A stretch of DNA of 10,122 nt. Origin: an uncultured Collinsella sp. GTDB lineage: Bacteria; Actinomycetota; Coriobacteriia; Coriobacteriales; Coriobacteriaceae. The stretch lies in assembly GCA_900556365.1 (NCBI GenBank), contig USOG01000040.1, positions 1 to 10,122 of the forward strand, given 5' to 3'. Below, piece after piece: positions 1 to 10,122 of the stretch. Made by a program: the position numbers and the translations under genes. The notes under the pieces were generated by a model. That model did no database searches and was not told the DNA's origin. It worked only from the letters and a program-made list of their open reading frames with translations. Each line of letters starts with the position of its first letter. The first letter of the stretch is position 1.

Positions 1-456
1 GTGGCCTACGTTGCCTGCGGAAGCGGTTGCGCCTCCGCAGGCGGCGACGCCCGCTGCAGCGAAGGCTGCATTGGCTGTGGCGCCTGCGTTACGGCCTGCC
101 CCCACGGTGCCATTGCACTGGTCGACGGCGTCGCCCGCGTTGATCGTTCCAAGTGCACGGGCTGTGGCCTGTGCGGCATGGCGTGCCCGCAGCGCGTGAT
201 TGCCTTCGTTCCCGGCTACCAGAACATCCTGGTGCGCTGCAACAACACGGATAAGGGCGCCATTGCGCGCAAGATCTGCGACACCAGCTGCATCGGTTGC
301 GGCATGTGCGCCAAAAAGTGCCCTGCCGGCGCAATCCGCATCGAGGACAACTGCGCCCATATCGACGGCGTGGACTGCCTGTCGTGCGGCATGTGCGCCG
401 TCGTCTGCCCGCATGGCGCCATCCACGACCGCACCGGCATCGCCGCCGGCGTGTAG
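1..456 (+). CDS. RnfB-like polyferredoxin, C-terminal part (5' end outside window)
   Basis: The reading frame is open from the first base and ends at TAG 454-456, so the true start lies upstream. The visible 151 residues hold four ferredoxin-type [4Fe-4S] motifs: Cys19/23/26/29/33, Cys52/55/58/62, Cys93/97/100/103/107 and Cys118/126/129/132/136, most ending in Cys-Pro. The order of clusters and the stretch between the second and third (a Pro-Gly segment, then VRCNNTDKG) resemble the C-terminal half of long RnfB subunits of the ion-translocating ferredoxin:NAD oxidoreductase. Its likely role is to pass electrons between soluble or membrane redox partners. The molybdenum hydroxylase starts 12 bases downstream and has no FAD subunit of its own, so I infer that this protein takes or gives electrons for that enzyme. 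It could also be a stand-alone polyferredoxin rather than part of a full Rnf complex; the missing N-terminus would decide. Confidence 0.85.
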   Translation: MAYVACGSGCASAGGDARCSEGCIGCGACVTACPHGAIALVDGVARVDRSKCTGCGLCGMACPQRVIAFVPGYQNILVRCNNTDKGAIARKICDTSCIGCGMCAKKCPAGAIRIEDNCAHIDGVDCLSCGMCAVVCPHGAIHDRTGIAAGV

Positions 457-468
457 AAGGGGATCACC

Positions 469-3246
469 ATGGCACAGGAATTCACTTTTACCGTTAACGG
501 CATCGAGCGCACGACGACCCAAAATAAACCGCTACTGCGCTACCTGCGCGACGACCTGCATATCCATTCCGCCAAGGACGGATGCTCCGAGGGCGCATGC
601 GGTACCTGCACCATCCACGTGGACGGTGCGGCCGTCAAGGCCTGCGTGCTGACCACCGCTCTTGCCGCCGGCCGCAACATCGTGACCGTCGAGGGCCTGC
701 CCGAGGACGTGCGCGAGGCCTTTGTGTACGCCTTTGGCGCCGTGGGCGCCGTACAGTGCGGCTTTTGTATCCCCGGTATGGTCATGGCGGGTGCAGCGCT
801 CATCGCCGAGGATCCCGAGCCTACCGAGGAGCAGATCAAGTACGCCATCCGCGGTAACGTCTGCCGCTGCACTGGCTACAAAAAGATTATCGAGGGCATT
901 TCGCTGGCCGCTGCGGTGCTCCGCGGCGAAAAGCAGATTGACGAGGGCTTGGAGCGCGGCGACGACTACGGCGTGGGCAAGCGCGCCTTCCGTATCGACG
1001 TGCGCAAGAAGGTGCTCGGCGAGGGCAAGTATCCCGACGACATTGACGAGCTCGATCAGCCGGGTCTGACCTATGCCAGCGCCGTGCGCTCCAAGTACCC
1101 GCGCGCCCGTGTGCTCTCCATCGATACTTCCAAGGCCGAGGCCCTGCCCGGCGTGGTGGGCATCCTGCGCGCCGAGGACGTGCCGGTCAACCAGGTCGGC
1201 CACCTTATCCAGGACTGGGACGTCATGATCGCCCAGGGCGATATCACCCGCTGCGTGGGTGACGCCATCGTGCTGGTGGTTGCCGAGGACGAGGCGACGC
1301 TCGAGAAAGCCAAGAAGCTCGTCAAGATTGATTACGAGCCTCTGGAGCCCGTGCGCAACATCGCCGAGGCCAGGGCTGCCGACGCCCCACGCCTGCACGA
1401 CAGCTTCTTTGCCTTTGGCAACACAGTGGAGCTCAAGGACAACGTGTGCCAGAGCCGTCACGTGACGCGCGGCGACGCCGCCAAGGCGCTGGCAGAAAGC
1501 GCGTTCACCGTGACGCAGCGCTTTACCACGCCCTTCACCGAGCATGCCTTCTTGGAGCCCGAGTGCGCCGTCGCCTTCCCGTACAAGAACGGCGTCAAGG
1601 TGCAGTCGACCGACCAGGGTGCCTACGACACGCGCAAAGAGTGCGCCCACATGTTTGGCTGGGACAACGAACCCGAGCGTGTGGTCGTCGAGACCATGCT
1701 CGTGGGTGGCGGCTTTGGCGGCAAGGAGGACGTGTCCATCCAGCACTTGGCCGCGCTTGCTGCCTATAAGTTCCAGCGTCCTGTGAAGTGTAAGCTCACG
1801 CGTGCCGAGTCGCTCGCGTTCCATCCCAAGCGTCACGCCATGGACGGCACCTTTACACTGGGCTGCGACGCCGGGGGCAACTTTACCGGCCTGGATTGCG
1901 AAATCAACTTCGATACCGGCGCCTACGCGTCGCTGTGCGGCCCGGTGCTCGAGCGCGCCTGTACGCATGCCGTCGGTCCCTACAAGTACCAGAATACCGA
2001 CATTCGCGGCTTTGGCTACTACACCAACAACCCGCCCGCCGGTGCGTACCGCGGCTTTGGCGTTTGCCAGTCCGAGTTTGCGCTCGAGAGCCTGATCGAC
2101 CTGCTGGCCGAGAAGGTCGGTCTGGATCCGTGGGAGATCCGCTACCGTAACGCCATCGAGCCGGGCGAGGTTCTGCCCAACGGCCAGATTGCCGACTGCT
2201 CCACGGCGCTTAAGGAGACGCTGCTCGAGGTCAAGGATGCCTACTACGCGCATCCCGGACACGCCGGCATTGCCTGCGCCATGAAGAACGCCGGCGTGGG
2301 CGTGGGCCTGCCCGATGCCGGCCGCTGCAAGATCCGCGTCGAGGATGGCCGCGCCGTGGTCTACGCCGCCACGTCCGACATCGGCCAGGGCTGCAACACC
2401 GTCTTTTTGCAGGACGTTGCCGAGGCATGCGGTCTGCCGCTTCGCTGCATCGCCAACGGCGAGTGCTCCACCGAGAATGCTCCCGACTCCGGCACCACGT
2501 CTGGTTCGCGTCAGACGGTCGTGACCGGCGAGGCCGTGCGCGGCGCCGCCTTCCTGCTGCGCGATGCCATGGTTGGCATCGAGGCCGGCAAGCCTGCGCC
2601 TACCGCCCCGGTGAGCGCGCATGGCGACGGCGTCAAGATCGAGTACGACGACGGTCGCGCCTATCAGCTGCACACGCAGGAGCTCGTCGCCGGCCAGGGC
2701 ATGCATCCTCAGGATCCCGCGGCAGCCATCAAGGCGCTCGAGGGATGCGAGTTTGGCTACGTGTACCTGGAGCCGACCGACAAGCTGGGTGCGGATGTTC
2801 CCAACCCCAAGAGCCACATCTGCTACGGCTTTGCCACGCATGTGGTTATTTTGGACGACGACGGCCGCGTGAGCGAGGTCTATGCCGCGCACGATTCCGG
2901 CAAGGTGATCAACCCCATCTCCATCCAGGGTCAGATCGAAGGCGGCGTGCTCATGGGTATGGGCTATGCGCTTACCGAGGACTGGCCGCTCAAGGACTGC
3001 GTGCCCCAGGCAAGGTACGGTACGCTCGGGCTGTTCCGTGCGCCCGAGATTCCGGATATCCACGCCATTTACGTGGAGAAGGACGAGCTGCTGCCCGTGG
3101 CATACGGCGGCAAGGGCATCGGCGAGATCGCAACGATTCCCACGGCGCCCGCCGTACAGAACGCCTACCGCGCGTTTGACGGCAAGCTGCGTCCAAATCT
3201 GCCCATGGTGGATACGCCCTACAGCCGCGTCCGCAACCGCGGGTAG
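469..3246 (+). CDS. Selenium-dependent xanthine dehydrogenase-like molybdenum hydroxylase (fused [2Fe-2S] and Mo domains)
   Basis: A 925-residue protein of the xanthine oxidase family. Residues 1-155 carry both [2Fe-2S] clusters: plant-type ferredoxin Cys39/44/47/59, and the helical-bundle cluster Cys97/100/132/134 (CGFC and CRC). The molybdopterin domain follows, with GGGFGGKE at 413-420 (Phe416 and Glu420 match active-site positions of bovine XDH), AYRGFG at 526-531 (Arg528) and the catalytic base Glu886 in GKGIGEIA. This order, lacking the FAD domain, and the SGTTSGSRQTVVTGEA segment match the family named selenium-dependent xanthine dehydrogenase; E. coli XdhD is of similar design and length. 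The expected reaction is hydroxylation of a purine or other N-heterocycle in the cytoplasm. Selenium in this family is a labile ligand of the Mo site, and no in-frame TGA is present, so selenocysteine is not involved. The start is fixed by AAGGGG at 457-462, six bases before ATG. The substrate is not certain from sequence. Confidence 0.9.
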   Translation: MAQEFTFTVNGIERTTTQNKPLLRYLRDDLHIHSAKDGCSEGACGTCTIHVDGAAVKACVLTTALAAGRNIVTVEGLPEDVREAFVYAFGAVGAVQCGFCIPGMVMAGAALIAEDPEPTEEQIKYAIRGNVCRCTGYKKIIEGISLAAAVLRGEKQIDEGLERGDDYGVGKRAFRIDVRKKVLGEGKYPDDIDELDQPGLTYASAVRSKYPRARVLSIDTSKAEALPGVVGILRAEDVPVNQVGHLIQDWDVMIAQGDITRCVGDAIVLVVAEDEATLEKAKKLVKIDYEPLEPVRNIAEARAADAPRLHDSFFAFGNTVELKDNVCQSRHVTRGDAAKALAESAFTVTQRFTTPFTEHAFLEPECAVAFPYKNGVKVQSTDQGAYDTRKECAHMFGWDNEPERVVVETMLVGGGFGGKEDVSIQHLAALAAYKFQRPVKCKLTRAESLAFHPKRHAMDGTFTLGCDAGGNFTGLDCEINFDTGAYASLCGPVLERACTHAVGPYKYQNTDIRGFGYYTNNPPAGAYRGFGVCQSEFALESLIDLLAEKVGLDPWEIRYRNAIEPGEVLPNGQIADCSTALKETLLEVKDAYYAHPGHAGIACAMKNAGVGVGLPDAGRCKIRVEDGRAVVYAATSDIGQGCNTVFLQDVAEACGLPLRCIANGECSTENAPDSGTTSGSRQTVVTGEAVRGAAFLLRDAMVGIEAGKPAPTAPVSAHGDGVKIEYDDGRAYQLHTQELVAGQGMHPQDPAAAIKALEGCEFGYVYLEPTDKLGADVPNPKSHICYGFATHVVILDDDGRVSEVYAAHDSGKVINPISIQGQIEGGVLMGMGYALTEDWPLKDCVPQARYGTLGLFRAPEIPDIHAIYVEKDELLPVAYGGKGIGEIATIPTAPAVQNAYRAFDGKLRPNLPMVDTPYSRVRNRG

Positions 3247-3315
3247 GGTAGGGCGCGGACGGCCATTGCTGACGAGCTGTTCGCGCTCAGCATCAACTAC
3301 ATACGCTGTGCCTTT

Positions 3316-3351
3316 GGCCCCGGCTCCATCGCGAGTCGGGGCCTTTTGTTT
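3316..3351 (+). terminator. Rho-independent terminator of the molybdenum hydroxylase operon
   Basis: An 11-bp stem (3316-3326 with 3333-3343, one G-U pair) closes a six-base loop and is followed by TTTTGTTT at 3344-3351. It lies 70 bases after the stop codon of the molybdenum hydroxylase. A weaker inverted repeat (TGCTGA and TCAGCA, 3267-3292) lies between the stop and this stem. Confidence 0.9.
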
Positions 3352-3368
3352 GGAGCGCCTCCGCATAC

Positions 3369-3754
3369 GGAAACTGCGTCCCGGATTTGGCGCTCAGAAT
3401 GGGATGCGTTTTCCCTTTGGAGCCCTCGGCGGAAACTACGTCCCGGAATCCAGTCCCGGAGTGGGATGCGCTTTCCGGATCGGCCCTCAACCGGAAGCTG
3501 TGTCCCGGAATCAGGCCTCGGAGTGGGATGCGCTTTCCGGAACGGTCCTCAACCGGAAACTGTGTCCCAGAATCGACACTCGGAGCGGGATATGCTTTCC
3601 GGAACGGCCTTCAAGCGGAAATGGCATCCCATTCTGAGCCTTCATTCCGGGACGCGGTTTCCGCTAGGCATGCCATCTGGAAAGCGCATCCCGTTTTGAG
3701 CACTCAGCCTGGGACATGGTTTCCGCGGGTGCTGCCAACCGGAATGTGTGTCCC
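3369..3754. repeat. Palindrome array 1: six and a half units, exact 62-bp period
   Basis: Left arms resembling GGAAACTGTGTCCC start at 3369, 3431, 3493, 3555, 3617, 3679 and 3741, exactly 62 bases apart. Inverted right arms resembling GGGATGCGCTTTCC start at 3401, 3463, 3525, 3587, 3649 and 3711, always 32 bases after the left arm. The seventh copy is a left arm only. Arms within a unit can pair with one or two mismatches or wobbles around an 18-base loop; the space between units is 16 bases. Loops are also conserved (roughly CGGAATC, four variable bases, CTCGGAGT). Units 5 and 6 fit the consensus only when read as reverse complement, yet stay in phase. The array fills the space between two convergent genes. 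All three plus frames are largely open here, but 62 is not a multiple of three, so I read it as non-coding. Confidence 0.92.
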
Positions 3755-3790
3755 AGTTTGGCAGGCAGGCGGGCATAAGCTCAGCAGCCC

Positions 3791-4789
3791 CTACAGCTCC
3801 ACGTCGTTGAGCCATGTCGGCAGCGCGGTCTGCCGGATGCCTGCCGTCTGCAGCTTTTTCGCGAGCATGCCTGCCGAACGGACTTCGTTCATGGTAAAGC
3901 GGATGAGAGGATGGCCGTAGAGCGATAGGTGTGCCTCGCGCTGGCGCTCGGCAACGAGCGTCTGGGCCGTAGTGCGTCCCGCAAGCATGGCCTGGTCGGT
4001 ATATTTGACAAGCCCGTCGAGTTCGCCCAGTGTGAGCTCCCTGGCTTGACGTTCCCAGGCAAAATCCGTTCGCATGGTCTCGGTCGAATCGAAGGGGTCC
4101 GTCAGCTCATACTGGAGCTGATCGGGCGCAAAACCGGTCTCGATCATGATGGCTCGGGCGACCGATTCCCCGCCGCTCTCGGCGCGGGCGTCGGCATATC
4201 GAAGTGTCGTGAGGGCGGTGCGAATCGTGCGACCATTGCGGGCGGTCGCTCGTTGCTCGACGGCCTCCATCAGCTGTTCCCGCGCAAGGCCGTGCTTTGA
4301 GATCGCCGAATCGGCAATGGGCATACCATCGGCAAAACCAGTTTGCAGCAGACAATCTGTGACCGTTTGGATAGGCGGCGTTATCGATATGCCGGCTCTG
4401 TGTATTGCTCCGGCCGGCTCAATCTGGTGCCGCTGAATATGTGCGCCCGGGCGAGCCGACGGCTTTGTCGAGCTGCAGACATGCACGACATTCAGGTGCC
4501 GCCACGAGACCTCGAGCCCCAGCAGACAGGCGGCCGAAAACGAGCAGAACGTCCAATCGGGGTGGATGATCGCAAGGGCGCGGAGGATCTCGCAATGGCG
4601 TTGCGCTCGGTTGAGTTCATCCCAGCGCGTTTTTCGCGCAAACAACCCCGGCATGGGCGAGACAACCGTGCCACCGGTGCGCCGAAGGAGCGCTTTTCGG
4701 ATCGCCGTGCTCGGGGGAATCAGACAGCGCCCCTCTTGTTCGGCTTGAGTGAGCAGTTGGTCGATGAGCTGGTCATTGCAATGGGTCAT
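3791..4789 (-). CDS. AbiEi/DUF559-like protein with a PD-(D/E)XK-like C-terminal region
   Basis: A 332-residue protein on the minus strand. Start ATG (complement of 4787-4789) is preceded by AAGGAGG (complement of 4799-4805) at nine bases, a strong site. Residues 20-105 look like the AbiEi-antitoxin-type layout common in Actinobacteria: a short helical region, a 'GLFARKTRW' turn, then HPDWTFCSFSAACLLGL. The C-terminal part contains ESGGES (204-209), TDFAW (241-245) and GELDGLVKY (255-263), the usual acidic and lysine positions of DUF559/Vsr-like nuclease folds. Proteins of this type are often annotated as AbiEi-family antitoxins or DUF559 proteins, and a phage-defence or DNA-related role is possible, but no AbiEii toxin partner is beside it. 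It is a single-gene unit with palindrome array 1 on its 3' side and array 2 on its 5' side. Function is unproven; family placement rests on motif reading alone. Confidence 0.82.
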   Translation of the reverse strand: MTHCNDQLIDQLLTQAEQEGRCLIPPSTAIRKALLRRTGGTVVSPMPGLFARKTRWDELNRAQRHCEILRALAIIHPDWTFCSFSAACLLGLEVSWRHLNVVHVCSSTKPSARPGAHIQRHQIEPAGAIHRAGISITPPIQTVTDCLLQTGFADGMPIADSAISKHGLAREQLMEAVEQRATARNGRTIRTALTTLRYADARAESGGESVARAIMIETGFAPDQLQYELTDPFDSTETMRTDFAWERQARELTLGELDGLVKYTDQAMLAGRTTAQTLVAERQREAHLSLYGHPLIRFTMNEVRSAGMLAKKLQTAGIRQTALPTWLNDVEL

Positions 4790-5084
4790 GAGCTACCGCC
4801 TCCTTTTAGGTAGCAAAAACGTATCAGCTGGAACTTGCCGCTCAACTGACCAAAAGCTGACCAAAATCTAACCATGCAGGTAGATGGCCTGTTTTCGGCG
4901 ACATCTTTACATCCGAATCGGTGGGCGGTAATCGGCGACCGTGAACGGTAGCTGGATATGAAGTCTTGGTAAGTTTCGGGACGTGTACTTTTTGAAAAAG
5001 AGCATTCTATCTGCTGTTTTGTGTTTCTGGATCGCATATTTGAAGGCATGTGATAAGGCCGGCGGACTGTCGCCTTGTATCTGC
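4790..5084. other. Intergenic region upstream of the AbiEi-like gene; short direct repeat only
   Basis: No convincing gene is present. The stretch is more AT-rich than its surroundings. CTGACCAAAA occurs twice, at 4846-4855 and 4857-4866, 11 bases (one helical turn) apart, 57 bases upstream of the minus-strand start, which would suit an operator. I found no clear -35/-10 pair for the minus-strand gene. Short open frames here lack ribosome binding sites and coding character. Confidence 0.5.
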
Positions 5085-5377
5085 GGAAACTGTGACCCGG
5101 AATTGCCGCTCGGAATGGGACGCACTTTCCGGAACAGCCCTCAACCGGAAACTGTGTCCCAGATTTCGGCCTCAGAGTGGGATGCCGTTTCCAGATCGAG
5201 CCTCAAACGGAAATTGCATCCCGGAACGAGCCCTCAGGGCGGGATGAGCTTTCCCAACGGGCCGCATGCGGAAACTGTGTCCTGGAATTGCCACTCAGAA
5301 CGGGACGCGCTTTCCGGATGGCATGCTTGGCGGAAACTACGGCCCAGTTTTTGGCTCCAGAACGGGATGCATTTTCC
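5085..5377. repeat. Palindrome array 2: five units of the same family
   Basis: Left arms start at 5085, 5147, 5209, 5270 and 5332, and the inverted right arms at 5117, 5179, 5241, 5302 and 5364, again 32 bases after each left arm. The period is 62 except for one 61-bp step (5209 to 5270), where the inter-unit space lost one base. All five units have the same orientation as units 1-4 of array 1. The array ends 55 bases before the inverted repeat that precedes the ATPase gene. Unit 2 shares 27 identical bases (5156-5182) with array 3 (6955-6981). Confidence 0.92.
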
Positions 5378-5424
5378 GGAACGGTCCACGTGCGGTGGTG
5401 TACCGCCCCTTTCGTGTGCGCCGC

Positions 5425-5495
5425 TTGTCGAATTACGTTATAGCTAGCTATATTATAGGAAGGTATAATATAGCTAGCTATAACGTAAAGGAAGG
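5425..5495 (+). promoter_or_regulatory. Perfect 24-bp inverted repeat with nested palindromes, overlapping the ATPase promoter and RBS
   Basis: Arms 5433-5456 and 5465-5488 are perfect inverted copies around an eight-base loop, AGGAAGGT (5457-5464). Each arm contains the self-complementary 14-mer TATAGCTAGCTATA (5439-5452 and 5469-5482), so two identical dyads sit 30 bp apart, close to three helical turns. Possible promoters are TTGTCG (5425-5430) with an 18-base space to TATATT (5449-5454), or the consensus -10 TATAAT at 5464-5469 without a good -35. The RBS AGGAAGG (5489-5495) abuts the right arm, and its exact copy sits in the loop. The layout suggests an operator for a dimeric repressor, possibly self-control by the downstream protein; a translation-blocking RNA hairpin is the alternative. 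Confidence 0.8.
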
Positions 5496-5502
5496 ATGGT
5501 CT

Positions 5503-6894
5503 ATGTTTGTCGGAAGAACAGCGGAAATGTCCGAGCTCAATCGACTGTATGGCACGGACTCCTTTGAGATGCCTGTGATTTACGGCCGCCGTCGTGTGGG
5601 TAAAACGCGCCTTATCACAGAGTTCATCCAAGGCAAGAAGGCTATTTACTTTCAAGCTCGTCGTACCAATGCGGAGGCAAACCTGCACGGCTTTAGCCAG
5701 GCGATACTTGCAGGCTCGGTTGGTGCTGCAGGCGTGTCGTTTCGTAGTTTTGACGAAGCGTTCGATGCATTGGCCACCATGGCTCGAACGGAGCGTTTGA
5801 TTGTCGTGATTGACGAGTATCCCTATCTCGCCCAATCGAATCCCGAAATCAGCTCGTTGCTGCAAGACAAGATCGATCACCTGTACAAAGAGACAAGGCT
5901 CATGCTGATTCTATGCGGCTCGTCTCTTTCGTTTATGGAGGAACAGGTGTTGGGCTATGAGAGCCCACTATACGGTAGGCGTACGGCCCAGTTTAAGATC
6001 ATGCCGCTCGATTTTACGACGACCCTCGGCCTGTGGCATAGCATGGGTCGCGAAGACGCTGCGGTTTGCTATGGCATGACGGGCGGCATTCCTGCATATA
6101 TCGAGAAAGTCGATCCTGCCGTATCGCTCAAGGACAACATCAAACGTCTTTTTCTTACTCCTACGGGCTATCTCTTTGAGGAGCCGAGTAACCTGCTGTT
6201 GCAAGAGTGCCGCAATCCCGAGCAATATGATGCGATCGTGCAAGCAATTGCTCAGGGGCGCTCGAGGATCTCGGAGATTGCGAGCTCTACGGGAATCCCT
6301 GCGAGCAACGTAAAGAGCTATGTGGATAAGCTGGCGTCGCTTGGGATTGTCGAGCGCGAGCTGCCCCTAAACGAGACGAGCAATAAGCGAGCCGTGTATC
6401 TGCTGAGCGACCAGATGTTTAGGTTCTGGTACAAGTTTGTGCCGCAGAACATTGGGCTGATTCAAAACGATATGGCCGAGATGGCGTATAAGCGCATTGA
6501 GCCGCATGTATCGGATTACATGGGTACGGTCTTTGAGCTTATATGCAGACAATACGTGTACGAACTCGCGCGCGCGGGCCAGCTCGATGTGGTTCCGGCA
6601 AGCGTTGGGCGCTGGTGGGGGACGGATAATCGCACGCATACGCAGGAAGAAATCGACTTGATCGTTGACGATGGCGAGGGCGCTGCGCTGTTTGCGGAGT
6701 GCAAATGGCGCAATGAACCGGTGGACGAAGACGTACTGCAAAAGCTCGTGCACCGAAGCGAGCTCTTTAGACGGCAGCATAAAAGCTACGTGATCTTCTC
6801 GAAGCGTGGCTTTACGCAAGGATGTCAGGAAGCTGCGGCGAGCAGGGGAGATGCCAAGCTGATTTCGTTTGCCGAGATGTGCGAGCGGAGATAA
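5503..6894 (+). CDS. AAA-type ATPase with C-terminal DUF234 (PD-(D/E)XK nuclease-like) domain
   Basis: A 463-residue protein of the archaeal-type ATPase family (ATPase_2 plus DUF234). Residues 3-200 form the ATPase: Walker A YGRRRVGKT (27-35), Walker B LIVVIDEY with Asp104-Glu105, the CGSS sensor (138-141) and LYGRR (156-160), a likely arginine-finger region. Residues 243-290 look like a winged helix (ISEIASSTGIPASNVKSYVDKL). The C-terminal domain has Glu345, Asp385 (EEIDLIV) and Glu399-Cys-Lys401 (AECKW), the D...ExK signature of the nuclease fold. Such proteins are common and often solitary in anaerobes; their role is unknown, with DNA binding or defence suggested. I chose ATG 5503, seven bases after AGGAAGG; the frame is open further upstream to 5266 but that part is palindrome array and the inverted repeat. 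Third-position GC is lower than in the flanking metabolic genes, consistent with transfer. Arrays of one repeat family lie on both sides. Confidence 0.9.
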   Translation: MFVGRTAEMSELNRLYGTDSFEMPVIYGRRRVGKTRLITEFIQGKKAIYFQARRTNAEANLHGFSQAILAGSVGAAGVSFRSFDEAFDALATMARTERLIVVIDEYPYLAQSNPEISSLLQDKIDHLYKETRLMLILCGSSLSFMEEQVLGYESPLYGRRTAQFKIMPLDFTTTLGLWHSMGREDAAVCYGMTGGIPAYIEKVDPAVSLKDNIKRLFLTPTGYLFEEPSNLLLQECRNPEQYDAIVQAIAQGRSRISEIASSTGIPASNVKSYVDKLASLGIVERELPLNETSNKRAVYLLSDQMFRFWYKFVPQNIGLIQNDMAEMAYKRIEPHVSDYMGTVFELICRQYVYELARAGQLDVVPASVGRWWGTDNRTHTQEEIDLIVDDGEGAALFAECKWRNEPVDEDVLQKLVHRSELFRRQHKSYVIFSKRGFTQGCQEAAASRGDAKLISFAEMCERR

Positions 6895-6923
6895 CCAAGC
6901 GCGCTCTGATGTGATGCTCGGAA

Positions 6924-7021
6924 TGGGACGCGCTTTCCCTTTGGCGGAAAGCGCGTCCCAGATTTCGGCCTCAGAGTGGGACGCATTTTCCGGTAGAGGC
7001 CTGGAGCGGAAAGCACGTCCC
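6924..7021. repeat. Palindrome array 3: one perfect hairpin plus one unit and a half
   Basis: A right arm (6925-6938) meets a left arm (6946-6959) over only seven bases, giving a perfect 14-bp stem, or 15 bp with T6924-A6960. The left arm continues into a normal unit (right arm at 6978-6991, offset 32), and another left arm starts at 7008, 62 after 6946. The array starts 30 bases after the ATPase stop, so the perfect hairpin could also act as a 3' end-forming or mRNA-protecting structure, although no T-run follows it. Confidence 0.88.
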
Positions 7022-7079
7022 AGAATCCGGGCAATTCGCTGGTCCGGTGGTTGAGCAAGTGCCGCGCGAAGGATGCCGA

Positions 7080-7140
7080 GCGTAAAACCTACAATGAAAA
7101 CGGCGTAAAAACTGCATTGAGAATGGCGTAATTTCGCAGG
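7080..7140 (+). repeat. 23-bp direct repeat upstream of the ATPase remnant
   Basis: Units starting with GCGTAA begin at 7080, 7103 and 7126, exactly 23 bases apart. Units 1 and 2 agree at 18 of 23 positions; unit 3 keeps only the first six bases clearly. They stand directly before the remnant of a DUF4143-type ATPase and may be what is left of its operator or promoter region. The rest of 7036-7220 shows nothing recognisable. Confidence 0.65.
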
Positions 7141-7184
7141 ATGACGTCGCCCGCTGGTGCTGCAGGAGCGGTGACCTGCAAACC

Positions 7185-7532
7185 TTGGGTTTTCGGACGA
7201 GCTTGTGCGAGAGAGCAAGCCAGTATGTGCGCTCGAAGACCCGCGTTCGCGTGCGCCCCAAGCGCTACTTCTGTGACCCGTCACTTGCGGCGGCGTTGCT
7301 GGGGGCTACCCCTGGGCGGTTGCTTGGCGATATGCAAACGTTGGGGATGCTCTTTGAGAACCTCGTTCTGCGCGACGTGCGCGTGTTCCTTTCCACCTAC
7401 GGCGGTGTCGACAACAGTGTCCATTATTTCCGAGATGAGAAGGGCCTTGAGGTCGATCTGATCGTTGAGCACGACGGGCGCTGGGGAGGCGGCGGCGTCG
7501 ACAGTTCGATAACGCCACCGCTCTGTTTCTGA
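7185..7532 (+). pseudogene. C-terminal remnant of a DUF4143-type ATPase
   Basis: The frame from about 7221 to 7487 encodes a typical C-terminal stretch of the ATPase/DUF4143 family: VRSKTRVRVRPKRYFCDPSL, then GMLFENLVLRDVRVF, then HYFRDEKGLEVDLIVEHDGRWG. Full members have roughly 400 residues with an N-terminal ATPase domain; here no Walker motifs are present upstream, so the N-terminal two thirds are missing. At the 3' side homology stops just after RWGG, exactly where family members go on to the E-x-K of their nuclease-like site, and the frame runs on to TGA 7530-7532 with unrelated residues. The last part overlaps the antisense end of the minus-strand gene. I see no convincing start codon or RBS. 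It is a doubly truncated fragment, distinct in family from the intact DUF234 ATPase upstream. Confidence 0.8.
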
Positions 7533-7951
7533 ATCATTGCAATCCCGCGCACGGCACTCAGCAGCTCGTACTCCCTTTGACTCCACTGGCGCAGCTCGAC
7601 AGCCTCGACGGCATCGCGGCACAGGTCCAGGAACACCTCGGCTCCCTCACAGAAGTACTCACGGGCAAAGGCTCCGGACCCGCTTGCGACACACGCGCCG
7701 TCGGCAAAGAGCTTCCAGCTAGACGGCTCGCGCGAGTCATCTCCGAGCAGCTGAATCTGCAGTACGTGCGGATTGCCGGTAGTGCAAAGCACTTCCTCGA
7801 GTTTCTGCACCGTAAAGCGCATCTGGTGGGAGAGCCTGCTCTTGACCATGGCCGAGGCGTAGCCGTTCGGCTTGTCCAGAAGATGCATTCGTTTTGGCTT
7901 GGCTGTCAGGTTGTGGAAGTTGCGCTTGCTGCGCACGGAGAAAATGTCCAT
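7424..7951 (-). CDS. Hypothetical protein, possibly with a replaced C-terminus
   Basis: A 175-residue minus-strand frame. The start is ATG (complement of 7949-7951), five bases after the core of AAAGGAG (complement of 7957-7963). Codon choice is typical of the genome through about residue 150 (MDIFSVRSKRNF at the start, then FLDLCRDAVEAVELRQW, ending GGVIELS). I do not recognise a family; there is no signal peptide or membrane segment, and the N-terminus is basic while the second half is acidic. The final 27 or so residues (PPPPQRPS onward, Ser/Arg-rich) are encoded opposite the DUF4143 remnant and look like read-through into foreign sequence after loss of the native 3' end. A long structured leader precedes the gene. 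The frame is open upstream to 8149, but that part lacks an RBS and covers the leader hairpins, so I reject the longer start. Confidence 0.65.
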   Translation of the reverse strand: MDIFSVRSKRNFHNLTAKPKRMHLLDKPNGYASAMVKSRLSHQMRFTVQKLEEVLCTTGNPHVLQIQLLGDDSREPSSWKLFADGACVASGSGAFAREYFCEGAEVFLDLCRDAVEAVELRQWSQREYELLSAVRGIAMIQKQSGGVIELSTPPPPQRPSCSTIRSTSRPFSSRK

Positions 7952-7963
7952 ACGGACTCCTTT

Positions 7964-8140
7964 CATCGATGTTGGCAGGGCCACCGTGCCTCTTGGCCGG
8001 TTGGCGTCGGGATCGTGGAGCCAACTCTCTACCCCGACTCTGGATAAAACGCGCCCGCTCCTTGCGGGCACGATGGGGTCTATCAACGTGTACGGACAGA
8101 AATCAAGCGCCATCCGCGAAATGACGCGCGGATGGCGCTG
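7964..8140 (-). promoter_or_regulatory. Structured 5' leader with possible pseudoknot, candidate cis-regulatory RNA
   Basis: Read on the minus strand, the leader holds in order: a perfect 13-bp hairpin (8127-8139 with 8106-8118), a terminator-like stem (8041-8072), then arm A1 (8031-8038), B1 GTTGGC (8020-8025), A2 (8006-8013) and B2 GCCAAC (8000-8005). A1 pairs with A2 over eight pairs including one G-U; B1 pairs with B2 over six. The order A1-B1-A2-B2 with no base between A2 and B2 is that of an H-type pseudoknot with stacked stems. A second GCCAAC (complement of 7971-7976) lies just before the RBS and could compete for B1. The wobble pairs here and in the terminator are A-C mismatches on the plus strand, supporting minus-strand transcription. 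I do not recognise a known riboswitch class. Confidence 0.5.
8041..8072 (-). terminator. Intrinsic terminator or attenuator in the leader of the hypothetical gene
   Basis: On the minus strand a nine-pair stem (8064-8072 with 8050-8058, one U-G pair) around the loop AAGGA is followed by TTTTATCC (complement of 8042-8049). It points toward the hypothetical gene and lies 90 bases before its start, so it is either an attenuator in its leader or the terminator of a gene that has been lost upstream. Confidence 0.7.
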
Positions 8141-8169
8141 GTTTCCCAAGTGATTATTCGGCTTCCATC

Positions 8170-8268
8170 CGGAAAAGTGTCGAAATCAGCCGTGTAAAAG
8201 TACGGAAAAGTGTCGAGATAGGCACCTTAAAACTACGGAAAAGTGTGGCTGGATGACAAAACAGCACT
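8170..8268. repeat. 33-bp tandem repeat, three copies of CGGAAAAGTGT
   Basis: CGGAAAAGTGT occurs at 8170-8180, 8203-8213 and 8236-8246, exactly 33 bases apart. Units 1 and 2 agree at 25 of 33 positions, ending in TAAAAGTA and TAAAACTA; the third keeps only the first 11 bases. It lies between the structured leader and the end of the membrane-protein gene. No gene is present here. The spacing of about three helical turns fits a protein-binding array or a leftover mobile or cassette boundary. Confidence 0.75.
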
Positions 8269-8283
8269 TAGAAGCCGGTGCTG
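8258..8283 (-). terminator. Weak terminator of the membrane-protein gene
   Basis: On the minus strand CAGCAC (complement of 8278-8283) pairs with GTGCTG (complement of 8262-8267) over a 10-base loop, followed by TTTTG. It lies 34 bases after the stop of the membrane-protein gene. The stem is short, so this is tentative. Confidence 0.45.
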
Positions 8284-8316
8284 GATGCGGGATCCTGCGG
8301 CCGCCTTCAGCTCTCG

Positions 8317-9303
8317 CTACTCGTCGTCCCTGTCGTTGGGGTCGCCCTTGAGGGTGTTGATGTCCAGATACTCGTTATCGTCCTCTTTTTGCTGGGTCTC
8401 CGACTCCGCTTGGGTGGGGCCGCGGAACAGCTGGAATCCCTCAAACGCAATGACACCGAGCAGGGCAATGATAATGGCGATAAAGGCAACCTTGACTGCC
8501 TGCGGAAATTCCGAGAAACGCAGCGCCTTTTCCTTGGCGTAATAATCGGAGAAGCGCTCTTCGCCCGTGCTTTTGGTATACGCCGGTGCGGACGCGGCCT
8601 CCGGGTCATATTCCGGTGCAGGCGTGGCAGCGTACGGATCGTTGAGATAATCGCTCGATGCGGTGCCATAGTCCTCGGTCTCGATGCGACCGTTGCCAGC
8701 ATAGTCATCGGAATAATCGGAATATGCTGCACCGCCCTCATAGTCCGCGGCGCTCGTGTTGGCGGCAAAAAGCGGGTTAACTGGAACGTCGAGCGCCGGC
8801 ATGCCGGTAGAGGTCTCATCCAGATCGGCTGCAGCCCAGGAATCGTAGGCAACCTGACGGGCAACGGGCTCATCGAGCCTTGTAACCGGAGGCTTGCGTG
8901 CCGCAGGAACGGGCAACTGCTGGGCGTTGTACATAACGGTGCTGTCGGCCGATTTGTCCTGCGTCGCTGCAGCGAGAAATGCCGCCGTCTCGGACGGGTC
9001 GCTTGCGGGGCGGGGAGCGGGCGTAGGCGCCGAAGTGGGTGCGGGCGTAGGCGCGGGCGTCGAAACAGGCGACTGCGCAGGAGCCGGCGCAGATGCGGGC
9101 TTAGGCGCAAGTGCGGGATTGGGGCTTGACGGGCGAGCCCCGCCGCCCATGAGTTCGTCGGCGGTCCACGGGCGATCATCCATCACGTCGTCAAGGCTCA
9201 GCGAAAACAGGTCGTCTTCACCCTCATCGAACATGCGGTGCACATGTCCACCAATTGCCGGAATCAATCCGCGACCGGTGCATGATGCCTTGCTCAACGC
9301 CAT
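8317..9303 (-). CDS. Hypothetical single-pass membrane protein with Pro/Ala-rich region
   Basis: A 328-residue protein. Start ATG (complement of 9301-9303) follows AAAGGA by nine to ten bases; starting at the internal Met24 (MFDEGEDDLF) is possible but its upstream sequence is a poorer RBS. Regions in order: an acidic segment with LFSLSLDDVMDDRPWTADEL (32-51), a low-complexity Pro/Ala/Ser stretch with PAPTPAPTSAPTPAP (about 57-101), a Tyr/Asp-rich disordered part (153-243), a basic patch (250-262), one hydrophobic helix of about 24 residues (270-293) and a very acidic 35-residue tail. By the positive-inside rule the long N-terminal part is cytoplasmic and the tail outside. There is no signal peptide or known domain. 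It is transcribed alone from a nearby TATAAT. I do not recognise a family; a scaffold or envelope-associated role would be a guess. Confidence 0.8.
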   Translation of the reverse strand: MALSKASCTGRGLIPAIGGHVHRMFDEGEDDLFSLSLDDVMDDRPWTADELMGGGARPSSPNPALAPKPASAPAPAQSPVSTPAPTPAPTSAPTPAPRPASDPSETAAFLAAATQDKSADSTVMYNAQQLPVPAARKPPVTRLDEPVARQVAYDSWAAADLDETSTGMPALDVPVNPLFAANTSAADYEGGAAYSDYSDDYAGNGRIETEDYGTASSDYLNDPYAATPAPEYDPEAASAPAYTKSTGEERFSDYYAKEKALRFSEFPQAVKVAFIAIIIALLGVIAFEGFQLFRGPTQAESETQQKEDDNEYLDINTLKGDPNDRDDE

Positions 9304-9337
9304 TCTGTTCCATCCTTTCGAAATACTAATGACATTG

Positions 9338-9343
9338 ATTATA
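9338..9343 (-). promoter_or_regulatory. -10 element of the membrane-protein gene
   Basis: TATAAT on the minus strand (complement of 9338-9343) lies 34 bases before the start codon and would give a leader of about 28 bases. No good -35 hexamer is visible at 17-18 bases; the nearest candidates are poor. The rest of 9344-9426, after the regulator gene, shows only weak inverted repeats and no T-run. Confidence 0.5.
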
Positions 9344-9426
9344 TGGAACTTCCCAAGCTGCTCGGTCTTGGATTCGTGCTTTCCAGAACTCGCGCCCAAA
9401 AGGGGAGGGGCAATCCAGGCGAGTGC

Positions 9427-10080
9427 CTACTTGTCGCCGGCCGCCGCCTTGGCCTCATTGAGGTAGCTATAGAAGCTGTATTTGGAGATGCCAAAGAACT
9501 CGCAGGCGCGCTCGCTCGACTTGGAAATGAGGAAGGCGCCGCGACGGTCAAGGTAGCCAATGGCACGAATGCGCTCGTCTTTGGTCATGAGTGCCGCGGG
9601 CTTGCCCACAAACTGCTCGCACTCGTGCAGCAGGTCCTCGAGCAGATCGCCGATGTTCTTGGTAATAGGCTCGGGCTCGGTATAGCCCGTGCCGCCGGTG
9701 CCGGTAAAGGCGTCGAGCGAACGCTCAAAAGCCTTCATAAGCGTAATGTCAAAGTTGATGCCCAAAATGCCGACGGGCTTGCCTTCGTCGTTGCGGATAA
9801 AGATGGTCGAGGACTTGAGCAGCTTGCCATCGGTGGTTTTAGTGAGGTACGGCTCGCGGTCGTGTACGTCGGTGCTGCCCTCGTGCATGGACTCAAACAC
9901 AATATGGCTGGGGCCGTCACCCAGTTTGCGCCCGCTGACGTGGCCGTTTTCGATCACTACGATGGAGTGGTCCACGTCCTCGGTCTCCAGATCGTGGACG
10001 ACGACTTCGCAGTTGGGGCCAAATTGGAGCGCCAGGCCGTGTGCGAGGCGCTTGTAAAACTCAATCTGTGCGGGGGTCAT
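9427..10080 (-). CDS. YheO/DauR-like transcriptional regulator (PAS_6 plus HTH_22)
   Basis: A 217-residue regulator. Start ATG (complement of 10078-10080) is five bases after AGGAAGG; the frame is open ten residues further up, but this RBS decides. Residues about 7-120 match the YheO-type PAS domain: FYKRLAHGLALQFGPNCEVVVHD near the start and IRNDEGKPVGILGINFDITL near the end. Residues about 150-210 match the C-terminal helix-turn-helix of the same family (DRRGAFLISKSSERACEFFGISKYSFYSYL). A proline/glycine-rich linker joins them. Known relatives, such as DauR of D-arginine catabolism, sense small molecules and act as cytoplasmic regulators; the ligand here is not readable. The gene stands alone, 123 bases before the membrane-protein gene, and its target may lie outside the window, since regulators of this type often neighbour transport or amino-acid deamination genes. 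Confidence 0.9.
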   Translation of the reverse strand: MTPAQIEFYKRLAHGLALQFGPNCEVVVHDLETEDVDHSIVVIENGHVSGRKLGDGPSHIVFESMHEGSTDVHDREPYLTKTTDGKLLKSSTIFIRNDEGKPVGILGINFDITLMKAFERSLDAFTGTGGTGYTEPEPITKNIGDLLEDLLHECEQFVGKPAALMTKDERIRAIGYLDRRGAFLISKSSERACEFFGISKYSFYSYLNEAKAAAGDK

Positions 10081-10088
10081 GGGTACCT

Positions 10089-10122
10089 TCCTAAAAATTA
10101 GTTTGGGCACACTTTGCCATAA
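10089..10122 (-). promoter_or_regulatory. Upstream region of the YheO-like gene (partial)
   Basis: On the minus strand the imperfect dyad TGGCAAAGTGTGCCCA lies just upstream of an AT-rich AAACTAATTTTTAGGAAGG segment that ends in the RBS. It could be an operator, but the window ends here and no complete promoter can be seen. Confidence 0.3.

Follow-up and report, generated by a model that had tools for sequence, protein, structure and literature searches.

Phased arrays of an inverted 14-bp arm in the Collinsella aerofaciens group as candidate sites for a DNA-binding protein

What maintains a short sequence that recurs in alternating orientation, at nearly fixed spacing, between the genes of a gut bacterium? 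The question is raised by a contig of an uncultured Collinsella sp., of which the whole stretch analysed (10,122 nucleotides, hereafter the window) contains three such arrays. A search of the window allowing up to one mismatch to GGAAANNNNNTCCC found 27 arms of the form GGAAA-N5-TCCC, all of them within the three arrays, alternating in orientation and mostly stepping by 32 and 30 bp; 200 dinucleotide shuffles gave a mean of 2.05 and a maximum of 6. This bears out the sequence-only reading from which the work started, in which an inverted 14-mer alternates in three arrays. Single mismatches are confined to the plus strand, where five of 14 arms have one; the 13 minus-strand arms have none. The arrays and their neighbouring genes are as follows.

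Ending at 3246: xdh-like gene, convergent with the AbiEi-like gene
3369–3754, no strand: array 1, between the two convergent genes; 13 arms, making six complete 46-bp units and one arm; 12 of 12 steps 32 or 30 bp
3369–3414, no strand: xdh-side unit, one 46-bp unit of arm, 18-bp loop and inverted arm
3791–4789, minus strand: AbiEi-like gene, 332 aa, between arrays 1 and 2; PADLOC AbiEi, E=3.4e-4
5085–5377, no strand: array 2, between the divergent AbiEi-like and ATPase genes; 10 arms, making five units; one 29-bp step (5241 to 5270), the other eight 32 or 30 bp
5332–5377, no strand: ATPase-side unit, the last of array 2, kept across cassette states
5503–6894, plus strand: ATPase_2 + DUF234 gene, between arrays 2 and 3; PADLOC candidate PDC-S27
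6925–7021, no strand: array 3; four arms, making one complete 46-bp unit (6946–6991) with one arm on each side

The period had been described as exact in array 1 and as exact in array 2 save for a single one-base step, and both descriptions hold. The 32/30 rhythm does not extend to the whole of array 3, where the steps are 21, 32 and 30 bp and the first, unmentioned in the earlier description, is off register. Between its units at 3555 and 3617, array 1 reverses the inner orientation of the unit and stays in phase. The mean arm step of 31 bp corresponds, by simple arithmetic, to about three helical turns. An Rfam scan returned nothing at gathering score within the arrays, where three weak animal-miRNA matches below threshold were the only hits. 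The sole match at gathering score in the window is a SAM riboswitch at 7960–8050.

Comparison across genomes defines the element more closely. The arm follows the 14-bp pattern GGAAA-N-Y-R-Y-R-TCCC, and two inverted arms, with starts 32 bp apart and an 18-bp loop between them, make up a basic unit of 46 bp; units are chained through a linker of 15 or 16 bp. Steps between neighbouring arms less than 200 bp apart were 32 bp in 403 cases from plus to minus, and 30 bp (293) or 29 bp (38) from minus to plus, the loop side showing 403 steps of 32 bp vs five of 31 bp, in counts taken over overlapping loci that were not de-duplicated. The loops and inter-unit segments had been called conserved, and a consensus does exist for both (about GNWWGRGGCCYCWWNC for the linker, which has no T run), but they are not copies: with reverse complements merged, the 46-mers still comprise 288 distinct sequences, and the 16-bp linkers 152. 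The two arms of a unit are conserved to a similar degree, dyad symmetry of the consensus arm GGAAANYRYRTCCC is only partial, and 64 of 150 arrays have an odd number of arms.

Of 153 genera of the class, a single one carries the family. Within it, 22 of 43 Collinsella genomes, corresponding to the C. aerofaciens group, are carriers, and the exact unit is absent from 356 class genomes outside Collinsella. The linker-side pattern was likewise present in 3/3 carriers and absent from 20/20 non-carriers. A Christensenellaceae match (L096, among the 80 matches listed) lies inside a coding region and was rejected as a chance match. Three counted genomes carry 27–41 copies each, given as units (as arms, the numbers about double). 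At two mismatches or fewer, there are 41 units in G024 (28, 12 and 1 with zero, one and two mismatches) and 27 in G040 (14, 9 and 4), so that decayed copies are a minority in both; in G001, 38 matches at three mismatches or fewer include a few false ones, the reversed control giving one. The 62-bp period is no peculiarity of the source genome, being found in many others of the group. A phage origin was set aside, as no viral contig held the exact unit and array 2 had no phage match, and so was a plasmid origin, array 1's one "plasmid" record match being an 899,693-base C. aerofaciens molecule. The accessible literature on Collinsella and Coriobacteria repeats or phased arrays, in which subscription journals are barely covered, yielded nothing on these repeats.

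Copies that stay in place show constraint. At 20 orthologous loci, arm positions 1–4 and 12–14 differed in only 0.6–2.6% of comparisons, as against 17–27% for arm positions 6–10, 15% for loops, 17% for linkers and 12.6% for the flank within 40 bp, and a second analysis of divergence at orthologous loci agreed with the first. Changes at arm position 10 are nearly all transitions, A<->G or C<->T (0.175 vs 0.002 for transversions), and the first loop base behaves in the same way (0.168 vs 0.002). Length is also constrained. Indels per bp amounted to 0.0004 in the loop, 0.0001 in the arm, 0.0043 in the linker and 0.0036 in the flank within 60 bp, and relative to the near flank, small indels are thus reduced about ninefold in the 18-bp loop and not at all in the linker. 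The suggestion that spacing is selected therefore stands for the loop and not for the linker, "strict phasing" of the whole array was an overstatement, and the idea of a continuous protein polymer is weakened. The middle arm positions are more divergent than the flank (0.21 vs 0.13), so some of the compared units are probably paralogous. In three of the 20 loci, the core was not below loop-side divergence (0.018 vs 0.013, 0.024 vs 0, 0 vs 0), and in two small loci core divergence was near 0.3.

A lone unit beside thiE agrees with this core constraint. Over 17 genomes, pi was 0.024 in the core, 0.130 in the loop, 0.184 in the spacer to thiE and 0.135 at thiE third codon positions, with the middle arm positions also low at 0.043; the comparison left out L172 (not found), L180 (truncated arm), L181 (one-base shift) and L184 (inverted loop). 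The thiE locus ranges from one to at least six units. Of 21 genomes, 13 have nothing there beyond the lone unit, which means that not every site requires an array.

The arrays also favour a particular location. Convergent junctions account for 21 of 46 loci (the chance locus L096 included) compared with 35 of 151 gene pairs in a control sample from G001, restricted to gaps of at least 50 bp (p=0.005); the excess depends on a simple gene caller. Of 150 arrays, 148 extend at least partly outside any called frame; the two that do not are L081 and L096, the latter being the chance match. At least six more overlap a called frame by 10–111 bp; the overlap in the window arises from an upstream extension of the ATPase frame. 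No gene common to the array loci was seen at these loci.

Taken with the pairing results given below, these observations lead us to favour, with modest confidence, the explanation that the arms are double-stranded sites for a sequence-specific DNA-binding protein and that their copy number drifts by unequal recombination. Each 14-bp arm would be one recognition site, and the 46-bp unit would form the basic two-site complex, its arm starts 32 bp, or about three turns, apart. Chaining through the looser 15–16-bp linker would then set successive arms some 31 bp apart, and the putative protein may fill an array cooperatively, forming a compact block at the 3′ ends of genes, chiefly those that converge, that could act as a roadblock or as a supercoiling or domain boundary. 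The similar conservation of both arms favours protein sites, since a reader of RNA or of a single strand would have no need of it. Homologous unequal exchange between units could change the number of arms, and could also delete or insert genes lying between two arrays. Growth by unequal crossing-over had been offered earlier as the alternative to selected spacing and is supported by arm numbers that vary between genomes at the thiE and xdh loci; both alternatives apply.

Several known repeat systems invite comparison. In a published account (PMC2817692), the BIMEs or REP elements of E. coli, Xanthomonas and others are regularly spaced extragenic elements of alternating orientation that occur singly, in pairs or in arrays, and BIMEs bind proteins, BIME-2 binding gyrase. 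The Collinsella arrays share the extragenic position, the regular spacing and the alternation. The earlier statement that no described family matches must accordingly be divided: the architecture is that of BIMEs, while palindromic arms and, at the loci inspected, association with a RAYT gene are lacking. BIMEs are also bound by gyrase, IHF or Pol I. The Collinsella arms are not palindromes and show no covariation when paired, number 27–41 units per counted genome where REPs usually exceed 100, and have a core and loop length constrained in place. CRISPR, which the sequence-only reading had excluded, shares only the regular period, as the Collinsella arms alternate and their spacers follow a consensus instead of being unique; no cas-like gene was found among the seven window ORFs scanned. 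In having tandem units at dispersed loci, with copy number differing between strains, the arrays behave as VNTRs do. Mycobacterial intercistronic VNTRs and MIRUs similarly consist of tandem units of tens of bp that are dispersed, intergenic and strain-variable, but MIRUs are direct repeats, whereas the Collinsella arrays have alternating inverted arms with a conserved, fixed core. The neisserial dRS3/NIME and pneumococcal BOX repeats, also intergenic, are mosaics that include short inverted elements and vary in inner copy number, a likeness of description; dRS3 is a phage attachment target, a role that is not among the features observed for the Collinsella arrays.

The BIME likeness raises the first rival explanation, namely that the arrays are selfish or passive repeats, their arms being ends recognised by a mobilising enzyme and tolerated at gene ends with no host function. 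Besides the shared architecture, the gene-end location and restriction to one species group would fit, and Y1-transposases (RAYT/IS200 type) match in 37 of 43 genus genomes, comprising 22/22 carriers and 15/21 non-carriers, the carriers in this comparison being one close group. Repeats of 4 bp at array edges are also commoner than in shuffled sequence (7 vs 2.6 over 46 arrays), as are 3–4-bp matches (17 vs about 9.8 over 46 edges, where inverted arms are present). Against this, none of 16 Y1_Tnp matches inspected (of 25, in eight carriers) is flanked by arms or has an arm pair nearby, on which a REP with its RAYT was also set aside, and none of the four Y1-transposase genes of G001 lies near an array. 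Duplications of at least 5 bp were found at none of the 46 array edges (0.5 expected); a MITE with a target duplication of that length is improbable, one with a 3–4-bp duplication still conceivable. Old inserted copies should moreover show decay of the core, which is mostly not seen. Altogether, selfish repeats seem a rather unlikely explanation. Several of the inspected Y1_Tnp loci show other hairpins.

In a second rival, the arrays are recombination platforms, their arms and phase being retained for the exchange of cassettes between strains. The xdh locus makes this conceivable. Over 19 related genomes it carries from 0 to 17 arms, 7–17 where the AbiEi-like gene lies next (10 of the 19) and 0–5 where it does not; the AbiEi-like protein matches no Pfam family at 0.001. 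The ATPase-side unit is kept in six of seven genomes that have the ATPase without the AbiEi-like gene there, with the loop AGTTTTTGGCTCCAGAAC in G001, G003, G010, G043 and G052 and one base off in G040; in these genomes the last arm starts 138–140 bp before the ATPase match, compared with 139 bp in the window. In G001, which lacks the AbiEi-like gene, a unit resembling the opening one of array 1 stands in register beside a unit resembling the final one of array 2, and the xdh-side loop of G001, GGATTTGGCGCTCAGAAC, differs from that of the window at only the last loop position. A second locus has a gene region between arrays that some genomes carry and others lack, with the outer units shared; in L026 the region forms a single 1374-aa frame, and in L090 two frames. 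However, ordinary homologous recombination between repeats would yield the same joins without selection for it, and anchor genes with more than one neighbour are in no clear excess across the array (15/27) over the other side (10/27), which is not convincing for arrays as general borders of gene turnover. Inversions of the loop are rare (4 of 328 same-locus matches), and inspection of 20 loci by eye showed the thiE unit inverted in place once; an invertible switch was rejected on these counts, and recombination platforms appear distinctly improbable.

A third rival, in which the inverted arms are transcribed and folded as terminators or RNA-stabilising stems, is still less probable. Inverted arms at gene 3′ ends would suit it, and five of 15 distinct lone units have perfectly complementary arms. 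Nevertheless, complementarity in these lone units is 12.60 with 12.60 after shuffling, and in 277 array units 11.25 of 14 vs 11.20 (sd 0.06). The six variable arm pairs show covariation z of –1.1 to 1.6, and G-T and A-C combinations are both close to chance. An excess at pair 11–36 (z 3.0) is matched at the corresponding arm position across the linker (z 3.2), and so reflects array-wide likeness. With no covariation between paired arms at their variable positions, a hairpin is unlikely, and an RNA hairpin or cruciform was set aside; the linker consensus, moreover, lacks a T run, and a stem that by eye resembles a terminator (about 3315–3352) already follows xdh ahead of array 1. Finally, gyrase or another general architectural protein bound to strong general sites, as with BIME-2, would suit convergent junctions, where positive supercoils gather, but is the least probable rival, a fixed core of about nine bases being unusually specific for gyrase and the arrays being absent from other Collinsella, which presumably must have gyrase too.

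The protein-site explanation can tentatively be taken further. A hitherto undescribed, lineage-specific chromosome-organising protein might occupy phased arrays at gene 3′ ends in the C. aerofaciens group, forming "insulator" blocks from a fixed two-site unit with arms 32 bp apart. Since two other sampled Collinsella species have different phased intergenic repeats, other species may use a repeat/protein pair of their own.

Bacterial intergenic repeats are often regarded as selfish or inert, and the fixed copies in Collinsella show constraint on both a core and one spacer length. Such constraint without detectable pairing makes the arrays directly testable as protein sites, for which one 46-bp probe suffices. 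Loci of variable arm number might be of use in strain typing, and the two cassette loci show how arrays allow the gain and loss of accessory genes, candidate defence genes included. Should a protein be found, the arrays would become a defined system in which to study boundary or roadblock elements, in a genus common in the human gut.

The three arrays that the sequence-only reading had described proved to be real. The 14-bp arm GGAAANNNNNTCCC, at up to one mismatch, occurs at 27 sites in the window, every one inside the arrays, against 2.05 expected from shuffled windows, and none of 200 shuffles reached 27. A 46-bp unit consists of an arm, an 18-bp loop and an inverted arm, and units are connected through a 15- or 16-bp linker. 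Five arms have one mismatch, all on the plus strand. The features of the locus and its surroundings are as follows.

Features of the window
xdh-like gene
3369-3754, array 1: 13 arms in alternating orientation, 32/30-bp steps
AbiEi-like gene: weak assignment (PADLOC E=3.4e-4; no Pfam family at 0.001)
5085-5377, array 2: 10 arms in alternating orientation, 32/30-bp steps with a single 29
5439-5483: TATAGCTAGCTATAA three times, immediately ahead of the ATPase gene; possibly an operator
ATPase_2/DUF234 gene: PADLOC candidate PDC-S27
6925-7021, array 3: 4 arms, steps of 21, 32 and 30
8170-8246: another short repeat, CGGAAAAGTGTCGA, 2.3 tandem copies at 33-bp spacing
DUF4143 remnant
SAM riboswitch

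The scan of Coriobacteriia that the same reading had suggested, run with the exact unit, was positive in 21 of 396 genomes (40 of them Collinsella) and in one of 153 genera. The exact unit was found in 13 of 39 relatives and in 22 of 43 Collinsella genomes; each carrier has 8 to 30 exact copies, and the other 21 genomes have none. In all 22 carriers, ThiE shares at least 97% identity with the query (a contig end truncates one of them), and the best non-carrier ThiE has 80% identity. Among the 80 matches listed from a scan of named genomes, which gave at least 120 stretches, 79 were Collinsella; the sole exception, a Christensenellaceae row, was a chance match inside a gene. Within one genome (G001), 11 loci are scattered, with a gap from 0.20 to 1.06 Mb. 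When up to two mismatches are allowed, the count is 41 units in G024 (28, 12 and 1 with 0, 1 and 2 mismatches, respectively) and 27 in G040 (14, 9 and 4), so decayed copies are a minority. The exact unit was not found in viral contigs, nor did array 2 match phages. The C. aerofaciens record NZ_OY725717.1, 899,693 bases long and described as "plasmid 6", is probably a piece of chromosome, as it carries smpB and murQ and equals contig C6 of genome G008 in length.

With genes called by our own simple script, 148 of 150 arrays in the fetched, partly overlapping loci were not entirely within a called frame; six or more of these share 10-111 bp with such a frame. Among 46 distinct gene-pair loci (one being the chance match), 21 were convergent, 19 tandem and 6 divergent, versus 35, 90 and 26 of 151 background pairs with gaps of at least 50 bp sampled from G001 (convergent, p=0.005; divergent, p=0.65). 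Arrays between tandem genes lie closer to the upstream stop in 13 of 19 cases. In a publicly annotated example, hypothetical and arsenate reductase family genes converge on an array in an unannotated gap.

Constraint was assessed in pairwise alignments of 20 orthologous intergenic loci, in which arms were chosen by motif likeness in one sequence and scored in its partner. The share of comparisons that differed was 0.6-2.6% for arm positions 1-4 and 12-14, 5.4% for position 5, 9.6% for position 11 and 17-27% for positions 6-10, versus 15% for loops, 17% for linkers, 12.6% for flanks within 40 bp and 8% for the mostly coding flanks at 40-400 bp. Nearly all changes at position 10 of the arm and at the first base of the loop are transitions (0.175 and 0.168 versus 0.002), so a purine seems to be required at both. 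Short indels per bp numbered 0.0001 in arms, 0.0004 in loops, 0.0043 in linkers, and 0.0036 and 0.0024 in flanks within 60 bp and farther out. Core divergence was below loop-side divergence in 17 of the 20 loci, the other three having barely diverged (core versus loop side, 0.018 versus 0.013, 0.024 versus 0, and 0 versus 0); at two small loci, a core divergence of about 0.3 probably reflects wrong alignment. Because arrays contain paralogous units, the thiE-side unit was retested in 17 of 21 genomes, giving a pi of 0.024 for the core, 0.043 for the arm middle and 0.130 for the loop, versus 0.184 for the spacer and 0.135 for thiE third codon positions. Fixed copies are thus conserved in situ, which is not what a purely selfish repeat would predict.

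Copy number changes between genomes. At the thiE locus, counted in 21 genomes (in the twenty-second carrier a contig end interrupts it), 13 have one unit and six have two or more, reaching at least six; the thiE-side unit is broken in two, and every genome keeps at least one arm. By eye, the loop of the thiE unit in G044 (L184) is inverted in place relative to other genomes. The xdh gene occurs in 19 of 22 carriers. In 10 of these, an array of 7 to 17 arms separates it from the AbiEi-like gene; in seven, the ATPase gene comes next, with 0, 2 or 4 arms in between; and in two, neither gene appears within the 1.5 kb fetched. The zero-arm case, G005, still has a decayed unit. G001, which lacks the AbiEi-like gene, has two units 62 bp apart, one resembling the xdh-side unit of array 1 and the other the ATPase-side unit of array 2; its last arm starts 140 bp ahead of the ATPase match (139 in the window). 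In G010, G040 and G052, a unit resembling the first of array 2 is joined to its ATPase-side last unit. At a second locus, two stretches lacking a gene region (L006, L084) have outer loops AGAATTCACGTCCGGAGT and, at the opposite end, ATTCCAAAGGCAAATTCC; where the region lies between two arrays (L090), these units open one array and close the other. In-register homologous exchange would explain the joins and cassette states at both loci, whether by gain or by loss.

The units give no indication of a hairpin. Among 266 distinct, oriented units, variable paired-arm positions (6-41, 7-40, 8-39, 9-38, 10-37 and 15-32) were independent (z -1.1 to 1.6). For pair 11-36 z was 3.0; since comparing that arm position across the linker gave 3.2, this signal reflects likeness within arrays. 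Total arm complementarity equalled that of shuffled arms. Both arms of a unit are similarly conserved, so they are most likely read by a double-stranded-DNA binder, although the plus-strand-only mismatches in the window are a counterpoint.

Among known kinds, BIMEs (PMC2817692) are closest in architecture, but the Collinsella arms are not palindromic, none of the genes inspected shows a RAYT association, and the copy number is lower. The main text of PMC3733652 contains neither Collinsella nor Coriobacter. A link to a Y1 transposase retains a small chance, with matches in all 22 carriers but also in 15 of 21 non-carriers. Five Collinsella Y1-transposase stretches (L154, L160, L161, L163, L164) also have diverse hairpins, such as AACCTGCC...GGCAGGTT and TGGGAAAAT...ATTTTCCCA, and may be true RAYT/REP pairs of the genus. 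Some non-carrier species have other repeats. G049, a genome with no Y1-transposase match, has a dispersed element of two direct copies of approximately TGACARAAASGGGCAATYTGGCARTAAA at 31 bp; of 20 sampled stretches of 20 kb each, five contain it (L221, L222, L232, L235, L237). G055 has runs of direct repeats resembling ACTCGRTGCACYT at about 19-bp spacing (L202, 18950-19110; L208, 17000-17260 and 18900-19080), and G045 has a CRISPR-like array whose repeat is about 36 bases long (L252, 5893-6193).

We favour the reading of the arrays as phased double-stranded sites for a putative protein. The basic element would be the two-arm unit with its constant 18-bp gap, chained via a looser linker, and we propose that at gene ends such arrays may serve as a roadblock, in supercoiling or as a domain boundary.
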